From Campylobacterota bacterium (lineage in GTDB: Bacteria; Campylobacterota; Campylobacteria; Campylobacterales; Sulfurovaceae), in contig QKDN01000048.1 in the NCBI GenBank assembly GCA_003252535.1, forward strand, positions 1 to 64,000: a stretch of DNA of 64,000 bases, given 5' to 3'. A program made the position numbers and the translations under genes. The notes under the pieces were generated by a model. It saw nothing but the letters and a program-made list of their open reading frames with translations. It ran no database searches and was not told the DNA's origin. The stretch's first letter is position 1; the number at the start of each line of letters is the position of its first letter. Of this stretch, positions 1 through 64,000 are shown piece by piece.

Positions 1-33
1 GCAGAATTGTAATATTGTCAGATGAAAACTTGA

Positions 34-1227
34 TCAAATATCTAACGAATAGCGTTTCCTGAACCAGCTGTAATAGAAAGCAACTGCAATAAAACCACAA
101 CCAAGAAGCGCAGTGATCGTATCAAGTGCTACTCCCGACCTCGAGAGTACACCTATAGTAAAGGCTACAGCTACATTGGCGATCATGAAGATCATGTCAT
201 TGTAGGAGATGACACGGCCGAGGAACTCTTTGGGGGTGGAAACCTGGATCAGCATATAGGTGTATGACCAGAGCGTCGTGGTAAAGAATCCGGCGGCAAA
301 AAGTCCTATCAATGCAATATAGAAATCTGCCTGCAACTGCGACCAGAGGATGATGGCAAGCCCCTGGAGGATGAGGAGGATGTGGAGGTTATCCCGGTTG
401 ACCCTGTTGCCGATGAAGAGCGGACCGATGGTGAGAGCGGCAGCGCGTACGGCATTGATCCACCCGATGGCCAGGGGGACGGCGATGATCTCTTTATATT
501 GAAAATCTGCCAGCAGTGTCACCAGCGCATCGAAGCTGGTGAGCCCTATCGAGGCATGCAGCAGGGTGAGGTGGATGAGCTTTTTGTTGCCGGTGAAGTA
601 GACGAACCCCTCCCTGATCATCTCCAGAGACGATGACGTATGGGTGATCTTCTCGATATCGATCAGGAGTCCTGCGGCGATGGCCAGGGCGATCAGGTAG
701 AGTGTCGCATCGATGAGAAAGGCGGTATCGAACCCGTAGAGATGGGTAATGATACCCCCGAGCGCCATCCCGGCGGCATAGGTGAACGACCAGATGATCG
801 AGTGGAGCTCATTGGTCTTTTTGAGCAGCTCCCCGGTGATGAGCTTGGGGAAGAGCGCCATCTCTGCCGAGAAGAGCATCGAGGCGGCGGCGGAGCGGAC
901 GAACATCAGGAGCAGCAGCACCCAGACGAACTCCAGCGTATCGATCATGATGAAAGAGAGGGTCATCGATATCTCGACGGCAAGGAGGATGAGGATGAGC
1001 CGCTTGAAATCGATACGGTCGACCACGATCCCGATCACCGGGGCGAGGATCACCGCGGGGAGCATCCCCATCGCCACGGCAGTGGCGATCAGCATCTCGC
1101 TCGCACCGAACTGCACCAGCATCGAGAAGATCGCGACCTGCGAGAACCAGTTGCCGAAATAGGAGATGAGCTGGATCGCGGAGAGCCTGCCGATGACCGG
1201 ATGTCTGAGAATATCTATATAGCTCAT
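34..1227 (-). CDS. MFS transporter (EntS/MFS_3-like exporter)
   Basis: A 397-residue, very hydrophobic protein with about twelve predicted membrane segments, the usual size for a major facilitator. The loop after the second helix carries GIVVDRIDFKR, a form of the MFS loop 2-3 signature, and the N-terminus (HPVIGRLSAIQLISYFGNW) matches the EntS/DUF894 type of drug or siderophore exporter. The substrate cannot be read from sequence. It starts 6 nt after the stop of the CinA-like gene, so it is probably the last gene of the rpoD operon. Exporter is an inference from the subfamily; membrane transporter is firm. Confidence 0.85.
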   Translation of the reverse strand: MSYIDILRHPVIGRLSAIQLISYFGNWFSQVAIFSMLVQFGASEMLIATAVAMGMLPAVILAPVIGIVVDRIDFKRLILILLAVEISMTLSFIMIDTLEFVWVLLLLMFVRSAAASMLFSAEMALFPKLITGELLKKTNELHSIIWSFTYAAGMALGGIITHLYGFDTAFLIDATLYLIALAIAAGLLIDIEKITHTSSSLEMIREGFVYFTGNKKLIHLTLLHASIGLTSFDALVTLLADFQYKEIIAVPLAIGWINAVRAAALTIGPLFIGNRVNRDNLHILLILQGLAIILWSQLQADFYIALIGLFAAGFFTTTLWSYTYMLIQVSTPKEFLGRVISYNDMIFMIANVAVAFTIGVLSRSGVALDTITALLGCGFIAVAFYYSWFRKRYSLDI

Positions 1228-1233
1228 GGAGTA

Positions 1234-1986
1234 TCAGTTGGCTTCGTCGGTGAGGGTGTATTCGATATTTTCCTCGATGAGAAATTCGATATAGCGTTCG
1301 AAGGAGCTCTGCGCCAGCTCTTCGTCATAGGAGGCGACGGAGATGGAGACCCTCCAGCCATCCTCGTAGTGCTTTGGGAGCGAGGAGAACTCGACACCAT
1401 CGGGCATCGTCTCCATGATCTCGATGAACCTGCTCTCGGCGCACTTTGCCGTGAATGTGTGGCGGTAGAGCTCGCGTCTGGAGATGAAGAGCTCGTTGGC
1501 AATCTTTGTCAGCATCGGGTGGCTCATCTCCGGGAAACCGGGGACGAAAAAGAACCGGTTATCGAGGTTGAATGCCGGCATACCGTTGAAAGGGTTGTCG
1601 ATCTTCTCGGCACCCTGCGGGAGCTCCGCCATCTTGACTGAGTGGGGGTAGGCTTTCTCCCCGCGCAGTGAGACGATGATATCCCTGATCTCTTCGTGGG
1701 TGTAGAGCTCACCGTCGCGCAGGGCTCTGGCAGCACAGAGCCTTGTATGGTCGTCGGGTGTGGAGCCGATCCCGCCGAAGCTGAAGAGGATCGAATCGGG
1801 GCGGGAAGCGATGAGGCGGATGGTATCGACGATGAGCTCGGGGTCATCCTCGATGATCAGCGAACCGCTGAGCTTGCGGCCGTAGCTTTCGAGAAGTGTC
1901 GTGACAAAGTCGAAATGTTTGTCGCTTCGACGGCGGTTGAGTATCTCCGTCCCTATGATAAGGGCGTAGATTTTTGGTTCGTGCAT
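1234..1986 (-). CDS. Molybdopterin-binding (MoaB/Mog, CinA N-terminal type) domain protein
   Basis: 250 residues. The N-terminal ~170 form a MoCF_biosynth fold: IYALIIGTEIL at the start and GGIGSTPDD at residues 71-79, the counterpart of the GGTGxTxxDxT nucleotide/molybdopterin-binding loop. The C-terminal nicotinamide-nucleotide amidase domain of full CinA is absent; residues 170-250 resemble the small domain that follows the MoCF domain in stand-alone homologues. The ATG lies 2 nt past the rpoD stop, so it is co-transcribed with rpoD. Function is uncertain: stand-alone members are annotated only as molybdopterin-binding or competence-damage proteins, and nothing here ties it to Mo-cofactor synthesis. 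Confidence 0.8.
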   Translation of the reverse strand: MHEPKIYALIIGTEILNRRRSDKHFDFVTTLLESYGRKLSGSLIIEDDPELIVDTIRLIASRPDSILFSFGGIGSTPDDHTRLCAARALRDGELYTHEEIRDIIVSLRGEKAYPHSVKMAELPQGAEKIDNPFNGMPAFNLDNRFFFVPGFPEMSHPMLTKIANELFISRRELYRHTFTAKCAESRFIEIMETMPDGVEFSSLPKHYEDGWRVSISVASYDEELAQSSFERYIEFLIEENIEYTLTDEAN

Positions 1987-1988
1987 AG

Positions 1989-3863
1989 TTACTCTTCGAT
2001 GTAGTTCTTGAGCTTTCTTCCGACTTTGGGGTGCTTGAGCTTCTTGATAGCCGAAGACTCGATCTGTCTGACCCGTTCCCTGGTGACATTGAGCGCTTTG
2101 CCGATCTCTTCGAGGGTGCGGTCGCTCTCGTCTTCGAGGAGACCGAATCTCATACGGATGACCGCCTTCTCGCGCTCGTTGAGCTGGTCGAGGACATCGT
2201 CGATCTGGTTGTTGAGGTCGTCCTTGAGCACCTCTTCTGTTGGGCTGAGGGTCGTCTTGTCCTCGATGAAGTCGCCGAATCTTCCGTCGTCTTCGTCACC
2301 GACCGGGGTTTCGAGGGATACAGGCTCTTTGGTGATCTTGATGACATTCTTTACCTTGTCGACAGAGAGTCCCACTTCGTCCGCGATCGTCTCGAGATCA
2401 GGCTCTTTGCCTGTCTCCTGGAGGTGCTTACGGATGATCTTGTTGATACGGTTGATCGTTTCGATCATGTGGATCGGGATACGGATCGTTCTTGCCTGGT
2501 CGGCGATGGCACGGCTGATAGCCTGTCTGATCCACCATGTCGCGTAGGTCGAGAACTTGTACCCTTTCTGGTACTCGAACTTGTCGACCGCTTTCATCAG
2601 ACCGATGTTCCCCTCCTGGATGAGGTCGAGGAACGGCAGACCGCGGTTGGTGTATCGCTTGGCGATCGAGACGACGAGTCTGAGGTTGGATTTCGCCATT
2701 CTCGTCTTGGCCTTTTCGCTCTTCGATTTCCCCTGCCTGATCTGGTTGAGGATCTCGGCGAGCTTGCTCGGATCGAGGTCGAAGCTGTTCTTGCTCGCCT
2801 CGCGGGTCTCGAAGAGCTTCTTGATCTCGACATAGGTGCTCACCATCGTTGTCTCGGGGACGGCGTCGGCGATGTCGTCCTTGTCCATATTGATGATATT
2901 CTTGAGTATCTTGTTGTGATTCTCCTGGAGCGTTTCATTGAAGAGCGGGAGCTTGTACTCGAGTCTCTTGAGCTCTTTTTCGAACGAATCGTCGCTCTTG
3001 AGCGCTGTTTCCATCGCTTTGACCAGTTCGTTGATGAGCTTGCTCGTGGGCCCGAGCTCCAGAAGCGCTTTTTTGAGCTGCTCTTTTTTGAATGCGACCT
3101 TGAGTCTCTCGTGGAAGACCTTCATCTCGTCGTCTTCGGTATCGATCGTCTTGATGAGCTCGTCGCGGGCTTTCATCCACTCTTTCTTGCTCTTTTCGAG
3201 GTGCTTGAAGCTCTCGACGACCTGGTTGACCCTTTTGTCGTCCTTGAAAGCGTTCTCCTTGACCGCTCCCTCTTCGTCCGAGTCGCCGTCATCGTCGTTG
3301 TCGTCGTCTCTGTCCTCATCATCCTCGTTCCCTGAGTCCTCGAAGTTCTTGAAGAGCTCTTTGACCCTTCGCTCACGGTTGAGGAGCGGTTCGCGGTAGT
3401 TGATGATATAGTCGATGAGGTAGGGGACCGAACAGATCGCATCGATGATGACATCTTCACCCTCTTCGATCTGCTTGGAGAGGTGTACCTCCTCTTCTTT
3501 GGTCAGGAGGGGTATCTTGCCCATTTCACGCAGGTACATACGCACCGGGCTGTCACTCCGGCTCCATTCGAGGAGTTCTTTCTCCTTGGTGAAGTCGAAT
3601 TCGTCCTCTGGGTTGTTCTTGACAGTTTTTTTGCGCCCGGTATCGAATTTTTTCTTCTCTTTGTCACCGACATGCTTGGCGTATTCCGAGGCGGAGACGA
3701 TAGTGATACCGCTCGTTTCGGCAAGCTGCTGGATCTTTTTGGCCTGGGCGAGCGTGATCACTTTGTCGAACTCTTTTGCAATATTTTCAAATGTGATGAC
3801 GCTGCCCTTTTTACCGGGTTTGAGGAGGGTTTCTACTTTTTTCATTCCATCTTTTGTAGCCAT
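1989..3863 (-). CDS. rpoD: RNA polymerase primary sigma factor RpoD (sigma-70)
   Basis: 624-residue primary sigma factor. Region 1.1-like residues 1-70 are followed by region 1.2 (about 100-134, [17 protein letters not shown]). A non-conserved region contains a very acidic tract at residues 175-198. Region 2 ([19 protein letters not shown] through [13 protein letters not shown]) binds core and the -10 element; region 3 follows; region 4 ends in the helix-turn-helix [20 protein letters not shown], which reads the -35 element. The length and the long insert between 1.2 and 2 are typical of a primary, not alternative, sigma. It heads the three-gene minus-strand operon; a promoter is visible at 3929-3956. 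Confidence 0.98.
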
Positions 3864-3928
3864 GAACGTGAAGCCTTTGAATGGGGATTTTCATTAGATA
3901 TTGAATTGGTTTTTTCTTAAAATCGTGT

Positions 3929-3956
3929 ATTATATCCAAAAAATATAAAAGTGCAA
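3929..3956 (-). promoter_or_regulatory. Probable sigma-70 promoter of rpoD
   Basis: On the minus strand, TTGCAC (3956-3951) and TATAAT (3934-3929) are separated by 16 nt, about 65 nt upstream of the rpoD ATG. The -10 is a perfect consensus; the -35 matches only in part. Seen in sequence; not experimentally supported. Confidence 0.6.
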
Positions 3957-3976
3957 ATCTGAATCTGAAAATCGGC

Positions 3977-4005
3977 TTGTTTTTCGGCCTTGCGGGGGAT
4001 ATGAT
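3977..4005 (+). promoter_or_regulatory. Possible sigma-70 promoter of the leuD-leuB operon
   Basis: TTGTTT (3977-3982), a 17-nt spacer and TATGAT (4000-4005) lie in the divergent rpoD/leuD gap. Transcription would begin near 4012, giving a leader of about 65 nt before the TTG start at 4078. The leader holds a 9-codon reading frame (ATG at 4015, stop at 4042-4044) with a single Leu codon, so it does not look like a leucine attenuator peptide. Confidence 0.4.
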
Positions 4006-4077
4006 TTGTTAAATTATGACTTTTTGGATAGAATTACGAAAATAATTTCGGGAACATCCCTCAAGAAAGGAACCGTT

Positions 4078-4572
4078 TTGCAAGGTAAAGTATGGAAATT
4101 CGGTGACAATATCGATACCGATTTGATCATCGCGGCAAGATATCTCAACACGAGTGTGCCCTCGGAGCTGGCCAAGCACGTCATGGAGGATGCCGATCCG
4201 CAATTCGTCTCCAAGATGGCACAGGGAGATATCATCGTAGCAGGCGAGAACTTCGGATGCGGCAGCAGCCGCGAACATGCTCCGATCGCACTCAAGGCGG
4301 CAGGTATCAGCGCGGTGATCGCACCGACCTTTGCGAGGATATTCTATCGTAATGCTTTCAATATGGGTCTGCCGATCTTCGAACTCAAAGAGGCGGATGA
4401 GATCAACGAAGGTGATGTGATCAAGATCGATATGGACAGCGGCGAAGTGATCAACGAGACACAGTCGAAGAGATATAACTTCACCCCTATCCCTGAGTTT
4501 ATGCAGGAGCTTGTAGATGCGGGCGGACTTATCGAGTTCGCGAAAAAAGAGCTTGCAAGCCAAAATAACTAA
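4078..4572 (+). CDS. leuD: 3-isopropylmalate dehydratase small subunit LeuD
   Basis: 164-residue aconitase swivel-domain subunit; with LeuC it isomerises 2- to 3-isopropylmalate in leucine synthesis. The [14 protein letters not shown] block (residues 55-70) is the family hallmark. I place the start at TTG 4078, preceded 7 nt upstream by AAGAAAGG; from there the protein begins [16 protein letters not shown] and has the normal family length. A longer reading from TTG 4006 adds 24 residues that are foreign to the family and lacks a ribosome site. leuC is not in the window, so the genes for the two subunits are split. leuB follows after 10 nt. Confidence 0.95.
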
Positions 4573-4582
4573 AGGAAACATC

Positions 4583-5653
4583 ATGAGCAAGACATATAAA
4601 ATCGGTATCATCAAAGGTGACGGTATCGGACCGGAGATCATAGACGAGGCGGTCAAGGTCCTTGATGCAGTATCGGTCTCTATGGGATTCAATCTCAAGT
4701 ACGATGAGTTCCTTCTCGGCGGCGCAGCGATCGATGCGACAGGCGTACCGCTCCCGGATGAGACGATCCAGGGTGTCAAGAAGTGCGACAGCGTCCTCTT
4801 CGGCGCTATCGGCGGTCCGAAATGGGACAACCTCGAGAGACATCTCAGACCTGAGAGCGGATTGCTGGCTCTTCGCAAATCTATGGGTACTTTTGCCAAC
4901 CTTCGTCCGGCAACCGTCTATGACGAGCTGGTCAACGCCTCTTCGCTCAAGCCTTCAGTAGTTGCAGGTGTCGATATCATGGTGGTCAGGGAGCTTACCG
5001 GCGGTATCTATTTCGGCCAGCCCAGAGAACTCCTCGAAGACCGTGCCTACAATACGATGATCTATACCAGAGAAGAGGTCGAGCGTATCGCCAAAGTAGC
5101 GTTCGATATCGCGATGAAAAGGAACAAAAGGGTCTGTTCGGTAGACAAGGCAAATGTCCTCGAAGTAAGCCAGTTCTGGAGAGAAACGGTCATCAAAGTG
5201 GCTGCCGATTACCCTGAAGTGGAGCTGACCCATATGTACGTGGACAATGCCGCGATGCAGCTTATCCGTGACCCGAAACAGTTCGATGTGATCCTTACGG
5301 GCAATATCTTCGGTGATATCCTCTCCGATGCGGCGAGCATGCTCAGCGGCTCTATCGGTCTCCTCCCGAGTGCGAGTACCGGCAAAGGCGTGGGTCTCTT
5401 CGAACCGATCCACGGTTCAGCTCCGGATATCGCCGGGCAGGGTATCGCCAACCCTATCGCGACGATCTCAAGTGCAAGTATGATGCTCAGATATGCGCTC
5501 GGCGAGTGCGAAGCGGCAGACAAGATCGACGATGCGATCAAAAAAGCGCTTCATGAGGGATATCGCACAGGCGATATCGGTGACTATGATGCCAAAGAGA
5601 TCGTAACCTGCTCGGAAATGGGTGATATCATCGCCGATTATGCTTCGAGATAA
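4583..5653 (+). CDS. leuB: 3-isopropylmalate dehydrogenase LeuB
   Basis: 356 residues. Catalyses the NAD-dependent oxidative decarboxylation of 3-isopropylmalate, the third leucine-specific step, in the cytoplasm. [13 protein letters not shown] opens the isocitrate/isopropylmalate dehydrogenase fold; the substrate-loop arginines ([14 protein letters not shown]), [10 protein letters not shown] and the Asp pair in [14 protein letters not shown] are present. Start ATG 4583 follows AAAGGAAAC; an upstream in-frame extension into leuD has no support. It lies between leuD and purU with 10-nt gaps on each side, so co-translation is likely. Confidence 0.97.
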
Positions 5654-5663
5654 TAGGGGCAGC

Positions 5664-6500
5664 ATGGCACAGGTAGCGCGCGTACTTATCGACTGTCAGG
5701 ATGCTACGGGACTGGTCTACCATATCTCGAAGGTATTCTACGACAAAGGGCTCAATATCGACAACAACCGCGAGTTCGTCGACAAGGAGACCAACAAGTT
5801 CTTCATGCGTTCGGTCGTTTCCGGGGATTTCGTGATCGAAGAGCTCAAAGCCGATCTCAAAGCCATCCTCCCCGAAGACGCTATCGTCAGGGTGATCGAG
5901 CCGACGACCAAGAAGATCGTCATCATGGCTACCAAAGAGTCTCACTGTCTGGGAGATATCCTCATCCGCTGGGAAGCGGGGGAGCTTGACGCCAATATCG
6001 AAGCGGTCATCGCCAACCACAGCGATCTCAAGAGCCTTACGAGGAGATTCGATATCCCATTCATCCATATCAGTGCGGAGGGGTTGAACAGGGAAGAGCA
6101 TGAGGCTCAGGTCCAGAAAGTGCTCGAGGAGCTTGAGTTCGACTATATCGTACTGGCGAAATATATGAGGATACTCAGCGAGGATTTCGTCAGTCACTAT
6201 CCGCACCGTATCGTCAATATCCACCACTCCTTCCTCCCTGCCTTCATCGGGGCGAACCCGTACAAGCAGGCGCACGAGAGGGGTGTCAAGATCATCGGTG
6301 CGACGGCGCACTTCGTCACCAGCGACCTCGACGAGGGGCCGATCATCTCCCAGGATGTCATCAATGTCAACCACCGATTCGAGTGGAGAGATATGCAGCG
6401 TGCAGGACGTGATGTCGAGAAGATCGTCCTCGCCCGCGCCCTCTCGCTCGTGCTGCACGACAGGGTTTTCGTCTATGGCAACAAAACGGTCATCTTCTAG
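5664..6500 (+). CDS. purU: Formyltetrahydrofolate deformylase PurU
   Basis: 278 residues: an N-terminal ACT domain (about 1-75, VLIDCQDATGLVYHISKVF) and a formyltransferase-fold catalytic domain. Catalytic features NIHHSFLPAFIGA (Asn and His) and LDEGPII (Asp) are present. PurU hydrolyses 10-formyl-THF to THF and formate, adjusting the one-carbon pool and supplying formate to purine synthesis. Start ATG 5664 follows TAGGGG; longer in-frame starts overlap leuB. Its place in a leu operon has no obvious metabolic logic, although glyA and serC at 34-37 kb feed the same folate pool. Confidence 0.95.
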   Translation: MAQVARVLIDCQDATGLVYHISKVFYDKGLNIDNNREFVDKETNKFFMRSVVSGDFVIEELKADLKAILPEDAIVRVIEPTTKKIVIMATKESHCLGDILIRWEAGELDANIEAVIANHSDLKSLTRRFDIPFIHISAEGLNREEHEAQVQKVLEELEFDYIVLAKYMRILSEDFVSHYPHRIVNIHHSFLPAFIGANPYKQAHERGVKIIGATAHFVTSDLDEGPIISQDVINVNHRFEWRDMQRAGRDVEKIVLARALSLVLHDRVFVYGNKTVIF

Positions 6501-6503
6501 CCG

Positions 6504-7001
6504 ATGTTCAATATCGTCCTGGTCAACCCGCAGATCCCCCAGAACACGGGGACGATCGGCAGACTCTGCGTCAACCTCGGCGCCACTCTCCATCTGATCC
6601 GCCCCCTGGGCTTCGATATCGACGACAAGGCGGTCAAGCGGGCCGGGCTCGACTACTGGAAGCATCTCGATCTCGTGGTCTGGGAGAGCTTCGAGGAGTT
6701 CCTCGCCGCCCATCCCGTCGACAGCCACACCCACATGGCGACGACCAAGAGCGACAACCTCTATTTCAACGCAGAGTTCCGAAAAGGGGACTATATCCTC
6801 TTCGGCTCCGAGACCAAAGGGATCGACGAATCGGTACTCCTTGCCCATCCCGAGCGGTGCATCACCATCCCCATGGGGGGTGGGGGCCGCAGTCTCAACC
6901 TCGGGGTGAGCGTAGGGGTCGTCACCTACGAGGCGCTGCGGCAGAACTACGAGGGATTCGAGAAGATCACCATCAAAAACACCCTTGAGGAGAATCTATG
7001 A
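6504..7001 (+). CDS. trmL: tRNA (cytidine(34)-2'-O)-methyltransferase TrmL
   Basis: 165-residue SPOUT methyltransferase. MFNIVLVNPQIPQNTGTIGR is the TrmL N-terminal signature; FGSETKGI and IPMGGGGRSLNLGVSVGVV form the knotted SAM-binding site. It methylates the 2'-O of the wobble nucleotide in tRNA-Leu isoacceptors. The length equals the family norm. It starts 3 nt after the purU stop, and its own stop overlaps the ATG of the following small gene (ATGA). Confidence 0.95.
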   Translation: MFNIVLVNPQIPQNTGTIGRLCVNLGATLHLIRPLGFDIDDKAVKRAGLDYWKHLDLVVWESFEEFLAAHPVDSHTHMATTKSDNLYFNAEFRKGDYILFGSETKGIDESVLLAHPERCITIPMGGGGRSLNLGVSVGVVTYEALRQNYEGFEKITIKNTLEENL

Positions 7002-7147
7002 GCTTCGGCCAGATATTTTACTACTTCGCCCTCGCGCTTTTCGCATTCATGACCTTTGTGATCATCCGCAACTACTACCGCAACAAGTTCAATGACAAAG
7101 GACAGCGGATGGATATGCTTGATCAGTATGAAGAGAACAAAAAATAG
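6998..7147 (+). CDS. Small membrane protein, 49 residues, unknown function
   Basis: A 49-codon frame starting in an ATGA overlap with trmL. The peptide has one membrane helix (residues 3-24, rich in F/A/L/I), then a basic patch (RNYYRNK) and a charged tail (MDMLDQYEENKK), giving an N-out/C-in or tail-anchored appearance. The overlap with trmL and the terminator-like hairpin right after its stop suggest a real last gene of the leu operon. I do not recognise a family; it recalls the short single-helix proteins of the phylum, for example CcoQ-like subunits, but lacks a diagnostic motif. Confidence 0.6.
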   Translation: MSFGQIFYYFALALFAFMTFVIIRNYYRNKFNDKGQRMDMLDQYEENKK

Positions 7148-7175
7148 GGTGGATAAAATCCACCGTTTGTTTCAA
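7148..7175 (+). terminator. Hairpin ending the leuD-trmL operon
   Basis: GGTGGAT (7148-7154), loop AAA, ATCCACC (7158-7164), then GTTTGTTTC. It starts immediately after the stop codon of the 49-aa gene. The same stem sequence occurs at 35461-35477 as half of a REP pair, so this may be a domesticated REP unit serving as terminator. Confidence 0.5.
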
Positions 7176-7327
7176 TTGTCTGTACCCTTGCTACAAAAAT
7201 ATTACTTTACCCGCAATATTTAGGTATTGTGAAACTGCAGCGCTTTACACGGCTTCTAAAATCAACTTCTTCAAAAATCTATAAAATTTGAGTACAATTA
7301 GCTTATCATACTTTATAAGGAAATTAT

Positions 7328-7951
7328 ATGAAAAGTGTTTTTTCGGCTCGTCTGCTCTTCTGTATGTTGGCAGCATCGCCGGCTTTTGGGGGAGGCGATA
7401 TGGCTCCCGTAGAGGTACTGCCGGTACCGATACCTGTAGCAGAAAAAAGCCCTTTCTATATAGGAGTGGCAGCTTCGGATATGAGACTGGCCAATAGCGA
7501 TACCGATGAGGAGTTCTCTGCGACAGCCGTCACTCTCCAGACGGGATATATCTACAATGAATACCTCTCGATAGAAGCGCGGTATTCACAGAATGCCTCC
7601 GATGTCAAATACGATAACGGTACTACAGCCTTTGCCGATACCGACAATTATCCTACAGACTTCATCAATGTCGGTATCTACCTCAAGCCTGCCTATACTA
7701 TCGACGATATGACGCTCTACGCACTGCTCGGATACGGCGAAGTATCGCTGACCAATATCCCCGACGGCGATGTAGACAGGGGAGAGGACGGATTTCAGTG
7801 GGGTGTAGGGTTCTCCTATGCCATCGATAGGAGCTGGAGTATATTCGCAGACTATATGTCCCTCTACAGCGGTGAAGGATTCGACCACCTCGCTACTGCC
7901 AATGACCATGATGCTACGCTTGTGAGCGTAGGTATCAGCTACAGATTCTAG
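7328..7951 (+). CDS. Outer-membrane beta-barrel protein
   Basis: 207 residues with a Sec signal peptide (SARLLFCMLAASPAFG, cleavage near residue 22). The rest alternates short hydrophobic strands with polar turns and ends in SVGISYRF, the aromatic terminus used by the BAM machinery. Pattern and size fit an eight-strand OMP_b-brl/OmpA-like barrel (FYIGVAASDMRLANSD, GYIYNEYLSIEARYS, GYGEVSLTN, WGVGFSYAIDRSWSIFADY). RBS TAAGGAAATTAT precedes the ATG. Function is unassigned: it may be an adhesin or a structural protein. A 10-nt gap leads to the repeat lipoprotein, so the two may be a unit. Confidence 0.8.
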   Translation: MKSVFSARLLFCMLAASPAFGGGDMAPVEVLPVPIPVAEKSPFYIGVAASDMRLANSDTDEEFSATAVTLQTGYIYNEYLSIEARYSQNASDVKYDNGTTAFADTDNYPTDFINVGIYLKPAYTIDDMTLYALLGYGEVSLTNIPDGDVDRGEDGFQWGVGFSYAIDRSWSIFADYMSLYSGEGFDHLATANDHDATLVSVGISYRF

Positions 7952-7961
7952 GAGTAGATAC

Positions 7962-9401
7962 ATGATACGAACGACAACGATCAGAGAAAGACTGAGCGCT
8001 CTGCTCATACTCTCGGCGCTGGGGCTGAACGGATGTGTCAGCGACGGAGAGAACGGTATCACGACAGAAAACGGGTATATGACCGAGATTTCAGAAGAGG
8101 AGAACAACGCTCCGATAGCTAAACCTCAAAATATCGCCACTGACGAGGATACTGCCAAAGCGGTTACGCTTACGGGCAGCGATACCGACGGTGAAACGCT
8201 CAGCTACACCGTGACGGTGCAGCCGTCACATGGTACTCTCAGCGGGGCAGCTCCCGATCTCACCTATACTCCGACAGCCGATTACTACGGAAGCGATAGT
8301 TTCAAGTTCAAGGTCAATGATGGTACAGTCGACTCAGCAGAAGCCGCGGTCACTATCACGGTAAACAGTGTCAATGACATGCCTACGGCAACAGTCCAAA
8401 GTGTCACGACCGACGAGGATACCGCCAAAGCGGTTACGCTTACGGGCAGCGATACCGACGGTGAAATGCTCAGCTACACTGTGACGGTGCAGCCGTCCCA
8501 TGGTACTCTCAGTGGGGCAGCTCCCGATCTCACCTATACTCCGACAGCCAATTACTACGGAAGCGATAGCTTCAAGTTCAAGGTCAATGATGGTACAGTC
8601 GACTCAGCAGAAGCCACGATCACCGTCACGGTAAACAGTGTCAATGACCTCCCGATAGCAAATGCAGGGAGCGACATGAATATTACAGAAGGTGAGAGCA
8701 TAGACCTGAACGGTACGGGTATCGATACCGACGGGACGATCGATACATGGTCGTGGACACTCGATAGCGATAGCGGCTACAGTGCAGCTACGCAAAACAT
8801 CACAATATCGGGACTCGCTACAGGGACGCATACCTTTACCCTCACGGTCACAGATAATGGTGGAGGCGAAGCGAGCGACGAGGTGGTCGTGACCGTGACC
8901 AAAGCTCTCTCTACGCTCAAGAAGACGGGGCAGACCACCGTCTACTATGCAAATGATGACGGTGACTACCAGACAGGTGTCGATCATAACTATAGCCGCG
9001 ATGATCTCAATGGTATCGTCACGGATCATGTGACGGGGCTCATGTGGCAAGATGAACCTTATATTTCGGCTGAAGATACAGCATATAGCAACAACACTGA
9101 GTATGGGAAAGTGCTCTTCTGGAGCAGCGCGATTAATTACTGTGAAAATCTTGACTATGGCGGTCATAGTGACTGGAGACTCCCTACCCGCAAGGAGCTT
9201 CAGGGTATCGTGAAGTACGGCAGCATCAGTCCCGCAATCGATCCGACGTTCGTCAATGTAGCATCCGGCTATAACGGGTCGTCTACTGCCTATGCAGATA
9301 TTACGAGCAGGGCATGGATCGTCAACTTCAGCAGCGGTCGCCAGGGTAGTACCGCTCAGAGCAATAGCATTTATGTCCGTTGTGTCAGAACCGGAGAGTG
9401 A
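7962..9401 (+). CDS. Surface lipoprotein: two cadherin-like repeats, PKD-like domain, C-terminal DUF1566 (Lcl_C)
   Basis: 479 residues. A lipoprotein signal ends in LNGC (Cys about residue 25). Two 90-residue Ig/cadherin-like repeats (about 61-240) contain DEDTAKAVTLTGSDTDGE, SFKFKVNDGTVDSAEA and VNSVNDxP. A PKD/Ig-like domain follows (ANAGSDMNITEGESIDLNG ... VTDNGG). The C-terminal ~150 residues are DUF1566: DHVTGLMWQDE, HSDWRLPTRKELQGIV, SISPAIDPTF and NSIYVRCVR. The architecture is that of an outer-surface adhesion protein. The two repeats are almost identical at DNA level, indicating a recent duplication. The next gene is a stand-alone DUF1566. Confidence 0.82.
   Translation: MIRTTTIRERLSALLILSALGLNGCVSDGENGITTENGYMTEISEEENNAPIAKPQNIATDEDTAKAVTLTGSDTDGETLSYTVTVQPSHGTLSGAAPDLTYTPTADYYGSDSFKFKVNDGTVDSAEAAVTITVNSVNDMPTATVQSVTTDEDTAKAVTLTGSDTDGEMLSYTVTVQPSHGTLSGAAPDLTYTPTANYYGSDSFKFKVNDGTVDSAEATITVTVNSVNDLPIANAGSDMNITEGESIDLNGTGIDTDGTIDTWSWTLDSDSGYSAATQNITISGLATGTHTFTLTVTDNGGGEASDEVVVTVTKALSTLKKTGQTTVYYANDDGDYQTGVDHNYSRDDLNGIVTDHVTGLMWQDEPYISAEDTAYSNNTEYGKVLFWSSAINYCENLDYGGHSDWRLPTRKELQGIVKYGSISPAIDPTFVNVASGYNGSSTAYADITSRAWIVNFSSGRQGSTAQSNSIYVRCVRTGE
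8142..8640 (+). repeat. In-frame 270-bp tandem repeat in the lipoprotein gene
   Basis: The unit beginning GACGAGGATACTGCC at 8142 recurs at 8412, exactly 270 bp (90 codons) later, with only scattered substitutions over about 230 bp. The copies preserve reading frame, so copy number could vary by recombination or slippage. Confidence 0.9.
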
Positions 9402-9446
9402 ATTGAGTTTAGAGTTAAGAATTTGCAAATGAATGGAGAAAGATAG

Positions 9447-9863
9447 ATGAAACGAACCTTTTTGACTATGATCGCCCTTAGCGGCGTACTCAGTGCAGAC
9501 TTCAACAGAAGCGATAGTATCGTCACCGATAGTGAAACCCATCTCCAATGGCAGGATGATGCCGTGGGGACGACGACCACATGGCAAGGCGCCATTGACA
9601 GATGCGAAGCGATGGAGCTGGGCAGCCATACCGACTGGAGACTCCCCAATCTTAATGAACTCACCTCTATAATGGACGACAGTAGGGTCTCCCCTGCCAT
9701 CAGCACGGTCTTTGTCAATACCGAGCCTGATGTTTACTGGTCATCTACTACCTATGGACTTGACACTGACTATGCGTGGGGCGTCAACTTCGACAGTGGC
9801 AGTCAGTTTAGCTTCCCTAAGAGCAATAGCTTTTATGTCCGTTGCGTGCGAGGAGGACAGTGA
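9447..9863 (+). CDS. Exported DUF1566 (Lcl_C) domain protein
   Basis: 138 residues: a short signal peptide (MKRTFLTMIALSGVLSA) followed directly by a single DUF1566 domain (ETHLQWQDDAVG, MELGSHTDWRLPNLNELTSI, SRVSPAIS, DVYWSSTTYG, NSFYVRCVRGG). The domain is related to the C-terminal domain of the Legionella collagen-like adhesin and has a lectin-like or FGE-like fold. It is the second DUF1566 gene here, 45 nt after the first; the ending NSFYVRCVR is nearly that of its neighbour. Secretion is clear; role is unknown. Confidence 0.85.
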   Translation: MKRTFLTMIALSGVLSADFNRSDSIVTDSETHLQWQDDAVGTTTTWQGAIDRCEAMELGSHTDWRLPNLNELTSIMDDSRVSPAISTVFVNTEPDVYWSSTTYGLDTDYAWGVNFDSGSQFSFPKSNSFYVRCVRGGQ

Positions 9864-9920
9864 TCGAGTGTTAGATTTTGGAAGTGAGGTTTTAACCTCA
9901 CCATATCAAACTTCAAACTC
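9864..9920 (+). terminator. Stem-loop after the DUF1566 pair
   Basis: GTGAGGTT (9884-9891), loop TT and AACCTCAC (9894-9901) form a perfect 8-bp hairpin. Around it, TCGAGT (9864-) and ACTCGA (near 9917-) extend an imperfect long stem. There is no U-run, so rho-independent termination is uncertain. The rest of the 150-bp gap to glyS shows only a possible AGGA ribosome site. Confidence 0.4.
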
Positions 9921-10012
9921 GACTCACATTCATCATCGGCTTGATGCCCTTAACCCCTCATTTACCTCCTTTTAGCTACAATCACGACAATCAAAATATC
10001 AGGATATCACTA

Positions 10013-12061
10013 ATGACAAAGCCGCTTCTCATAGAGATCGGGGTAGAGGAACTTCCTGCCATCCCGCTGCTCAAAATCCTCAAAAATATCGAAAATTCCT
10101 GGGCAAGTATTCTCAAGAACAATCAACTCGAAACTCCGTTCGAGTTTCACTATACACCCAGAAGACTTGTACTCATCCATGAGGCGATGCCGCTGGCTCA
10201 AGCTGACTCGACCACGGAACATTTCGGCCCTCCGGTGCAGGCTGCTTTCAAGGATGGTGAGCCTACGGGCGCTGCACAAGGGTTCGCCCGTAAGTGCGGT
10301 GTGAGCATTGATGAGTTAGGGCGCGGTGAGAAGGGCGGTAGAGAGGTGCTCTACTTCAAAGAGGAGCGCAAAGGTGAAGCGACAGAAACACTGCTCGCAG
10401 ATATGGTCAAAACGTGGGTCGGATCGATGGAATTTGGCAAGATGATGCGCTGGGGAAGCCGCAGCGAAGAGTTCATCCGACCTATCCGCTGGCTGCAGGT
10501 GAGACTCGGGGACTCTATCGTCCCTGCGACACTCTTTGGTGTAAAAAGCTCGGACAAGACCTTCGTCCACCGCATGGTCGAGTTCGATGCCGTCGAAGTA
10601 CCGAGCATCGCCGAGTATGAGACGATCCTCGAGAAGGGGTCGGTAGTCCTCAGAGCGGACAAGAGACGTGAGATGATCACGGCACAGTTCGACGCTATCG
10701 AGGCAGACGGAACACTGTCGATCGAGAGAGATGCCGAACTGCTCGAAGAGGTCGTGGCGATCACGGAGAACCCGAAGGCGCTCGTGGGGAGTTTCGATGA
10801 GGACTTCCTGACCCTTCCGCCGGAAGTCATCATCACCTCGATGAAAGAGCACCAGAGATACTTCGCCGTCTTTGCAAAAGGAACGCTCGCCAACAAATTC
10901 GTCGTCGTGAGCAACGCAGTCACCGACGACTACGCCAAGGTGATCGCCGGGAATGAGAGGGTTCTCCGCCCCAGACTCACCGACGCCCTTTTCTTCTACC
11001 ACAACGATATGAAGCGGGGCCTGGTGAGTACGGGTCTTGAGAAGATACAGTTCATGGACGGCCTCGGTTCGCTCCTTGACAAGAGCCACAGGGAGGCGAA
11101 TATCGCTATCAGGCTCCTTGCACGCTATATGGAGAGGGCTGAAGAGGAGAGCGGCAAGAGCGCAGCCGAGCTCGAGATGCTGATGGACAAAGCGGTGAAG
11201 CTCGCCAAATGCGATCTCACCAGCGAGATGGTCTACGAGTTTACCGAGCTCCAGGGGCTCATGGGGTATTACTATGCGAAGTCCCTCGGCGAGGATGCGC
11301 TCGTCTACAACGCTATCAAAGAGCAGTACATGCCGGTCGGCGAGGGTGCCGATCTCCCTGCTTCGCTCTTCAGCGCGATCGTGGCGATGTCGATCAAGCT
11401 CGATACCCTGATGGGGCTTTTCAGCATCGGCAAGATACCGTCGGGTTCCAAAGACCCCTTCGCCCTCCGCCGCGCTGTCAACGGGATCACGAGGATAGCG
11501 GTAGCATACGATCTCTCGTTTGATATCGACGAGATCGTCGAGCTGATCAAAGATGCCTATGCGCCGTTCGATTACGGCGTGCTGGGCGAGTTCATCATGG
11601 AGCGTGTCAGCAAGTCGCTTGGTGCCAATCCCTCCTTGATCGCTGCCGTCCTCGCTTCTGGCGAGAAGGATGTCAACGAGATCACCAAGAAGGTCAATGC
11701 CCTCGAGTCGATCGTCTCCGAAGCGAGCTTCAAAGAGCAGTTCAGTACCTTCAAAAGGGTGGCGAATATCTCAAAAGAGCTCGACCTTGCTTCTGAGCTC
11801 CCTGTCGACACGGCACTCTTCGAGATCGATGCAGAGAAGAGCCTTTACGGGAAGTATATGGATGTCATCAGCGTAGAGTATCAGGACTACCGGAGCCACC
11901 TTGGCGCGCTCTTCTCGCTCAAGAACGAGCTTGACAGCTACTTCGACGGTGTCATGGTCAACACCGAGGATGAGAAGCTCCGTACCAACAGGCAGAATAC
12001 GATAGGCAGGATATACAGAAGTTTCAAAGAGATAGCGGATATCAAAGAGGTCACACTCTAA
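10013..12061 (+). CDS. glyS: Glycyl-tRNA synthetase beta subunit GlyS
   Basis: 682 residues. The N-terminal LLIEIGVEELPAIPL is the GlyS signature, followed by the EFHYTPRRLVLIHE segment and, near the middle, KEHQRYFAV and TDALFFYHND, which are typical of the subunit. It binds tRNA-Gly and, with the catalytic alpha subunit GlyQ (not in the window), forms the alpha2beta2 enzyme found in most bacteria. ATG 10013 follows AGGATATCACTA; a longer frame upstream starts inside the intergenic hairpin region and is not supported. Confidence 0.97.
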   Translation: MTKPLLIEIGVEELPAIPLLKILKNIENSWASILKNNQLETPFEFHYTPRRLVLIHEAMPLAQADSTTEHFGPPVQAAFKDGEPTGAAQGFARKCGVSIDELGRGEKGGREVLYFKEERKGEATETLLADMVKTWVGSMEFGKMMRWGSRSEEFIRPIRWLQVRLGDSIVPATLFGVKSSDKTFVHRMVEFDAVEVPSIAEYETILEKGSVVLRADKRREMITAQFDAIEADGTLSIERDAELLEEVVAITENPKALVGSFDEDFLTLPPEVIITSMKEHQRYFAVFAKGTLANKFVVVSNAVTDDYAKVIAGNERVLRPRLTDALFFYHNDMKRGLVSTGLEKIQFMDGLGSLLDKSHREANIAIRLLARYMERAEEESGKSAAELEMLMDKAVKLAKCDLTSEMVYEFTELQGLMGYYYAKSLGEDALVYNAIKEQYMPVGEGADLPASLFSAIVAMSIKLDTLMGLFSIGKIPSGSKDPFALRRAVNGITRIAVAYDLSFDIDEIVELIKDAYAPFDYGVLGEFIMERVSKSLGANPSLIAAVLASGEKDVNEITKKVNALESIVSEASFKEQFSTFKRVANISKELDLASELPVDTALFEIDAEKSLYGKYMDVISVEYQDYRSHLGALFSLKNELDSYFDGVMVNTEDEKLRTNRQNTIGRIYRSFKEIADIKEVTL

Positions 12062-12172
12062 ACTTCGCAGGCCTGGTCCGCGAGCCGCTTCGCATCCCGC
12101 CATTCCGGGACTGAACCGGAATCTACTTAGACAGGTACATCCCGAAACGCGAGGGAGTCAAGCCTTCCCCTT
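12062..12172. repeat. Convergent-gene spacer with palindrome
   Basis: ATTCCGG (12102-12108) and CCGGAAT (12116-12122) form a 7-bp hairpin. The surrounding text resembles the dispersed GTCATTCC...GGAATCTA palindromes found in many bacteria and echoes the copy at 60921. On the minus side the 3' end of the desaturase lies next to an A/T tract. No gene is visible. Confidence 0.45.
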
Positions 12173-13138
12173 TTATTTTTTCCCTTTAAGAATATTGTCT
12201 ATCAGGAGATAGGCCTCTATCGGTGATGTTTCATTGTAGGGTATCTTGTGCTTGGTGGTAAAGTCTCTGGTGATCTGCTGGATCTTTTTGAGGTTGTAGA
12301 CGGGTGCAGCCGGGAAGAGGTGGTGCTCCACATGGGTATCGAATCCGCCGTAGAACCAGTGGGTGAGAAAGTTGCCTCTGAGCGAGCGTGTCGCACGCAT
12401 CTGTAGCTCCATCCACGTGAGCCTTGAGGCTTCTTTCTCGGTGAATACTTCACCGCCGAGGTGGTTGGCGATATGCCCCGCGCTGATCCATATAGAGAGG
12501 AGTACGGTCACTTCCATCATCAGCAGCATGGCATCCCCAAGACCGAGCTGATAGAGCAGAATACCCCAGAAGAATACCCAGTGAAGCATCATGATCACCA
12601 GTTCCTCCCACAGGTTGTTCCTGATCACATAGGCGTATGAGCTGATGATGTTGAGCATGGAGGTGCTGAGCGTCGAAGCCCAGAAGATCACACGTCTGTA
12701 CTTGTGGATGAAAGGGTTGTTGCCGATATGGCCCGTGAAAGTACCGTCGAGGATATCGATCTGCTCGTCTTTGTCGATGACATTGGGGCTGTTGTGATGG
12801 GTCGCATTGTGGTAGTCCTCCCACCACGAATACGAAGAGCCCAGCATGATCACCCAGAAGATATAGCTCAGACGGACATTGAGCTTGGTATCATCGAAGT
12901 ACTGATCGTGGAGGATATTGTGCGAGAGGTAGTAAGCCCTTGCCAGCACAAGGCTCAGAAGTACACCTACCAGGAACAGGTTCCATTCCCCTGCTGTGAG
13001 GATAAGTGCACCGAAAAGTACAAGGATGACAGCCATATCGATCAGACCGCGTATCGGTGCCGGATCGAGGAGCTTTTCATCCTGCACCTGTGCTTTGAGA
13101 TCATCAAAAATATCGGGAAAGGGACTGGAGATCGACAT
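12173..13138 (-). CDS. Membrane fatty acid desaturase
   Basis: 321-residue di-iron membrane enzyme. The three histidine boxes are present: HNILHD, HNATHH and, near the C-terminus, HVEHH. Two pairs of hydrophobic helices surround them. The HVEHH box and order fit the FA_desaturase family that introduces double bonds into phospholipid acyl chains, used for membrane fluidity. Start ATG 13138 is set by AAAGAGGA just upstream; a longer reading begins inside the AT-rich promoter zone. A TATAAT at 13174-13169 (minus) precedes it. Regiospecificity cannot be told. Confidence 0.9.
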   Translation of the reverse strand: MSISSPFPDIFDDLKAQVQDEKLLDPAPIRGLIDMAVILVLFGALILTAGEWNLFLVGVLLSLVLARAYYLSHNILHDQYFDDTKLNVRLSYIFWVIMLGSSYSWWEDYHNATHHNSPNVIDKDEQIDILDGTFTGHIGNNPFIHKYRRVIFWASTLSTSMLNIISSYAYVIRNNLWEELVIMMLHWVFFWGILLYQLGLGDAMLLMMEVTVLLSIWISAGHIANHLGGEVFTEKEASRLTWMELQMRATRSLRGNFLTHWFYGGFDTHVEHHLFPAAPVYNLKKIQQITRDFTTKHKIPYNETSPIEAYLLIDNILKGKK

Positions 13139-13241
13139 ATATTCCTCTTTAATGAGTTTTTGGCTTTTATTATAACTGTTGTAGATTAAAGCAAAATTAT
13201 AATACAAAAATCTCAAGCCGAAGCTAAAGAACCGCCCGAAA

Positions 13242-14027
13242 TCAGCCGCATTTTCCCGGTGCGCATTTCATCCCGCCGCATTTCCCTTCGAGTTTGCTCT
13301 TGATCGAGCCGTTCTGCATTGCGTCGATCTCCTGCTGGGTCTCTTTGGGGTGGACGATGAACTCGTACGCTTTGTAGAGAGTGAAGAGACCGTAGAGGAT
13401 CACCAGCATCGCGGCGAGTTTCATCATGCTGTTGCGTATCTGTCCCCGCTGGAGGAATTTCGTCACCGAGGCGAGGAAAAAGAGGGGCGCTATGGTAGCG
13501 AGGCCGAAGGTCGCCATCACCAGCGCACCGGTCAACATACTCGCCGTACTCGCCGCGAAGATAGCGAAGGAGTAGACGAGACCGCAGGGGATGATACCGT
13601 TGAACATCCCGAGGAAAAAGAAGCTCGAGAGGGAAGGGTTCGAAATGAGCCTGCGGAAAGTATCGGCATACCACCCCTGTCTTGAGATGGATATCTCGGC
13701 TGAGTTGAGGAACTTGAAGTGTCCGAGCAGCGAAAGCCCTGCAAGGACCATCAGGATACCGGTGAGGAAGAAGAGCACCCCCTTGGTCGTAGGGGTGAAA
13801 GCGATGACCTGACCAAGGAGACCGAACATCGCCCCGATGATCGTATAGGTGACGACACGCCCGAGGTTGTATGCGAGGTGTGAAATGGTCTCCCTTTTCC
13901 AGGGTGTTTCGGGTCTGATCTTGGTTGAGGTGTAGGCGACGACGATCCCCCCGCACATCCCGATACAGTGGCCGATACTGCCCAGAAGCGCAGTGGTGAA
14001 AATAAGAAGAAAATCCAGATTGTCCAT
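13242..14027 (-). CDS. TauE/SafE (DsbD_2-type) membrane protein with Cys-rich tail
   Basis: 261 residues with six to seven membrane helices. The helices hold the paired motifs GSIGHCIGMCGG (near residue 20) and FNGIIPCGLVYSF (near 145), a pseudo-duplicated arrangement with intramembrane cysteines as in DsbD-like electron or metal transporters. The C-terminus (GKCGGMKCAPGKCG) adds three cysteines in a short metal-binding-like tail. Homologues in Campylobacterota are annotated as sulfite exporter TauE/SafE or cbb3-oxidase-associated copper proteins. Copper or thiol handling is inferred; sulfite export is not demonstrated by any residue. Confidence 0.8.
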   Translation of the reverse strand: MDNLDFLLIFTTALLGSIGHCIGMCGGIVVAYTSTKIRPETPWKRETISHLAYNLGRVVTYTIIGAMFGLLGQVIAFTPTTKGVLFFLTGILMVLAGLSLLGHFKFLNSAEISISRQGWYADTFRRLISNPSLSSFFFLGMFNGIIPCGLVYSFAIFAASTASMLTGALVMATFGLATIAPLFFLASVTKFLQRGQIRNSMMKLAAMLVILYGLFTLYKAYEFIVHPKETQQEIDAMQNGSIKSKLEGKCGGMKCAPGKCG

Positions 14028-14119
14028 ATCAAAAAAAACCTTGGTCGATGGTGTGTCAGTCTATTATTTGGAGCAGCATGGTGAAACTATAGTCATATTT
14101 TGTTAAAATTATGATAATA

Positions 14120-14311
14120 GACTTCCTGCAAAACCATAGTTGCAGCGGCAAATCCTCTTTGCGGTCTGAGTGCTTTACACAATGGACATTTCGAAAAGCG
14201 TTCCAAATGTGAGTGCTCCTTAGCCATGCGAACGCAGGCGCCCATTGCACGGGTTTGGCACATGGCTTGTCGCACTGACTTTTGAAGGACGGTATGGTTT
14301 TGCAAGAAGTC
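14120..14311 (+). repeat. Structured dispersed repeat, copy A, inside a 19-bp inverted repeat
   Basis: Fills the 311-bp gap between genes at 14027 and 14339. Outer arms GACTTCCTGCAAAACCATA (14120-) and its complement (14293-14311) match at 18 of 19 positions. The conserved core (14211-14279) contains CCATGCGAACGCAGGCGCC and ACATGGCTTGTCGCAC. Between left arm and core lies an extra ~60-nt segment with its own GCAAA/TTTGC hairpin. The core recurs at 28.7, 29.7 and 35.4 kb. No gene is seen in this gap. Confidence 0.85.
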
Positions 14312-14338
14312 TGATCTTATTCTAAAAGGCCTGCAAGA

Positions 14339-14782
14339 ATGTTGTATGCAATCAGACGATCGCTGATGAAGATGTTCCGTGAACTCGTCGTCTATCACAA
14401 CCGCTCGCTGGAGTTCCGCGCCAAAGTGATCACCCTGATGATCGCCTCCAACCATGAGATATGCGAGTGTGAGGAGAAAGCGCTCTTCCGTGTGGCCCAT
14501 GAGATCTACGTCGACGATGAGAACCGTGCGGCGCTGCTGATAGATACGGTCAAGGAGTATTACAACAAGATCGTTACCAACAACGGGCTTGATTTCGAGC
14601 ATCTTGTCCTTTCCGTCGCCAGGGACTGCCGGGAGGTCAAAAGGTTCGCAGAGAAGATCGATATTGATGAACTGAGCCGTTTTACCGAATGTATCGACGA
14701 GGAAGACGAGGATGAAAAGATATTTCAGAAGAGGATACTCGAATTCCTCGAAGAGCTGAAGGAGGAACATGGAGCTGTATAG
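14339..14782 (+). CDS. Conserved-looking hypothetical cytosolic protein
   Basis: 147 residues, all-helical in appearance and strongly acidic at the C-terminus (CIDEEDEDEKIF ... EFLEELKEEHG). The middle (FRAKVITLMIASNHEICECEEKALFRVAHEIY) alternates Leu/Ile/Ala and acidic residues like a small helical bundle, somewhat like TerB-type domains, but I cannot assign it. AAAGG lies about 10 nt before ATG 14339; an internal ATG about 11 codons later is possible. The acylphosphatase gene overlaps its end by 14 nt, so the pair is co-translated. Confidence 0.65.
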   Translation: MLYAIRRSLMKMFRELVVYHNRSLEFRAKVITLMIASNHEICECEEKALFRVAHEIYVDDENRAALLIDTVKEYYNKIVTNNGLDFEHLVLSVARDCREVKRFAEKIDIDELSRFTECIDEEDEDEKIFQKRILEFLEELKEEHGAV

Positions 14783-15044
14783 ATTTAAGGTCACCGGCAA
14801 GGTACAGGGGGTATACTACCGCAAATTCGTATCCCAGGCGGCCATGAGGGGGCGCTACAGGGGTACGGTACGCAATATGCGTGACGGGAGCGTCGAGGTG
14901 ATCGCAGAGCTGATCGACGACGAGTTCGAGCCGTTCATGGGGATACTCAGGGAAGGCTCCCCTGCGAGCATAGTCGACGGGATCGAATACGAGGTCATCG
15001 ACGATGCGCCGCTTGAGTACGACGGGTTCGTGATAGTATACTAG
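14769..15044 (+). CDS. acyP: Acylphosphatase
   Basis: 91 residues, the full size of the family. VTGKVQGVYYRKF contains the phosphate-binding loop with the catalytic Arg, and GTVRNMRDGSVEVIAE carries the catalytic Asn. It hydrolyses the carboxyl-phosphate bond of acyl phosphates (acetyl-, carbamoyl- or 1,3-bisphosphoglycerate). GAGGAACATGGAG supplies RBS and start within the preceding gene. It sits upstream of a BY-kinase-like ATPase; a link with phospho-signalling is possible but unproven. Confidence 0.93.
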   Translation: MELYRFKVTGKVQGVYYRKFVSQAAMRGRYRGTVRNMRDGSVEVIAELIDDEFEPFMGILREGSPASIVDGIEYEVIDDAPLEYDGFVIVY

Positions 15045-15052
15045 GAGAGAAG

Positions 15053-15262
15053 ATGAGCAGCGGATGGGGATGTCAGCATCTGACAAAGAACGGTGAGATC
15101 AAGGAGTGGTGCAGACTCCTGGAGCACAAATGCGATCCGGGATGCAAAGGGTGCGTTCTGTACGGTATGGGGTTGTTCTCCTCGGACGAGACCCCTTCGA
15201 ACAAGGCATTTGAGAAGAGACAGGCTAAAAAACGCAGCGACAATCCACTGGGCGGCAGATAA
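15053..15262 (+). CDS. Small cysteine-rich protein
   Basis: 69 residues with five cysteines in the first 35 (GCQHLTK, EWCRLLEHKCDPGCKGCVLYG), resembling a small zinc or Fe-S knuckle, then a polar basic tail without cysteines. RBS AGGAGAAG precedes ATG 15053, 8 nt after acyP. Its stop codon directly abuts the GTG of the next gene. I do not recognise the family. The spacing argues it is real and co-expressed. Confidence 0.7.
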   Translation: MSSGWGCQHLTKNGEIKEWCRLLEHKCDPGCKGCVLYGMGLFSSDETPSNKAFEKRQAKKRSDNPLGGR

Positions 15263-16795
15263 GTGGCAGCGGGAAAATCGCTTTCGGGAAGCCATGTGAA
15301 ACTTGTCGCGGTCGTCACTGTCGCTGTCATCGCCGCAGCATGGATGTGGCTCTCGTCCCTCCAGCCCCTCTACAGGGTAGGGGCTACGGTGGAGGTGGTC
15401 GTCACGGGTCCCCGCGGGGTGGAGACGGATGCGGTGGTAGAGACGCAGGTACGGAAACTCACGTCCGGAAAACTCCTCCGTTCCGTCATCGACAGGTCAA
15501 AGACGGATATCGCACCGGACGAGCTCGAACGCCGTCTCCGTGTCGACAGAGAGGGGCGGAGCAACATTATCGATATCAGTTATTGCAGCAGCGACGCAGC
15601 GGGTGTGAGAAGAGTGCTCACTACCCTCGTGCAGCTCGCCAACATCGATGCGAAGCTCTCACAGAAGAGCCCAGCCGTCGACACTGCTGGAGGGATCGCT
15701 GCCGTGATACCGCAGGATATCCGCCATGACGATACGAACAGAAGCGATGCCAACGGTAGCGATATGAACCAGCAGCTCCTCGCTCTTGTCAGGGATGAGA
15801 GGATAGTGCTGGCAAAAGCGGCACAGCTCCTCGGGAAGAGGGAGCGGGGTGAGATCATCCTGCGTTTCGTCGACCGTCCCGAAGTGCGGTCCGACCTGAG
15901 CACATTCCGGGCAGTGATCATACTGTTCATAGCGCTGCTCGGAGGCGTTGCGCTGGGGTTTGCCGCCGCATGGGTCGCCAGATGGGCAGGGAGGCATATC
16001 GCCTCGCCGCGTGACATTACGGGGCAGGTTGATATCCCCTACCTCGGAGATATCCCGCACAAGGCGCAGCTCCATGACTCCGTACTGGTGATAGACGAGC
16101 CTGCATCCCACTACAGCGACAGTTTCTTCGAGATCAAGGAGCAGCTTGCCTATATGCTCCACGAGGAGGGAACGCGGGTGATCGGCGTCACGTCGCTCGA
16201 GGATGGGGTGGGCAAGAGCACCGTCTGCGTCAACCTCGCCGCGCTCTACAGCAGGCTCGGACACAGGGTGATCATCCTCGATCTCGATATGCTCCCCTCT
16301 CCCAAAGAGAAGGTATGGCTCCACCAGAAGCTCCACCTCTCCAATGACACCGGGATGAGCGAGGTACTCGCACACAAGGTCACGATAGCCTCGGCGATAC
16401 AGCACAGCGCCTATGAGAATCTCGATGTGGTATCGTCCGGAAAACTCCCTCCGAATCCGAAAATGCTCCTCTCCGGGGAGAGAATGGACGATGTTATTGA
16501 CAAACTGAGGACAGTTTATGATATCATCATACTTGATATGCCAAGTATCGGGCTCGAAGCGTACTACCCTTTCTCCCGCTCATGCGATGTTTCGCTTTTC
16601 GTCATGCGGGCCAAAAAGACGCCGAAAACCCATCTTGAGACCATAGACCGCTTCTACAGGGAGCGGGTGGGAACGATCAGCTGTGCACTCGTGCTCAACG
16701 ACCTGCATTATCCAAAGAGCAGGAATCCTCTCAAAAAAGGCGAAGGGGAAGCGGCGCTGCCCCGTACCGGCGAAGAGGATGAAGAAACCCCATAA
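15263..16795 (+). CDS. Wzz/BY-kinase-like membrane-anchored P-loop ATPase
   Basis: 510 residues. TM helices at about 13-32 and 217-239 enclose a periplasmic Wzz-like segment, and the cytosolic part is a CpsD/CapB-type ATPase. Walker A is SLEDGVGKST (311-320), Walker A' is VIILDLDM (336-343) and Walker B is IIILDMPS (421-428). This is the layout of polysaccharide co-polymerase/tyrosine autokinases. The usual C-terminal tyrosine cluster is missing: after residue 480 there is one Tyr, and the tail is charged. No glycosyltransferase, Wzx or Wzy gene is nearby. The start is GTG, immediately after the previous stop; the first ATG lies inside TM1. It could be an exopolysaccharide regulator or a MinD/ParA-like membrane ATPase. 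Confidence 0.82.
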   Translation: MAAGKSLSGSHVKLVAVVTVAVIAAAWMWLSSLQPLYRVGATVEVVVTGPRGVETDAVVETQVRKLTSGKLLRSVIDRSKTDIAPDELERRLRVDREGRSNIIDISYCSSDAAGVRRVLTTLVQLANIDAKLSQKSPAVDTAGGIAAVIPQDIRHDDTNRSDANGSDMNQQLLALVRDERIVLAKAAQLLGKRERGEIILRFVDRPEVRSDLSTFRAVIILFIALLGGVALGFAAAWVARWAGRHIASPRDITGQVDIPYLGDIPHKAQLHDSVLVIDEPASHYSDSFFEIKEQLAYMLHEEGTRVIGVTSLEDGVGKSTVCVNLAALYSRLGHRVIILDLDMLPSPKEKVWLHQKLHLSNDTGMSEVLAHKVTIASAIQHSAYENLDVVSSGKLPPNPKMLLSGERMDDVIDKLRTVYDIIILDMPSIGLEAYYPFSRSCDVSLFVMRAKKTPKTHLETIDRFYRERVGTISCALVLNDLHYPKSRNPLKKGEGEAALPRTGEEDEETP

Positions 16796-16806
16796 AGGAG
16801 AAGGTC

Positions 16807-18063
16807 ATGAAAAAGGTACTACGGGGATTTGCAGCGCTCATTGCCGCTGTTATCCTGATGGCGGGATGCGGCTCGAACAACAGTTCCGACAGCGACTACT
16901 ACAACGGCACGCTCTATGACAGTGTCAATGACGGGACGACGACTTCGGTAGTAGGGGATACCACTTTCTCAACGTCAGACCAGAACTACCTGTACAAGCT
17001 TTTCCTTACCGAGTATTACTGGAGCGACAAGGTCGAAACAGGACTTGATGTCTCTGTATACAACGAACCCCAGACGATGATCAATGTCCTCAAGTACAGC
17101 GAACTCGATCACTGGAGCTTCGTCTATACCCTTGAGCAGTATAATGACTTCTCGACGCAGAAGAACAGCGGTTTCGGGTTCGCCTACGACAAGAACGCTA
17201 CCGGGGACTTCGTCGTCTACTGGGTACTCCTTTCGTCCCCTGCCGATACAGCGGGGCTCAAGCGGGGTGATGTCATCCTCAAGATCAACGGCAAGGAGGT
17301 GACCGAAGAGCTCATCACGACGCTCAAGGCGAAGCTGGGTTCCGTGGCTACCTATGAAGTGCTCCGGGGTACGGAGACCATCACCCTCTCCATCACCCCT
17401 GCCGAATATACCTTCAAGGTCACTTCGGCGACCACTGTGACCACGCCGCTGGGCAAGAAGGTGGGCTACCTGCGGTTCGACTCCTTCACCGACACGGCGA
17501 CCGATGAGATAGAGGCGGCGTTCGATTACCTTTCGACCCAGTCGATCGACACCCTCGTGATCGATATGCGGTACAACGGCGGCGGGTATCTCAACACCGC
17601 TTCGATCCTCCTCGACAAGCTCGTACGCAACCATGACGGCCTGACACAGTTCACCCTCTCGTGGAACAATGACTATAGCACCAACAACGAGACCGCCACA
17701 TTCGAGACGGATACCAACAGTATCGACCTGAAACAGATCGTCTTCCTCACTACCAATGAGACAGCTTCGGCGAGCGAAATGGTGATCAATGCTCTGCGCG
17801 CAACTGCCCTCAGCGTCGATGTGGTACTCGTAGGTGGGACGACGCACGGTAAGCCGGTGGGGATGTCCGGTAAGATATACGGCGGTTTTGTCTACTTCCT
17901 TATCAACTTCGTCGTGACCAATGCAGACGGTTTTTCCGATTATTTCGATGGTTTCGCACCGACCTGCGGGACAGCCGACGACATCATGCGTGAGATGGGT
18001 GACCCCGACGAGGGGATGCTCAAAGAGGCGCTTCATTACATAGACGAGGGTGCTTGCTCATAG
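16807..18063 (+). CDS. S41-family peptidase lipoprotein (C-terminal processing protease type)
   Basis: 418 residues. The lipoprotein signal ends in LMAGC (Cys21). A PDZ domain spans about 118-195 (SSPADTAGLKRGDVILKING). The S41 domain follows: VIDMRYNGGGYL, the catalytic serine region TASASEM (319-325) and the catalytic lysine in GTTHGKPVG (Lys349). It is expected to cleave periplasmic or outer-membrane proteins near their C-termini. AAAGGAG precedes the ATG, 11 nt after the BY-kinase stop. It has no C-terminal extension and is shorter than Prc. The lipoprotein anchor suggests action at the inner face of the outer membrane. Confidence 0.9.
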   Translation: MKKVLRGFAALIAAVILMAGCGSNNSSDSDYYNGTLYDSVNDGTTTSVVGDTTFSTSDQNYLYKLFLTEYYWSDKVETGLDVSVYNEPQTMINVLKYSELDHWSFVYTLEQYNDFSTQKNSGFGFAYDKNATGDFVVYWVLLSSPADTAGLKRGDVILKINGKEVTEELITTLKAKLGSVATYEVLRGTETITLSITPAEYTFKVTSATTVTTPLGKKVGYLRFDSFTDTATDEIEAAFDYLSTQSIDTLVIDMRYNGGGYLNTASILLDKLVRNHDGLTQFTLSWNNDYSTNNETATFETDTNSIDLKQIVFLTTNETASASEMVINALRATALSVDVVLVGGTTHGKPVGMSGKIYGGFVYFLINFVVTNADGFSDYFDGFAPTCGTADDIMREMGDPDEGMLKEALHYIDEGACS

Positions 18064-18082
18064 CCCCGCCAAAGGAGAATCA

Positions 18083-18877
18083 GTGAAAAAGATCATTATC
18101 GCGTTTATCTTCCTCGTAGCCGCACTGTACGGCGACGAGAATGAGTCGTACCGCTACAAATGGGTAGGGGTGTTCGCCAAAGGGACGCAGATCAGCGACC
18201 AGAATATCCATATCGCTTTGCACTGGGAAGATATGAGCGCCATGATCAAAAAACGCTGGAGTGAAGGGTACGGTGTGCAGGAGATCAAGTACGGCAGCGG
18301 CAGATGGGTGACGCTCTTCGCCAAAGGGCTTCCCAACTCCGAACAGGCGTACGACATGGCCGAACGCTGGGCCGATATCTCCTACCTGATCGAGAAGCGG
18401 TGGAGCGAGGGATACTATGTTGTCGCCATCGAACACGGTCTGAGCGAATGGGTGGCGGTCTATGCCAAAAAGAACACCTTCACCAACCAGGCTTTCGAGC
18501 GGCAGAAGAAACTTGAGGACTTCCAGTCGAAGGTACTCAAACGGTGGAAAGAGGGGTTCGATATCGTCGATATGGAGTACGGCGAGGGGCAGTGGCTGGC
18601 GATACTCTCCAAAGGGCTTGACTACGGTGAACACTCGATGAGCGTCCGCACCGACTGGCCCGACTTCCAGGGGGCAGTGAGCCGCCACTGGAGCGAGGGG
18701 TACACCCTCACCGAGGTCGCTTTCGGCCTGGGCAGATGGATAGGCGCCTTCGCCAAAAATACCCCTTACGGTGACCAGAGGTATGAGACGAGAGAGGATA
18801 TCATGGAGCTCGCCAAAGTGATGGGTGAGTACAGCAAAGAGGGGTATGCACTTATCGACCTGGCTGAGGGGTGGTAA
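18083..18877 (+). CDS. Exported protein with five ~47-residue DUF7477-like repeats
   Basis: 264 residues. The signal peptide KKIIIAFIFLVAALYG is followed by five tandem repeats (starting near 27, 74, 121, 168 and 216) of the form W-V-x-x-F-A-K-G ... Q ... W-x-D/E ... I-x-K-R-W-S-E-G-Y ... I-x-x-G-x-G-x-W. The aromatic spacing resembles the DUF7477 repeats also found C-terminal to some plant casein-kinase-like proteins; that comparison is from memory. Start GTG 18083 is fixed by AAAGGAGAA; a longer reading overlaps the S41 gene without a signal peptide. Possibly a periplasmic beta-propeller-like binding protein. Confidence 0.75.
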   Translation: MKKIIIAFIFLVAALYGDENESYRYKWVGVFAKGTQISDQNIHIALHWEDMSAMIKKRWSEGYGVQEIKYGSGRWVTLFAKGLPNSEQAYDMAERWADISYLIEKRWSEGYYVVAIEHGLSEWVAVYAKKNTFTNQAFERQKKLEDFQSKVLKRWKEGFDIVDMEYGEGQWLAILSKGLDYGEHSMSVRTDWPDFQGAVSRHWSEGYTLTEVAFGLGRWIGAFAKNTPYGDQRYETREDIMELAKVMGEYSKEGYALIDLAEGW

Positions 18878-19003
18878 TATTAATCGGATAATGTGATCAC
18901 CTCAGTCGTGAGGATGACACAATTTGTGAGGTTGTTCCGATTGAGAAATCGGAAATGATGAAAAAAATAGATGTAATTGTTCAGTAAGAAAAACAGGTTT
19001 AGC
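18878..19003. other. Spacer with two small hairpins before an AT-rich gene
   Basis: CCTCAGTCGTGAGG (18900-18913) and TTCCGATT-GAGA-AATCGGAA (18935-18954, perfect 8-bp stem with a GAGA loop) lie between the repeat protein and the GNAT-like gene. Neither is followed by a T-run. They mark the junction to visibly AT-rich DNA. Confidence 0.5.
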
Positions 19004-19645
19004 ATGACACATGAACAGATAGAGGCAAAAATAGATTCATTAAATTTGGGTAATGATGATTTGATTTTTAAAGCAGCATTATCAGCTAATGTTGAGTATG
19101 CAAATGTATGGGTAAGTGAGCCAAGAGGAAATATCGGGAATGAGAGTTCTTATCCTTTTTATTTCATCAAAAATCAAAGTGGTATTTATGTAGCAGCTGT
19201 ATTAGATATGGGAGAAGATGACTTACATGTATTTGTCAAAGAAGAACATAGAAAAAAAGGATACTTAAGCTCTGCGTTAAATGAAGTTATTCTTCCCCAT
19301 TTATATCAAACTGGAAGAACAAAACAAAAAGTTACTTTTGATGACGAGCATATAGGTAATTATATTGTAAATCATTGGGGATTTAGCAAAATAAGTCAAA
19401 AAAGTGCTGAAAAAGATTTGGCTTGTTTTAAGAATGTGGATGTTATTTCTCAGAAACCTAGAAAAATAACAGAACAAGAGTTTTCTGGTATTAAAAAGAA
19501 AATAGATAAAGCTAGGCTTTACTTACAGATGTCTCGTGAACAAATAAAATCAATATCTGGAAAAGAAGAAAATATAGGTCTACAAGAAATCATAGAAGAA
19601 CTTGTATGGTTAGATGATAGGGTATCTGATTTTTTCAACAAATAA
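19004..19645 (+). CDS. GNAT-like protein, AT-rich, probably acquired
   Basis: 213 residues. Residues 55-115 resemble a GNAT acetyltransferase core: a strand SGIYVAAVLDMG, then DDLHVFVKEEHRKKGYLSSALNEVI, where V-x-x-E-x-R-x-K-G-Y-L fits the acetyl-CoA pyrophosphate loop (R/Q-x-x-G-x-G/A) with a change, followed by NHWGF. The C-terminal 60 residues are helical and charged. Start ATG 19004 follows ACAGG; a TTG nine codons upstream is possible. Codon use is far more A/T than its neighbours. The acceptor substrate is unknown. Confidence 0.7.
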   Translation: MTHEQIEAKIDSLNLGNDDLIFKAALSANVEYANVWVSEPRGNIGNESSYPFYFIKNQSGIYVAAVLDMGEDDLHVFVKEEHRKKGYLSSALNEVILPHLYQTGRTKQKVTFDDEHIGNYIVNHWGFSKISQKSAEKDLACFKNVDVISQKPRKITEQEFSGIKKKIDKARLYLQMSREQIKSISGKEENIGLQEIIEELVWLDDRVSDFFNK

Positions 19646-19663
19646 CGAATACATATTTGTCTA

Positions 19664-19796
19664 GTTCCCATCGTCTCTCGATGGGAATTCATACTTGATC
19701 TAAAATTGAAGAGAAGATTCCATTTTGGCGATAGCCGACAGAAGCATGTTCTGTGTATGTTGATCCCATATGCATAACCATCGAGACGATGGGTAC
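19664..19796. repeat. REP-type palindrome pair, GTTCCCATCG family
   Basis: Left hairpin TTCCCATCG-TCTCT-CGATGGGAA (19665-19687); right hairpin ACCATCG-AGA-CGATGGGT (19777-19794) in opposite orientation. The two are inverted copies of one motif about 90 bp apart, the layout of a BIME. They lie between the GNAT gene and the convergent acyltransferase and could also block transcription. No coding sequence is seen here. Confidence 0.75.
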
Positions 19797-19808
19797 GAGG
19801 AAACAGAA

Positions 19809-20861
19809 CTACTTCGTATCCGCTCGAAGCACCCTCTTGAAAAAGGCCAGACCGGGTCTCTCCCACAGCAGGTAGTAGACGATCCCGGCAGTGATCCCTC
19901 CTCCGGCCGTGAAGAGGAAGAGGAGCTCTGCGGGGAGGTGCAGGAGGGTATGGAGCTTCGCAGCGATACGGTTGAGGATGGAGACGGCCGGGTTGTGGAT
20001 GAGGTAGATCGAGTAGGAGGCGGAGCCGAGGAATACCAGGAACGCCGGGTACTTGATCCTCTCCTCGACCAGGCACAGCCCCGTCACCAGCAGCATGAAC
20101 CCGATTCCGAGGTAGCTTTTGACCGCCAGGAGGCTGTATCCTCCGAGCCCTCCCGCGGTATACTCCATGACATAGAGCGCAATCATGGATATGCCGATCC
20201 CCAGGAACAGGGCGGAACCATGAACTCTCTTGACCAGAAGCGCGGCGACGATACCCAGCAGGAACTGGAGGTTGTGCGGGTTGAGGATGAAGCCCAGCAG
20301 CAGCCCCTCTTTGCTCTCCGCGATAATGTTGGCGGCGATGATAGTGAGCGCCCAGAGCCCCATGAGGGGGAAGAAGAGGGTTCTTCTGGCGAACATCACC
20401 AGGAAAACGGTATAGAAAAGCATCTCGTGCATCAGTGTCCATGAGACACTCAGGGCAGGTTCGAGCGGTGGGGTGGGTATCAGCAGTATGCTGGTGAGGA
20501 CCCCCAGTTCCCTCTGGGCGTGGGAGAGGGAGGGGTCGAGTGAATAGGCGACGAGGAGCAGCAACGAGATGGGGAGAAAGGGCGGGTAGATACGGACAAG
20601 CCTCTTCTGGATATAGCTTTTGGCAGGTCTGATCCCCTCGCTGTCCCCGGCATGGACGGAGTAGATGATGAAGCCGCTCAGCACGAAGAAGAAGTCGACA
20701 CCGATAGAGCCGAATTCCCAGAATCCGGCGAAGGGAACCGACCCGTAGAACGACGAAGCGCCCAGTGTAGCGTGGTGGAGTACGACCAGCAGGGCAGCCA
20801 TCCCCCTCGCGACCTGGAGACCGTAGTAGACCGATCTCTCTTTAGAGGGGTGCATGTTCAT
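19809..20861 (-). CDS. Acyltransferase 3 family membrane protein (OafA/YrhL type)
   Basis: 350 residues with about ten membrane helices. Near the start it has GLQVARGMAALLVVLHHAT (the R/H motif of acyltransferase 3), then GSIGVDFFFVLSGFIIY and KRLVRIYPPF, all signatures of Acyl_transf_3 proteins. They transfer acetyl or other acyl groups to sugars of cell-envelope glycans. Start ATG 20861, with AAAGAAG upstream, overlaps the sixA 3' end by 20 nt. The SGNH domain of long OafA forms is absent. Confidence 0.9.
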   Translation of the reverse strand: MNMHPSKERSVYYGLQVARGMAALLVVLHHATLGASSFYGSVPFAGFWEFGSIGVDFFFVLSGFIIYSVHAGDSEGIRPAKSYIQKRLVRIYPPFLPISLLLLVAYSLDPSLSHAQRELGVLTSILLIPTPPLEPALSVSWTLMHEMLFYTVFLVMFARRTLFFPLMGLWALTIIAANIIAESKEGLLLGFILNPHNLQFLLGIVAALLVKRVHGSALFLGIGISMIALYVMEYTAGGLGGYSLLAVKSYLGIGFMLLVTGLCLVEERIKYPAFLVFLGSASYSIYLIHNPAVSILNRIAAKLHTLLHLPAELLFLFTAGGGITAGIVYYLLWERPGLAFFKRVLRADTK

Positions 20862-21363
20862 CGTAATGCTTCTTTGGATATTCGAACCGTACCAGTTTCC
20901 CTTTCCTGTGTGCCCCGGCGATATCGCTCCAGTGCCCGATCTCCAGCTCGAGCTCGACGAATCCACCCGTGACGATATTCTCTATCGTGTGGTCTTTGAG
21001 AAGGTGGTCAAGAAGTTCGTTCAATGACGGATTGTGGGCGACGAGCAGGAGGGTATCGACCTTGTCGCTCACCGCGCCTATGGTCTCCAGCAGGTCATCG
21101 AGGCCGGCTTCGTAGACGGTATCGGTATAGACGATACGCTTCTTGGAGAAATCCAGTGCACGGATGAGAGGTTTGAGGGTACGGCGGGTGCGTTTGGCGC
21201 CGGAGCAGAGGATGAGGTCTGGATCGAACTTCTCTTTGGCGAGGAGGTTCGCCATGAGTTCGGCGTTGTGTTTGCCCCGTTTGCTGAGCGGGCGGTCATA
21301 GTCGGCGAGGTCGGGATCGCTCCAGCTCGATTTGGCATGGCGGTAGAGATAGAGTCGTTTCAT
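20842..21363 (-). CDS. sixA: SixA-type phosphohistidine phosphatase
   Basis: 173 residues, histidine-phosphatase fold. LYLYRHAKSSWSD holds the RHG-like catalytic motif (here RHA, as in SixA), with DRPLSKRGKHNA, the second Arg in CSGAKRTRRT, and the second catalytic His in LLVAHNPSL. SixA enzymes remove phosphate from phosphohistidine in phosphorelay or PTS proteins. The window has hybrid kinases but no obvious HPt gene, so the target is open. It overlaps the acyltransferase gene downstream. Confidence 0.88.
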   Translation of the reverse strand: MKRLYLYRHAKSSWSDPDLADYDRPLSKRGKHNAELMANLLAKEKFDPDLILCSGAKRTRRTLKPLIRALDFSKKRIVYTDTVYEAGLDDLLETIGAVSDKVDTLLLVAHNPSLNELLDHLLKDHTIENIVTGGFVELELEIGHWSDIAGAHRKGKLVRFEYPKKHYDEHAPL

Positions 21364-21386
21364 GGCACCCTCCGGAAGGCGGTAAT

Positions 21387-22289
21387 TTATCGGTAATTAT
21401 ATTCAAAAAGTCTTTGCGAAAGAGCGATGATGTATTCATGGTCCTCCATCTTTTCGGCGAGGTGTTCGAGGGGCGCTGCACCGTTGTACGCTCCCCATAT
21501 CGCTCCCGCCATCGCGCCGATGGTGTCGGTATCGCCCCCGAGCTTTGCGATCACTCCGAGCATCTCCTCGACAGGTTTTTCCCGATATCGCAGTGCAAAA
21601 TAAAGTGCGGTGACGACGGAACGGGTGGCGAGGATGCCGTTGCCGAATTCGGCTTTGATCTTGGCCAAAGGTATCTCTTCGGTACTTTGGAGGAAATCTT
21701 TGCAGGTTTGAAGCTGCTCTTTGTAGCTATTGGATGTCGCTCTTTCAATGAGCCTGTCGACAGTGGCAGAGATATCCTCCAGCGCATAGCAGACAGCGAG
21801 CGCGATGAGGCAGGCACCTTCGATGGCGAGCGGATGGGCGTGTGTGATCTCGGAGGTTTTGACCACCATATCATGGAGCGTCCCGTCGTCACGGGGGTGA
21901 CAGAGTGCAACGATAGGTGCGCGCATCGCCGCACCATTGCCCATCGAGCCCTCTTTGTATCTTTTCCGGTTGAGCTCCCTCCAGTCGCCGCCACGGGCGA
22001 TCCCTTTGAGGAGTTTCGCCGCGCCCGGCCCGTATCCACGCGACCACCTGTAGCTCGCGGCAAATCTCCGTGCGAGGGCATCCTGGTCGATGGAGCCGTT
22101 CTCGAGGAACGACTCGGCGGTATCGATAGACATCTGCGTATCGTCGGTATAGCGTTTGTGCCCCTCTGCATCCGTACCGACGATACGCCACAGGGTTCTC
22201 TCCAGCATACCGCCCTCGTACACTGCCCCGTATGTATCGCCGACGGCAAGTCCAAGGAAACATCCGATGAAACGATTCTGCGAGATCAT
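21387..22289 (-). CDS. ADP-ribosylglycohydrolase family protein
   Basis: 300 residues. Metal-site motifs are intact: GCFLGLAVGDTYGA near the start, YTDDTQMS, GNGAAMRAP, and GGDTDTIGAMAGAIWGA near the C-terminus, which bind two Mg ions in DraG/ARH3-like enzymes. It should remove ADP-ribose from proteins, nucleic acids or small molecules. No DraT or other ADP-ribosyltransferase is nearby. ATG 22289 is preferred over the ATG 6 nt upstream because AAGAAGGAG then sits at proper spacing. Confidence 0.9.
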   Translation of the reverse strand: MISQNRFIGCFLGLAVGDTYGAVYEGGMLERTLWRIVGTDAEGHKRYTDDTQMSIDTAESFLENGSIDQDALARRFAASYRWSRGYGPGAAKLLKGIARGGDWRELNRKRYKEGSMGNGAAMRAPIVALCHPRDDGTLHDMVVKTSEITHAHPLAIEGACLIALAVCYALEDISATVDRLIERATSNSYKEQLQTCKDFLQSTEEIPLAKIKAEFGNGILATRSVVTALYFALRYREKPVEEMLGVIAKLGGDTDTIGAMAGAIWGAYNGAAPLEHLAEKMEDHEYIIALSQRLFEYNYR

Positions 22290-22306
22290 ATGCATCTCCT
22301 TCTTAT

Positions 22307-22390
22307 GTAGGTTCGATTTTATCGAACATTATTCCATATATAGGAACTATTTCCAACTCTGTGATATTCGTTCGATGAAATCGAACCTAC
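22307..22390. repeat. REP pair bounded by GTAG...CTAC, GTTCGAT family
   Basis: GTAG (22307-22310) then GTTCGAT-TTT-ATCGAAC (22311-22327); the mirror is GTTCGAT-GAA-ATCGAAC (22370-22386) then CTAC (22387-22390). The two 21-bp arms are perfect inverted copies except in the loop. The GTAG tetranucleotide at the hairpin foot is characteristic of RAYT-associated REP sequences. It lies between two minus-strand genes. Confidence 0.85.
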
Positions 22391-22424
22391 GGATCAATAT
22401 GAGCTGAAGCCGCCGATTCCTCTC

Positions 22425-24356
22425 CTACTTAATCCCGTAGAGCTTCCCTATCGCCGCGATGCACCCTTCGGCGGTCGTTTCATGGGCGAAGCACGCGGTA
22501 GAGGTGCATGCCATGTATCCCTCGATAGCGGCAGGTTTGAAGGTGACGAAGGGGTGGCCGATCGCTGCGAAGAGGGCTTTGTGCCGACGGAGGTTCTCCT
22601 CGCTGGCCTTGATGACGATATCGTCGCTCAGGTAACGCAGTACGGTACGTGCGGCGCTCGGTGAGGAGACAGGCTGGCGCATCACGTCGTAGGAGATCAC
22701 CTGGAGGCTCTGGAATGCGAACTTCCGGTAGTCGGGATCGACGAGAGAGCCGAGCGAGAGGAGGACGTCGACCATGGTCGAGAGTGAGGATGGGTAGGAG
22801 ATATCATCCTTCCCGGCATCGGTCTCGAACTCCCCGTTGGAGAAGTTCCATCTTCCCTGCCGATAGAATTTCTCTATAGCTTTATTGGCAAGCTCGGTCG
22901 CTTTGATGAGCCAGGTCTCGTCCAGGGTCGTCTCGTAGGCAGCGATGAGGGCATCGCAGAGGTAGGCGTAGTCCTCGAGGAAGGCTTTGATCGTCGGTGT
23001 CTGCTCTGGAGTAGCTGTATGGTAGAGCTCCCCGTCGCGCATCAGGTGCCCCAGCAGGTTCCGCAGGGCAACGAGGGAGAAGTCGAGGTAGATGCTCTCC
23101 AGTTGCGACGCTTTGAAGAGCGACTTGAGCATCATGGCGTTCCACGAGAGGATGATCTTGCGGTCGATAAAGGGGTGTTCCCTTTGTGCCTGGATACCTT
23201 TGAGTATCCCTATTGCATCGGCATAGCCGGGGATGTCGTCTCTGTTGCTCTGTGTGAGACGGATGATGTTCTTCCCTTCGAAGTTGCCCGCTTGGGTCGC
23301 TCCGAGGGCTTCGAGGAGGCTGTCGCTCCCGGGGAGATGGGCGAATGCCGATCGCAGTTCGTCGTAGCTGTAGACAAAGTACTCCCCTTCTCCCCCTTCA
23401 CTGTCTGCGTCGCTGGCAGAGTAGAAGAGATGGCGTTCGCTCATCTTCCCTATCATGAAACCGATCGTCTCGAAAACGACCCTTTTGTAGTTCTCATCGC
23501 CCGTGAGGAGATAGGCGTCGAGGTAGAGCCCGGAGAGCTGGGCATTGTCATAGGTCATCTTCTCGAAGTGGGGTACAAGCCATCTGCCGTCGGTACTATA
23601 GCGGCAGAACCCGCCGTCGACCAGGTCGTAGAATCCGCCGAGGATCATGCTGTCAAGGGTCTTGCGGAGGATGGTGAGCGTTTCGGTGTCCCTGTTGATC
23701 CTGTAGCTCTCCAGCAGCAGGCTCACCAGCGATGTCTGCGGGAATTTCGGAGCCTTGCCGAAGCCTCCCCCCTCGGCATCGAAGAGGCTCTTCGCCTGCG
23801 ACTGGAATCGCGGGAGGATCGAGAGATCGAGCTTCGTCGCCTGGATCTTCTGCTCTTTGTTATCTATATAGCGGAGTATCTCGTCGGCCTTTTCCGCAAG
23901 GAGCTCTTTCTCCTCCCTGTAGCGCTCGGCGATGACGCCGAGGAGCTGCGTGAAGCTCATCAGTCCGTAGCGGGGCTCCGGCGGGAGGTATGTGGCGCTG
24001 TAGAAGGGCTTTTTGTGCGGGGTGAGGAAGATCGAAGTGGGCCATCCCCCCGGGCGGCCGTTCATGAGCTGGTAAACTTTCTGGAAGTGTTTGTCGATGT
24101 CGGGGCGCTCTTCACGGTCGACCTTGACGGCTACGAAATGCTCGTTGAGGAGGGCTGCTACGGCAGGGTCGCTGAAGGATTCGCGCTGCATCACATGGCA
24201 CCAGTGGCAACTGCTGTAGCCTATCGAGAGGAAGATCGGTTTGTCCTCGCGCACCGCTTTCTGGAATGCTTCATCACCCCAAGGATGCCATTCTATGGGG
24301 TCTTCGGCGTGCTGGAGGAGGTAGGGAGAGTGTTCGTTTTTGAGACGGTTTGACAT
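22425..24356 (-). CDS. Thioredoxin-fold DUF255 protein (YyaL/SSP411 family)
   Basis: 643 residues. The N-terminal thioredoxin-like DUF255 domain has [19 protein letters not shown] and [16 protein letters not shown] (a CxxC-like CHWC site). A long (alpha/alpha)6-like region follows, with [17 protein letters not shown] and [14 protein letters not shown], resembling N-acylglucosamine epimerase folds. The family is widespread and its reaction is unknown. ATG 24356 follows AAAGGGG. It is divergent from dsbD with 134 bp between, consistent with, but not proof of, a role in thiol chemistry. Confidence 0.9.
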
Positions 24357-24490
24357 ATTTGCCCCTTTATATTTATCAACATTAACAAAACATTCACTAT
24401 CATTTGCTATCATGCGTATCAAGTATATGTTGCACGGAGTGTACACGCAACTTTATTACATCTCTTTTAAAAGTGAAGGTTGAGGTAAGC

Positions 24491-26320
24491 ATGTCAAACA
24501 TTATCAAGATTTTTCTTTTGATAAGCTCTGTTGTGTTCGCAGGCGGATTCGACGCTGCGGTCAAAAAGCAGAAATTTCTACAGCCCGAAGAGGCGTTCAA
24601 GGTAGAAGCTTATGAGAACGGAGAGATGATCACAGTGATGATCAGGCTCGGGGAAAAGATCCATATCTATGACGATACGCTCCGTTTCAATATCAAAGAG
24701 CCGACCCAGGCAGAGATCAATGGCGCAGAGAAGCCCACACCCCATGAAGTAGGTGGAGAGAAAGTCTACGAGGGCGATGTGACCGTCAATATCCCGCGCA
24801 AAGAGATCGAGTCCAAAGTGAGCGGCAAATATACCCTCGAAGTGGCTTTCGAGGGGTGTTCGGACAGCGGTATCTGCTACCAGCCCCAGAGCTTTGCCTT
24901 CGATTTTGTCAGCAGCTCTGCGACAGCTGCCGAAAAGGCACCGCAAGCCAAAGAGCCGGCTGCGGAGCCAAAGGCGGAGAGCGATGTCCTTGAAAAGATC
25001 GGCTCCCTGACCACCGAGGCCAATACCGCCAAGATCGCCGATGTGCTGGCCAGCGAAGGGTCGCTCTTCATCATCCTTCTTTTCTTTGTTTTCGGCCTGC
25101 TCCTCTCCCTTACCCCCTGTATCTTCCCGATGGTCCCGATCCTCTCCTCCATCATCGTTTCGCAGTCGAGCAACGAACAGATCAGTACGTTCAAAGCGTT
25201 CTTCATCTCCCTTGTCTATGTCCTCTCGATGGCGATCACCTATACGGTCGTAGGGTTGGTTGCGGGGCTGCTCGGTGCCGATATACAGGCGGCTATGCAG
25301 AATCCGTGGGTCCTTACGGTCTTTGCAGGGCTTTTCGTCGCATTAGCATTTTCCCTTTTCGGCTACTTTGAGATCGGTCTCCCTTCGTCATGGCAGAGCA
25401 GGATCACCAAAGTAAGCGACAGTGCGCAGGGCAAGGGTATACTCGGTACCGCCGTCATGGGGCTCCTCTCCGCGCTTATCGTCGGTCCGTGTGTCGCGCC
25501 GCCGCTTGGCGGGGCGATCCTCTTCATCTCCCACAGCGGTGATGCGCTCCTTGGCGGGACGGCGCTCTTCGTGATGAGCATGGGGATGGGGCTGCCGCTG
25601 CTGCTGGTAGGGATCGGTGCAGGGAAGTTCATGCCGCGCCCGGGCGGCTGGATGACCAAGGTATCGCAGGTCTTCGGTCTGATGATGCTGGGGCTTGCGC
25701 TGATGATGCTCTCGCGTATCCTCTCCGATACCGTCACCATCCTGCTCTGGTCGATGCTCTCCATCGGTACGGCGCTTTATCTCGGACTCTTCAACGGCAA
25801 GGCGCCCGCCTCGATAGGCGGGTACCTTGGCAAGCTCTTCTCTATCCTTTTCCTCACTTATGGTGTGGCTCTTTTCATCGGTGCCATCAGCGGTGCCGAT
25901 TCCGCACTGCGCCCCCTTGAGCCATTCACATCCAAAGGGACGGTCGTCGCTGCATCTCCGGAAAAAGAGACGGCAGATCACAGAGGATACTCTGTAGCGA
26001 GGCTGATGGAAGAGGTGAAAGCATCGAAGAAGCCTGTCGTGGTCGATTTTGGCAAGGACTCCTGTACCGCCTGCCTGGAGCTCGAAGAGATCACTTTCCC
26101 TGCACCGGTCGTCCAAAAAGAGATGGAGCGGTTCACTTTTATCAAGATCGATCTTACCGCCAATACTGCCGAGGACAAGGAGCTCCTCAAAAAGTTCGAG
26201 CTTTTCGGCACTCCCAATATCATCTTCTTCGATACAGACAACAACTACATGGCTGAGAAGACCCTGACCGGCTTCATCAAGCCGGAAGTATTCGCAAAAC
26301 ATCTCAAAACGATCAGATAG
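24491..26320 (+). CDS. dsbD: Thiol:disulfide interchange protein DsbD
   Basis: 609 residues in the full three-domain DsbD plan. After a signal peptide (LLISSVVFAGG) comes the periplasmic alpha domain with its redox pair (CSDSGIC). Eight or so TM helices follow, with the intramembrane cysteines in LTPCIFPMVPIL and VGPCVAPPLGG. The C-terminal thioredoxin domain carries KDSCTACLELEE. It moves electrons from cytoplasmic thioredoxin to periplasmic oxidoreductases, needed for cytochrome c maturation and disulfide repair. GAGGTAAGC precedes ATG 24491. A weak hairpin (CCCC-AAAACC-GGGG) follows the stop. Confidence 0.96.
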   Translation: MSNIIKIFLLISSVVFAGGFDAAVKKQKFLQPEEAFKVEAYENGEMITVMIRLGEKIHIYDDTLRFNIKEPTQAEINGAEKPTPHEVGGEKVYEGDVTVNIPRKEIESKVSGKYTLEVAFEGCSDSGICYQPQSFAFDFVSSSATAAEKAPQAKEPAAEPKAESDVLEKIGSLTTEANTAKIADVLASEGSLFIILLFFVFGLLLSLTPCIFPMVPILSSIIVSQSSNEQISTFKAFFISLVYVLSMAITYTVVGLVAGLLGADIQAAMQNPWVLTVFAGLFVALAFSLFGYFEIGLPSSWQSRITKVSDSAQGKGILGTAVMGLLSALIVGPCVAPPLGGAILFISHSGDALLGGTALFVMSMGMGLPLLLVGIGAGKFMPRPGGWMTKVSQVFGLMMLGLALMMLSRILSDTVTILLWSMLSIGTALYLGLFNGKAPASIGGYLGKLFSILFLTYGVALFIGAISGADSALRPLEPFTSKGTVVAASPEKETADHRGYSVARLMEEVKASKKPVVVDFGKDSCTACLELEEITFPAPVVQKEMERFTFIKIDLTANTAEDKELLKKFELFGTPNIIFFDTDNNYMAEKTLTGFIKPEVFAKHLKTIR

Positions 26321-26453
26321 ACTCCCCAAAACCGGGGTCTGTAGATCGGACCTCTCCAAAACCTCTTTATATTGCAATTGTTTAAAATCGATTAAAGTTT
26401 TCATATATATTAATATGATACAATAGGGGGAATATTTTTGTGGAGGGATGATC

Positions 26454-27275
26454 ATGCCGGACCATAACTTAGATGATTTGATAGTAGAAAAAAGTCAAAA
26501 GAAAAAAAGTTCCAATCTCAAAGGGATACTGACCATTGCCGCGCTCTTCATCGTCGTGATGCTCATAGCCATCATGATGACGAAAATGGTACTTGACAAG
26601 AACGGTGATGAGAATGTCACCGAGATGAACCAGACTGAAGAGGTCCATGAGGAGGAGAACTCGATCATCAAGAGCGAGATCAGTCCTGATCTCAAGCCTC
26701 AGGAAGTGGTCCCGGAAGAGAAACCTGTCGAAGAGCCCAAAGAGCAGAACGAAGCGAACGGGAGCGACGCTACAGTGAACGAGGAGAACGACACTGTCGT
26801 TATACCCAAGAACGGTGAGATCATAGTCAACGAGCTTGATGTCGACGAGCCTGCGGGGAACGATGCAGACACGATCCCTGCAAAAGAGCCTGAGCCAGTC
26901 AAACCGGTAAACACGGAGACACCGGAGATACCCAATACCGGTATACCGCCTTTCGAAGACACCCCGGCGCCTCCAGCGGTCAAACCTGAGTCCAAAAAAG
27001 AACCTGTGGTCCAAAAGAGAAAAGAGACGCAGACTCCAAAAAAACGTGAGGCAGATAACGGTCGCGGCGGCAGCTACAGGATACAGGTGGGTTCGTTCAC
27101 CCAGACACCGAGCGCGCAGTTCCTCCAGCGGATCAAGAACAGCGGCTACAGCTATAAGCTCCAGGGCGGCAAGCTCCTCGTAGGGGGATACCCCAGCAAA
27201 GAGGCCGCGATGAGAGCACTGCCGGGTGTACGGAACAAGATCAACAAAGAAGCATTTATCGTCAATATGAAGTAG
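26454..27275 (+). CDS. SPOR-domain inner-membrane protein
   Basis: 273 residues: a short cytosolic part, one TM helix (about 25-47), a long Pro/Glu/Val-rich periplasmic linker (about 60-200, many EEP, KPE and PVK groups), and a C-terminal SPOR domain (SYRIQVGSFTQTPSAQFL ... GYPSKEAAMRAL). SPOR domains bind denuded glycan at division septa, so a role in cell division or septal wall remodelling is expected, as for FtsN or DedD. RBS GGAGGG favours ATG 26454 over 26448. trpE follows after 5 nt. Confidence 0.9.
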   Translation: MPDHNLDDLIVEKSQKKKSSNLKGILTIAALFIVVMLIAIMMTKMVLDKNGDENVTEMNQTEEVHEEENSIIKSEISPDLKPQEVVPEEKPVEEPKEQNEANGSDATVNEENDTVVIPKNGEIIVNELDVDEPAGNDADTIPAKEPEPVKPVNTETPEIPNTGIPPFEDTPAPPAVKPESKKEPVVQKRKETQTPKKREADNGRGGSYRIQVGSFTQTPSAQFLQRIKNSGYSYKLQGGKLLVGGYPSKEAAMRALPGVRNKINKEAFIVNMK

Positions 27276-27280
27276 GCACC

Positions 27281-28690
27281 ATGTACACAACATTCCTCTA
27301 TGATCAGCAGACCCCCGTAGCTCTCTACGGCGAGCTCAAAGAGAGCTTCAGGAACGAAGTGACGATGCTCTTCGAGAGCGTTGTTAACAACAGCGAAGGG
27401 AACTTCAGCTTCATCGTCATCGGCGCACGTGAGAGGATCATCTACAAGGACGATCAGACCATCCATGTCGACCGTCTGGGTGTGAGACAGGAGCTGGCAG
27501 AGAGTCCTTTCGAGTTCTTCAAGAACTATTACCATGAGCTCGATACCCAAAAGTACAAAGATTTCTCGGCAGAGGTCGGGTTCAGCTTCGTAGACGGCTT
27601 CATTGGTTTCATCGGGTACGATATGGTCAAGGTCTTCGAGCCGGTGCTCAGAGAGAGCATGGACGGTCTCACGGATACCCTCAATACCCCCGATCTCGAT
27701 ATGATCCGCCCCAAGATCATCATCGCCTACTCGCACAAGAACTCCAGGCTCACTACCATCTGCAACGATGAAGAGCTCTACAAAGAGGAGTATGCAAGGG
27801 TGCACGAGATCATCAGGGCGCCCCATGCGATGCACGCCCTCGAGCCTGTCAGACTAGACGGCGAGGGTGAGTTCGCCATCGGTGAAGAGCGGTTCAAGCA
27901 GATGGTCGACGAGTCCAAGGAGCATATCCGAAGCGGCGATATCTTCCAGATACTCCTCTCCAACCGCTATACGCAGAAGGGTGAGATCGATCCGCTGAGC
28001 TTCTACCGTATCCTCAGATCGAAGAACCCTTCGCCGTATCTCTTCCTCCTCGATTATGAGGATTTCTCGATCTGCGGTTCGTCGCCTGAGGTGATGGTGC
28101 GCCTCACCGACGGCGAGATACTCCTCCGTCCGATCGCAGGAACTCGCAAGCGCGGCAAAAATCACCAGAGAGACCGTGAGCTCGAAGCTGAGATGCTCGC
28201 AGACCCCAAAGAGTGTGCAGAGCATCTCATGCTCGTAGACCTCGGGCGCAACGATGTGGGGAGAGTGGCGAAGACGGGTACGGTCAAGGTGACCGAGATG
28301 ATGCGCGTCGAGCGTTACAGCCACGTGATGCACATGGTGAGCGACGTGGAGGCGGAGATAGAGGAGGGGAAAGATATGTTCGACCTCTTCGCCGCGACCT
28401 TCACTGCAGGGACAATGACAGGCGCGCCAAAGATCATGGCGATGGAGATCATCGCGAAGTTCGAGGGGCTCAAGCGCGGCTTCTACAGTGGAAGTGTCGG
28501 CTACTTCTCGTTCAACGGCAATATGGACTCCGCCATCGCCATCCGTACCTCGCTGATTACCCCTGAATCGATCACTCTTCAGGCAGGAGCGGGTGTCGTA
28601 GCCGACTCCAAGCCGGAGCTCGAATACCTCGAGGTCAAGAACAAGCTCGGTGCTCTTTTGGCAACAATAAAAGAGATGGAGAGTCTCTAG
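27281..28690 (+). CDS. trpE: Anthranilate synthase component I TrpE
   Basis: 469 residues. It makes anthranilate from chorismate with ammonia supplied by TrpG, which is not in the window. An N-terminal regulatory half is followed by the chorismate-binding domain: RSGDIFQILLSNRYTQ, SPEVMVRL, RPIAGTRKRG, LVDLGRNDVGRV, FTAGTMTGAPKIMAMEII and AGAGVVADSKPELEYLE. All the active-site glutamates and the His of HVMHMVS are present. It lacks a fused amidotransferase. It may be transcribed with the SPOR gene. Repeat copy B follows its stop. Confidence 0.96.
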   Translation: MYTTFLYDQQTPVALYGELKESFRNEVTMLFESVVNNSEGNFSFIVIGARERIIYKDDQTIHVDRLGVRQELAESPFEFFKNYYHELDTQKYKDFSAEVGFSFVDGFIGFIGYDMVKVFEPVLRESMDGLTDTLNTPDLDMIRPKIIIAYSHKNSRLTTICNDEELYKEEYARVHEIIRAPHAMHALEPVRLDGEGEFAIGEERFKQMVDESKEHIRSGDIFQILLSNRYTQKGEIDPLSFYRILRSKNPSPYLFLLDYEDFSICGSSPEVMVRLTDGEILLRPIAGTRKRGKNHQRDRELEAEMLADPKECAEHLMLVDLGRNDVGRVAKTGTVKVTEMMRVERYSHVMHMVSDVEAEIEEGKDMFDLFAATFTAGTMTGAPKIMAMEIIAKFEGLKRGFYSGSVGYFSFNGNMDSAIAIRTSLITPESITLQAGAGVVADSKPELEYLEVKNKLGALLATIKEMESL

Positions 28691-28703
28691 GATGCAACTA
28701 CAG

Positions 28704-28800
28704 TTTTGCTCCAAAAACGAGCACTCCTGCACCATGCGAACGCAAGCGCCTGTTTCACAGGTTGAGCGCATGGCTTGTTGTACTCGTCTATGGAGCAAAG
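28704..28800 (+). repeat. Structured dispersed repeat, copy B
   Basis: Outer arms TTTGCTCCA (28705-28713) and TGGAGCAAA (28791-28799) pair perfectly, as do ACGAG (28717-28721) and CTCGT (28783-28787). The core holds CCATGCG and CGCATGG (7-bp stem), AACGCAAGCG, and the apical hairpin CCTG-TTTCA-CAGG. It fills the trpE-aroE gap. Confidence 0.85.
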
Positions 28801-28825
28801 GCTCAGGTTCAAGAGGTGCGCTCTA

Positions 28826-29614
28826 GTGGCTCTCTTCGTACTCTTCGGCAACCCCGTCTCCCACTCCAAATCCCCGCTGATGCACAACCTCGCCTTTGCA
28901 GGGCTGGGATTCGACCACTGCTATACCCGCTACCTCCTCGAGGACGGTACGAAGCTCCGTGAGAAGTTCCTCTCCCTCGGACTCGCAGGGATCAATATCA
29001 CCGTCCCTCACAAAGAACACGCCTACAACGCCTGCGACGAGCTTGATGAGTTTGCCCGCAAGGTCGGCGTGGTCAATACGATCGTACTGCGGGACGGCAA
29101 GCTTCATGGGTTCAATACCGATGCGACGGGCTTTCTCAAAGTAGTACAGGGGTTCGGCGAGAAGAAAAGTATCCTCTTCCTCGGTGCAGGGGGTACGGCG
29201 AAGTCGACGAGCGCAATACTGCGAGATCACGGCTACAGCGTCACGATCCTCAACCGCTCGGCGGCGAGGCTGGAGAGCTACAGGGAGGATGGATTCGAGT
29301 GCGCGACATTCGAGGAGTTTATCCCGCGAGAATTCGATCTCGTGATCAATATGACCTCCGCAGGACTCGAGGATGACTCGCTCCCCGCACCACTCGAACT
29401 CCTCGAAGAGGTCGTCCCGACTGCCGAAGCCTGCATCGATGTGATCTACAAAGAGACACCGTTCCTGAAGCTCGCCAAAGAGCACGGCAAACCGACCAAG
29501 GACGGCAGCGATATGCTCCTCTACCAGGGGATCATCGCCTTCGAACACTTCACGAACTACCGGTACTCATTCGACGAAATATACCCCCATATGAAAAGGG
29601 CGTTTGAGATCTAG
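28826..29614 (+). CDS. aroE: Shikimate dehydrogenase AroE
   Basis: 262 residues. GNPVSHSKSPLMHN binds shikimate, NITVPHKEHAY holds the catalytic Lys, NTDATGFLK the catalytic Asp, and FLGAGGTAKSTSAIL is the NADP-binding loop. It reduces 3-dehydroshikimate in the chorismate pathway that feeds TrpE just upstream. Start GTG 28826 gives the normal family N-terminus; AAGAGG lies 9 nt upstream. A longer ATG reading from 28775 would begin inside repeat copy B and is rejected. Confidence 0.94.
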   Translation: MALFVLFGNPVSHSKSPLMHNLAFAGLGFDHCYTRYLLEDGTKLREKFLSLGLAGINITVPHKEHAYNACDELDEFARKVGVVNTIVLRDGKLHGFNTDATGFLKVVQGFGEKKSILFLGAGGTAKSTSAILRDHGYSVTILNRSAARLESYREDGFECATFEEFIPREFDLVINMTSAGLEDDSLPAPLELLEEVVPTAEACIDVIYKETPFLKLAKEHGKPTKDGSDMLLYQGIIAFEHFTNYRYSFDEIYPHMKRAFEI

Positions 29615-29627
29615 TAGTTATCCTTAT

Positions 29628-29759
29628 GGGCACCTCTAAAAACTATACCCATACTCAAAAAGCAAGTACGACAAGCCATGCACTAAACCCATGAAATGGG
29701 GAAAAGCGTTCGCATGGCGCAGGAGTGCTTGCTTTTTGAGTGGGTTATTAGAGGTGCCC
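29628..29759 (-). repeat. Structured dispersed repeat, copy C (inverted orientation)
   Basis: The longest-armed copy: GGGCACCTCTAA (29628-29639) pairs with TTAGAGGTGCCC (29748-29759), and ACTCAAAAAGCAAG (29653-29666) with CTTGCTTTTTGAGT (29728-29741), both perfect; ACCC/GGGT bridges them. Read on the minus strand, the core has CCATGCGAACGC, the apical CCCAT-TTC-ATGGG and GCATGGCTTGTCGTAC. It lies between aroE and the L,D-transpeptidase gene. Confidence 0.88.
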
Positions 29760-29821
29760 TTATGTTGCAAGACTCTTTATGATCCATGTGATCGTACAAT
29801 GATTTATAAACTAAATGTCTA

Positions 29822-30664
29822 ATGGATTCGATAATGCAAATAAAAATATCTATCACTTTTTTCTTGTTTCTCTCCGTATCGCTCCAGGCTTTTGCCTCTG
29901 CGGATAGTGAACTTGCCCGCGCAGAGAAAAATCTTTTGGAGCTAAAAGTCAAAAAAGAGCAACTCCAGAGATCATATCCACACGGCGAGACGGAGACTAC
30001 CCAGGCTTATAGGATGCGATTTAAGAGGGTGAATGACGAACGGATGAAGGTCAGAGTGATCGCAGAGCAACAAAGGGTCGAAAAACAAAAAGCGCTCGAA
30101 GAACAGAAGCGGATCATCGAACTTGCGATCATCGCTCAAAGCGAACGGATCGAACGGATCAAAGAGAACGCGAGATTAGAGTCTGTCAAAGAGAAGAACA
30201 GACAACTCACTGACAGGAAGAGCGCCGCAGAGAAAACTACCGATAATAAAAAGACCGATAAGAAAGCAACGATCACCAAAACCAAAGAGGTGATATCGGC
30301 ACCTGCTCCGCTCTATGCCCGGATCGACCTCTCCCGGCAAAGGATGAAAGTCTACCAGAACAACACGCTCATATATGAGTGGAAGATATCCACTGCCCGC
30401 AAAGGGTATGTCACTCCGGTAGGGAGCTACAAGCCATACTATACTGCCAGGATGCACTACTCCCGCAAGTATGAAAACTCCCCGATGCCCAATTCTGTCT
30501 TCTTTAAAGGGGGCTATGCTATCCATGGTACAGACTCCATATGGAGACTGGGGACGAGAGCATCGCACGGGTGTGTGCGACTCCATCCGACCAATGCCAA
30601 AACACTCTATACGCTCATCCAAAAGTACGGGTTGAAGAACACAGCGATCAAGATCACCAACTGA
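29822..30664 (+). CDS. L,D-transpeptidase (YkuD) with coiled-coil N-terminus
   Basis: 280 residues. The signal peptide (KISITFFLFLSVSLQAFA) precedes a coiled coil rich in Glu/Lys/Arg (about 30-145, for example ARAEKNLLELKVKKEQL). The C-terminal YkuD domain has GYAIHGTDSIWRLGTRASHGCVRLHP, where HGT and the catalytic Cys motif SHGCVRL are intact. It should cross-link peptidoglycan, attach proteins to it, or trim it. ATG 29834 (giving MQIKISITFF) is an equal start candidate; neither has a strong RBS. The long coiled coil is unusual for the family and may mediate a partner contact. Confidence 0.9.
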   Translation: MDSIMQIKISITFFLFLSVSLQAFASADSELARAEKNLLELKVKKEQLQRSYPHGETETTQAYRMRFKRVNDERMKVRVIAEQQRVEKQKALEEQKRIIELAIIAQSERIERIKENARLESVKEKNRQLTDRKSAAEKTTDNKKTDKKATITKTKEVISAPAPLYARIDLSRQRMKVYQNNTLIYEWKISTARKGYVTPVGSYKPYYTARMHYSRKYENSPMPNSVFFKGGYAIHGTDSIWRLGTRASHGCVRLHPTNAKTLYTLIQKYGLKNTAIKITN

Positions 30665-30711
30665 TCTTTGATCTTGTCTCTATTGGAATGCCCAGGTATG
30701 ACTTGTGAGAT

Positions 30712-30897
30712 TTAGTTATTGCCTTCGACCCTCCGCGCCTCGAAAGCCGCCAGCTCCTCCCCGTCAAATCGAAACCGTATCTCGACAGGGCGGCAACACA
30801 CTTCACAGTCCTCTATATATTCGCTCGACTCTTCGTAGCTGTCGAGCACCATCGAGATAGTTTCCCAGCAGTAGGGGCAGGTGAAGTAGTGTTCCAT
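30712..30897 (-). CDS. CPXCG motif cysteine-rich protein
   Basis: 61 residues. FTCPYCWETI at residues 6-15 and EDCEVCCRPVEI at 29-40 form two CxxC pairs, the pattern of the CPXCG family of small zinc-ribbon proteins. It has the normal family length. It is monocistronic on the minus strand, 47 nt after the convergent L,D-transpeptidase. Function is unknown. Confidence 0.85.
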   Translation of the reverse strand: MEHYFTCPYCWETISMVLDSYEESSEYIEDCEVCCRPVEIRFRFDGEELAAFEARRVEGNN

Positions 30898-30994
30898 TTT
30901 ATATTCCTTTTTGCAGTCATTGCTATATATATCATAGTGTACTTTGGATATTTTTTTGATAAGATAAATTCAAATAAATTCAAGAGAGATGAAA

Positions 30995-31780
30995 ATGTAT
31001 TTAGAAACAATCAAATGTTTATGTGGAGAAACGATTGATTATAGTAGTAACTATACAGCTCAAATGATTTCTAATGAAGATTTTTATGAATTTCAAGAGC
31101 TCATTGAGCATCAGGTGACAGAAACTGATGAGTTTATCAGAAGTGTCTATCAATGTTCAGAATGTGGTAGGCTGTATATAGAGAATGGTCAGGACAAAAA
31201 TGAATTTGTTACTTTTGTACCTGAGCAAAATATCAAAAAAGAATCGTGTACTTCAGATGAAGGATTAAGTATTAACGGATTCAAAATCATTTCAACTCCT
31301 TCTGATGATAAACTCAAAGAGCCAAATAGAAAAGTACTGAATTCAATCAAAGGTGAGAACTGGAAAAATGAAAATGTTCGAAAACGACTGAAAGAGTCTA
31401 CATCTCACGATCAAACATTTTCAATAAAAAGCATATTTACCGATGCTTTTAGAAAAAGAACACCTATGTATACCGGTGAATTTAGTCTTCGATCAATTTT
31501 TTGCTACATTGATACTTATAGATGGGCTTTATTGGAGCATGGTTTTATCGATAGGGATGAGATTGATTTCCATGAGTATACGAGGAAAAAACTTGGATTT
31601 CATGAATCAACAGCAGGTTGGGCGAATATGATATTGCCATACTCATTGGGATATGATGTAAACATGAAGGACTGGTGCTGGGAAGATTTGCAAAACAGGC
31701 ATGTCTCATTGGAAGAACACAAAAAATCTATAGAACTTTTTTTTAGAATGGTTGATGAGTTTTATGATAAACATGAATGA
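30995..31780 (+). CDS. AT-rich orphan protein with N-terminal zinc-ribbon-like motif
   Basis: 261 residues, not recognised. The first 65 residues hold ETIKCLCGETIDYSS and VYQCSECGRLYIENG, a CxC...CxxC arrangement like a small zinc ribbon. The C-terminal ~120 residues (RSIFCYIDTYRWALLEHG, YTRKKLGFHES, LPYSLGYDVNMKDWCWED) look like a compact helical domain with many aromatic residues. Start ATG 30995 is spaced from AGAGAG; ATG 30989 is adjacent to it and less likely. The DNA is strikingly AT-rich against the flanks, as for the GNAT gene at 19 kb, suggesting acquisition. The candidate RNA follows it. Confidence 0.65.
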   Translation: MYLETIKCLCGETIDYSSNYTAQMISNEDFYEFQELIEHQVTETDEFIRSVYQCSECGRLYIENGQDKNEFVTFVPEQNIKKESCTSDEGLSINGFKIISTPSDDKLKEPNRKVLNSIKGENWKNENVRKRLKESTSHDQTFSIKSIFTDAFRKRTPMYTGEFSLRSIFCYIDTYRWALLEHGFIDRDEIDFHEYTRKKLGFHESTAGWANMILPYSLGYDVNMKDWCWEDLQNRHVSLEEHKKSIELFFRMVDEFYDKHE

Positions 31781-31799
31781 GAATTGTAACTTTCACAAT

Positions 31800-31828
31800 T
31801 TGCACCAAATGAAAGTTTATGTTATAAT
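31800..31828 (+). promoter_or_regulatory. Extended -10 promoter before the candidate RNA
   Basis: TGTTATAAT (31820-31828) is a perfect TGnTATAAT extended -10 element; TTGCAC (31800-31805) lies 17 nt upstream as a weak -35. A start near 31835 would coincide with the 5' end of the folded segment. Confidence 0.6.
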
Positions 31829-31833
31829 ATCGC

Positions 31834-32012
31834 CAGTTGGGGCAGTGAGAGAGCGGGAACTCTCTCAAAGCTTTTTAATATACTCTGACTGTTAGTAATA
31901 ACAGCAGAAATATAACAATTACAATTGTGCGTTGCATTGTTACTCCTGTTGAAAAGCTGACCCTGTCCCACCGTTCACCTCGCAACACAACTACAATCTA
32001 ATCGCCAACTGA
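31834..32012 (+). ncRNA. Candidate structured RNA (~175 nt), class unknown
   Basis: No coding frame is visible. Pairings: CAGTTGG (31834-31840) with CCAACTG (32005-32011); alternatively or in part TGGGGCAG (31838-31845) with CTGTCCCA (31963-31970). Hairpin GAGAGAG-CGGGAA-CTCTCTC lies at 31848-31867, followed by stem AGCTTTT (31869-) with AAAAGCT (31952-31958) and hairpin CTGTTA-GTAA-TAACAG inside it. The size, promoter and closing stem recall 6S-like or other housekeeping RNAs, but I could not match it to SRP RNA, tmRNA, RNase P RNA or 6S. It lies between AT-rich and normal DNA. Confidence 0.45.
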
Positions 32013-32067
32013 CTTACACACTCTATCACACTCTATCACAAACTTTTCCTAAAAAGCTAATTATATG

Positions 32068-33006
32068 TCAAATCGTCATGTTCTCTATCGTCAGATGGAC
32101 GATCTTCTCATGCCCTCCGAGCTTCTCCCTGATCTTCTCCATATCGATACCAGCATCGCCCTGGAGGGTGATCATACATCCGTATTTGCCCTTGCCGACC
32201 CTCCAGAGGTGGAGATCGGTGATCCGGAGGGGTTCGTCGCAGCTGTTGACGATATCGATCACTTCGCTGACGATCGGGTCGTTCATATTGGCATCAAGGA
32301 GTATCGTCGCTGACTGGCGGATCAGCTTGAGCCCCCAGACGAAGACGAGGACGGATCCGACAATCCCCATCACCGGGTCGAGCCATGTGGCGCCGTAGAG
32401 CATCGCCCCGGTGAGGGCTATGATAGCGAGTACCGAGGTGAGGGCGTCGGCCAGGACATGGATGTAGGCGGCCTTGAGATTGATATCGTGGTGGTCGTGG
32501 TGGTGATGCTCATGATGATGGTCATGTTCGTCGTCATGGTGATGGTGGTGGTCATCGTGGAGCAGCCAGGCGCAGATGAGGTTGATGAAGAGCCCGAGTA
32601 CAGCTATCGTGATCGCTTCTCTGTAGGCGATGGCGGCAGGGTGGAATATTCGTTCGACCGAGTGGTAGACCATGAAGAACGCCACGACCAGCAGCAGCAC
32701 GGCGCTGGTGTAGCCGCCGAGCACTTCGATCTTGAAAGTACCAAAGTTGAAGCGGAAATCATCGGCGTACCGCTGCGCCATCACATAGGCGCCGTACGCC
32801 ATCCCGAGTGCCAGTACATGGGAGCTCATGTGCCAGCCGTCGGCGAGGAGCGCCATCGAGTTGTAGTAGAACCCGCCGACGATCTCGATGATCATCATCA
32901 CGAAAGTGAAGAGGGTGGCATAGAGGGTCTTCTTTTTGGCGATAGGGTTGGCGGTGTCGAAGTTGTGGGAGGGTGAGAGGGCTTTGAGGGTATCGAGTGT
33001 GTTCAT
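32068..33006 (-). CDS. CDF-family divalent metal cation exporter
   Basis: 312 residues, six TM helices and a C-terminal cytosolic domain. Metal-site residues lie in ALLADGWHMSSH (TM2) and YIHVLADAL (TM5), the HxxxD-type transport sites of cation diffusion facilitators. Between TM4 and TM5 there is a loop of about 30 residues that is nearly all His, Asp and Glu, typical of Zn exporters such as ZitB/CzcD. It exchanges cytoplasmic Zn (possibly Co, Cd or Fe) for protons. It is monocistronic; no metal-responsive regulator is adjacent. Confidence 0.93.
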   Translation of the reverse strand: MNTLDTLKALSPSHNFDTANPIAKKKTLYATLFTFVMMIIEIVGGFYYNSMALLADGWHMSSHVLALGMAYGAYVMAQRYADDFRFNFGTFKIEVLGGYTSAVLLLVVAFFMVYHSVERIFHPAAIAYREAITIAVLGLFINLICAWLLHDDHHHHHDDEHDHHHEHHHHDHHDINLKAAYIHVLADALTSVLAIIALTGAMLYGATWLDPVMGIVGSVLVFVWGLKLIRQSATILLDANMNDPIVSEVIDIVNSCDEPLRITDLHLWRVGKGKYGCMITLQGDAGIDMEKIREKLGGHEKIVHLTIENMTI

Positions 33007-33055
33007 GTGAGTCTCCTGTCACCTTGATCTATTCAGATACTATACCATAAATTCC

Positions 33056-33171
33056 GTAGGGTGTTGTCTCCCGACAACACCATCGTGTACGGTGATAGAA
33101 AATATATACAATAATGCAGGAGGATTTCCATATTCGGGATATTGCGGTGCTGTCGGGGGACAGCACACTAC
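33056..33171. repeat. REP pair bounded by GTAG...CTAC, GGTGYTGTC family
   Basis: GTAG (33056-33059) plus GGTGTTGTC-TCCC-GACAACACC (33060-33081); mirror GGTGCTGTC-GGGG-GACAGCAC then CTAC (33168-33171). The left arm has TT/AA where the right has CT/AG, so each hairpin stays paired by compensating changes. It fills the gap between two minus-strand genes; nothing else is seen there. Confidence 0.85.
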
Positions 33172-33204
33172 GGGGTTCGTAGTGTAGGAAGTTGTGAAGA
33201 GGTT

Positions 33205-33561
33205 CTACCTCGCGCAGACTTTGAAATCGCTGCCGACCCAGCATGCGGGGTCTGTGCGGGAGCGGGTCGCTTCACCCCAGCGTGAGTTGATCCCGTCGGT
33301 GGTAAGTCCCCTTACATCGGCGACACCTTTTTGGAATATCTCTACAGAGACCGAGACGATCCCTGTCTCGTCGCTTGGCATGAGCGGCGAACCGTCGAGA
33401 GAGCTGAGATAGAAAGAGCCCCCTTTCTCCGACTGGAAATCACAATAGCCGTCGAAGGTTACTTCATTGCCCGATACGATAGTGCAGTAGGCCTTTTTGG
33501 CAAAGAGAGGCGACGCTGCGAACAGCATGGAGAGGGAGATCATAGCGAGCTTTTTGAACAT
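33205..33561 (-). CDS. Small exported protein
   Basis: 118 residues with a signal peptide (KKLAMISLSMLFAASPLFA). The mature part has four cysteines (AYCTIV, GYCDFQ, PACWVGS and KVCAR), probably two disulfides, and a beta-rich pattern (GSFYLSSLDG, GIVSVSVEIF). I cannot name the family. ATG 33561 follows AAGGGT; upstream extension lacks a signal peptide. It lies 75 nt downstream of the cytochrome c gene on the same strand. Confidence 0.7.
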   Translation of the reverse strand: MFKKLAMISLSMLFAASPLFAKKAYCTIVSGNEVTFDGYCDFQSEKGGSFYLSSLDGSPLMPSDETGIVSVSVEIFQKGVADVRGLTTDGINSRWGEATRSRTDPACWVGSDFKVCAR

Positions 33562-33636
33562 GTAGTACCCTTCGAGAATAAGATAAAGGGAGTGTATCAC
33601 AGCTTGCGTTAAAAGGAGAGTGTGGAGGGAAAAGAG

Positions 33637-34065
33637 TTACTTGAACTCTTTGTCCTTGTAGTAGTCGTAGACCCATTCGCTGACCGCCTGGAGCTCCTCT
33701 TCGGTGAGTTTCCCTTTTTGTGATGGCATCGTGCCGAACTTTTCGAGAGCCATCGCGGTGCACATACTCTTGTCAAGGTGGGGGTTGATCACATAGTCCT
33801 TGATGAAGGCGACCACGACGGCGCGGTGTATCTCGTCGTCGATATCCTCTACGATCCTGATATTGTTCTTGAGCTGTGCTGAGACCTCGATCATAGGCGG
33901 CGCTTTGAGGGTCTTGAAGTGCTTTTTGGCTTCGGTTTTGCCGAGTATCTTGTGGTGGCATGAGGCGCACACACGGTCGAATACCGCTTCGGCGTCGACT
34001 TTCTGTGGAGTTTCGGCAGTTGCCAGTGAAGCTATGAGGAGTGATAGGGTGAAGATACGCTTCAT
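33637..34065 (-). CDS. Periplasmic c-type cytochrome (monoheme, class I)
   Basis: 142 residues with a signal peptide (RIFTLSLLIASLATA). One heme site, VCASCHH, sits in DAEAVFDRVCASCH; the distal Met is probably in FGTMPSQKGKLTEEEL, the usual C-terminal helix context, with SEWVYDYY closing the fold. It is a small electron carrier of the periplasm. The 47-nt insert between the two halves (PHLDKSMCTAMALEKF) contains an extra Cys. It could serve the respiratory chain with cbb3 oxidase or sulfur enzymes; no partner gene is adjacent. Confidence 0.9.
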   Translation of the reverse strand: MKRIFTLSLLIASLATAETPQKVDAEAVFDRVCASCHHKILGKTEAKKHFKTLKAPPMIEVSAQLKNNIRIVEDIDDEIHRAVVVAFIKDYVINPHLDKSMCTAMALEKFGTMPSQKGKLTEEELQAVSEWVYDYYKDKEFK

Positions 34066-34193
34066 AGTTTTCCTTTTTTGCCGCTATTGTAACAATAAAT
34101 GAGGAAAAAAGAGTTGTTCCGCGTCAAGGAGTGAAACAAAAAATGAGTATCAAAAAGCTCTTAGCCCTGTGCTCTATGCTCTCCGCTGCACGC

Positions 34194-35276
34194 CTAAGCG
34201 TGTTTTGCGGCAAATTCTTTCATAAGTGTTACCAATGCTTCTACCGCTTCGAGGCTGACGGCATTGTAGATAGAGGCTCTGAGTCCTCCGGTGGAGCGGT
34301 GACCCTTGAGACCGATGAGACCCGCTTCTTCCGTGAGCTTGATGAACTCTTTTTCGAGCTCGGGGTTACCGCCCTGGATCGTGAAGACGACATTCATGTG
34401 CGATCTTGAGTCTTTCGCAGCATGGCCTGTGAAGAAGCCGTTGCTCTCATCGATCGCATCGTAGATGAGGTTGGCTTTTTGTGTGTTGACCGCTTCTACG
34501 GCTTTGATACCGCCCTGACCTTTGATCCAGTCGAGGGTGAGCTTGAGGAGGTAGATACCGAAGGTCGGCGGGGTGTTGTAGAGCGAGTTGTTCTCGGCAT
34601 GGATCTTGTAGCGGAGCATCGTTGGGACGGTGTTGGCTACACGGTCGAGGAGAGACTTCCTGATGATGACGATGGTGACCCCTGACGGTCCTGCGTTCTT
34701 CTGCGCCCCTGCGTACATCAGCTCGATATTGCTCCAGTCTACAGTATAGGAGAAGATATCGCTCGATGCGTCGACGACGAGGGGAGCCTTGGAGGTCGGG
34801 TATGTTTTGTACTGTGTACCGTAGATGGTGTTGTTGGAGGTGATATGGACATAGTCGGCATCGTCGCTGAATGCGATACCCTCCGGGATATGGTCGAAGT
34901 TGCTCTCTTCTGAACTTGCGACGACTTTGGTCTGGAGACCGAGTATCTTCGCCTCTTTGATCGCTTTGGTCGACCATGTGCCGGTATTGACGAACTCGAT
35001 CACGCCGCCCTGCGTGAGGTTGAGCGGTACCATCGCAAACTGTGTCGACGCGCCCCCCTGGACGAAGAGCACCTGGTAGTCCTCGGGTATCTCGTAGAGC
35101 TCGTGCATGAGCCTGATCGCTTCGTTGTGGACATTTTCATAGAGAGGCGCACGGTGTGATGCCTCCATGATCGATATCCCCGAGCCCTGGAAATCGAGCA
35201 GCTCTTTTTGTGCGATCTCAAGTACTTCGGTAGGTATTGCAGCGGGGCCTGCATTGAAGTTGTATGTTCTTTTCAT
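34194..35276 (-). CDS. serC: Phosphoserine aminotransferase SerC
   Basis: 360 residues, PLP-dependent class V fold. TYNFNAGPAAIPTEVLE opens the protein; the PLP-lysine region is YAGAQKNAGPSGVTIVII, and GLKGHRSTGGLRASIYNAV gives the C-terminal substrate arginines. It makes phosphoserine from 3-phosphohydroxypyruvate. With glyA (36 kb) and PurU (6 kb) it covers serine and one-carbon supply. Start ATG 35276 gives the canonical N-terminus; a longer reading reaches into the repeat region. Confidence 0.96.
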   Translation of the reverse strand: MKRTYNFNAGPAAIPTEVLEIAQKELLDFQGSGISIMEASHRAPLYENVHNEAIRLMHELYEIPEDYQVLFVQGGASTQFAMVPLNLTQGGVIEFVNTGTWSTKAIKEAKILGLQTKVVASSEESNFDHIPEGIAFSDDADYVHITSNNTIYGTQYKTYPTSKAPLVVDASSDIFSYTVDWSNIELMYAGAQKNAGPSGVTIVIIRKSLLDRVANTVPTMLRYKIHAENNSLYNTPPTFGIYLLKLTLDWIKGQGGIKAVEAVNTQKANLIYDAIDESNGFFTGHAAKDSRSHMNVVFTIQGGNPELEKEFIKLTEEAGLIGLKGHRSTGGLRASIYNAVSLEAVEALVTLMKEFAAKHA

Positions 35277-35344
35277 AATACATTCCATAGGGTAATTTTG
35301 GTTAAAAGAATAGCGAATATTTCTGAAAAAACAGCTATCGGAGC

Positions 35345-35429
35345 CTCCCAAAAGCATACTCCTGCACTATGCGAATGCAAGCGCCCGTTTCACAGGTTGA
35401 GCGTATGGTTTGTCGTACGCTTTCGGGAG
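35345..35429 (+). repeat. Structured dispersed repeat, copy D
   Basis: Arms CTCCC-A-AAAGC (35345-35355) and GCTTT-C-GGGAG (35419-35429) pair with one mismatch. The core has CTATGCG and CGTATGG, which keep all seven pairs through two G-U wobbles although both strands differ from copy B. GTTTCACAGGTTGAGCG is shared exactly with copy B. Part of the 313-bp gap upstream of serC. Confidence 0.82.
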
Positions 35430-35460
35430 TCTTCCTCGTACATCGTTCCCCGCAAAAAAG

Positions 35461-35546
35461 GGTGGATGAAATCCACCAATCGCTCCAGATATTTGGTATC
35501 GTTTCTATAGAGTGGAACAAATGGTGGGCTGGGAAGCCCACCCTAC
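35461..35546. repeat. REP pair, GGTGGGCT family
   Basis: GGTGGAT-GAA-ATCCACC (35461-35477) and GGTGGGCT-GGGA-AGCCCACC (35523-35542) followed by CTAC (35543-35546). The left unit lacks GTAG and equals the hairpin at 7148; the right unit equals that at 60891. It sits directly beside copy D. The remainder of this gap shows no gene. Confidence 0.8.
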
Positions 35547-35589
35547 GGATAACGCAAAAGTGGGTATGGATGGTTATTGGGATACTTTC

Positions 35590-36102
35590 CTATGCTTCGA
35601 ACGGAGCGTAGGGGAGGGTGACGATCTGGTAGTCGTCGGGGAGCGTGGCGTCGGGGAGGTGCTTCCAGCTCCTGCCGAGTCTCGTGGCGAGTTTGTCGGA
35701 GATATCCCTGATCGTCCTGTCGGCATCGGTGAGGTCGAGAGGGGTCTCGGGGATGATGGCCGCGAGGATTTTGTCGCTGCTTTTGCCATGGAAGAACCGG
35801 TAGTTGGCTATCCCCAGGCTCTCAAGAAGGTGGCGCATCAGGAAATAGAACCTCTGCGGCTCTTCCCCCTTGTACTCGAGGAGCAGCAGCCGAGTCAGAC
35901 CATCTGCATCAAAGAGCGGTGCGGCGATGGTGTATTCGCGGCTGAGGTGCTGGGAGATGACGGTGGGGGTGAGGGGTTCGTCGATGCGTTCGAACTTGGG
36001 GTAGAAGACCCTCCCGTCGAACTCTATCTTGCCGACGATGGAGGAGCGTTTGATATAGTAGCAAGCCCGGTTTAGCGGAAGCTCATCTACGAATGATGCC
36101 AT
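35590..36102 (-). CDS. DUF1882-type protein downstream of glyA
   Basis: 170 residues, mixed alpha/beta, no signal peptide or TM helix. The position right after glyA (its ATG abuts the glyA stop) and the N-terminal CYYIKRSSIVGKIEFDGRVFYPKFE match the DUF1882 family of Campylobacterota, whose Helicobacter member is HP0184; that identification is from memory of gene order. Function is unknown. Tight linkage with glyA suggests co-translation. Confidence 0.65.
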   Translation of the reverse strand: MASFVDELPLNRACYYIKRSSIVGKIEFDGRVFYPKFERIDEPLTPTVISQHLSREYTIAAPLFDADGLTRLLLLEYKGEEPQRFYFLMRHLLESLGIANYRFFHGKSSDKILAAIIPETPLDLTDADRTIRDISDKLATRLGRSWKHLPDATLPDDYQIVTLPYAPFEA

Positions 36103-37352
36103 TAGTAGATAGGCTTATCGTAGATGACGAAGTTGCTTGCGAGCTCCTTGAGCTCTGCTTTGATCGATGCATGGAGGGCTGCGTCGTTGATATTGTCAAG
36201 GACATTGGCGATTTTGTTGGCGATGAGCTCGAACTCGGCCTCTTTCATCCCTCTGCGAGTAAGCGCCGGAGAACCGATACGGATACCTGAAGTGACGAAC
36301 GGGCTTCTTGTCTCGCCCGGTACGGTGTTCTTGTTGACGGTGATACCTGCCGCACCGAGGGCAGCATCGGCATCCTTCCCTGAGAAGTCACGGTTGAGGA
36401 ACGATACGAGGACGAGGTGGTTGTCTGTACCGCCGGAGACGATATCGTACCCTCTTGAGATGAGCACTTCGGCAAGTTTCGCCGCGTTGAGCTTCACCTG
36501 CTTCGCGTATGCTTTCCACTCGTCTGTGAGGTTGTGTCTGAAACCGACCGCTTTGGCAGCGATGACATGGACGAGCGGTCCGCCCTGGAGACCCGGGAAG
36601 ATAGCGGAGTTGATCTTCTTGGCGATATCCTCGTCGTTGCACATGATCATACCGCCTCTTGGCCCTGCGAGGGTCTTGTGCGTGGTAGTCGTGACGACAT
36701 CAGCGTATGGGAACGGGCTAGGGTGCTCGCCTGCACAGACCAGACCTGCGATGTGTGCGATATCGGCGAAGAGGATAGCGCCCACTTCGTCAGCGATCTC
36801 TCTGAATCTCTTGAAGTCGATCTCTCTGGCGTATGCAGATGCACCGCAGACGATGATCTTGGGCTGGACGATCTTGGCGATGTCAAGGACTCTGTCGTAG
36901 TTGATACGGCCGTCGAGCTCGACGCCGTAGGTGAAGCTGTGGTAGTTCTTGCCCGAGAAGCTTGGCTTTGAGCCGTGTGTGAGGTGACCGCCGTGGCTGA
37001 GGTCCATACCGAGGATCTTGTCACCTGCCTGGATGAGCGCTGCGTAGACCGCGCCATTGGCCTGTGAGCCCGAGTGTGGCTGGACATTGGCGTAGTTGCA
37101 GCCGAAGAGCTCGCACGCTCTGTCGATCGCCAATTGTTCTACTTTGTCGGCGAACTCGCACCCGCCGTAGTATCTTTTATAAGGATAACCCTCTGCATAT
37201 TTGTTGGTAAATACAGAACCCATCGCCTCCATCACTTCGGGGAAAGTGAAGTTCTCGCTGGCGATCATCTCAAGGTGATCGGTCTGTCTGGTAAGTTCGT
37301 TTTGTATCGCTTCGAATACTTCAGGGTCAAACGACTCTATTGCATAGCTCAT
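36102..37352 (-). CDS. glyA: Serine hydroxymethyltransferase GlyA
   Basis: 416 residues. The PLP lysine sits in [33 protein letters not shown] and [12 protein letters not shown] are the family signatures. It interconverts serine and glycine, loading one-carbon units on THF. It is at full bacterial length, and the start gives [15 protein letters not shown], the usual N-terminus. It leads a two-gene operon with the DUF1882 gene. Confidence 0.97.
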
Positions 37353-37451
37353 AGGTGTTTCCTTAAATGATTGATTTTAGCTAGCGTAAAATACTATAAA
37401 AATGATAAAAATTAGCCAAAATTGTTGGGATTTGGGAGTTTTTGGATTTTC

Positions 37452-38330
37452 TCAAAGGTTGGGATACTTCCGCTGATACCTCGGTATCATACTCTCATTA
37501 CCCAATAATCCCCCCTGATGGATATAGAGAATCTCTCCGTCGAACAGCTTACTATGCTCCAGCAGGGTTCTCCATCCGATGGGGTCGTAGAGGAGGTCGA
37601 ACTCTATTCGCGTTTCACCCTTGAGCTTCTGCCACAGGTCATAGTGCTCTTTGTAGAGCTTGCCGAAGTGGTATTTTTTATTTGGAGTGAGGATCGTCGG
37701 ATGGAAGGATGGATCGGGTCCGAGCATCCCGAACTGTGCTTTGAGATAGTCGGCGTCCCCAACACAGGGGGTCGTATAGACACGGCAGTTCGAGTGTTTC
37801 TGAAGGTAGAGCGCAGTCGTTCCAGTCCCTGCGGGGAGGAAGATCGAGAGCTTTTCTATCCCCTTCTGTCGTCGCCACTCCTCGATCTCATTAGCCAGAA
37901 GCCTAATCCCTTCCTCTGCCTCCTGCTGCCTGCCCCCCTCGTGGATCAGGAGAGTGTCATCTGGGATGGACATTGAGTCATCCCATTTGGACTCATGGAA
38001 GATCGTACCGTTTTGGAGCGCGCCGAGGTAGTTCCCCTGCGGATGCACCCGAAGATATTCCGGGATATGATCGACGAAGTAGTCGAACTGCCAGCCTCTC
38101 ATCCGTGTCAGTACCGACAGTGAATACATGGCATTGGACTGGTTGGAGCCGTAGGAGATAATGCGTCGGATATGCGGGTAGTCGTGGGTGAGGTAGTGGT
38201 GGAACTTGCGGGCTTTGTTGCCTGAGAAATGGGTGTCGATGAGGTCGTCGCGTTTGACGAAGATAGTTCGCCCCTCGAAGAATACCTCTTCGACAGGGCT
38301 GGGGAGGTGCAGTGAGGAGGAAGCTATCAG
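37452..38330 (-). CDS. ACC deaminase/D-cysteine desulfhydrase-like PLP enzyme with non-standard (CTG) start
   Basis: 292 residues if read from CTG 38330. The first ATG in frame (38129) would remove 67 residues that contain the family's core: IFVKRDDLIDTHFSGNKARK, including the PLP-binding Lys of SGNKARK, and ISYGSNQSNAM. No ATG, GTG or TTG occurs between the upstream in-frame stop and that region. CTG 38330 overlaps the fba stop (CTGA) with GGGAAG just before it, like the ATGA couplings elsewhere in this genome. Later parts (LPAGTGTTALYLQKH, YIHQGGLLGNES) fit the tryptophan-synthase-beta fold family. Substrate is unknown: D-cysteine or ACC are the known ones. Confidence 0.8.
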   Translation of the reverse strand: MIASSSLHLPSPVEEVFFEGRTIFVKRDDLIDTHFSGNKARKFHHYLTHDYPHIRRIISYGSNQSNAMYSLSVLTRMRGWQFDYFVDHIPEYLRVHPQGNYLGALQNGTIFHESKWDDSMSIPDDTLLIHEGGRQQEAEEGIRLLANEIEEWRRQKGIEKLSIFLPAGTGTTALYLQKHSNCRVYTTPCVGDADYLKAQFGMLGPDPSFHPTILTPNKKYHFGKLYKEHYDLWQKLKGETRIEFDLLYDPIGWRTLLEHSKLFDGEILYIHQGGLLGNESMIPRYQRKYPNL

Positions 38331-39400
38331 TTTCTTCCCATGCAGTTGAGGTCTTCGAAGGCCTGAAGGAGTCTCGCTACCATCGACTCTTCACCGGCTC
38401 TGAGCCATTTTCTCGGGTCATAGTAGTTCTTGTTGGGTTTGTCTTCACCTTCGGGGTTGCCGATCTGCCCCTGGAGGTAGCCGTGTTTTGCCGCTTCGTA
38501 CTGACGGACACCGTCCCAGAACGCCCATTGGGTATCTGTATCGATGTTCATCTTGATCGCGCCGTAGCTGATCGCTTCCCTGATCTCGTGGAGCTCGGAG
38601 CCCGAACCGCCATGGAATACGAAGTTGACAGGTTTCTCGCCCGTACCGAACTTCTCTTGGATATGCTTCTGGGAGTTGTCGAGGATCTTCGGCGTGAGGA
38701 CGACATTGCCCGGCTTGTAGACGCCGTGGACATTGCCGAACGACGCTGCGATCGTGAAGTTTGGACTCACCTTGCTGAGCTCTTCGTATGCGTAGGCTAC
38801 ATCTTCGGGCTGTGTGTAGAGGAGAGCATTGTCGATGCTCGAGTTGTCCACACCGTCCTCTTCTCCGCCCGTGACGCCGAGCTCGATCTCGATGGTCATA
38901 CCCATCTTGCTCATACGCTCGAGGTATGCTTTGCAGGTAGCAATGTTCTCTTCGATAGGCTCTTCGGAGAGGTCGAGCATATGAGATGAGAAGAGTGGTT
39001 TACCGTGTGCAGCGAAGTGTTTCTCGCTTGCATCAAGGAGTGCATCGATCCACGGGAGGAGCTTGCGTGCCGCATGGTCTGTATGGAGGACGACCGGGAC
39101 ACCGTAGGCTTCAGCCATCGTGTGGACATGGAGCGCACCTGAAATAGTGCCAAGAATTGCCGCCTTGTCAGAAGCGAGCGATTTGCCGCCGTAGAAGGCG
39201 CCGCCGCCGTTGCTGAACTGGATAATGATCGGTGATCCCGCCTTGGCAGCCGCTTCGAGGGCAGCATTGACCGAGTCGGTCCCTACGACATTGACCGCAG
39301 GGATAGCAAAGTCGTTCTCCCTAGCGATCTCGAAAATCTTCTGGAGGTCTTCACCTGTGACAACGCCGGGCTTTACTGCATCAAGAATCTTTGTAGACAT
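38327..39400 (-). CDS. fba: Class II fructose-bisphosphate aldolase
   Basis: 357 residues. Zinc and active-site motifs: NVVGTDSVNAALEAA, VVLHTDHAARKLLPW (metal His and catalytic Asp), NVHGVYKPGNV, VFHGGSGS and KMNIDTDTQWAFWDG. It catalyses the reversible cleavage of fructose-1,6-bisphosphate in glycolysis and gluconeogenesis; in an autotroph it chiefly runs toward hexose. It follows the PPIase-like pair and precedes the ACC-deaminase-like gene with a 4-nt overlap. Confidence 0.97.
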   Translation of the reverse strand: MSTKILDAVKPGVVTGEDLQKIFEIARENDFAIPAVNVVGTDSVNAALEAAAKAGSPIIIQFSNGGGAFYGGKSLASDKAAILGTISGALHVHTMAEAYGVPVVLHTDHAARKLLPWIDALLDASEKHFAAHGKPLFSSHMLDLSEEPIEENIATCKAYLERMSKMGMTIEIELGVTGGEEDGVDNSSIDNALLYTQPEDVAYAYEELSKVSPNFTIAASFGNVHGVYKPGNVVLTPKILDNSQKHIQEKFGTGEKPVNFVFHGGSGSELHEIREAISYGAIKMNIDTDTQWAFWDGVRQYEAAKHGYLQGQIGNPEGEDKPNKNYYDPRKWLRAGEESMVARLLQAFEDLNCMGRN

Positions 39401-39415
39401 ATGGCCGGAATCCTT

Positions 39416-40012
39416 TTATTTCAAAATGATTTTTGTATCTTTCATGAGCTCTGCCGAGAATTTCTGCTGTTTGAGCGACATCATGATATACTGTTCGATC
39501 TTCTGGTCATACGGTAGTGTATTGCCATCTTTGCCTTTGAAGAGCTGCTTGTTCTGCCCGTAGAATGCCTGTGCCTCTTCACTCGTTACAGTGATACCCT
39601 GCATCTTCTGCTGCATCCAGTACTGGGCAATGATCTTCTTCTGAACCTCTTCAGGTATCTCTTTTTGTGCCTGGTCTTCGATGACGACGGAAGAGGCTAT
39701 GTTTTTGAGTACATCAAACTGCTGTTTTTTCGGAAGTCTGTCAAAGTCGGTAACTTTACCCTTGGTAGCCATCTTGAGGAAATCATCAGCACTTTTCTTG
39801 ATGATATCTTTGCCATTGACACTTCCGATCACTGCCATTTCTGATCGTGACGGCGGAGGTACCATTCTCATCGGTGCCCCTACGTTAAGATTGTCAAGGT
39901 TTACCGATGGTGTTGTATCCCCCTTCGTTGGCTGGAGACTATCCTTGAGTACATCGGCCGATGCAAAGTTTGCGATCAGCATAGCCGATGCCAAAGCTAC
40001 TATTTTCTTCAT
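39416..40012 (-). CDS. SurA/PEB4-like chaperone fragment without PPIase domain
   Basis: 198 residues with a signal peptide (KKIVALASAMLIANFASA). Residues 60-190 match the SurA-N/PEB4 chaperone core: SVNGKDIIKKSADDFL, QQFDVLKNIASSVVIEDQAQ, MQQKMQGITVTSEEAQAFYGQNK and MMSLKQQKFSAELM. They align with the adjacent Cbf2-like protein (FYNTNKAKF, MTLKQQQFQSKL). The parvulin domain is replaced by a short linker, so it is a pure chaperone or a decoy subunit. It lies 29 nt downstream of the full-length paralogue and probably arose by duplication and deletion. Confidence 0.8.
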   Translation of the reverse strand: MKKIVALASAMLIANFASADVLKDSLQPTKGDTTPSVNLDNLNVGAPMRMVPPPSRSEMAVIGSVNGKDIIKKSADDFLKMATKGKVTDFDRLPKKQQFDVLKNIASSVVIEDQAQKEIPEEVQKKIIAQYWMQQKMQGITVTSEEAQAFYGQNKQLFKGKDGNTLPYDQKIEQYIMMSLKQQKFSAELMKDTKIILK

Positions 40013-40041
40013 TAAACTGTCCTTCCTCTTTTGTGGTGTTG

Positions 40042-40884
40042 TTATTTAGCCGGTGCAGGTGCGTCTGCGTATGTGATCTTCGCCTTTGCTTTCATCTCGG
40101 TCGCAACTTCTTTGAGCTTGGACTGGAACTGCTGCTGTTTGAGCGTCATGATGATCTTCTCTTTGACATCTTCGAACGCTATCGTCGTAGGCTCTTTCGT
40201 GTCTTCAAGGTAGATCACGTGGTAACCGAACTGTGTTTTAACAGGCGCTGTAGTGATCTCGCCTTTTTTGAGCGCGAATACCGCTTTGTCGAACTCAGGT
40301 ACCATCTGTCCTTTTGCGAAGCTTCCGAGGTCGCCGCCGTTAGGACCTGTAGGGCCTGTCGATTTTGCTTTTGCAAGTTCGATGAACTTTGTTTTGAGTG
40401 CGTCGTCCTTGAGCGGCTTGAGTTCCGCGATAATGTCCTTCGCAGTCTTTTCGTCAGCTACGAGGATATGTCTGGCGTGTACTGTGGCAGGCATATTGAA
40501 CTTCGCCTTGTTGGTGTTGTAGAACTCCTGCGCTTCGCTGTCGCTGACGACGGCATTGTCCATCTGAGCTTTCATCCAGAGGTTGACTTTGAGCTCCTGC
40601 TTGATCTTCTCAAGACCGGCTTTGAACTCAGGCTTGTTCTCGATACCGTCCTTGTTGGCAGCCTCTGTAAAGAGTACTCTCTCGATCAGTCTTTCGGTGA
40701 TCATCTTCTGCTGATCATCGGTAAGCTGCTGGTAGTTCGCACCCGGTACCGTGCTTCTGACAAAATTTGCAGCATCCTGCTTTGTGATGTTGATACCGTT
40801 GACAGTTGCAAGGATATCGGAAGCAACGAGGTTTGAGAGGAGTAGCGAAGAAGCTACGAGAGAGGCTTTGATCATTTGTTTCAT
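40042..40884 (-). CDS. Periplasmic parvulin-type peptidyl-prolyl isomerase (PEB4/Cbf2-like)
   Basis: 280 residues. Signal peptide (KASLVASSLLLSNLVAS), chaperone N-domain (ATVNGINITKQDAANFV), then a parvulin domain (about 130-225: VHARHILVADEKTAKDII, GGDLGSFAKGQMVPEFDKAVF, VKTQFGYHVIYLED) and a C-terminal helix. It is homologous to Campylobacter PEB4/Cj0596, which folds outer-membrane proteins. AAAGGTG gives ATG 40884. The pair with the short paralogue could form a mixed chaperone. Confidence 0.92.
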   Translation of the reverse strand: MKQMIKASLVASSLLLSNLVASDILATVNGINITKQDAANFVRSTVPGANYQQLTDDQQKMITERLIERVLFTEAANKDGIENKPEFKAGLEKIKQELKVNLWMKAQMDNAVVSDSEAQEFYNTNKAKFNMPATVHARHILVADEKTAKDIIAELKPLKDDALKTKFIELAKAKSTGPTGPNGGDLGSFAKGQMVPEFDKAVFALKKGEITTAPVKTQFGYHVIYLEDTKEPTTIAFEDVKEKIIMTLKQQQFQSKLKEVATEMKAKAKITYADAPAPAK

Positions 40885-41029
40885 TGTGTACACCTTTCGT
40901 TCTTGACGATTTTAGAATTTTGGTAATTATATCAGACAAAGATAAATGATTTATGAATACCTGCCGCTGCGAAAAGCTCCTCTAATCGCTCCTGTGTTAG
41001 CATACTGTACCATAAAGGAGCGATCACCG

Positions 41030-41713
41030 ATGACAAAAGAGAATAAAAAATCACCGCCGAAAATGAAACGGGTCAAACTTTCGACCAAAGTGCAGATCGA
41101 GGCGATCAAAAAACTTTTTTTGGAGCATTATCCTGCCAGCACGACGGAGCTGGAGTACAGCAATCTCTATGAACTGCTCGTGAGCGTCATGCTCTCGGCC
41201 CAGTGCACCGATAAGCGGGTCAATATCATCACCCCGGCACTCTTTGAAAAATATCCTGACCCTGTCAGACTCGCGACTGCCGATCTGGAGGATGTCAAGG
41301 AACTGATCAACAGCTGTTCGTTCTTCAACAACAAAGCGGTCAACCTGATCAAAATGGCACAGAGGGTCGTGGAGGTCTACGGCGGTGAGATACCGCTGGA
41401 GCAGAAAGAGCTCGTGACACTGGCGGGTGTAGGGCAGAAAACAGCCAATGTTGTGATGATAGAGTATACCAATGCCAACCTGATGGCGGTCGATACCCAT
41501 GTGTTCAGGGTCGCCCACAGGCTCGGACTCTCCAACGCTACTACAGCGCTCAAGGTCGAGGAGGAGCTGAGTCGCAAGTTCAAAAGCGATCTCCATCTTC
41601 TGCACCAGGCGATGGTGCTCTTCGGTCGCTATAGATGCAAAGCTGTCAAGCCCGAATGCGAAGGGTGTTATATGGAACCGTACTGCAAGAGCAAAGAGGG
41701 GTTCAAGGCGTAA
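41030..41713 (+). CDS. nth: Endonuclease III Nth
   Basis: 227 residues. HhH-GPD fold: LSAQCTDKRVN, the helix-hairpin-helix with the catalytic Lys in LAGVGQKTANVV, the catalytic Asp in AVDTHVFRVAHRLGLS, and the [4Fe-4S] loop CKAVKPECEGCYMEPYC. It excises oxidised pyrimidines and nicks at abasic sites. The basic N-terminal extension (KENKKSPPKMKRVK) is normal for the phylum. AAAGGAG sets ATG 41030; upstream in-frame sequence is not supported. It is divergent from the PPIase pair. Confidence 0.95.
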   Translation: MTKENKKSPPKMKRVKLSTKVQIEAIKKLFLEHYPASTTELEYSNLYELLVSVMLSAQCTDKRVNIITPALFEKYPDPVRLATADLEDVKELINSCSFFNNKAVNLIKMAQRVVEVYGGEIPLEQKELVTLAGVGQKTANVVMIEYTNANLMAVDTHVFRVAHRLGLSNATTALKVEEELSRKFKSDLHLLHQAMVLFGRYRCKAVKPECEGCYMEPYCKSKEGFKA

Positions 41714-41740
41714 GGCGGAGCTGGAATCTGTTATGTTTGT

Positions 41741-41759
41741 ACCCGTCATCAAGACGGGT
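41741..41759. terminator. Hairpin between convergent nth and the PepD-type gene
   Basis: ACCCGTC (41741-41747), loop ATCAA, GACGGGT (41753-41759), a perfect 7-bp stem in the 77-bp convergent gap. There is no T-run on either side, so it may be a lone REP unit rather than a true terminator. Confidence 0.45.
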
Positions 41760-41790
41760 GAAGAGATGGATGCAGCAAGGGTGCAACACC

Positions 41791-43074
41791 TTATGCGTCC
41801 ATAGCCTTTAATCGCTCCAAAATATCTTCTACCACCTTGAAAGTCCTCTCCACGGATTCCAGTTCCACCTCTTCACGGATGGAGTGAGGGAATCTGATCG
41901 TCGGCCCTATCGAGGCGATCTGGAGGTGCGGGTATTTTTCGTAGATCACGCCGCACTCGAGCCCGGCATGGATGGCGACAAGCTTGCTCGTGCCGAACAC
42001 TTCGCTGACTGCTTCACTGACAAGTCCGGTGAAGCTGTTGACCTGCGGTTTCCATGAGGGGTACTTGTCCTGGAGCATGACATCGAAGCCGTACGATGAA
42101 AAATGTTCTGCCGTATCGCGGCTGATCCTCTCGAGCCCCTGCGGGTCCATTGCCCTCAGGCTGGTTTCGATCCTGCATCCCCCGTTCTCTATCGTGACGA
42201 TGGCAAGGTTGGCGCTGCGGCCAGGTATCCTGAACTCATGGTCCATCTCGTGTACGCCGTGGACGAAGCCGTGGAGAACACTGATGATCTCGTCGGAGCC
42301 GTATATTGCCATCCGGTCGTCCTCTATCGCTTCAACCTGCATCATGCCATTGCTTGCGAGGGGTTCTTCGCTTTTGACTACCGCTTCGACGGCAGCCGGG
42401 ATGGAGTTGCGGCGTTCGCCGCCTCTGAGCGAGACGATATCGACGTTTTTCCCTGCGAGGTGTGAGGCAAGCACTTTGATGGCATTCGGGATACCTTTGT
42501 CGATATCGACACCGGAGTGGCCGCCGGGCAGACCGCTGACCGTCAGGCGATAGCTCTGTCCGGGACTGGAGAAAAGGGGATATCGCTTGAGCGCAACAGC
42601 GTCGACACCCCCTGCACAGCCGATATAGACCTCAGCTTCATCCTCGCTGTCGATATTGAGCATCCTGGGTGAGCGGATATCAAAAGAGAGTGCACCTGCA
42701 CCGATGAGCCCTATCTCTTCGTCTGAGGTAAGCAGGAATTCGATATCGTCCGTCCCCCGGGTCATGAGCTCCATCATCATCGCTATCGCGATGCCGTTAT
42801 CGGCTCCGAGCGAAGAGTCGCTGGCCCTGAGCCTGCCATCCTCTTCGTAGGTCCGGATATCTGGTGCGCTTCCCATGCAGACCATATCATAGTGGGCCTG
42901 AAGACATATTCGCGGTTTCCCTCTGGAAACCAGGATATTGTCGGCTGCATCGACAGCGACATCATATCCGTACCCCTCGGCAAATGTCTTGAGGTAGTCC
43001 CGGAGTCTGGACGCCTCTTGACTGCAATGGGGGATCTGGGTGATTGTTATAAAGTGATCTATGATCGAAGACAC
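41791..43074 (-). CDS. pepD: PepD/M20C-type aminoacyl-histidine dipeptidase-like peptidase
   Basis: 427 residues. M20 metal ligands: LQAHYDMVCMG (His, Asp), SLGADNGIAIA (Asp), LTSDEEIGLIGA (catalytic Glu-Glu), LNIDSEDE (Asp) and SIGPTIRFPHSIREEV (His). The lid domain with LPGGHSGVDIDKG is the PepD type. It hydrolyses dipeptides including Xaa-His in the cytoplasm, with two Zn. Length is slightly shorter than E. coli PepD. It is monocistronic. Confidence 0.88.
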   Translation of the reverse strand: MSSIIDHFITITQIPHCSQEASRLRDYLKTFAEGYGYDVAVDAADNILVSRGKPRICLQAHYDMVCMGSAPDIRTYEEDGRLRASDSSLGADNGIAIAMMMELMTRGTDDIEFLLTSDEEIGLIGAGALSFDIRSPRMLNIDSEDEAEVYIGCAGGVDAVALKRYPLFSSPGQSYRLTVSGLPGGHSGVDIDKGIPNAIKVLASHLAGKNVDIVSLRGGERRNSIPAAVEAVVKSEEPLASNGMMQVEAIEDDRMAIYGSDEIISVLHGFVHGVHEMDHEFRIPGRSANLAIVTIENGGCRIETSLRAMDPQGLERISRDTAEHFSSYGFDVMLQDKYPSWKPQVNSFTGLVSEAVSEVFGTSKLVAIHAGLECGVIYEKYPHLQIASIGPTIRFPHSIREEVELESVERTFKVVEDILERLKAMDA

Positions 43075-43171
43075 GGATTGTTCCTTGATAGGGATATGAT
43101 CTGGATGAAATGGGATTGCTTTGATGAAAAGCAGGAACCTCTTTTGGGAAGTCCCAAAAGAGTCTGGATGA

Positions 43172-43561
43172 TTAGAGTTCTGCCATCTCTTTAGACATGT
43201 TCTGAGCTGTCTTTTCGATGATCATTTTTGCAAGAGCAACGTTCCCGTCATCTCTGAAGATAGCAAAGACGTTGAGCTTGGAGAAATTGTCCCCGCTCTG
43301 GTCGCCTGCACTGTTGATGAGGAATACATGACCGTCGTGTGTCTTGGTCTCGACGAACGATGCTTCAGCAAAACCGACGTCCAGTGCTGATTCTGAGACC
43401 ATTCTGAAGGCGTCGTTGAAGATACTCGCAGAGTATGCGATATCCACACCCGTATTTTCGGCATCCATATAGAGTGTTTCACCGGCAAAGTTCAAAACTG
43501 CTGAACCAAGGTAACCGTTCACTGTTCTAAGGCGTTTCATTGACTGTTCAAAATTTATCAT
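43172..43561 (-). CDS. Roadblock/LC7 domain protein
   Basis: 129 residues of alpha/beta pattern: helix (FEQSMKRLRTVNGY), strands GSAVLNFAGETLYMD, helix ASIFNDAFRMVSESA, strands ASFVETKTHDGHVFLINSA and LNVFAIFRDDGN, helix LAKMIIEKTAQNM. This matches Roadblock/LC7 (MglB-like) modules that bind small GTPases or dimerise; no MglA-like GTPase is in the window. It sits 12 nt downstream of the PAS gene in the same operon and is divergent from the GAF-kinases, so it is likely part of that signalling set. Confidence 0.7.
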   Translation of the reverse strand: MINFEQSMKRLRTVNGYLGSAVLNFAGETLYMDAENTGVDIAYSASIFNDAFRMVSESALDVGFAEASFVETKTHDGHVFLINSAGDQSGDNFSKLNVFAIFRDDGNVALAKMIIEKTAQNMSKEMAEL

Positions 43562-43573
43562 AGTTATTTCCTT

Positions 43574-44092
43574 TTAGCTATTTTGTAGTTTTATCATAGC
43601 ATCATTAAATGTAGCTAAAGAGAAACCTTGAGATGCAAGGAACTCTCCAAGAATTTTTTCCGAAGCTTCCATACCGCCTGCATCTTCAGCATCTCTGAGC
43701 TGCTTGTAAAGAGGCTCGATCGCTGCCCTGGCAGCAGGAGACATGGACTTTCTTGTAGAGACATAGTTCCTGAATGATCCGTCCGGATTGAGCGCTACTC
43801 TGACATGGGCGTAGACCCAGTAAAAGCTACCGTCTTTTGAAAGGTTCTTGACGAATGCATGGGTGTCTTCACCTGCTTTGAGGTGATCCCAAAGAACCTT
43901 GAATACGATCTTCGGCATATCCGGATGGCGGATAAGCGAGTGCGGCTTATCAAGGAGCTCACCCTGCGTGTAGCCTGCGAGCTTGAAAAAAATAGGGTTG
44001 GCATAGGTTATATCCCCTGCCTCATTGCCTTTCGAGACAATAATATCGACGCTGGTAACCGGTTGTTCTACATCTGTTGGTGTTACTGCCAT
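43574..44092 (-). CDS. Aer/CetB-like PAS domain protein
   Basis: 172 residues: a PAS domain (about 10-125) then a helical tail (about 130-172). The central ANPIFFKLAGYTQGELLDKPHSLIRHPDMPK and VKNLSKDGSFYWVYAHV are the Aer/CetB subtype that binds FAD and senses redox or energy state in Campylobacterota. In typical Aer-PAS the segment before VKN carries a Trp; here it is THAF, so flavin binding should be tested. It is co-transcribed with the roadblock gene, with no methyl-accepting partner adjacent. Confidence 0.85.
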   Translation of the reverse strand: MAVTPTDVEQPVTSVDIIVSKGNEAGDITYANPIFFKLAGYTQGELLDKPHSLIRHPDMPKIVFKVLWDHLKAGEDTHAFVKNLSKDGSFYWVYAHVRVALNPDGSFRNYVSTRKSMSPAARAAIEPLYKQLRDAEDAGGMEASEKILGEFLASQGFSLATFNDAMIKLQNS

Positions 44093-44239
44093 AAGTCATC
44101 CTTCGTAGTCTTGTTAGCTTGATTTGGAATACAACACAAAATATTACATTTGTGTAACCATGGGTATTCTTGCATGATTTAGCTTAAAGTTTTGGTAATA
44201 ATACTGAAATCAATTCGATAATATTTGTATTAAAGTAAA

Positions 44240-44250
44240 TGTGGTAAAAT
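44240..44250 (+). promoter_or_regulatory. Possible promoter of the first hybrid kinase
   Basis: TGGTAAAAT (44242-44250) is an extended -10 (TGnTAAAAT) about 40 nt before ATG 44291, in the 198-bp divergent gap with the PAS gene. No good -35 is visible. The rest of the gap is AT-rich and holds no other feature I can name. Confidence 0.4.
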
Positions 44251-44290
44251 GGCCGCCAGGTATTAATCACAGAAGGCAGGTATGGTATAG

Positions 44291-46315
44291 ATGGACAACA
44301 AGAAAGCGACCGAGGACGCGATCAATAGGGTCAACGCGGCTAAAGAGGAGATATCCAGGGCTTCGAGTCTCGGAGATATATATCTCGGGGTAGAGAAACT
44401 GATATGTGAGCTTACAGGCTCCGATTCGACGACCCTGTTCAGTTACGATCCAAAAAAACAGACCCTTTATACATCGAAGAACGACAAGAGCCTGGAGTTC
44501 CCGATGATCCGTCCCGAAGGGCTCCTCGGTCAGAGCTTCCTGACAAAGAAACCGATGACTTTCAATTATGTCGCCAGTGAGAAGTACTACGTTCCCGATA
44601 TCGACAATATCGCTGACGCACGGCTCAAAGCACAGCTTATCGTCCCGATCCTCGATGAGGATAACCTCAAAGGTATCGTCAGGGTTTCGAGATACCTCGG
44701 CAACAACCTTCACTACACAAGAAAAGAGATCGATATCATCCAGTCACTTGTCCAGTTTTTCAAGAGCGTGATGAACAAGATCGAGGTTTATCCCGAAGGT
44801 GGAGCACCGTTCGAGAGCACCAGCACCGAACTGGGACAGAAGATAGAAAAGATCGAAGAGAACAAGGCCAACAACCCTGAGATCAATAGTACCATGCTCT
44901 TCCTCTCCAACACCGTCCATGACATCCGCACACCGGCGAACAGTCTCTACGGTTTTCTCGAAGTACTGGAGGAGCAGATACAGGACAAAAGGCTCAAGGT
45001 CTTTATCGAGAATGCCAAGGAGAGCGCAGCCTTCATCAATAACCTGACCGACTCCATCCTCCAGCAGGTCAAGGAGATCCATGAGATAGAGACATCGACG
45101 CCGACAGTGGTCAATTCGGTCAAGTTCTTTTCACAGGTGGGTGATATCTTCTCGGCAAATATGTGTAAAAAAGGGATCCATTATGTCATCCATATCTCTC
45201 CGAACATGCCCAAAGAGATATCGATCGACAAGCTCAAGCTCAAAAGGATCATGATCAACCTCATAGGCAATGCCTACAAGTTCACCCCGTCGGACAAGAG
45301 GATCGACTTCAGGGCACTCTACAGACCAGAGACAAAAGATATTTACGTCGAGGTGGTAGACCAGGGGCTTGGGATCGAGGAGAGCAGGCAAAAGATGATC
45401 TTCGAATCGTTCAAACAGGCAGAAGAGGATACCAGCAAACATTTCGGCGGTACAGGGCTTGGACTTGCGATCTCTTCGCGCTATGTCTCTGATCTCGGCG
45501 GCAAGCTCGAGCTCAAAAGTGCACTGGGTGAGGGGAGTACTTTCCACTTTACCGTACCCGTCGATGTCGTCGATGCCAGCTCATCGCAGCAGAAGTTCAG
45601 CGACCTGGACAAGAAGATCCTCCTCTATTCAGACAATCCGAACTGTACCAATGTGCGCAATATCTACAATTATCTCATCAGCCTGGGGATGCCCCAGGAG
45701 AGGATCGAGATCAGTGCCGTATTCGATCCCGATGCAACCCATTTCTTCTGCTTCCAGCACAAGCTCAGCGATGAGATTCTTGAGAGCGCTGCGATCAACA
45801 ATATGAAGATCGTGATCGTGGAGGAGGAGCTCTTCTCACTGAACAAAGATGCGAAGTATGCCCAGTACGAGATCATCTCGGAGAACACCTATTACGGAGA
45901 CAAGGTGCACAGCGCAGTCTACTCCGGGAAAAAGACAAAGATACTTCTTGCCGACGACAGCAAGGTCAATATAGTACTCCTTCGTGCGATGCTCGAGACA
46001 GAGTACTGCGAGATCGTCGATACGACCGACGGTGAAGCGGCATACAACCTGATCAAGGACGGCTACCTCAGGCATGAACCTTTCGACCTGGCTTTCCTCG
46101 ATGAGCATATGCCCAACCTTTCTGGCAGCGAGATCATGGAGAAAGTGAGGCGTATCGAGCTCAAGCAAAACGTCAAAAAGCTCTTTGCCGTTTCTATCAC
46201 CGGTGATCCGAACATGAAAGCTGAAGAAGGGGGGCTGTACGATCTGCAGGTCAACAAACCTTTCAAAAAACAGGATGTCAAGGATGCCCTGAAGAAGGTC
46301 ATGGAGCACAACTAA
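44291..46315 (+). CDS. GAF-type hybrid histidine kinase with pseudo-receiver and receiver
   Basis: 674 residues, soluble. GAF-like sensor at about 20-165; HisKA with phospho-His210 in TVHDIRTPANSLYGF; HATPase with N-box MINLIGNAYKFTP (Asn323 and Asn327), VVDQGLGI and FGGTGLGLAIS. Then a receiver-like fold (about 440-515, KILLYSDN ... IVIVEEELFS) lacking the phospho-Asp. A true receiver follows at 550-674 with Asp604 in FLDEHMP and Lys656. It has no TM helix or output domain. The RBS is weak (AGG about 10 nt upstream). It is the first of two paralogues in tandem, opposite a PAS-roadblock operon. It presumably phosphorylates its own receiver and an unknown partner. Confidence 0.9.
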   Translation: MDNKKATEDAINRVNAAKEEISRASSLGDIYLGVEKLICELTGSDSTTLFSYDPKKQTLYTSKNDKSLEFPMIRPEGLLGQSFLTKKPMTFNYVASEKYYVPDIDNIADARLKAQLIVPILDEDNLKGIVRVSRYLGNNLHYTRKEIDIIQSLVQFFKSVMNKIEVYPEGGAPFESTSTELGQKIEKIEENKANNPEINSTMLFLSNTVHDIRTPANSLYGFLEVLEEQIQDKRLKVFIENAKESAAFINNLTDSILQQVKEIHEIETSTPTVVNSVKFFSQVGDIFSANMCKKGIHYVIHISPNMPKEISIDKLKLKRIMINLIGNAYKFTPSDKRIDFRALYRPETKDIYVEVVDQGLGIEESRQKMIFESFKQAEEDTSKHFGGTGLGLAISSRYVSDLGGKLELKSALGEGSTFHFTVPVDVVDASSSQQKFSDLDKKILLYSDNPNCTNVRNIYNYLISLGMPQERIEISAVFDPDATHFFCFQHKLSDEILESAAINNMKIVIVEEELFSLNKDAKYAQYEIISENTYYGDKVHSAVYSGKKTKILLADDSKVNIVLLRAMLETEYCEIVDTTDGEAAYNLIKDGYLRHEPFDLAFLDEHMPNLSGSEIMEKVRRIELKQNVKKLFAVSITGDPNMKAEEGGLYDLQVNKPFKKQDVKDALKKVMEHN

Positions 46316-46337
46316 GCAGACGGTGATAAAGAGTCTG

Positions 46338-46418
46338 TATAATAGACCTCTCGCAAAACTGTGAGACGGGCGGTAAATTTTCCCGTTGATACCGCGCGTC
46401 CCATACGGTTTTGAAGCA
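46338..46418 (+). repeat. Hairpin element E between the two kinases, arms related to copy A
   Basis: Starts with TATAATAGACC (46338-), like the ATAATAGAC of copy A, then GCAAAAC and a distant complement ACGGTTTTG (46406-46414). Inside, GACGGGCGGTA (46365-46375) and TACCGCGCGTC (46390-46400) form an 11-bp stem with one mismatch. The ~65-nt core of copies A-D is absent. The TATAAT could also be the -10 of the second kinase. Confidence 0.65.
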
Positions 46419-46452
46419 AGATCACAGCAAGTCCTCAACAAAGGCGAATGAG

Positions 46453-48474
46453 ATGAAGAGCAAAGCAACCGACCTTATCAATATACTTACTGAGTGTATG
46501 GATAAGGTTTCGCGTGCCAATAACAACAAAGAGATAAGTCTGATCATCGAAAATCTTCTGATGGATTTCACCGATTCGCAAAGTGCCACTTTTCTCCTCT
46601 TTGATCACGAGCACCAGGTGCTCTATGCAGAGAAGCAGGAGCAGCGGCTCCAGATACCGATGATCAAACCCCGGGGACTGCTCGGCAATTCGTTCCTGGG
46701 GAAGAACGCTGCGATCTACCAGCATGCGCTCAGTGAGAAAGACTATGTCTGCGAGATAGACAACCCGCTCAAGATGCATATTGGTTCCCAGATGATTCTC
46801 CCGATCCTCAAGGACGACGAGCTCGTAGCGATAGCCAGGATGGCACGAACGCTCGATCATCCCAAAGGTTACAGTGTGAACGATCTGGAGCTCCTGCGTT
46901 CGCTGACACCTTACCTGCTGCGGGTCGTCGATGTGATGTTTCGTGACAGTGCCAGCCGTCACGAAATACTCCCAGATGATTCCTATATCAGTGAAGAGAT
47001 CAAGAAGCTCGAAGAGAATAAGCAGGAGGAGAGCGAGGAAGACTGCCGTGACCTGATGCTCTTCTTCTCCAATACGGTCCATGATATCCGCACACCGGCG
47101 AACAGCCTCTATGGCTTTCTGGAGCTTATCGGGCAGAAGATCACCGATGAGAGGATCAGGAGTTTTATCGAGAATGCCAAGGAGAGTGCGAAGTTCATCA
47201 ATGAAATGACCACATCCCTGCTCGAAAAGGCGAAGATCGAACATGAAAGTCAGGACACCGGCCTGAAGAGTGTCACGACCATCAAGTTCCTCTCAGGTAT
47301 CGCCGACGGATTTTCAGCCAATATGGCCAACAAGAACATCGAATACCTGATCTATCTCAGCCCGTCTCTCCCCAAAAAGATAGCTGTCGATGCCATCAAG
47401 CTCAAAAGGGTCCTGATGAACCTGATCGGCAACGCCTACAAGTTCACCCCCAGGGAGAAACAGATTCTTTTCTATGTGGATTATTCCCCGAAAGATACCC
47501 GGATGAGGGTATCGATCATCGACAGCGGGATCGGGATAGAGAAGAAACGCCAGAAAGATATCTTTGAAGCGTTCCGGCAGGCAGAAGAGGATACGAGCGA
47601 GAAGTTCGGCGGTACAGGTCTGGGGCTTGCCATCTGCGCAAAATATGTCAAGGATATGGGGGGCAAGCTCGAACTTGAATCCGAGATCGATGTAGGGAGC
47701 GAATTCTCTTTCGAGATACCGGTAGAAGTGGTCGACGATGCTCCTTCCCAAAGCGGTGTCGTCAACAAACGCAAGCGGGTCACGATCCTCACCGATGACA
47801 TCGACGGCGGTGATTCCAATATGATCGCCCGATATCTGAACGATCTCGGTTTTGATATGGAGAACATTAAGATCACATCCAAACTAAGCCTCGATACGAC
47901 CCATCTCTTTTGTTTCCAGAGCAATTACACCCCTGAGATCGCATCGATCGTCTATAACAGGAAGATGGAGCTCGTGATCATCGAGGAGAGCCTCTTTTCT
48001 ACGAGCGAGGATCCACTGTTCAACGATCTCAAGATCATTTCGGCCAACACATACTATGGAGATGTCATCCACGGGACCATCCTCTCGAAGAAGGCTTCGA
48101 GGGTACTTATCGTCGATGACAACAAGATCAATATTCATCTCATCGAGGCGATCCTCGAGGATGAATACTGCGAGATCATGGCACTCGAGTCGGGGAAACA
48201 TCTCCTCGAAAAGCTCACCAGGGCTCATAGGGACAACCATCCCTACGACATCATCTTCCTCGACAAGCATCTCCCCGACCAGAACGGCAACGCACTGCTG
48301 CGCCAGTTCCGGGATATAGAGCGCAAATACGGCTACGATCCGATCTACGCGATCTCTATCACAGGCGACCCTTACCTGGAGGAGAGCGAGAAAGCACTTT
48401 ATGATCTGCATGTCCACAAGCCGTTTAACAATGCCGATGTCAAAGAGGCATTTCACAAAGCTGCCAAAAAGTAG
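46453..48474 (+). CDS. Second GAF-type hybrid histidine kinase (tandem paralogue)
   Basis: 673 residues with the same order as the first: GAF-like 20-165, H-box with His210 in NTVHDIRTPANSLYGF, HATPase (LMNLIGNAYKFTP, FGGTGLGLAIC), a degenerate receiver (RVTILTDDIDGGDSN ... LVIIEESLFS) and a final receiver (VLIVDDNKINIHLIE, FLDKHLPDQNG, Lys in VHKPFNN). ATG 46453 with AAAGG upstream is preferred over an in-frame TTG 14 codons earlier, because it places the H-box His at residue 210 as in the partner. A hairpin (CAGGCC/GGCCTG, 48489-48508) follows the stop. Confidence 0.9.
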   Translation: MKSKATDLINILTECMDKVSRANNNKEISLIIENLLMDFTDSQSATFLLFDHEHQVLYAEKQEQRLQIPMIKPRGLLGNSFLGKNAAIYQHALSEKDYVCEIDNPLKMHIGSQMILPILKDDELVAIARMARTLDHPKGYSVNDLELLRSLTPYLLRVVDVMFRDSASRHEILPDDSYISEEIKKLEENKQEESEEDCRDLMLFFSNTVHDIRTPANSLYGFLELIGQKITDERIRSFIENAKESAKFINEMTTSLLEKAKIEHESQDTGLKSVTTIKFLSGIADGFSANMANKNIEYLIYLSPSLPKKIAVDAIKLKRVLMNLIGNAYKFTPREKQILFYVDYSPKDTRMRVSIIDSGIGIEKKRQKDIFEAFRQAEEDTSEKFGGTGLGLAICAKYVKDMGGKLELESEIDVGSEFSFEIPVEVVDDAPSQSGVVNKRKRVTILTDDIDGGDSNMIARYLNDLGFDMENIKITSKLSLDTTHLFCFQSNYTPEIASIVYNRKMELVIIEESLFSTSEDPLFNDLKIISANTYYGDVIHGTILSKKASRVLIVDDNKINIHLIEAILEDEYCEIMALESGKHLLEKLTRAHRDNHPYDIIFLDKHLPDQNGNALLRQFRDIERKYGYDPIYAISITGDPYLEESEKALYDLHVHKPFNNADVKEAFHKAAKK

Positions 48475-48488
48475 TTTTTCCCATACGA

Positions 48489-48508
48489 CAGGCCTTTTTT
48501 GGGGCCTG
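48489..48508 (+). terminator. Possible terminator after the kinase pair
   Basis: CAGGCC (48489-48494), loop with six T, GGCCTG (48503-48508). The stem is strong but has no following T-run. It also separates the kinases from the molybdoenzyme operon. The remaining 200 bp to 48719 are AT-rich with two further small hairpins. Confidence 0.35.
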
Positions 48509-48650
48509 ATATCACTTCTTCTGATAGGTTCAATCTCATAAATTTATCAAATATGTAACAAACCTCTATATCGATCAAAAAAACTTAACAAACTCTATTC
48601 AAATCATTTTATTTTAATGCAACTTCATATAGAATCTACACTTAGGCAAA

Positions 48651-48694
48651 GCCCTATGTATCGCACTTAAGGGCAACTTATCACCAGTATAAGT
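48651..48694 (+). promoter_or_regulatory. Hairpin-rich 5' leader of the molybdoenzyme operon
   Basis: GCCCT (48651-48655) pairs with AGGGC (48670-48674), and ACTTAT (48676-48681) with ATAAGT (48689-48694), just ahead of AAGGAGGAAGC and ATG 48719. A possible TATAGA -10 lies at 48628-48633. It could be a regulatory leader; no known riboswitch class is recognised. Confidence 0.35.
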
Positions 48695-48718
48695 GAAGCT
48701 GAAAATTAAGGAGGAAGC

Positions 48719-49489
48719 ATGAAACTAGGTTTCTTGGTTGACCTAAACCTGTGTATGGGGTGTAAAGGTTGTGAAGTCGCCTGTAAGGTGGAAAATGAAG
48801 TGCCGCTGAGCTCATGGCGTCTACGCGTTAAGTATATCGATATCGGAACATTCCCTGATTCATCGAGAAACTTTACGCCGCTTAGATGTAATCACTGTGA
48901 AAACGCGCCGTGTGAAAGAATCTGTCCGGTATCTGCACTGCATTATCTTGAAAACGGTATTGTGAACGTAGACAGTGCAAGATGTATCGGCTGCGCAGGC
49001 TGTATGATGGCATGTCCGTACGGAGCGATCTATATGGATCCCGAAACGAACACAGCAGACAAATGTACCTACTGTGCACACAGGATCGAAAGCGGTATGA
49101 TGCCGGCGTGTGTCGTAGCATGTCCTGTCGAAGCGAACATTTTTGGCGATATCGAAGATGACTCCAGCTACATCTCAAGATATATCATGGAACATCAGGG
49201 TGGAGTACAGGTCAGAAAACCTGAAAAACATACAAATCCGAAACACTTCTATGTAGGTGGCGGTAACCAGACGCTCAACCCGCTTGCACATCAGAGAATC
49301 GAAGGCTATGGCCTCTTCAACAATATCACGCACCTCAAGCATGTAGGTGATCCGCATCATGGTATACTTGATCGTTTCCTTGCTCCTTTTGCAGCTCACA
49401 AAGCAGTAGACAATAAGAGTTTTATGGATTTTGAACAGAAAAAAGCAGACAGTCATGACAAGTCTCATGAGAATGAAGGGGGTCACTAA
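48719..49489 (+). CDS. Four-cluster ferredoxin subunit of a PsrB/DmsB-type molybdoenzyme
   Basis: 256 residues. Sixteen cysteines form four [4Fe-4S] motifs: CMGCKGCEVAC, CNHCENAPCERIC, CIGCAGCMMAC and CTYCAHRI...CVVAC. This is the electron-wiring subunit between the Mo-bis-MGD catalytic subunit and the quinone-reactive membrane subunit. There is no Tat signal of its own, so it probably rides on the catalytic subunit. A perfect AAGGAGGAAGC precedes the ATG. The next gene shares one base with its stop. The tail after ~190 (His- and Asp-rich) is longer than in DmsB. Confidence 0.93.
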   Translation: MKLGFLVDLNLCMGCKGCEVACKVENEVPLSSWRLRVKYIDIGTFPDSSRNFTPLRCNHCENAPCERICPVSALHYLENGIVNVDSARCIGCAGCMMACPYGAIYMDPETNTADKCTYCAHRIESGMMPACVVACPVEANIFGDIEDDSSYISRYIMEHQGGVQVRKPEKHTNPKHFYVGGGNQTLNPLAHQRIEGYGLFNNITHLKHVGDPHHGILDRFLAPFAAHKAVDNKSFMDFEQKKADSHDKSHENEGGH

Positions 49490-50436
49490 TGGTAGAGCAT
49501 GGTATTAATGCAACCAATGCGGTTGTTACAATGGATGCAGCGCTTCCCGGGATTATCTGGGGATGGATGATCACACTCAATATGTGGGCTAAAAGTATCG
49601 GTACGGGTGTCGTATTGATCTCTGCATTCCTTCTTTACAGACACAAAAAAGAGAGCATGCCGAGCATCAGATGGATCATGCCGCTCATTTCATTTGTCGC
49701 GCTCAACGTGTTCCTGCTCTTTACGCTTGTGGATCTTCACCAGCCGCTGAGAATGGTCAACATCTTCTTCCACCCGCACTGGACATCGGCGATCACGGTA
49801 GGAGCATGGATGGCATCGCTGTTTACAGGACTCATTACGCTTCTTCTTGCTATCGGTCTGCTTGATGCATACCCGGACTGTGCAAGACACAATGAGATCG
49901 CCAAAACAGTCAGAGCCAACAGCGAGCTTTATGAGAAGTTCTATCCGTTCGTTGTCTTCCTTGCGATCCCGGTCACGCTTTATACTGCCGTGATCATGGC
50001 AGAGTCAAGTGCAAGAGAACTCTGGCAGGCACCGACAGAGCTTATGCAGATGTTGCTTGCGGCATTCATGGCCGGTTCGGCAGCACTCGTCATGGTATCT
50101 GACAAATGGAGCCAGGAGGTCAGAAAAGACCTTGCGCTCGTCCTTGCGATGGCAGTGTTCTTCAGCTTTGTTATGTATATGGGTGAATACTTCTTCTCGT
50201 TCAAATCCGCTGAAGCGGAAGTGACACTTGAGTATGTCCATTCAGGCGGTGAGTACAATGTCCAGTTCTGGATGGCAATGGTACTGGGCTTCATCGCACC
50301 GTTCTTCCTTGCGGTCTCCACAATGAAGAGCGACAACAAGACGATCCTCAGATTTGCGGCTATACTGGCGCTTATCGGATTGTATCTTGCAAAAGACGTA
50401 TGGCTTAAAATCCCACAAATGCTACCACTAAGTTAA
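49489..50436 (+). CDS. NrfD/PsrC-type membrane anchor subunit
   Basis: 315 residues, about nine membrane helices. LHQPLRMVNIFFHPHWTS and YTAVIMAESSARELWQAP are NrfD/PsrC hallmarks: the quinone site and the helix packing against the Fe-S subunit. It passes electrons to or from menaquinone. The gene begins in the preceding stop (TAATG) and ends 12 nt before the catalytic subunit, so the operon order is B-C-A. No heme ligands of the NarI type are seen. Confidence 0.92.
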   Translation: MVEHGINATNAVVTMDAALPGIIWGWMITLNMWAKSIGTGVVLISAFLLYRHKKESMPSIRWIMPLISFVALNVFLLFTLVDLHQPLRMVNIFFHPHWTSAITVGAWMASLFTGLITLLLAIGLLDAYPDCARHNEIAKTVRANSELYEKFYPFVVFLAIPVTLYTAVIMAESSARELWQAPTELMQMLLAAFMAGSAALVMVSDKWSQEVRKDLALVLAMAVFFSFVMYMGEYFFSFKSAEAEVTLEYVHSGGEYNVQFWMAMVLGFIAPFFLAVSTMKSDNKTILRFAAILALIGLYLAKDVWLKIPQMLPLS

Positions 50437-50448
50437 GAGGAGATAGGT

Positions 50449-53400
50449 ATGACAAAAACTATGAACAATAAGAAGCCTTTATTTATTGAAGGAAGAAGAA
50501 GTTTCCTCAAAGGTACCGCATATACTGTAGCGGGCGCAACTCTGGCCAAAGGTGTGTTCGAAACTATCGCTGCTACACCTGCCGTAGCCGAGGAGGGGAA
50601 ATTCACCGCTACACCGAAAACTCTTTCGTTCTATCCTGCTCTTGATGAGTGGGACAGCTTCACCGAGCTCGACGGTAACGACTGGAAACGCGGTGGTACG
50701 CTCAGAAACAACGGTGTCAAAAGCGAAGACAATCCGAACGGTATCAAAGCGACAGAATACATGCTTGTCCCGACAGCATGTTCGAACTGTGAAGCTTCAT
50801 GTGGTCTGACCGCATGGGTCGACATCGGTGAATATAAGAAAACACAGCAACCAAAAGACCTCAAGGTCAGAAAATACATGGGTAACCCACTCCACGCAGG
50901 AAGCCGAGGTAGAAACTGTGCGAAAGGTTATGCAACACAGTCGCAGATGTACGATCCGGATCGTATCCCGTTCCCTCTCAAAAGAGCTCCGGGATCAAAA
51001 AGGGGTGAAGGTAAGTGGATAAGAACCACATGGGATGACGCGATGAAAGAGATCGGCAAGAAAATGCACGATACTCTCAAAGTGGGTGATGAGATGTCAA
51101 GAAAGCTCATCATGTACCATGTCGGTAGACCGAACGAGAACGGTTTCGGACACCGTGTTCCACACTCAATGGGTTGTGACGGGTACGATTCCCACACGAA
51201 CATCTGTAGTGCAGGTGCAAGACAGGGTACGATCCAGTGGGCGAACGACGACAGAAACTCTCCGGACTGGGCGAATGCGAAACTCATCTTCCTTCAGTCG
51301 TCTCACGCTGCTGATGCAGGTCACTACTTCCAGCAGGCAGCAGGTCTTATCGCTGACGCAAGAAGAAAAGGTGCAAAACTCGTCGTAATGGATCCAAGGA
51401 TGTCCAACTCTGCGGGTATGGCAGACCTTTGGGTACCGGTATGGCCAGGTACAGAGACTGCACTCTACCTTTACCTTGCGAACAGAGTTCTCAATGAAAA
51501 AGGAATAAACGGCGAAGACCTTGTCAACCATGCGTTCGTCAAGAACTGGCTCAACTGGGACAGACTCATGGCAGACAAAGAGTACCTGGAGTACCTTGCA
51601 GGCAGAGGCTATATATCCGAAGTTCCTACCGGTGATACATACGAAGATTTCATTGCAATGCTTCAGGATATGTACAGCGGTTATACGCTTGACTTCGTTG
51701 TCGAGGAGTGCAGGATCGAAGCGAGGATCGTAGAGAAGCTCTACGATATGTTCATCGATGCAGGTACAAGAGTAGCCACTTATATCTGGAGAGCAGGACC
51801 GATCGCACACAGAGGCGGATGGATGATCGCAAGAAGTGCATTCTTCCCGCTCGCCCTCAGAGGTGCAATGGCAGGTGATAAAGGTGGCGTTGGTATGCAC
51901 CACTGGCATGTCATCTCCGTCAACGGAAAGGGACAGGCAGCGACTGAAGCAGGCGAAGAGCCGGGCAAAGTAGATGTCTGGAACGAACTTGTATGGCCAC
52001 CGGAATACCCACTCAGCTCATACGAAATGAGCCATATCCTTCCGCATCTCCTGATGGATGAGGAGTGGAGAGAGAAGTGGACGAAAAAAGGTCTCAATGT
52101 ACCAAGCAAGCTTGCTGTCTATATTCCGAGAATGTATAACCCGGTATGGATCAACCCGGATGGTTTCAGATGGATCGAAGCACTCAAACGCGAAGATAAG
52201 ATTGAATTGAGCTTCAACCTCTCTCCGACGTGGTCTGAGACGAACTGGTACTGTGACTATATCCTTCCTACCGGTCTTGCCGGTGAGAGACACGATCAGC
52301 ATTCAGAAGCTACGAAGCCTGCAAGATGGCTCAGCTTCAGAAACCCTGCACTCAGAGTAGCGCTCGAGAAAATGGGCTGGAAACCGAAAAATCCTGCACG
52401 TGCAACACTTGAAGCACATATCGCGGCAGGTCTCGGTGAAATATGGGAAGAGGTAGAGTTCTGGGCAAATATCATGGTACACCATATAGACCCTGACGGA
52501 AGCCTCGGTGTCAAGAAATACTGGGCGTCCAAAGAGGACCCAAGCCGTGCGGTAACGATCCCAGAGTGGTACCAGGCGGCGTTCGACAACCTGCCGAACC
52601 TTCAGAAGGCAGCCAAAGCAGCGTACCCGAACTCTCAGTATCCGAACTACGAGATGATGAGAGACAGAGGTACATGGCTTGAAGAGGATAATATCTACAA
52701 GCCTCAGGAGAGAGCGCTCAAGAAAGTGGACGGCAAATATATCGCTCACGGACATGAGTACCCTGAGAACGAGGTTGAGAAAGATGAGTTCGGTGCTATT
52801 CTCGTAGAAGATCATGAGTTTGGCGGCAAGAAAGCTATCGGTGTAGAGGTCGACGGCAAGATCGTGGACGGATTCCATACGCTCAGCCGTAAACTCGAGT
52901 TCTACTCACAGTGGTTCAAAGAGTGGAAATGGCCTGATTATGCTATACCCATCTATCCGAAGAACAAAGAAGAGCGTAAAAAGATGGTACATGTCGTGTC
53001 TCAGGTACACCATGACTTTATGGAAAAAGACAATGAGTTTGCACTCAACACTGTATTCAGATTGTCGTACAATATCCATACAAGATCGGTCAACTCGAAG
53101 CACCTTATGGAGATTTCGCAGAACCACAACCCTGTATGGATGAATACCGAAGATGCGAAGAGACTCGGTATCAAACGTGGTGATGCGATCAAGTGTACGA
53201 TCGTCGATACAGTGTCAGGCCTTGAGTCTGGCTACTTCGTAGCGATGGCAGTACCGACTGAGGGTACGATGCCTGGTGTTACGGCATGTTCTCACCATGC
53301 AGGTAGATGGAAGCTCAAAAATGCCGTAGATATCAAAGGTTTCGAGCAGCCACTCGGTGTCATGGGTCTCGGTGCTCCGCTTTACGACATGACGATGGAT

Positions 53401-53796
53401 GGTAAAGTCGGTACGCTCAAGCCTGCACAGGGCCTTGACAAAGGTATGATGGAAAGAAGAGCATCATGGCAGTTCAAAGAGTACAACAAAGACCTTGACA
53501 ATATCTGGTGGGATGGTCTGAGTGGTGCATGGCAGAATGCCGTAGCTCCTTCGCATCCGGACCCGATCGCAGGTAACCATGCATGGCATCAGAAGATCCG
53601 TATCGAAAAAGCCGATAAAGGTGATAAGATCGGTGATATCTGGGTTAACTACGAGAACAACATGAAGGTCTACCAGGAGTGGAGAGACAAACTCACAAGA
53701 CCTATCGACGAGAGCGACACGCTCAGACGCCCGGTTCACATCAAGCGTCCGGCAGTACCTCTCAGCCACAAGGCATACTCGGTCAAACTTTCGTAA
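50449..53796 (+). CDS. Large Mo-bis-MGD oxidoreductase catalytic subunit (PsrA/PhsA/SreA-like)
   Basis: 1115 residues. A Tat signal with twin Arg16-17 (EGRRSFLKG) is followed by a [4Fe-4S] site at Cys111, Cys114, Cys118 and Cys157, then the molybdopterin domains. Cys253 in HTNICSAGARQG is the likely Mo ligand. Later motifs PTWSETNWYCDYILPTG and the C-terminal molydopterin-binding domain (MEISQNHNPVWMN, VTACSHHAGRW) are intact. A Cys ligand and an NrfD partner point to the polysulfide/thiosulfate/sulfur or tetrathionate reductase branch. At 1115 residues it is larger than PsrA or PhsA (about 750). Substrate and direction are not set by the sequence. No TorD-like chaperone is adjacent. Confidence 0.88.
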   Translation: MTKTMNNKKPLFIEGRRSFLKGTAYTVAGATLAKGVFETIAATPAVAEEGKFTATPKTLSFYPALDEWDSFTELDGNDWKRGGTLRNNGVKSEDNPNGIKATEYMLVPTACSNCEASCGLTAWVDIGEYKKTQQPKDLKVRKYMGNPLHAGSRGRNCAKGYATQSQMYDPDRIPFPLKRAPGSKRGEGKWIRTTWDDAMKEIGKKMHDTLKVGDEMSRKLIMYHVGRPNENGFGHRVPHSMGCDGYDSHTNICSAGARQGTIQWANDDRNSPDWANAKLIFLQSSHAADAGHYFQQAAGLIADARRKGAKLVVMDPRMSNSAGMADLWVPVWPGTETALYLYLANRVLNEKGINGEDLVNHAFVKNWLNWDRLMADKEYLEYLAGRGYISEVPTGDTYEDFIAMLQDMYSGYTLDFVVEECRIEARIVEKLYDMFIDAGTRVATYIWRAGPIAHRGGWMIARSAFFPLALRGAMAGDKGGVGMHHWHVISVNGKGQAATEAGEEPGKVDVWNELVWPPEYPLSSYEMSHILPHLLMDEEWREKWTKKGLNVPSKLAVYIPRMYNPVWINPDGFRWIEALKREDKIELSFNLSPTWSETNWYCDYILPTGLAGERHDQHSEATKPARWLSFRNPALRVALEKMGWKPKNPARATLEAHIAAGLGEIWEEVEFWANIMVHHIDPDGSLGVKKYWASKEDPSRAVTIPEWYQAAFDNLPNLQKAAKAAYPNSQYPNYEMMRDRGTWLEEDNIYKPQERALKKVDGKYIAHGHEYPENEVEKDEFGAILVEDHEFGGKKAIGVEVDGKIVDGFHTLSRKLEFYSQWFKEWKWPDYAIPIYPKNKEERKKMVHVVSQVHHDFMEKDNEFALNTVFRLSYNIHTRSVNSKHLMEISQNHNPVWMNTEDAKRLGIKRGDAIKCTIVDTVSGLESGYFVAMAVPTEGTMPGVTACSHHAGRWKLKNAVDIKGFEQPLGVMGLGAPLYDMTMDGKVGTLKPAQGLDKGMMERRASWQFKEYNKDLDNIWWDGLSGAWQNAVAPSHPDPIAGNHAWHQKIRIEKADKGDKIGDIWVNYENNMKVYQEWRDKLTRPIDESDTLRRPVHIKRPAVPLSHKAYSVKLS

Positions 53797-53807
53797 GTTC
53801 GATCATC

Positions 53808-53824
53808 CTGCTCCTCCGGGGCAG
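53808..53824 (+). terminator. Hairpin after the molybdoenzyme operon
   Basis: CTGCTCC-TCC-GGGGCAG, a 7-bp stem with one G-T pair, 12 nt after the catalytic-subunit stop. No T-run follows. The 140-bp gap to the next gene otherwise shows only a possible promoter region. Confidence 0.35.
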
Positions 53825-53938
53825 TGATACGCTTTCCACACATCTTACCTTATTCTTCTTTTTCATTTTATACCATTCCTGTACTCCAAGGGTTTTTGCG
53901 CTAATATATAGTCCTAAATTATCAAGGAGTATAACAAT

Positions 53939-54379
53939 ATGCAAAAAAATATATTTCTTTTTTGTTTCACGCTCGTTATGGCAACGGGTGATCCAGTGTA
54001 CGCGGCAGGGGCCAAGGATATCGTCAAGGATGAGATCAACAGTATCTACTGGCAGGATACACACGAATCGAAAGAGAGTTCGCTCGACTGGTATGAAGCA
54101 GTCGATTATTGTAATGATCTCGTTCTTGGAGGTCACAGCGGGTGGCGACTGCCGACATTTGATGAACTCCTCTCTATAGCCGATTATACACGTGCAGAGC
54201 CTGCTATCAATCCTGTATTCGAATATACAGGAGAAGACAGCTATTGGAGCGGTACACCATTTTCAGCGACTCCATCACGGGCATGGACGATCGATTTCCG
54301 CACCGGCAAGACCTACTACAACTACAAAAGGACCAACCATACGGTCCGTTGTGTCAAAGATATCAGGAAGGAGAAGTAA
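53939..54379 (+). CDS. Exported DUF1566 (Lcl_C) protein, third copy
   Basis: 146 residues: a signal peptide (NIFLFCFTLVMATGDPVYA) and one DUF1566 domain (EINSIYWQDTH, VLGGHSGWRLPTFDELLSI, RAEPAINPVF, DSYWSGTPFS, NHTVRCVKD). AAGGAG lies before the ATG. Its last base is the first of the next ATG (TAATG), so the two are co-translated. It differs from the 9-kb copies more than those differ from each other. Confidence 0.85.
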   Translation: MQKNIFLFCFTLVMATGDPVYAAGAKDIVKDEINSIYWQDTHESKESSLDWYEAVDYCNDLVLGGHSGWRLPTFDELLSIADYTRAEPAINPVFEYTGEDSYWSGTPFSATPSRAWTIDFRTGKTYYNYKRTNHTVRCVKDIRKEK

Positions 54380-54789
54380 TGCAAAAGATTGTTACTGTTT
54401 TATTGCTTGGTTCGCTGACACTCTTCGGCGCAACAGCCAAGATCGACGGGAAGACGGGTCTTGTTTGGCAGGATGACAGCGCAGTCAATGCGATAGAGAA
54501 GGACTACGACCATGCAAAACAGTATTGCGAAGGTCTGGTGCTCGACGGTTACAGCGACTGGCGTCTGCCGACCATCAGGGAGTTCTATACCATTATCGAT
54601 ATCGCTAGAGACCGTCCGGCCCTGATGAACGGCTTCGAGGCTAAGATTGAGGGCAACTTCTGGACGGTCACCACATTTGTCCAAAACGCTGAGAAAGAAG
54701 CCTGGAGTATCTCGACGAGTTACGGTGAAGCAGAATCAGCATACAAAAGCAGAGAGTACCATGTACGCTGTGTAAGAGGCGGGAAATAG
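54379..54789 (+). CDS. Exported DUF1566 (Lcl_C) protein, fourth copy
   Basis: 136 residues. Signal peptide (KIVTVLLLGSLTLFGATA), then DUF1566: GKTGLVWQDDSA, VLDGYSDWRLPTIREFYTII, DRPALMN, GNFWTVTTF and EYHVRCVRGG. The terminal HVRCVRGG is like VRCVRGG of the 9447 gene. ATG 54379 is placed after AAGGAGAAG; a reading from 54244 lies in another frame of the previous gene. Role is unknown; secretion is clear. Confidence 0.85.
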   Translation: MQKIVTVLLLGSLTLFGATAKIDGKTGLVWQDDSAVNAIEKDYDHAKQYCEGLVLDGYSDWRLPTIREFYTIIDIARDRPALMNGFEAKIEGNFWTVTTFVQNAEKEAWSISTSYGEAESAYKSREYHVRCVRGGK

Positions 54790-54859
54790 CGCTCTCATCC
54801 GGAATATATCGCCAGTTGGAGCACACTTGTTTCACGAATGACAGGATTGGAAAATAACA

Positions 54860-54879
54860 GGTGTGCCCTCGAGCACACC
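54860..54879. terminator. Convergent-gene hairpin
   Basis: GGTGTGC (54860-54866), loop CCTCGA, GCACACC (54873-54879), a perfect 7-bp stem. An extra GAGCACACTTGT at 54819- could pair with AACAGGTGTGC instead. Between the DUF1566 gene and malic enzyme, it may end both transcripts. Confidence 0.5.
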
Positions 54880-54910
54880 CTGAAGTTTTCTATACTTTTT
54901 GAGCTAAAGA

Positions 54911-56185
54911 CTATTTCTTTTTCGGAGCGCACCCGTATGCAAGGCATCGGAGGTGCTCCCTGTAGGCTTTGTGGTCGTAGTCGGTGACTCTCGCCACTCC
55001 TTCCTCCACCGCTGCCTGTGCTACTGCCGAAGCGACCCAGATGAGCACCTCTTTGTTGAAGGGTTTGGGGATCACCATCTCTTTGCCGTATGCGAGGTTC
55101 TCGTCGTTGTAGGCGGCCTTGACATGGGGAGGGACGGGCTCTTTGGCGAGGGCTGCGAGAGCCTGTGATGCGGCGAGCTTCATCCCCTCGGTCACTTTGC
55201 GCGCCCTGACATCGAGTGCCCCGCGGAAGATAAACGGGAAGCCGAGGACATTGTTGACCTGGTTGGGGTAGTCGCTGCGGCCTGTCCCCATGATGACATC
55301 GTCACGCACTGCGCGCACCTCTTCTGGGAGTATCTCCGGGACCGGGTTGGCTAGGGCGAAGATGATGGGCTCGGGAGCCATTTTTTTGACCATATCCTGT
55401 GTGAGAGCGCCCGCCTTGCTGAGGCCGAGGAACATATCGGCACCCTCGATAGCGTCGTCCAGCGTCTTCGCGTCGGTCACGACGGCAAAGGCTTTTTTGT
55501 AGACATTGAGGTCGTCCCTCTCTGTCGTGATCACACCCTTTGAGTCACACATATAGATGTGTTTGACACCCGCCGCGCGGTACATATTGCCGCATGCTAT
55601 CCCCGCTGCGCCTGCACCGTTGATGACCACTTTGATCTCTTCGATGTTCTTGCCGCTGATCTCGAGGGCGTTGAGGAGACCTGCGGTGGTGATGATCGCC
55701 GTACCGTGCTGGTCGTCGTGGAAGACGGGGATGTCGAGGGCTTCCTGAAGTCTCTGCTCGATCTCGAAGCACTTGGGGGCTTTGATATCCTCGAGGTTGA
55801 TACCGCCGAAGGTGGGCGCTATCGCCTTGCATACGGTGATGATCTCGTCGATCTCATGGACATCGACCTCGATATCGTAGGCATTGACATGGCCGAACTT
55901 CTTGAAGAGTACCGATTTCCCCTCCATGACCGGTTTGCCCGCGATGGCGCCGATATCGCCCAGACCGAGCACCGCTGAGCCGTCCGAGATGACCGCTACG
56001 AGGTTCCCCTTGTTGGTGTACTTGTAGGCGAGCTCACTGTCCTCCGCGATCTCCAGGCACGGGATCGCTACCCCCGGGGTGTATGCGAGCGAAAGCTCCG
56101 ATTGGGTGTCGCAGGGTTTGGTCGTCTCTATACCGATCTTCCCGCCGATGTGGTAGTCGAGTACTTCCTGTTTGTCTATGCTCAT
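54911..56185 (-). CDS. Malic enzyme (NAD(P)-dependent, short form)
   Basis: 424 residues. [17 protein letters not shown] is the malic enzyme start motif; [34 protein letters not shown] (metal Asp and catalytic residues) and [17 protein letters not shown] (dinucleotide loop) follow, ending with the family's C-terminal [25 protein letters not shown]. It decarboxylates malate to pyruvate with NAD or NADP. The MaeB phosphotransacetylase-like extension is absent. It is divergent from hisD. Confidence 0.94.
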
Positions 56186-56269
56186 TGTGATCCTTTGTGT
56201 GAATTATTAAATTATACTATCTTGTGTATTATAAAAGCTCAAAGGTTTTGCTACATTCCGGCATATCTT

Positions 56270-56299
56270 TTGATAGGGTAAAAAATTTTTGGATATAAT
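56270..56299 (+). promoter_or_regulatory. Sigma-70 promoter of hisD
   Basis: TTGATA (56270-56275), 18-nt spacer, TATAAT (56294-56299), about 38 nt before the hisD ATG; the best promoter match in the window for a named gene. Confidence 0.65.
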
Positions 56300-56337
56300 A
56301 GCGACAATCAGTAGAGTGCCATAGAAAAGGATAGTCA

Positions 56338-57630
56338 ATGAAAATACTTAACAGCAGTGATGCGAACTTCGGCGCGGAGTTCGCCGAACTGCTCGGACGC
56401 GGTAAGATGGATATCGACGGCGTGAGCGCGATCGTCGGCGGACTGCTCGCCGAGATCAAGACCCGGGGCAATACGGCGATCAAAGCCCAGATAGCGAGGT
56501 TCGACCGATGGGAGCCTGCGAGCGATGCGGAGCTGATGGTCGACACGGCGGCGATGGAGAAGGCGTACAATGAGCTCGAACCGAACCTCAAAAGCGCGCT
56601 CCACATGGCATACGACCGCATCGAAAGCTACCACCAGAAGCTGATGCCCAAGACTTGGCTCGACTTCGAGAAGAACGGTTCGATCCTCGGGCAGAAAGTC
56701 ACCCCTGTAGACCGCGCAGGTCTCTATATCCCGGGAGGCAAGGCTGCCTACCCGAGCTCGCTCCTGATGAACGCCATCCCGGCTATCGTCGCAGGCGTCG
56801 AGGAGATCGTGGTGTGCACCCCGACCCCCGATAATGAGATCAACGAACTGCTCCTCGCAGCCTGCCACCTCTGCAAGGTGACCAAGGTATTCAAAGTGGG
56901 CGGCGCATCGGCTATCGGCGCGATGGCATACGGCACCGAGACGATCCCCAAGGTCGATGTGATCACGGGTCCTGGCAATATCTTCGTCGCGACCGCCAAA
57001 AAGCTGGTCTACGGCGATGTCAATATCGATATGATCGCAGGGCCGAGCGAGATCGGTATCCTCGCCGACTCTACCGCGAGGGTCGATTACCTCTCGATGG
57101 ATCTCCTCTCTCAGGCGGAGCACGACGAGATGGCGAGCTCGATCCTCATCACCACCGACGGCGAGCTGGCTGCGAAGGTGAGCGACAGGGTAGAGGAAGA
57201 CCTCCGTAAGCTCAGCCGTGAAGCGATCGCTCGCAAGTCTATCGAGGAGCGTGGCGCTATCATCGTCACCGATACGATGGAGGAGGCGGTGAGACTCATG
57301 AACGAGATCGCCCCCGAGCACCTCGAGGTGATGACAGCCAACCCGATGGAGCTCCTCCCAATCATCAAGCACGCAGGCGCGATCTTCCTCGGGGAGAACA
57401 CCCCGGAGCCTATCGGCGACTATATCGCAGGGCCGAACCACACGCTCCCTACGGGCGGCACGGCAAAATTCTACTCGCCGCTGAGCGTCGAGCACTACCT
57501 CAAGAAATCCTCTATCATCTCCATGAGCCGCGCGGGGATCGAGGAGCTGGGCGAAGCGTGCGCCCTCATCGCCAATACCGAAGGGCTCACGGCCCATGAA
57601 GAGTCGGTGAGACTCAGACTGAGAGGCTAG
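56338..57630 (+). CDS. hisD: Histidinol dehydrogenase HisD
   Basis: 430 residues. LYIPGGKAAYPSSLLMNAIPA, GPGNIFVATAKKLVYG, IAGPSEIGILAD, AEHDEMASSILIT and APEHLEVM are the HisD signatures; the catalytic Glu-His pair lies in the last. It oxidises histidinol to histidine in two NAD steps, using Zn. AAAAGGAT precedes the ATG. It stands apart from any other his gene in the window, as is common in this phylum. Confidence 0.97.
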   Translation: MKILNSSDANFGAEFAELLGRGKMDIDGVSAIVGGLLAEIKTRGNTAIKAQIARFDRWEPASDAELMVDTAAMEKAYNELEPNLKSALHMAYDRIESYHQKLMPKTWLDFEKNGSILGQKVTPVDRAGLYIPGGKAAYPSSLLMNAIPAIVAGVEEIVVCTPTPDNEINELLLAACHLCKVTKVFKVGGASAIGAMAYGTETIPKVDVITGPGNIFVATAKKLVYGDVNIDMIAGPSEIGILADSTARVDYLSMDLLSQAEHDEMASSILITTDGELAAKVSDRVEEDLRKLSREAIARKSIEERGAIIVTDTMEEAVRLMNEIAPEHLEVMTANPMELLPIIKHAGAIFLGENTPEPIGDYIAGPNHTLPTGGTAKFYSPLSVEHYLKKSSIISMSRAGIEELGEACALIANTEGLTAHEESVRLRLRG

Positions 57631-57728
57631 GTAGCACTTCCTGGCTTGCTCTGTTTTTTGACCTGTTTTTTGTATCGCTTTCAATATTTGGATGATACAA
57701 TTATAAAAAAAATAGAGGTAGGTAGATC

Positions 57729-58727
57729 ATGAGAAGTTATAGTGATGCAGTCGGCAAACTCTTCGGGATCGGCAGCGGGCCCGTCAGGAACCGCCAGAAA
57801 GTAGATTACAAGACGTTCGGGATCACTTCGGATGATGCCGCCGCACTGATCGAGATAGCATCGAACGACCTCTACCATTTCAGCATTCATGATGACGAAG
57901 CACTTTTGTTCGCGCCGATCCATGCACTCTGTGCACTGGCATCACTCGAAGATGCCCGTTTTTATCCCCAGGCGCTCGAGCTTGTCGAAATCTATGCCGA
58001 TGATGACTATATCGCTGCGACGATCGTGACCTATGCAGGCTCCCTTGGAGATGAGACACTCGGAAAGCTCAGTAGAAAATGCGAGGATGGTTCACTCTCC
58101 GTCCAGGCAAGCCGCACCCTCCGCAAAGCGCTCGAGAGAGAGGAAGCACCAGATATCTCAGCATCTGATGAAGTCCCCGATATAGTAGAGGAACCGGAGC
58201 AGAAGACCCCGGTCATGGAAGCAGTAGAAACGACAGACGAGACTGAAGCTACGGAAACAGCAGAGCCTGTGGAGTCAGCCTTGGAGCCTGAAGCTTCTGC
58301 TTTCTCTTCTGATGGAGAAGAAGCGGCTGTGCCGGGGGAGACCGTTGTACAACCAGAAGCTGCTGCAGAAGCCGAGGAGCTAAAAGCATCCGAAGAAGCG
58401 CTTGCGGAGCCTCAGGGAGTGGTCGAAGAGACAGTAGATGAGCCTGCGCCGACCGAAGGGGAAAGCGGTGCAGAGAGCATGGAAGTGGCGGCAGAAGCCG
58501 TAGCAGCGGATGAAGTACAGATACCGGCTGAAGAGACTACAGAAGAGCCTGCTCCCGCTCCCAACGAGCCGCACCATACGATAGAGCTCGCTTCGACGCA
58601 CAGTATCTTCGACAGGTTCGACGGCGGATTCGCGCCCGTATCGTCAGAGCCCAAAGCCGGCAGGAACGACCCCTGTCCCTGTGGCAGCGGCAAAAAATAC
58701 AAAAAATGCTGTATGAACAAAAAGTAA
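57729..58727 (+). CDS. SEC-C motif protein with long acidic linker
   Basis: 332 residues. The N-terminal ~130 are helical, like a small HEAT-type module ([20 protein letters not shown]). An Ala/Glu/Pro/Val-rich, very acidic linker follows (about 140-290). The C-terminal SEC-C zinc motif ([22 protein letters not shown]) is complete, with CxC and CC pairs. SEC-C ends recruit SecB or other partners in SecA; here the carrier is a different protein. It could act in protein quality control or targeting. AGGTAGGTAG precedes the ATG. Confidence 0.8.
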
Positions 58728-58737
58728 AGTATCTTGC

Positions 58738-60914
<2,177 letters not shown>

Positions 60915-60923
60915 AATTTTTCG

Positions 60924-60990
60924 TCATCCTCGGGCTTGACCCGGGGATCTACTATTGTTGCAGTTTTGGAGATTCCCGTTTTCACGGGAA
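60924..60990. repeat. Two-hairpin palindromic element of the GTCATCCTCGGGCTTGACC type
   Basis: ATCCTCGGG-CTTGA-CCCGGGGAT (60926-60948) and TTCCCGT-TTTC-ACGGGAA (60973-60990), directly following the REP pair. This recalls the GTCAT...ATGAC dispersed palindromes common in proteobacteria. The rest of the 231-bp gap to the kinase gene shows no gene. Confidence 0.7.
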
Positions 60991-61043
60991 AGAAGAAGAA
61001 GCATCAAGACAGAATCTACATATTACCCAATCCACTTATACCA

Positions 61044-62210
61044 TTATGAAAATATAATCTCGTATTCCAGACCGTTATTGTTCTGCACCGAAGTCCGGGC
61101 GTTGAGCTGTTCGGCGGCGATGAGGATGAAGCGGCTGCCGAGGGTGTCGTAGGAACGGAGGTTCTCTATATCGGGCACACCTTTGCCGTCGTCTCGGTAG
61201 CGGTAGCGGAAGAGACCATCCTGCGCATCCATCCCGATGGCGATATGCCCGCCGTGCTCCGGGTCGAAAGCGTGTTTGTAGCTGTTGACGATCAGCTCGT
61301 TGGTGATCAGCCCGAGGAAGAGGGCTTTCTGGAGGGGGAGGACGATGTCGTTCATCTCGATGGAGACCGTGATCTGTGCGTACCCGGCATGGAGCGAAGC
61401 GATATTGTCATAGAGCCCGGTGACATAGTGCTGCATATTGACCGCTTCGAGATCGCTGCTCTGGTAGATCGATTCGTGTACCAGCGCGATGGAGGCGATG
61501 CGGTCCTTGCTCCTGAGGATTACCTGCCGCGTCTGCTCGTCCTGGAGCTGCGCCTGCATCCCGAGCATCGAAGCGACAATATTGAGGTTGTTCTTGACCC
61601 GGTGGTGTACCTCCTGCAAGAGCACCTCTTTCTGGCGGTTGGAGCGCTCGAGTGCTTCGTAGGAGCTGCGGATCGCCAGGTGGTAGAAGAAGCCGAAGAG
61701 ATAGACCCCGAAGATGGTGAACCCGACATTGACCAGCGCATTGGGGTTGTTGACCAGGGGGTTGTCGTGGAGCTTCGCAGCGCTGTGGGCGATGAGGAGG
61801 GCGTGGATACCGAAGTAGACCAGGGCGATCAGCGCCCCCTTGCGGAAGCTGAACATAAAGAACGGCGCGAGGGCGAAGATCGCCGCATAGATGATCGAGT
61901 GGTTCTCGTACTCCTGGAAATAGGTCAGCCCGATGATCGATGCCGTACCGATCGCCAGACCGAGGTACGCGGCGAAATCGTAGTTCTTCCTGAGCTGGAA
62001 ATAGACGAGTCCGAGGAGGCTCACGAGCGCCGATATCCCCTCGATCCAGGCATCGAGGGTGTTGCCCGAGAGGATATCCTTGACCATCGATGCGGGGAAC
62101 ATCGTCAGGTAGCCGATGAAGAAGCCGTAGATCAGGGTGTTGTCGATAGCGGCGAGTCGGTGCTCCTTCTCCTCTATCAGCGGCAGGTAGAATATCTTCT
62201 TGAGCGGCAT
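61044..62210 (-). CDS. Membrane sensor histidine kinase (HisKA_2 type)
   Basis: 388 residues. Six or seven TM helices fill residues 25-185. The kinase core is HisKA_2/HWE-like: LLQEVHHRVKNNLNIVASML with the phospho-His, then an ATPase domain (TNELIVNSYKHAF, DDGKGVP). There is no large periplasmic sensor domain, so it may sense within the membrane. Its ATG lies 1 nt after the stop of the response regulator gene, the normal arrangement for this pair. A YHLAIRSSYEALERSNRQ signalling helix links TM and H-box. Confidence 0.92.
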   Translation of the reverse strand: MPLKKIFYLPLIEEKEHRLAAIDNTLIYGFFIGYLTMFPASMVKDILSGNTLDAWIEGISALVSLLGLVYFQLRKNYDFAAYLGLAIGTASIIGLTYFQEYENHSIIYAAIFALAPFFMFSFRKGALIALVYFGIHALLIAHSAAKLHDNPLVNNPNALVNVGFTIFGVYLFGFFYHLAIRSSYEALERSNRQKEVLLQEVHHRVKNNLNIVASMLGMQAQLQDEQTRQVILRSKDRIASIALVHESIYQSSDLEAVNMQHYVTGLYDNIASLHAGYAQITVSIEMNDIVLPLQKALFLGLITNELIVNSYKHAFDPEHGGHIAIGMDAQDGLFRYRYRDDGKGVPDIENLRSYDTLGSRFILIAAEQLNARTSVQNNNGLEYEIIFS

Positions 62211-62211
62211 A

Positions 62212-62919
62212 TCAGTGGGTCTTGATCTTGTAGCCGAGCCCGCTGACGCTCTTGATGATGTTGTCCCCGATCCTGAGACGAATACGGTGGACGAGGGTGC
62301 GGATGGTGATATCGCTTTTGGTCTCGTTCCAGATGTGCATACATATCTGCTCTTTGGAGACGGTGTGGTTGATATTGTTGCAGAGTATCTCCATGAGCTT
62401 GAGCCCCTGGACGCTCAGCTCTACCTCGATGCCGTGGCGGTAGAGCTGCCGTTTGGACTTGTCGAAGACCAGCGAGCCGTCGGCCGAGCAGGTGACGAGG
62501 TGGTGCGCCGAGGGGAGAGTGGTTTTGGGGAGGAGCTTGGTCTTCGCCAGGGCGATCCTGATCGAGGTGAGTATCTCCCCCTCTTTGTAGGGTTTCATCA
62601 GGTAGCCGAAAATATTGGCCCTGAGCGCCTGCTCGACCATCTCCGGCTCGATATAGGCGGTGATGAAGATGATACAGATATCGGGGAGGTTCCTGGTGAT
62701 CTGTACGGCCGCTTCGGTGCCGCTCATATTGTCGCTGAGCATCACATCCATGAGGATGAGGTCGGGGCGGTGCTCCATGGCAGCCCGCAGCGCGTCGTGC
62801 CCGCCTGTGACGATACCGACGACGCGGTAGCCGTTGCGCTGCAATATATCGCGCAGGTAGTTTGCGGAGAACAGGTCGTCTTCGACGATGAGAATCGTAT
62901 GTTTGTCAGTCTCTTCCAT
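62212..62919 (-). CDS. Response regulator with OmpR-type DNA-binding domain
   Basis: 235 residues. Receiver: ILIVEDDLFSANYL, phospho-Asp in LILMDVMLSDN, Thr in IIFITAYIE and Lys in GYLMKPYKEGE. The C-terminal winged helix (VELSVQGLKLMEILCNN ... TLVHRIRLRIGDNIIKSVSGLGYKI) is the Trans_reg_C type. ATG 62919 is chosen; a TTG 9 codons upstream would lie across the -10 element. It is cognate to the adjacent HisKA_2 kinase. No RBS is visible (see promoter). Confidence 0.93.
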   Translation of the reverse strand: MEETDKHTILIVEDDLFSANYLRDILQRNGYRVVGIVTGGHDALRAAMEHRPDLILMDVMLSDNMSGTEAAVQITRNLPDICIIFITAYIEPEMVEQALRANIFGYLMKPYKEGEILTSIRIALAKTKLLPKTTLPSAHHLVTCSADGSLVFDKSKRQLYRHGIEVELSVQGLKLMEILCNNINHTVSKEQICMHIWNETKSDITIRTLVHRIRLRIGDNIIKSVSGLGYKIKTH

Positions 62920-62925
62920 CGGGCA

Positions 62926-62934
62926 ATTATAGCA
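62926..62934 (-). promoter_or_regulatory. Extended -10 promoter adjacent to the response regulator start
   Basis: TGCTATAAT on the minus strand (62934-62926) ends 6 nt before ATG 62919. Transcription would then start about at the ATG, giving a leaderless or nearly leaderless mRNA, which agrees with the absence of a ribosome site. Confidence 0.5.
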
Positions 62935-63030
62935 CAGAAGCTGCAATCTTTTTGAAACATCTTTGAAACATTGCGGGAACGAATTTCCATTATGATTTTT
63001 GCGTGATACAGACCCATTAAGGAGCGAACA

Positions 63031-64000
63031 ATGATACAGGATATTCTCAAAGTAGTCGTCTCGGGCATCTTGGTTCTCGGGATGACAGGATGCGGCGGTG
63101 GGGGCGGCAGCAGCAGCGACACACCCGCGACGGTAACGGATGCGAACGATACTGGGGACACGAACGGCAGCACAGGTGATTTACAGACGACTGATACGCC
63201 TGATACGCAGGCCGCGCCGGGGACACCGGACACTACGGATAACACCGATACACCGCAGACCCCGGCTGTTCCGGGTACGACCGATACACCGGATACGAGC
63301 GATGCCAACGATACGACAAGTACGCCACAGACCCCTCAGACCCCGCCGGAGCCCTCTTTCGTCATGATACTGGAGAGCGTCCTCTACGGCAAGGAGCCGC
63401 TGAGCGTAGGGATGGAGAGCGATACGGCATTCCTCCTCAAGGATATCAATACCAATACCAAGGGTGCCGATATCAGTGAAAAGGTTGTGGCAGGAGGCAA
63501 AGTGTTCTTCTTCGCTGCTGATGCGGAGCATGGGCAGGAGCTGTGGGTGAGCGACGGTACGAGCGGCGGCACCCATATCGTGAAGGATATCTATCCCGGC
63601 AGCGGGTATTCGGAGCGGAGCGAGCTGACCGCAGTGGGGAGCACGGTCTACTTCCGCGCCGATGACGGGGTGAACGGGTATGAACTCTGGAAGAGCGACG
63701 GCACCGAGACCGGCACGGTGATGGTGAAGAACATCCACCCAACCGACGATGCCAACCCGCAGAACCTGGTCAATGTCGGCGGCACCCTGTTCTTCGGTGC
63801 ATCCGACGGGACGGATGGGCTGGAGCTCTGGAAGAGCGATGGTACCGAGACCGGCACGGTACTGGTCAAGGATATCAACCCTGCCGGGGACAGCTACCCG
63901 CAGCAGATGACCGATGCGGGCGGGGTGCTGGTATTCGCCGCCGATGACGGCGTGAACGGCAACGAGATCTGGAAGAGCGACGGCACGGAAGGGGGTACGG
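63031..64000 (+). CDS. Repeat lipoprotein, 3'-truncated by the window edge
   Basis: Over 320 residues in the window; the end is not seen. A lipoprotein signal (LVLGMTGC) precedes a low-complexity Thr/Asp/Pro/Gln linker (DTPDT, TPQTP repeats) of about 85 residues. Then come units of 45-50 residues with the block ELWxSDGTxxGTxxVKDI (for example ELWKSDGTETGTVLVKDI), each followed by a Gly/Asp-rich strand (VFFFAADAEHG). These ELWK/DGT repeats build beta-propeller-like surface proteins. TTAAGGAGCGAACA gives a clear start. It is divergent from the response regulator. Confidence 0.85.
   Translation, partial: MIQDILKVVVSGILVLGMTGCGGGGGSSSDTPATVTDANDTGDTNGSTGDLQTTDTPDTQAAPGTPDTTDNTDTPQTPAVPGTTDTPDTSDANDTTSTPQTPQTPPEPSFVMILESVLYGKEPLSVGMESDTAFLLKDINTNTKGADISEKVVAGGKVFFFAADAEHGQELWVSDGTSGGTHIVKDIYPGSGYSERSELTAVGSTVYFRADDGVNGYELWKSDGTETGTVMVKNIHPTDDANPQNLVNVGGTLFFGASDGTDGLELWKSDGTETGTVLVKDINPAGDSYPQQMTDAGGVLVFAADDGVNGNEIWKSDGTEGGT

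What the first reader, a model, noticed from the sequence alone, without database searches (positions are those of the whole stretch)
31800..32012. Candidate unrecognised structured RNA with extended -10 promoter
A perfect TGnTATAAT precedes a ~175-nt non-coding stretch with a long-range closing stem, a 7-bp G/A-rich hairpin and a second long-range stem. The size is near 6S RNA but the branched layout is different. It follows an AT-rich orphan gene, so it may belong to an acquired module, for example an RNA-protein pair.
Basis: partly seen in the sequence, partly recalled or inferred. Interest (0 to 1): 0.6.

Follow-up and report, generated by a model that had tools for sequence, protein, structure and literature searches.

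The report
Antisense-controlled tiny membrane toxin gene
The suspected lone RNA is one strand of a multicopy bacterial element whose other strand encodes a 20-residue membrane peptide, so it looks like a toxin gene held silent by its own antisense RNA, of a family not described in the papers I could search.

Summary
In detail: a perfect TGTTATAAT at 31820-31828 precedes a strongly folding segment (z about -4). But the stretch is not simply non-coding. Its minus strand (31937-31875) encodes MQRTIVIVIFLLLLLTVRVY behind AGGAG. The ~181-bp element (31833-32013) occurs 9-10 times in its own genome and in about 31 Sulfurimonas/Sulfurovum-group assemblies. In 70 distinct copies the + strand extended -10, a minus-strand -10, the hydrophobic 18-20 aa peptide (K/R at position -3 and Y/F at the end, 61/61 unique tails) and the RNA folds are conserved. 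Wobble pairs are strand-asymmetric. The closing 5'-3' stem and the pairing that buries the start codon belong to the minus-strand mRNA; the AAGCUUUU/AAAAGCU helix belongs to the + RNA. So both strands make selected RNAs. Best reading: a type I toxin-antitoxin family, Ibs/Sib-like in peptide and layout, with a closed toxin mRNA like H. pylori aapA/IsoA. It fails the Rfam SIB_RNA cut-off and I do not file it there. The 'orphan gene partner' idea is not supported: the gene has no homologue in 98 relatives while the RNA is widespread. Toxicity and transcription are untested.

The parts
31820..31828 (+). Extended -10 (TGTTATAAT) of the antitoxin RNA promoter
   Evidence: 66 of 67 copies have at least 5/6 TATAAT at this place against 12 of 67 in a control stretch
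31833..31976 (+). Inferred antisense antitoxin RNA (start from the -10; minimal 3' extent from the helix partner CCTGTCCC; may run to 32013; 3' end not determined)
   Evidence: folds; helix AAGCUUUU/AAAAGCU shows G-U only on this strand, 14 against 0 in 33 cluster representatives
31846..31867 (.). Hairpin TGAGAGAG-CGGGAA-CTCTCTCA; 5' hairpin of the + RNA, 3' hairpin of the toxin mRNA
   Evidence: 98% paired with compensatory changes at 4 of 8 pairs
31833..31840 (.). Arm 1 of the closing stem (CCAGTTGG): 5' end of the + RNA, 3' part of the toxin mRNA
   Evidence: 100% paired in 13 copies with compensatory changes; G-U on the toxin mRNA strand 16 against 2
32005..32013 (.). Arm 2 of the closing stem (CCAACTGAC): 5' end of the toxin mRNA
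31875..31937 (-). Toxin ORF, 20 aa: MQRTIVIVIFLLLLLTVRVY, stop TAA
   Evidence: 64 of 70 copies keep an intact 18-20 aa ORF; 61 unique tails, no stops, codon-position divergence 0.48/0.16/0.45
31943..31947 (-). Shine-Dalgarno AGGAG of the toxin ORF
   Evidence: sequence; AGGA/AGGAG-type site before ACAATG in the intact copies
31955..31971 (-). Near-invariant 5' UTR block GGTGGGACAGGGTCAGC of the toxin mRNA; its complement closes the + RNA helices
   Evidence: entropy about 0 to 0.26 bits; used as the search pattern
31833..32013 (-). Inferred toxin mRNA core (closed by the 5'-3' stem; exact ends not determined)
   Evidence: model R1
32020..32025 (-). Degenerate -10 (TAGAGT, 4/6, preceded by TGA) of the toxin promoter in this copy
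   Evidence: sequence; in the family 52 of 65 copies have at least 5/6 TATAAT here against 11 of 65 in control

Best explanation
The segment is one copy of a chromosomal, multicopy type I toxin-antitoxin family. The minus strand makes a short mRNA for a ~20-aa single-span membrane peptide (toxin). Proposed mechanism: the toxin mRNA folds into a closed form in which its 5' and 3' ends pair and the AUG is buried by a 5' UTR segment and by ORF sequence, which keeps translation low. The more strongly transcribed antitoxin RNA pairs with the mRNA and blocks translation or exposes it to RNase III. If antitoxin supply falls, the peptide is made and depolarises or damages the inner membrane. Shown: both strands carry conserved promoters and conserved, strand-specific RNA structure, and the peptide is under coding selection. 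Inferred: transcription, antisense repression, toxicity, membrane target and trigger.
For: Peptide selection: 64 of 70 distinct copies keep an 18-20 aa ORF; codon position 2 is conserved while 1 and 3 vary; K/R at -3 and Y/F at -1 in 61/61. Two opposed promoters. Covarying mRNA fold: 15 pairs with compensatory changes, shuffles 0/500, and slid controls collapse from 95.7% to at most 48% paired. Wobble asymmetry assigns the closing stem (G-U:A-C 16:2) and the AUG-burying stem (51:3) to the minus-strand mRNA, and AAGCUUUU/AAAAGCU (0:14 after removing a fixed column and redundancy) to the + RNA. The AUG is mostly paired (mean unpaired 0.16 against 0.32 over all positions). Several copies per genome, with tandem pairs and triples. 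Decay consistent with toxin loss: one frameshift and two insertions into copies. Weak but strand-correct likeness to Ibs/Sib in both directions: Rfam SIB_RNA is a sub-threshold hit of 8 copies, always on the antitoxin strand; model R1 ranks K-12 ibsE, ibsC and ibsD first, in register, above everything in a 30-kb control; Ibs peptides fit the family profile better than 99.5-99.97% of their own shuffles.
Against: No transcript or toxicity data. No classical U-tract terminator for either RNA. In this copy the toxin -10 is degenerate (TAGAGT) and the AUG is less buried than in most copies, so the window copy may be weakly expressed. The SD is mostly unpaired at equilibrium and in-silico 3' trimming does not free the AUG, so the aapA-type 'activation by trimming' step is not supported. 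Rfam SIB_RNA scores are far below the cut-off of 56.
Confidence: 0.85

Rival explanations
1. A stand-alone structured non-coding RNA (regulatory sRNA) read from the + strand, with no coding role on the other strand.
For: Strong fold and strong promoter on the + strand; the AAGCUUUU/AAAAGCU helix is specific to this strand.
Against: Coding-type divergence and a fixed stop-free hydrophobic ORF on the minus strand, in-frame 3-nt length differences, a conserved SD, and mRNA-strand-specific wobble pairs.
Confidence: 0.05
2. A MITE-like mobile element: ~185 bp, terminal inverted repeats (CTAGTTGG...CCAACTAG), multicopy.
For: Terminal inverted arms and up to 12 copies per genome.
Against: Conservation runs outward past the arms into both -10 boxes, no target-site duplication is seen at the arm ends, the ORF is under selection, and many Sulfurimonas copies sit at the same place between species, with both flanks alignable at about 65-92% identity.
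Confidence: 0.05
3. A small membrane-protein gene with an antisense regulator in which the peptide is not toxic (for example a modulator of a membrane enzyme).
For: Toxicity is not shown; the C-terminal K/R-x-Y is as invariant as a specific binding motif would be.
Against: Extreme I/V/L interchangeability, many copies per genome and decayed copies fit a membrane-disrupting toxin better; published IbsC data show wide tolerance to sequence change (PMC8309996, PMC7192591).
Confidence: 0.1
4. An RNA-protein pair (for example type III-like) with the neighbouring 263-aa gene at 30989-31780.
For: Adjacency in the window only.
Against: No homologue of the gene in 98 relatives, phages or plasmids and no defence-family match, while the RNA element is widespread without it.
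Confidence: 0.01

Closest known systems
Ibs/Sib type I toxin-antitoxin of Escherichia coli (Rfam SIB_RNA, RF00113)
   Same: Toxin length (19 aa against mostly 19 aa), I/V-rich then L-rich hydrophobic run ending in Y, ORF wholly inside the antisense RNA, a hairpin near the 5' end of the antisense RNA, about 40 nt from the antisense start to the ORF stop (39 nt in sibC, about 43 here), several copies per genome.
   Different: SIB_RNA scores 17-23 bits against a cut-off of 56. Ibs C/D/E lack the K/R at position -3 that is invariant here. The near-invariant GGTGGGACAGGGTYAGC leader and the closing stem are family-specific. Different phylum, and no counterpart of the G+C-rich hairpin with a T run at the 3' end of sibC.
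aapA/IsoA type I toxin-antitoxin of Helicobacter pylori (same phylum)
   Same: Multicopy chromosomal family; small membrane peptide; antisense RNA overlapping the toxin gene; toxin mRNA closed by a 5'-3' end interaction with conserved folding (as described in PMC6733600).
   Different: In aapA the SD is sequestered and 3' trimming activates the mRNA. Here it is mainly the AUG that is buried and in-silico trimming does not free it. The peptide here is 18-20 aa against 30 aa for AapA1. Sequence homology with AapA was not tested.
6S RNA
   Same: Length near 180 nt.
   Different: No 6S match at the gathering score in the window or at E up to 10 around the segment; branched fold; protein-coding opposite strand.

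Membership tests
Type I toxin-antitoxin system (general kind) | Short hydrophobic, single-span peptide gene under coding selection | tested here: met
Type I toxin-antitoxin system (general kind) | Overlapping antisense RNA with its own promoter | tested here: met
   conserved extended -10 and + strand-specific structure; the transcript itself was not observed
Type I toxin-antitoxin system (general kind) | Peptide toxic on overproduction and rescued by the RNA | not testable with these tools
   needs expression experiments
Ibs/Sib (RF00113) | Rfam covariance model gathering score of 56 bits | tested here: not met
   best 22.6 bits; 17.1 bits in the window
Ibs/Sib (RF00113) | Ibs-type peptide sequence | tested here: inconclusive
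   Ibs peptides fit the family profile beyond composition (fractions 0.00035-0.005) but lack the invariant K/R
Ibs/Sib (RF00113) | Antisense RNA spans the whole ORF and the RBS | tested here: met
   layout compared with annotated sibC/ibsC on predicted boundaries
aapA/IsoA | 5'-3' long-distance pairing of the toxin mRNA | tested here: met
aapA/IsoA | SD sequestration relieved by 3' trimming | tested here: not met
   SD mean unpaired 0.76; AUG stays paired after trimming (thermodynamic model only)
aapA/IsoA | AapA peptide homology | not tested
   no H. pylori sequence fetched
6S RNA | Match to a 6S family model | tested here: not met

The most novel reading that the evidence does not exclude
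Ibs/Sib of enterobacteria and this Sulfurimonas/Sulfurovum family are remote homologues (or one was transferred long ago). Type I systems, thought to be narrowly lineage-bound, would then span phyla as fast-drifting peptide/antisense pairs that standard searches miss. Here the family also has a start-codon-burying closed mRNA whose ends form the same inverted arms from which both RNAs start.
Probability: 0.25. Interest if true: 0.75.

Novelty: new member of a known kind. Interest (0 to 1): 0.6.

Why it matters
The papers I could search report no type I system in Sulfurimonas or Sulfurovum. This would be a sizeable new family (about 31 assemblies, up to 12 copies in one genome) in ecologically important sulfur oxidisers. 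It comes with aligned copies, assigned strands and a defined fold, so the wet tests are direct. It also shows that strand asymmetry of wobble pairs can tell which strand of an overlapping pair owns each helix, useful for finding such loci elsewhere.

Tried and rejected
Rfam scan of the window: nothing at gathering score. tRNA/tmRNA: none. Pfam, NCBIfam, PADLOC and PHROGs on the neighbouring 263-aa gene, and Pfam and NCBIfam on family peptides: no confident hit. Viral contigs by pattern, plasmids and phages by blastn: no copies. A Ruminococcus MAG match (L097) is not a copy: only 16 bases fit the model, at 13.8 bits. The SD-hairpin CCUUU/AAAGG was considered as an mRNA element, but its wobble counts lean to the + strand and its alignment shifts, so I claim nothing for it. 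dN/dS alone was not used as proof because an in-phase antisense frame gives a similar ratio; the codon-position pattern and C-terminal invariance carry the argument. The 3'-trimming activation model was tested in silico and not supported. Literature: Fozo 2010, Arnion 2017 and the T1TAdb paper are not held, so 'undescribed' means not in the papers and Rfam searched here.

Full report
OBSERVATION. The extended -10 TGTTATAAT is at 31820-31828 on the + strand. It alone is not significant: three perfect matches in the window against 1.2 expected. The segment after it folds better than all shuffles on either strand (z -3.7 and -4.4; the minimal + RNA z -4.2). The hairpin 31846-31867 and the long-range stems are there. 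No Rfam family reaches its cut-off in the whole window.

WHAT WAS MISSED. Read on the minus strand, 31937-31875 is ATG...TAA coding MQRTIVIVIFLLLLLTVRVY, with AGGAG five bases upstream. The only weak Rfam lead on the segment, SIB_RNA at 17.1 bits and E 1.9, points the same way: Sib RNAs are antisense antitoxins to 18-19 aa Ibs peptides.

A FAMILY. The 261-bp segment has ten matches in its own genome and seven in two congeners. An alignment of 13 intact copies gave covariance model R1. R1 finds 9 copies in the window's genome and 12 in another Sulfurovaceae genome. Across 399 genomes of the order and 397 of the class it hits only the window's family and one other family. A leader pattern found 54 loci in 84,980 species genomes, all but one Campylobacterota (Sulfurimonas, Sulfurovum and unnamed relatives, about 31 assemblies). 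The exception, a Ruminococcus MAG, does not fit the model. No copies were found in viral contigs, plasmids or phages. In many Sulfurimonas copies both flanks are orthologous between species at about 65-92% identity, so these are inherited chromosomal loci, not recent insertions.

CODING. Of 70 distinct copies, 64 keep an intact 18-20 aa ORF. The 61 unique C-terminal tails have no stop. Mean pairwise difference is 0.48, 0.16 and 0.45 at codon positions 1, 2 and 3, the signature of hydrophobic residues swapping among I, V and L. Position -3 is K or R in all and the last residue Y or F in all. Column-shuffled versions give on average 43 of 61 sequences with stops and never reach the observed hydrophobicity. 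One copy is frameshifted and two are broken by small insertions, as expected for a toxin.

TWO PROMOTERS. At the + strand start 66 of 67 copies have at least 5/6 TATAAT, and at the minus strand start 52 of 65, against 11-12 in control stretches. Each -10 lies a few bases outside one inverted arm (CTAGTTGG), so both RNAs begin with nearly the same sequence. In the window copy the toxin -10 is poor (TAGAGT).

TWO STRUCTURES. The consensus mRNA fold has 15 pairs with compensatory changes and 95.7% of cells paired; 0 of 500 shuffles match, and sliding the partners drops pairing to at most 48%. It is closed by 5'-3' pairing. Inside, the leader CGAUUA pairs with ORF sequence and (G)CAUUG with CAAUG(C), burying the start codon. 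A G-U pair on one strand is a disallowed A-C on the other, so wobble counts tell which strand owns a helix. Closing stem 16:2 and AUG-burying stem 51:3 favour the mRNA; AAGCUUUU/AAAAGCU has 0 G-U on the mRNA side and is a + RNA helix. The pattern holds with one copy per 85% cluster (11:2, 20:3, 0:14). Across 64 copies the AUG is mostly paired (unpaired 0.16; all positions 0.32) but the SD is open (0.76), and cutting 20 or 45 nt from the 3' end does not free the AUG.

MECHANISM. Shown: selected peptide, two opposed promoters, two strand-specific folds, complete overlap. Inferred: the peptide is a membrane toxin; the stronger + promoter supplies an antisense RNA that pairs with the leader, RBS and ORF and blocks translation or triggers RNase III; the closed mRNA is a second lock. 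High variability in codons 2-6 and in one leader segment (entropy 1.3-1.7 bits) could give copy-specific pairing, by analogy with the Sib recognition domains, which overlap the coding sequence and the initiation site (PMC4147584). That is inference.

COMPARISON. Against K-12 loci fetched here, R1 run without filters ranks ibsE, ibsC and ibsD as its first three hits, on the right strand and in register (13.9, 11.3, 10.4 bits); the best in 30 kb of unrelated E. coli DNA is 9.1. SIB_RNA hits 7 of 20 copies at 17.5-22.6 bits, always on the antitoxin strand. Ibs peptides fit the family profile better than their shuffles. This is consistent likeness, not membership: the cut-off is 56 bits and Ibs lacks the invariant K/R. 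The closed mRNA and multicopy habit recall aapA/IsoA of H. pylori (PMC6733600), but SD sequestration and trimming-based activation were not met.

The structured RNA is real; 'non-coding' and 'paired with the 30995 gene' are not supported. That gene has no homologue in 98 relatives, phages or plasmids.

LIMITS. No expression or toxicity data; RNA ends not determined; copies are related, so counts are not independent events; key catalogue papers were not available, so novelty is relative to the library and Rfam searched here.

Noticed in passing
window 33040-33190: A 151-bp palindromic repeat (GTAGGGTGTTGTC...GACAGCACACTACGGG) between genes with 24 matches in the same genome, probably a REP- or MITE-like element; similar GTAGG...CCTAC repeats lie beside several copies of the toxin locus in G231.
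   Followed up: partly
L022:1518-1853 and L008:1466-1916: Two copies of the locus are interrupted by different small insertions with terminal inverted repeats (GGCATCCTTCAT... and GGGGCGCCTCTAATAACCC...), which break or alter the toxin ORF but leave the antitoxin promoter.
   Followed up: partly
L004:1497-1674: Copy with a 4-nt deletion inside the toxin ORF (MKTTILLFFCCYC) but an intact antitoxin promoter.
   Followed up: partly
L064:4309-5119; L078:1218-3010; L096; L109: Tandem pairs and triples of the locus within about 0.3-1.8 kb.
   Followed up: no
window 30989-31780 (+): AT-rich 263-aa orphan gene with paired cysteines (CLCG...CSEC) near its N-terminus; no confident family match and no homologue in 98 relatives, phages or plasmids.
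   Followed up: partly
window 31955-31971 (-): The 17-nt leader block GGTGGGACAGGGTYAGC is almost invariant (entropy about 0), more than its pairing needs; it may be a protein- or RNA-recognition site shared by all copies.
   Followed up: no
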